Assembly: GCA_020445005.1 (NCBI GenBank)
Contig: JAGRHM010000146.1
Location: forward strand, 1 to 7,641
Length of the DNA stretch: 7,641 bases
Direction: 5' to 3'
Origin: Candidatus Competibacteraceae bacterium
GTDB taxonomy: Bacteria > Pseudomonadota > Gammaproteobacteria > Competibacterales > Competibacteraceae
Shown piece by piece: positions 1 to 7,641 of the stretch. Position 1 is the stretch's first letter. Each line of letters starts with the position of its first letter. Below the pieces are notes generated by a model. It saw nothing but the letters and a program-made list of their open reading frames with translations. It did not search any database and was not told where the DNA came from. A program made the translations under genes and the position numbers.

Positions 1-232
<232 letters not shown>

Positions 233-298
233 TCAATGAAAGTGTCGTTTACCTGCACTGTTAAACTACAACAAATCAGGATAAAAGGTTTAATCGAT

Positions 299-380
299 TG
301 TTTTGCAAAAGTAATGCGGCGCAATACGGCCGCCAGGCCGCCGCTAGGCCCGACGACCGCGACTTAGTCGCAGCAGGGCC
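299..380 (-). promoter_or_regulatory. Candidate transcription attenuator upstream of leuA
   Basis: Read on the minus strand, three alternative hairpins can be drawn. The first pairs GGCCC (376-380) with GGGCC (347-351) and encloses GCGAC/GTCGC; it covers the last Leu codons of the putative leader. The second pairs CGGGCC (347-352) with GGCCTG (334-339), using one G-U pair. The third pairs GCGGCG (339-344) with CGCCGC (316-321) and is followed by ATTACTTTTGC. The second shares bases with both others, so it could act as antiterminator when a ribosome stalls on Leu codons. The terminator stem is irregular, with a 17-nt interior that can partly fold, and the T-tract is weak, so the call is tentative. 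Confidence 0.35.
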
Positions 381-463
381 AGAGAGAGGATATGCGTGAA
401 AACAGGGTGAGTTGCGCCGGGAATGCAAACAAAACGGCTATGAAATCGACAGGGTTCAAACAT
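344..463 (-). CDS. Possible leucine-rich leader peptide of leuA
   Basis: This 39-codon frame (MFEPCRF...) ends with the segment ILSLALLRLSRGRRA followed by TAG. Five leucine codons fall within eight positions: CTC, CTG, CTG, CTG and CTA, at 386-388, 380-382, 374-376, 371-373 and 365-367. An AGGA lies 9 nt before the ATG at 463. The Leu cluster sits inside the first of three overlapping hairpins just upstream of leuA, the geometry of leader peptides in leu attenuators. The leucine run could be chance, and the first half of the peptide looks unremarkable. No clear sigma-70 promoter was found upstream. The role in leuA attenuation is inferred. Confidence 0.35.
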   Translation of the reverse strand: MFEPCRFHSRFVCIPGATHPVFTHILSLALLRLSRGRRA

Positions 464-512
464 CAGGGTCAATCCTCGCAAACGGTTCAATGGATCATCG
501 ACAACAGCAAAC

Positions 513-538
513 CCCGGCGCTCCGTTCAGGAGGCCGGG
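513..538 (-). terminator. GC-rich hairpin, possible terminator of the small membrane gene
   Basis: The arms CCCGGC-G-CTCC (513-523) and GGAGGCCGGG (529-538) pair over 10 bp with one bulged base and a 5-nt loop. On the minus strand the stem is followed by GGTTTGCTGTTGT, a weak T-rich tail. It sits between the small membrane protein gene and the putative leuA leader, so it may separate the two transcripts. The rest of the gene-free stretch 464-608 shows only a 7-bp inverted repeat (AACGGTT at 481-487, AACCGTT at 557-563) and no convincing gene or promoter. Confidence 0.3.
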
Positions 539-608
539 CAACTCAGTCGCAGTTCAAACCGTTCAGTGGATTGCATGCTTACTCAAGAGTTTTTAATACA
601 AAATAAGT

Positions 609-848
609 TCAGCGGAGCCGATTCGTTGTAGCCGTTCGCCGGGGATTGGGTTTGCGACGCGCGAAGCTTTTCATGAAAGGCCGTCTCTTGGCGCGATAAC
701 GAACCCGCATCTGTTGGATAATGATACCGGAAGTCAAAAGCGTTGCACCAAACAATTTTCCGGTGATACTTTCGATACCAAACAATGATATCAATCCTCC
801 CCCAATATAAACATACGGCAAAAGCTCATAAATCGGTTTTGGGATCAT
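609..848 (-). CDS. Small two-helix membrane protein, function unknown
   Basis: A 79-residue protein starting MIPKPIYELLPY. Two hydrophobic segments are visible, about residues 8-24 and 27-46, separated by a short polar turn. A strongly basic tail follows (RVRYRAKRR and FARRKPNPRR), so by the positive-inside rule the C-terminus is probably cytoplasmic. The KPIYELLPYxYxxGG opening resembles small uncharacterised inner-membrane proteins common in gammaproteobacteria, though no function follows from that. AAAGGA lies 7 nt before the ATG and fixes the start. The gene is divergent from the cytochrome b561 gene and lies upstream of leuA on the same strand. That it is a real gene is likely; its role cannot be given. 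Confidence 0.75.
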   Translation of the reverse strand: MIPKPIYELLPYVYIGGGLISLFGIESITGKLFGATLLTSGIIIQQMRVRYRAKRRPFMKSFARRKPNPRRTATTNRLR

Positions 849-927
849 GCTGTTATCCTTTATTGGATTTTTGACAATGCCCTTTGTGTCCCTGTTTTCA
901 GGACCCCTCGGAAAACCAGTAATTTTC

Positions 928-957
928 AGAATAGAAGATGACGACCTGTAACGTCAA
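928..957 (-). promoter_or_regulatory. Candidate sigma-70 promoter for the small membrane protein gene
   Basis: On the minus strand TTGACG (952-957) and TATTCT (928-933) are separated by 18 bp, about 80 bp upstream of the start codon. Each hexamer is a fair match to consensus (5/6 and 4/6). The -35 overlaps one of two CGTCAA direct copies (952-957 and 975-980) spaced 23 bp apart in the divergent promoter region. This is a motif match only. Confidence 0.35.
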
Positions 958-981
958 GCTTAACTGTCGACTAGCGTCAAC

Positions 982-1009
982 TTTACAAAAACCAGACAAT
1001 AACTATTTT
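982..1009 (+). promoter_or_regulatory. Candidate sigma-70 promoter for the cytochrome b561 gene
   Basis: TTTACA (982-987) and TATTTT (1004-1009) are spaced by 16 bp, with the start codon about 35 bp downstream. The hexamers match consensus at 5/6 and 4/6. This is a motif match only. A CGTCAA copy ends 2 bp upstream of the -35 hexamer. Confidence 0.35.
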
Positions 1010-1044
1010 CCACAACCATCCATGCCAAACGAGGCGATAGGGTC

Positions 1045-1719
1045 ATGACCGAAAAAAGCACAACCCTGCAAACCATCATGGTCTGGGATCTGCCGACCCG
1101 ACTGTTTCACTGGATTTTGGTCGCGTTGATGATCGCTCAGTGGTGGACCGCTGAGCAAAGCAGCACCATGGATTATCACGTCTGGGGGGGGTACGCCGTG
1201 CTGACACTGGTGTTGTTCCGCCTGATCTGGGGATTCATAGGCAGCGAAACCGTGCTGTTCAGCAACTTCGTGCGCGGTCCCGGCGCGGCGCTGATTTACG
1301 CCAAGGACCTAATACGGGGGGAAACGCCGCACTACCTTGGCCATAATCCCATGGGCGGCTGGTCAATTGTGGCGCTGTTAACCTTATTATTAATTCAGGC
1401 AGCCACCGGTTTGTTCGCCAACGACGACATCATGGTCGAGGGACCGCTATATGTGTGGGTGTCGAAAGATACCAGTGATTGGCTGACCCGCATTCACCAC
1501 TGGAATTTCAATCTGCTACTGGCAATGATCGCCATCCACCTGTCAGCGGTTTTCTTCTATCTGCTGGTTAAGCGGGAAAACCTGATCCATCCCATGCTCA
1601 GCGGTCGCAAGCATCTATCACCGGAACGGGTTGATCACCCGCCGCGAATGGTAAGTCCCTGGCTAGGGTTGGCGATGCTAATAGTCGCGGCAGTAAGCGT
1701 CTGGCTGCTGGTACGCTGA
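1045..1719 (+). CDS. Cytochrome b561-family membrane protein (di-haem b)
   Basis: A 224-residue integral membrane cytochrome b of the bacterial b561 / Ni,Fe-hydrogenase cytochrome b type, which passes electrons between the quinone pool and a periplasmic or dehydrogenase partner. Four main helices are visible at about 22-36, 45-65, 105-125 and 152-175, plus a fifth near 202-223. Family motifs are WDLPTRLFHW (14-23), HVWGGY (45-50), HNPMGGWS (100-107) and IHHWNFN (150-156) followed by H165. Likely haem ligands are among H22, H45, H151/H152 and H165; the exact assignment is inferred. GAGG lies 10 nt before the ATG. The gene converges on the cytochrome c' gene across a shared palindrome, and b561/c' neighbours are a recurring proteobacterial arrangement, so c' is the plausible electron partner. 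The family is clear; the physiological donor is not. Confidence 0.9.
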   Translation: MTEKSTTLQTIMVWDLPTRLFHWILVALMIAQWWTAEQSSTMDYHVWGGYAVLTLVLFRLIWGFIGSETVLFSNFVRGPGAALIYAKDLIRGETPHYLGHNPMGGWSIVALLTLLLIQAATGLFANDDIMVEGPLYVWVSKDTSDWLTRIHHWNFNLLLAMIAIHLSAVFFYLLVKRENLIHPMLSGRKHLSPERVDHPPRMVSPWLGLAMLIVAAVSVWLLVR

Positions 1720-1736
1720 GCCCGCATCAGAATGCG

Positions 1737-1762
1737 AAAGGCCATGTTGCAACATGGCCTTT
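1737..1762. terminator. Perfect 26-bp palindrome, probable bidirectional terminator
   Basis: The arm AAAGGCCATGTTG is followed at once by its exact reverse complement CAACATGGCCTTT. The transcript can fold an AAAGGCC...GGCCTTT hairpin whose A-rich start and T-rich end are the same read from either strand. It lies 17 nt after the b561 stop and 53 nt after the c' stop, so it can serve both convergent genes. The T-run is short (TTT). A second hairpin with arms CCGCGC and GCGCGG lies at 1768-1784. Confidence 0.75.
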
Positions 1763-1767
1763 GTGGT

Positions 1768-1784
1768 CCGCGCTTCAGGCGCGG
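1768..1784. terminator. Second hairpin between convergent cytochrome genes
   Basis: CCGCGC and GCGCGG form a perfect 6-bp GC stem around a TTCAG loop, 31 nt past the c' stop codon. No T-tract follows on either strand, so it would at most support the neighbouring palindrome or protect the transcript end. Confidence 0.35.
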
Positions 1785-1815
1785 CGCGTGGGCAAATGCA
1801 ATCGACGATGCTTAC

Positions 1816-2286
1816 TTAATCCTTGCGAAATTCCTTGTGACACGCCTTGCAGGTTTCAGCGGTCTTGCCGAATTGCGCCTTGATGGCGGCTTCATCCCCA
1901 CCCTTAGCGACTTCGGTCAGCTTGACGGCTTCCTGCTGAAAATCATTCATAGCGGTTTCGAACTTGTCCCAGTTTGTCCAGATTTCTGGCTTGGCCTCGG
2001 TATGTTTGACCGCATCCGGCCCGGAACCTTTGGCGAAACCTTCCAGCGCCGCCTTGCTCATCAATTCCACATATTGCGCATGGCGAGCGACCGCGGCTGC
2101 GTCAAAGGGAACCTCGCCTTTGACCATGGCGGCAATGGGTTTAAAATTCCAGCCGATAATCGTATAGACAGACTGCCGGTATTCAGCAACGTCTTTCGGT
2201 TTTGGATCTGCGGCGCTGGCCACAGTCAAAAAACCCAGGCTGATAAGACTACTCGCTAGACCGATGCCCAGTAATTTCTTATTCAT
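1816..2286 (-). CDS. Cytochrome c' (periplasmic haem protein)
   Basis: A 156-residue precursor of cytochrome c', a periplasmic four-helix c-type cytochrome whose five-coordinate haem binds NO and is linked to NO tolerance or electron transfer. A Sec signal peptide is visible: MNKK, a hydrophobic core at 5-22, then ASA with probable cleavage after residue 25. The mature chain shows the family pattern YRQSVYTIIGW (36-46), MVKGEVPFDAAA, KPEIWTNWDKF, and the haem site CKACH (C146, C149, H150) close to the C-terminus, as is usual for the family. AAGGGG about 9 nt before the ATG is the likely ribosome site. The gene lies downstream of the patatin gene on the same strand but 123 bp away, so it probably has its own promoter. 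It is convergent with the b561 gene. Identity is very secure; the NO role is family knowledge. Confidence 0.95.
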   Translation of the reverse strand: MNKKLLGIGLASSLISLGFLTVASAADPKPKDVAEYRQSVYTIIGWNFKPIAAMVKGEVPFDAAAVARHAQYVELMSKAALEGFAKGSGPDAVKHTEAKPEIWTNWDKFETAMNDFQQEAVKLTEVAKGGDEAAIKAQFGKTAETCKACHKEFRKD

Positions 2287-2342
2287 CAGTTTGTTGCCCC
2301 TTGGAATTGTGACTAAAAAAGTCTGATATCAATAATCATGGC

Positions 2343-2355
2343 ATAACACTGTTAT
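2343..2355. promoter_or_regulatory. Inverted repeat upstream of cytochrome c'
   Basis: ATAACA and TGTTAT form a perfect 6-1-6 inverted repeat centred about 63 bp before the c' start codon, in the only gap where its promoter can lie. It could be a dimeric regulator site. It does not match the FNR, NsrR or NorR consensus by eye, and no clear -10/-35 pair was found beside it. Confidence 0.3.
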
Positions 2356-2409
2356 TTTGCAAGCGTAAACTGAAGGTCGGCTGAATCATGCAATCCATCG
2401 CTACGTAAC

Positions 2410-4650
2410 TCAAAACAGCTTGCCGAGCAGCATGTACAACGAGGCATTGCCGCCCTGGGCGTAACCGCCCGCGAAGTAAAAGGGTCCTAGCGGCGTATCC
2501 ACGCCCAGAAACAAACTGCCTGCCGGGATTAGCGAATCGAAATCGATATCGCGATACTCATTCCAGACGCCGCCGACTTCCAACGATCCACCTGCATAGA
2601 TCGGAATAGTAAACGCTGAAGAAGCGCTATCCAGCCGATACATATAAATCACTTCGCCAAGCGCGGCGTATTCACCGGAAAGTTGACCTGGCTGATAACC
2701 CGACAGGTTCAGGAAACCGCCCAGTAAAAACAGATCCTGAATACCCATATCACCGGACAACCGGCCAGCCAAATGAAGGCGGGGAATGATTGAATATTTG
2801 CCCCAGGTATAGGCATGGGCGTAATTCAGGCTCAAGGTCCGGACATTCTGGTCAGCGCCCAGGGTGGTCAGTGAATCACGGAAGATCAGGTTGCCGGCAT
2901 AGCCCGAATTAGGGAAGCTGATGTTATCAAGCGTATCCGCTTCCCAACGCAGCGAATAACCCCCATCGTCGAACCGTCCCTCGTAGTCGGAAGGCTGCCC
3001 CAGACGCAGATCGTTACGACCGTGAGCATAGCGCAACCCCAGAGATAAACGTCCCCAACGCTCCAAGTTCCGGCCAACGTTGAAGCCCACTTCATTGCGA
3101 TAGACCCGGAAGCTACTGCTTTCTCCATAGACACCATTAAACAAATCCAGATTGTACTGCTCGTAGCGTAGATAAGGATTAATGAAATATTGCTGATCGG
3201 CATCCAGCGGCTGATAGAAATCGCTGAGCAGGGCGATATTGCTGCCCAACTGGATAAAATTGCGCCATTGACCGCCCAGATCATTCAGTTCCGACATGGT
3301 GTAGGCCGCACTGACGTCGAATTCCGCATCACCTTTGAGATTAGCGCCGAGAAACAATCCGAATTGCAACGTATCCGTACCGATATCTTTAGGCACGGTC
3401 TCGACCACCAAACCGGTTTGGCCATGCTCTTTAGCCAGCGTGTAGTTAACCCGCTGGAAGTCGCCCATGCCATAAATTTCGTTCAGGTTGCGATTGAGTT
3501 TCTGCGGATCAAGCCGGTCGCCAGGTTTAATCTGCAATTGTTGCTCAATAACCTGGTCGGACAATCGGGAACCGTTATTGATGCGAATAAAGTCGATGAC
3601 CGGTTGATCGGAACCCGGCGCCAGCGGCAGAGTGGCGAGGTAGACCTGGTAGCCTTCTGGAGAGATAGAGAGTCGACTCAGATCGCTTCTTTTTCCTTGA
3701 GCGGCGATATAACCGAAGCGGACGGCATCGGGGGAACGGTCGAAATCGATGCTGGACACGTCCTGAAGATCCGGCGTGATCAGGATATCCTTTTTTCCCA
3801 GAGTTTTGACCTGCTCTATCACATTACGCACCGTCAGGATGGTGGTCAACTGATTGGTCACCGACAAAAACGAATTCAGTTCGTCGGCGGGCGCCAGGGG
3901 CGCGCCGACATCCACCGCGATAACGACATCGGGGCGGCAGAGTTTTCGGACGACATCAATGGGCAGATTGTTAGAAACACCTCCATCCACCAGGATTTTT
4001 CCATCCAGTTGCACCGGCGCCAAGGCGCTGGGGATGGACATGCTGGCGCGCATCGCCTTAGCCAGCTCACCAGAACCGAGCACAACCGGTTCGCCGGTCG
4101 CCAGATCGGTAGCGACCGCCCGGTAGGGAATGCGCAGTTGGTCGAAATCATGAACACTCGCCGCCGGCAAAGACAGTTCCTCCAGCAACAGCAACAGGTT
4201 CTGGCCTTCCAGCAGGCCCTTGGGCAAAGTAACACCTTCAGCATTCAGACCGACTGTGGCGTCAATCAGCACTCGCTGTTCCTGCTTCTTGCGAAAGGGT
4301 AGGTCCGCGCGTGGCGGACCATCCTTGAAGACTTCCGGCCAGTCGATCTGCGAGAGCTTCTCCTCCATCTGTTCAGGCGTCATACCTGATGCATACAATC
4401 CGCCGATGATCGAACCCATACTCGTGCCAGCGACACAATCAATCGGAACGTGCATCTCCTCCAGGGTCTTCAGCACGCCGACATGGGCTATACCGCGGGC
4501 GCCGCCGCCGCCCAGCACCAGCCCGACGCGCGCGCGGTCCTTGGCGGCTTCGGCGGTTGCGACAAGTTCTGGAACGGGCACAACGCCAAGTCCCATCAAT
4601 AAAATCATCATCCAAAGAAACCGGCGAAGGCATAGACTTAAACTGGGCAT
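2410..4650 (-). CDS. Patatin-like phospholipase, type Vd autotransporter (PlpD-like)
   Basis: A 746-residue protein close in size to PlpD. Residues 1-35 form a Sec signal (RRFLWMMILLMGLG core, cleavage probable after AEA). The patatin domain follows: oxyanion loop GGGGARG (47-53), nucleophile elbow GTSMG (75-79, S77) and DGG (222-224, D222), the full Ser-Asp dyad of an active lipase. Residues about 350-420 read as one POTRA domain. From 425 to the end are amphipathic beta strands ending GKLF, a C-terminal aromatic typical of BamA-assembled barrels (surface-antigen family). The lipase is therefore probably displayed on or released from the outer membrane. The ATG at 4650 is preferred because it begins the signal peptide. 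A TTG start 38 codons further upstream would overlap the divergent gene and add a non-signal extension. No strong ribosome site is seen at 4650. Substrate is unknown. Confidence 0.92.
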   Translation of the reverse strand: MPSLSLCLRRFLWMMILLMGLGVVPVPELVATAEAAKDRARVGLVLGGGGARGIAHVGVLKTLEEMHVPIDCVAGTSMGSIIGGLYASGMTPEQMEEKLSQIDWPEVFKDGPPRADLPFRKKQEQRVLIDATVGLNAEGVTLPKGLLEGQNLLLLLEELSLPAASVHDFDQLRIPYRAVATDLATGEPVVLGSGELAKAMRASMSIPSALAPVQLDGKILVDGGVSNNLPIDVVRKLCRPDVVIAVDVGAPLAPADELNSFLSVTNQLTTILTVRNVIEQVKTLGKKDILITPDLQDVSSIDFDRSPDAVRFGYIAAQGKRSDLSRLSISPEGYQVYLATLPLAPGSDQPVIDFIRINNGSRLSDQVIEQQLQIKPGDRLDPQKLNRNLNEIYGMGDFQRVNYTLAKEHGQTGLVVETVPKDIGTDTLQFGLFLGANLKGDAEFDVSAAYTMSELNDLGGQWRNFIQLGSNIALLSDFYQPLDADQQYFINPYLRYEQYNLDLFNGVYGESSSFRVYRNEVGFNVGRNLERWGRLSLGLRYAHGRNDLRLGQPSDYEGRFDDGGYSLRWEADTLDNISFPNSGYAGNLIFRDSLTTLGADQNVRTLSLNYAHAYTWGKYSIIPRLHLAGRLSGDMGIQDLFLLGGFLNLSGYQPGQLSGEYAALGEVIYMYRLDSASSAFTIPIYAGGSLEVGGVWNEYRDIDFDSLIPAGSLFLGVDTPLGPFYFAGGYAQGGNASLYMLLGKLF

Positions 4651-4696
4651 GGGACGCAACCGCGATGGGCTATGGTTTGAGGGGGTATTCAGCGAA

Positions 4697-4724
4697 ATTT
4701 CAGATAGTGTATGCCAGATTTCAG
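4697..4724. promoter_or_regulatory. Paired ATTTCAG repeats in the divergent promoter region
   Basis: Two exact ATTTCAG copies (4697-4703 and 4718-4724) are 21 bp apart, two helical turns. They lie in the 102-bp gap between the patatin gene and the Trp-rich peptide gene. The first also overlaps the palindrome GAAATTTC (4694-4701). They could bind a regulator of one or both genes. No convincing sigma-70 promoter was found here on either strand. Confidence 0.25.
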
Positions 4725-4752
4725 CGGTAATATGAAGCGACAGGAGACGGTC

Positions 4753-5121
4753 ATGACTGATCAAGAAAACGATTTCTTACCAAATGAAACCGAGATGGTA
4801 GAATCGGAACTTTGCGAACGCCGAAATTTTCTAGTGGGTCTGGGCAAATGGTCAAAAGCAGTGATCGGCGGCGTGTTGCTGGGTGGGTTACTCGCCCCTG
4901 GGCGTGACGCTGAAGCCGTAGGCTGGGCGAATCGCGATGGTGGCAAGGGCAGTTGGGTAAACTTCCCAGGCGGTTGGGGTCCCGGCTGGTACAACCGGCG
5001 CCCCGGCGGCTGGTACAACCGGCGGCCTGGCTGGTATAACCGGCGACCGGGCGGCTGGTACAATCGGCGGCCCGGCTGGTATAACGGCCCCGGCTGGGGC
5101 GGCAGTTGGTTCAATCGCTAA
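4753..5121 (+). CDS. Tat-leader W-x-N repeat peptide, probable cyclophane RiPP precursor (GrrA/OscA-like)
   Basis: A 122-residue peptide in three parts. Residues 1-22 are acidic. Residues 23-55 look like a twin-arginine export signal: ERRNFLVG, a hydrophobic stretch at 36-48, then AEA with possible cleavage after 55. The rest is rich in Gly, Trp, Tyr, Asn, Arg and Pro. It contains eight W-x-N triplets, starting at W58, W68, W79, W87, W94, W102, W109 and W119; the middle five are WYN within GWYNRRPG units. W-x-N is the site that radical-SAM cyclophane synthases cross-link in GrrA/OscA and related triceptide peptides, so a modified exported peptide is inferred. AGGAG at 4742-4746, 6 nt before the ATG, selects 4753 over in-frame ATGs at 4711 and 4732. 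The next gene begins 3 nt after the stop and carries a SPASM-like domain. That it is a gene is near certain; modification is unproven. The alternative is an unmodified surface or cell-envelope protein. Confidence 0.85.
   Translation: MTDQENDFLPNETEMVESELCERRNFLVGLGKWSKAVIGGVLLGGLLAPGRDAEAVGWANRDGGKGSWVNFPGGWGPGWYNRRPGGWYNRRPGWYNRRPGGWYNRRPGWYNGPGWGGSWFNR
4984..5085 (+). repeat. In-frame 45-bp tandem repeat encoding GWYNRRPG units
   Basis: Two full 45-bp copies (4984-5028 and 5029-5073) each encode GWYNRRPGGWYNRRP, followed by a partial third ending in WYN. Within a copy the sub-units are 24 and 21 bp. The two copies differ at five bases (TAC/TAT, CGC/CGA, CCC/CCG, AAC/AAT, CCT/CCC), all at third positions and all silent. 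The duplication is therefore not brand-new, and the peptide sequence appears to be conserved by selection. Confidence 0.9.
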
Positions 5122-5124
5122 CTC

Positions 5125-5946
5125 ATGCCTATGAATGAATTCATCCGTAATATTCCACTGCATTGTCTGCCGCTCGGCTCGAAGGAACAGATTATCGTCC
5201 GCACCCATGAACCGGCGGCGCTTCCTGCTGCTTTAGCGAGCGAGAATCCTGAACAGGTCATCGCGGTGCAACTACTCTCGTTAGCCGCCGATTCCGAATC
5301 TCTGAACGCCTGGGCGGCGGGCTTGCCGGTAGAACTGGTCATGGCGGATCCGGCTACCGAGTTTCCCCTGTTGTATCGCCACACTCCGTTGCTCGACCAG
5401 CATCCGGTGCGAGTGGTTGTCCCCGTTCGGCCCGGATTCTTTAACGCGGTTAAAACAGCAGTGGCGCTGGATTTCGCAGTGCAACTGGACGTGGGGCAGC
5501 CTGATCCAGCGTTGATTGAAGAGCTGGCGGCAGTGTTAAAATTTTATCTTCATCAATCGACGGTAGCGCAACCGATTGAGTATTTCCAGGGAGCGCTGCT
5601 CGGCTTTTACCACGAAGAACCGGCGTCGCTGTGGGCTATTCTCGATGAAGATCCCCAGTGGCTGCGCTATGTTGCCGATGATGGCGCAGAGTCACTGAAC
5701 GGACGGCTGGCCGGAGCCGGGATCAAGACATTGGCGCCCGATGTCGAGTTGGATGTTTGGATCGAGCAGGTTCTAGCGATGCACGAGGAATGCCGTAACT
5801 GCGAGTTTCTCCGCCATTGTGGCGGCTACTTCAAGTGGCCGCGCCAGGATTACGATTGCGCCGGCGTTAAACGGCTGTTCAGTGAATTACGAGAGGCTGC
5901 TAGCGAGCTGCGCCGCGATATCGAAGCCGCGCCGGTTTCGGAATAG
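5125..5946 (+). CDS. SPASM-like domain protein lacking the radical-SAM motif, probable partner of the repeat peptide
   Basis: A 273-residue soluble protein with no signal peptide or membrane helix. The C-terminus holds a four-cysteine cluster, C223-x2-C226-x5-C232-x12-C245, in the setting CRNCEFLRHCGGYFKWP. This closely resembles the SPASM auxiliary Fe-S region (CxxC...CGGxY...C) of radical-SAM peptide maturases of the GrrM/OscB and FxsB type. Only one other cysteine exists (C14), so the CxxxCxxC SAM-cluster motif is absent. The preceding part (about 92-150) alternates predicted strands and helices (VRVVVPV, then AVQLDV, then PIEYFQ), compatible with a barrel remnant. The gene starts 3 nt after the peptide gene with no clear ribosome site, suggesting translational coupling; ATG 5131 is an alternative start. 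A role in binding, modifying or presenting the repeat peptide is inferred. It could be a truncated maturase that needs a radical-SAM enzyme encoded elsewhere. Confidence 0.8.
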   Translation: MPMNEFIRNIPLHCLPLGSKEQIIVRTHEPAALPAALASENPEQVIAVQLLSLAADSESLNAWAAGLPVELVMADPATEFPLLYRHTPLLDQHPVRVVVPVRPGFFNAVKTAVALDFAVQLDVGQPDPALIEELAAVLKFYLHQSTVAQPIEYFQGALLGFYHEEPASLWAILDEDPQWLRYVADDGAESLNGRLAGAGIKTLAPDVELDVWIEQVLAMHEECRNCEFLRHCGGYFKWPRQDYDCAGVKRLFSELREAASELRRDIEAAPVSE

Positions 5947-5958
5947 CGACGGTCAAAC

Positions 5959-5982
5959 AGTGATCAAGTATCAGTGATCACT
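5959..5982. terminator. Hairpin between convergent genes
   Basis: AGTGATCA (5959-5966) and TGATCACT (5975-5982) are a perfect 8-bp inverted repeat with an 8-nt loop. The same bases also form a direct repeat of CAGTGATCA (5958-5966 and 5972-5980). It lies 13 nt after the SPASM-like gene and 7 nt after the stop of the convergent acyl-CoA synthetase. No long T-tract follows; on the plus strand only CTCTTGGGTT does. A bidirectional terminator is the simplest reading. Confidence 0.45.
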
Positions 5983-5988
5983 CTTGGG

Positions 5989-7608
5989 TTACAACGGGCC
6001 ACCATCGACCGATGATCTCCGCCACTGCGCCAGTTCTCGGCGCAGCACCTTGCCGTTAGCGGTGCGCGGCAGCGCATCGGTGAAAATAATCTCGCGGGGA
6101 CATTTATAGGCGGCTAAATGTTCATGGGCGTAGTTCAGCAACGGTGCGGCATCCATCCCGTCCGGCTCATCGGGATCACGCGGCACAACAAAAGCCGCAA
6201 TCACGCTGACCTGCTCGCGCACCCGCAATTCGGTTACTGCAACCTCTAAAACCGCCGGATGCTGGCTCAGGCAATGCTCTACTTCCAGCGGCGACACCCG
6301 GTAACCCATCGCATTCATGACATCATCGTTGCGTCCGTGATAGAACATGCAACCGTCCGCATCGAAATGCGCCAGATCGCCGCCGATAAACCAGTCGCCC
6401 CGGTATACCAACGCTTCCTCGTCCGGTCGATTCCAGTAACCGAGCATCAAGCCTGGATCGCTGCGATGCACCGCCAGCAAACCAATCTCGCTAGATGGCA
6501 GTGGTTCATCACCCGCTTCTCGATCGACGGGCAACGCCGCAACGCAACGACCGGGTTGGGCTTTGCCCGGACTGCCCGGCTTAACCGGTGCCTGCGGCGA
6601 TGAGGAAATATAGGTGGAACACTCACTCATGCCCAGCGCCTCGTATAACTCTTTACCGGTCACTGCCCGCCACTGTTCCAGCAGCGCCACGCTCAGCGCC
6701 TCGCCAGCGGTCAATCCATGGCGCAAGCTGGACAAGTTAAAGGTGCGCAAGTCATTGTATTTCAAAATCTGCCGATACAATCCCGGCACGGCGGCAAACA
6801 GGGTCGCCTGGAACTGCTCCATCAACACCGGCCAGACCGTGGCATCACGCGGTCCGTTGTACAGCACCGTTGTCGCTCCATTCGCCCAGGGGTCCGTTAG
6901 CCCCACGCCCAGCGTGTAAGTCCAGTTAAACGCCCCAGCATGAAGGATCACATCATCCGGACGGATGCCATACCAGCCCTGGTACATGGGCCGCCGCCCC
7001 CAGGCGGAACGCTGAGCGTGCAATACCCCCTTGGGCTGGCCAGTGGTGCCGGAGGTATAGATCAGAAAAGCCGGATCACCGGCGGCAGTGTCTGCATAAT
7101 CTGCGGGTTCACCTGTACGCAGCGCCGCAGTGTCCGCCGGTCCCAACACCCGAACTCCGGGCGGCGGCGTAATCGCTAGTTCATCCGACACGGCCAGCAG
7201 TTGAGCGCCGGAATCAGCCAGCAGGAAATCGGCTTCCTCTTCAGTTAATTGCGCGGAGGAGGGTAACGGTACACAACCGGCGGCGATGGCGCCGAAGAAC
7301 AACAGGGCATAATCGCTGGTATTGCCCATACGAATCATGACCCGCGCGCCCGGCTCCAAACCCAGGCCACGCAACCCCGCGGCGGTTCGCCGCACTGCGT
7401 CGTCCAGTTGCCGATACGTCCAACACTCCGCTTCAGCCAGCGGCGCATGGGCATCGGACGCCACGATGAGCGCCACCTTATCCGGGGTCGCCCACACCGC
7501 CGCCTCCAGGCAGTAACGCGCCATGTTAAACCGCGTGGGCGGCAATTCGCCGGTATAACCCCATCGACTTTTCACCTCTCCTCCTCGCCGTTCACCTTTC
7601 GCCTTCAT
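5989..7608 (-). CDS. AMP-forming acyl-CoA synthetase
   Basis: A 539-residue member of the ANL adenylating superfamily. It activates a carboxylic acid with ATP to an acyl-AMP and transfers it to CoA, in the cytoplasm. All core motifs are present: phosphate loop YTSGTTGQPKG (184-194), YEALGMSE (322-329), GGDL with D411, the hinge GRNDDVMNAMGYRVSP (425-440) and the C-terminal PRTANGK with catalytic K520. Length is normal for the family. The GRNDDVMNAxGYRVSP hinge fits the short/medium-chain or aromatic acyl-CoA ligases of proteobacteria, but the substrate cannot be read from the sequence. Two starts are possible. ATG 7608 lies 7 nt after an apparent upstream stop and may be coupled. GTG 7575 (codon 12) is preceded by GAGGAGGAGAG and drops an unconserved basic tail. 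The gene is convergent with the SPASM-like gene. Confidence 0.93.
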   Translation of the reverse strand: MKAKGERRGGEVKSRWGYTGELPPTRFNMARYCLEAAVWATPDKVALIVASDAHAPLAEAECWTYRQLDDAVRRTAAGLRGLGLEPGARVMIRMGNTSDYALLFFGAIAAGCVPLPSSAQLTEEEADFLLADSGAQLLAVSDELAITPPPGVRVLGPADTAALRTGEPADYADTAAGDPAFLIYTSGTTGQPKGVLHAQRSAWGRRPMYQGWYGIRPDDVILHAGAFNWTYTLGVGLTDPWANGATTVLYNGPRDATVWPVLMEQFQATLFAAVPGLYRQILKYNDLRTFNLSSLRHGLTAGEALSVALLEQWRAVTGKELYEALGMSECSTYISSSPQAPVKPGSPGKAQPGRCVAALPVDREAGDEPLPSSEIGLLAVHRSDPGLMLGYWNRPDEEALVYRGDWFIGGDLAHFDADGCMFYHGRNDDVMNAMGYRVSPLEVEHCLSQHPAVLEVAVTELRVREQVSVIAAFVVPRDPDEPDGMDAAPLLNYAHEHLAAYKCPREIIFTDALPRTANGKVLRRELAQWRRSSVDGGPL

Positions 7609-7615
7609 GCTCGTT

Positions 7616-7641
7616 TTATTTCCAGAAATCCGGATGGAACA
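7616..7641 (-). CDS. Possible C-terminal end of an upstream gene (runs off right edge)
   Basis: Read on the minus strand, the last bases give FHPDFWK followed by TAA, ending 7 nt before the acyl-CoA synthetase ATG. This looks like the end of a protein and would place the synthetase second or later in an operon. Only eight codons are visible, so neither family nor reality can be confirmed. The same bases contain the short inverted repeats ATTTC-CA-GAAAT (7618-7629) and ATCCGGAT (7628-7635), so promoter DNA is the alternative. Confidence 0.3.

Follow-up and report, generated by a model that had tools for sequence, protein, structure and literature searches.

The window, a stretch of 7,641 nucleotides from a Candidatus Competibacteraceae bacterium, contains a two-gene unit (Table 1). 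The first gene encodes a peptide with eight W-x-N motifs and is immediately preceded by AGGAG. It is followed, after a gap of 3 nt, by a gene for a protein with a conserved cysteine cluster, which starts at the alternative ATG at 5131 in most of its aligned homologues. Both open reading frames, the gap, and the eight motifs agree with the preliminary description of the locus.

Table 1. Features of the two-gene unit, numbered from the first letter of the window.
Feature	Position	Strand	Basis
W-x-N precursor peptide gene, 122 aa	4753..5121 (stop included)	+	ORF list
Leader, residues 1-55	4753..4917	+	RRNFL (R23-R24), LGKWSK stretch with K35, AxA ending at residue 55
Predicted core holding all eight W-x-N	4918..5118	+	Motif positions
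Pseudo-radical-SAM protein, 273 aa	5125..5946 (stop included; alternative start 5131)	+	ORF list
CX2CX5CGGYFKWPX6C, probable Aux II [4Fe-4S] ligands C223, C226, C232, C245	5791..5859	+	Homologue conservation, TrnC scheme, maturase alignment

The remainder of the window is ordinary and includes a partial HMGL-like gene, a gene resembling b-type cytochromes that stays below its cut-off, an AMP-binding ligase, and a small gene that, from its motif, presumably encodes a cytochrome c'. Positions 2410-4764 encode a divergent patatin-like protein whose C-terminus gives a BamA-like match. Its longest reading, from a TTG, overlaps the start of the peptide gene by 12 nt, and the true start is thus probably further in. 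No Rfam family reaches its gathering score within the window.

The W-x-N motifs of the peptide are located at residues 58, 68, 79, 87, 94, 102, 109, and 119, all C-terminal to the AxA site. When the core residues are shuffled, a mean of 1.17 motifs is obtained, and eight were reached in none of 100,000 shuffles. The peptide carries, eight times over, the aromatic-x-Asn repeat that characterizes triceptide precursors. It scores 10.1 bits against the GrrA/OscA1 model TIGR04260, below the curated cut-off of 31, and the peptide of genome G001 scores 20.6 bits. Relatives of the peptide are present in 30 of the 39 family genomes. Among 59 W-x-N ORFs examined, the 58 that bear a WSxxVI leader all combine RRx[FLVI]L with [AV]xA.

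The second protein has the cysteine pattern C223-X2-C226-X5-C232-GGY-X9-C245, which corresponds to a half SPASM or twitch motif (CX2CX5C plus one more Cys). The preliminary description had the cluster type right but gave the last spacing as x10. The pattern CX2CX5CX12C is found in 240/240 homologues among the matches listed, and the CxxxCxxC cluster-binding motif is absent from the window protein and from all 240. Also absent in the listed homologues are the Aux I Cys and the X3C Cys of the seven-Cys SPASM motif. Ligands were assigned following the TrnC scheme, and by sequence a single [4Fe-4S] cluster at the predicted Aux II site is probable. The protein has no Pfam match and no NCBIfam match above cut-off; its score against the SPASM model TIGR04085 is 14.2 bits, below the curated 27. 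TIGR04347, by name a SPASM protein without radical-SAM function, does not match it at E up to 1.

Structure prediction, which had been suggested as a check, returned a fold that is not unrelated to SPASM enzymes. The predicted model has the radical-SAM/SPASM fold and fits such enzymes over residues 1 to 266, and only half of the SPASM ligand set is present. The earlier label "SPASM-only" is thus inaccurate on both counts. A Foldseek search with the window protein gave no match at E <= 0.001. In an hhalign profile comparison with the remote maturase described below, the alignment is confined to the C-terminus, which pairs with the C-terminal SPASM region of the maturase. For the barrel halves, the case for homology therefore comes from the predicted fold. 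Judged by this model, the second protein resembles an entire maturase fold that has degenerated, with the probable Aux II site alone retained. It is referred to here as the pseudo-enzyme.

The pseudo-enzyme belongs to a family that was found unnamed in Pfam and NCBIfam. Across 80 aligned and 240 listed homologues, the Cys set is invariant and GYFKWP near-invariant. Those close relatives of the locus that carry a name are Candidatus Competibacteraceae. A scan of genome contigs with the window protein gave three loci, which are from Competibacteraceae where the family is named; one is labelled Proteobacteria only. No relatives were found at E <= 1e-10 in 397 genomes of other Pseudomonadota, in viral contigs, or in PLSDB plasmids (query P0148). 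The wider family was reached only via the protein database, where one distant member is labelled Pyrinomonadaceae, which extends the family beyond Pseudomonadota. Two listed relatives are misleadingly named "sulfatase maturation enzyme AslB". A literature search, with thin coverage of subscription journals, gave no recognised description of this system among the matches listed.

Two further copies were observed. The window genome has a second, cut-off copy at a contig end (L094, G000:C431:3149-3493), which is 83% identical over residues 157-271, has the usual flanking genes, and possibly comes from a second strain in the assembly. The copy in G016:C174 (L032) is split over two frames with internal stops within the matched stretch and thus looks broken or misassembled.

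Contig C111, the window, comes from an assembly of 3.88 Mb in 855 contigs that is rated 75.6% complete. No other maturase is present among the window ORFs, and this absence, like that of CxxxCxxC in the second protein, had been correctly reported. A full radical-SAM/SPASM maturase is encoded on a different contig, C404, of the same genome. It scores 92.4 bits against the GrrM/OscB model TIGR04261, below the curated cut-off of 310, and in its predicted model a barrel strand is present already at residue 4. The closest solved structures, or the NCBIfam models nearest to the remote maturase, are ChlB (9gm3, 9gmc), anaerobic sulfatase maturase (4k36-4k39), DynA, DarW, and DarE, and the maturase scores below the cut-offs of all these models. 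By their names or entry titles these are full radical-SAM enzymes, unlike the window protein, which has no SAM-cluster motif. A literature search on ChlB gave no paper clearly on that enzyme among the matches listed. Frequent neighbours of the maturase gene are an Lnb_N/DUF7840 protein and a small DUF3015 protein (L075:422-2752 and relatives). A maturase 85% identical to that of the window genome (P0248) is labelled as a Synechococcaceae cyanobacterium and is probably from a misbinned contig.

The maturase and pseudo-enzyme genes co-occur across the family genomes. In most of those read, the peptide and pseudo-enzyme genes lie together, apart from the maturase. Three genomes have the pseudo-enzyme with no maturase found (G002, G006, and G009), and these also have no Lnb_N neighbour of the maturase. 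Three others have the maturase with no pseudo-enzyme found (G003, G028, and G036); in these, the patatin-like gene that neighbours the pseudo-enzyme has no close relative, and matches to the glycine-zipper neighbour are weak or none. The discordant genomes, which are counted as assembled in the co-occurrence table, miss whole loci, and this may reflect assembly gaps or true loss. In G025, the end of a maturase-like gene is found at a contig edge.

Genome G001 has all three genes in one operon, in the order peptide, pseudo-enzyme, maturase, followed by the contig end. The ATG of the maturase overlaps the stop of the pseudo-enzyme (ATGA). The database protein P0331 (384 aa) starts exactly as the G001 maturase, P0121 is the G001 pseudo-enzyme, and both have 40,021 nt as their longest contig. 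Exact equality of the longest-contig values of a maturase and a pseudo-enzyme was used as a proxy for linkage in the wider family. Thirty-eight listed maturases fall outside the close Competibacteraceae group, a division of our own, and 8 of these share the value of one of 120 listed pseudo-enzymes. Sliding the contig values by 1 to 50 nt gives 0.38 matches on average and 2 at most. One of the eight matches is a 7.17-Mb contig and indicates a single chromosome rather than adjacency. Among the 82 Competibacteraceae-type maturases, none shares a contig value with a close-relative pseudo-enzyme, as would be the case with widely separated genes in that group. Matches of P0281 and P0290, both of Competibacteraceae type, to distant pseudo-enzymes (1395 and 1645 nt) look coincidental.

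Many genomes carry several dispersed W-x-N peptides, with up to 5 matches, some of which are pieces of one ORF. The fetched loci, which stem from searches seeded with the window's own proteins, were scanned for RR plus an L[GS][KR]WS stretch, and 64 distinct leader-bearing ORFs were obtained, one stand-alone ORF being frame-disturbed (L131). All 26 ORFs that adjoin a pseudo-enzyme gene, including the G001 operon, have K directly after LG[KR]WS. In the 38 other ORFs this residue is Q (35), R (2), or H (1); 17 of these, in 16 genomes, are within 1.5 kb of the maturase, and 21 are alone. The leader of the W-x-N precursors beside the maturase in these 16 genomes is nearly the same as that of the window peptide. 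Most of the 26 K-type leaders belong to a single inherited locus, which brings the number of independent cases nearer to two (the common locus and G001).

A W-x-N peptide is found beside the pseudo-enzyme in 26 of the 29 genomes that have one. In G025 and G010, the contig starts about 105 and 82 nt upstream of the pseudo-enzyme. In G030 (L089:9050-9330), there is no peptide between the intact pseudo-enzyme and the patatin-like gene. A homologue without W-x-N peptides had been named as evidence against the system; G030 is such a case for the adjacent gene only, as two W-x-N peptides are found elsewhere in that genome. Both are Q-type, and the pairing of pseudo-enzyme and leader class is therefore not strict. 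The window genome has two peptide matches, its own and one on contig C304. No W-x-N peptide is found beside the maturase in the stretches read of the window genome, G031, G034, and G035.

The best precedent for the pair, by analogy, is TrnC/TrnD of thuricin CD, as far as it is described in the available sections of PMC12093266. There, as here, a full radical-SAM/SPASM enzyme is joined by a half-SPASM partner. The two form a tight complex and neither is effective alone. In TrnD, another conserved Cys lies close to the half SPASM (CX2CX5C), and the AlphaFold 3 model of the authors places TrnD mainly in contact with the leader. TrnD keeps CxxxCxxC and cleaves SAM, whereas the window protein is without that motif. 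Removal of the radical-SAM cluster of TrnD lowers activity only slightly. The pseudo-enzyme would go one step further, having lost the site that TrnD can do without. TrnC and TrnD interact via RRE domains according to the same sections, while Pfam models, the only ones used for this search, give no RRE or PqqD match in the present pair. The thuricin product is a sactipeptide with thioether links, whereas W-x-N rings are expected here from the motif. A further difference is the wide separation of the maturase and pseudo-enzyme genes in most of the genomes read.

The GrrM/OscB systems with their GrrA/OscA1 precursors also have a repeated aromatic-x-Asn precursor and a radical-SAM/SPASM maturase, as excerpts of PMC11002830 describe. 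OscB joins Trp C7 to the Cbeta of Asn or Asp two residues on (PMC11002830, same excerpts). The present system differs in having a pseudo-enzyme partner and several dispersed precursors. GeoRSP was considered as a SPASM-only precedent and rejected, with TIGR04303 being its radical-SAM part and TIGR04302 its PqqD part.

Together, these features describe a probable cyclophane-type radical-SAM peptide system that is split over the genome and has a pseudo-enzyme partner. Our favoured reading of the window, held with modest confidence, is that it encodes a W-x-N precursor and a pseudo-radical-SAM protein that acts as the non-catalytic partner subunit of the intact maturase on the other contig. The pseudo-enzyme and maturase would pair as a heterodimer, in which the former, carrying a single [4Fe-4S] cluster at Aux II, would help to bind or position precursors, chiefly those of the WSK leader class. 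Given the W-x-N motif and the OscB precedent, the maturase would bond every Trp to the Asn of its W-x-N triplet, producing a series of three-residue cyclophanes. The RRx[FLVI]L and [AV]xA motifs of leader-bearing W-x-N ORFs suggest that the product exits by the Tat pathway, although the window peptide scores 13.2 bits against the curated Tat model TIGR01409, under its cut-off of 16.7; signal peptidase would then cut off the leader. Several observations count against this partner model: the pair misses the GrrM and GrrA cut-offs, the RRE domains of TrnC/TrnD have no counterpart found by Pfam, the profile alignment is confined to the C-terminus, Foldseek gives no match at the threshold above, G030 and the discordant genomes depart from the pattern, and the K-type leaders mostly share one origin. 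The maturase on another contig, the co-occurrence, the G001 operon, and the similar leaders beside the maturase in 16 genomes give good support to the preliminary proposal, in which a stand-alone recognition or auxiliary protein works together with a remote enzyme.

Other roles for the pseudo-enzyme were considered. It could be an electron-transfer partner, whose single [4Fe-4S] cluster exchanges electrons with the maturase during repeated ring formation and leaves leader choice unaffected. For PapB, the available portion of the work on it proposes intermolecular electron transfer, and the four Cys are retained in 240/240 listed homologues while the remaining catalytic motifs are lost. This role is unlikely, as it explains neither the pairing with one leader class nor the retention of a whole barrel. 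The twin-arginine-like leaders of 58/58 leader-bearing W-x-N ORFs, and the peptide gene adjoining the pseudo-enzyme gene in 26 genomes, would also suit a precursor chaperone, such as a protein that proofreads for the Tat pathway and keeps hold of the leader until modification. Q-type precursors share the twin-arginine motif without an adjacent pseudo-enzyme, however, and the G001 operon points to maturation. The predicted fold is that of the maturase, which we take to differ from known Tat chaperones, and a chaperone is accordingly improbable.

Still less credible is a separate system in which the peptide and pseudo-enzyme use a different Fe-S chemistry and no radical-SAM enzyme. The two genes do lie together and away from the maturase in most family genomes read, but the lost motifs leave no known catalytic site, and the co-occurrence, the joint operon in G001, and the common contigs in the distant set all tie the pseudo-enzyme to the maturase. 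Such chemistry had been raised in the preliminary description; there is no evidence for it and it is not needed. A decaying, functionless relic of a duplicated maturase would account for the frame-broken copy in G016 and for the pseudo-enzyme that G030 retains without an adjacent peptide. It is very hard to reconcile with a Cys set that is invariant, and a GYFKWP motif that is near-invariant, from Competibacteraceae to a Pyrinomonadaceae record.

A broader proposal extends the partner model to the family and is put forward tentatively, at close to even chances. The large unnamed pseudo-radical-SAM family, with its single auxiliary-cluster site and its spread beyond Pseudomonadota, may be the leader-reading half of split maturases. 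One catalytic enzyme would serve many dispersed W-x-N precursors, and the dead twin would add a second leader class. According to the available part of PMC10470005, the role that auxiliary Fe-S clusters play in radical-SAM maturases is largely enigmatic. A natural partner with one auxiliary site and no SAM site would make that role testable apart from catalysis. If the model is true, a radical-SAM peptide maturase has a dead partner subunit and acts in trans on dispersed precursors, and gene-cluster mining would overlook such systems where it relies on enzyme and precursor being neighbours.

Several of the stand-alone W-x-N peptides have secreted-looking proteins directly upstream (L114, L119, L122, L125, and L127). 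These are read as SnoaL_3/DUF4440-like from a Pfam scan of one of them.
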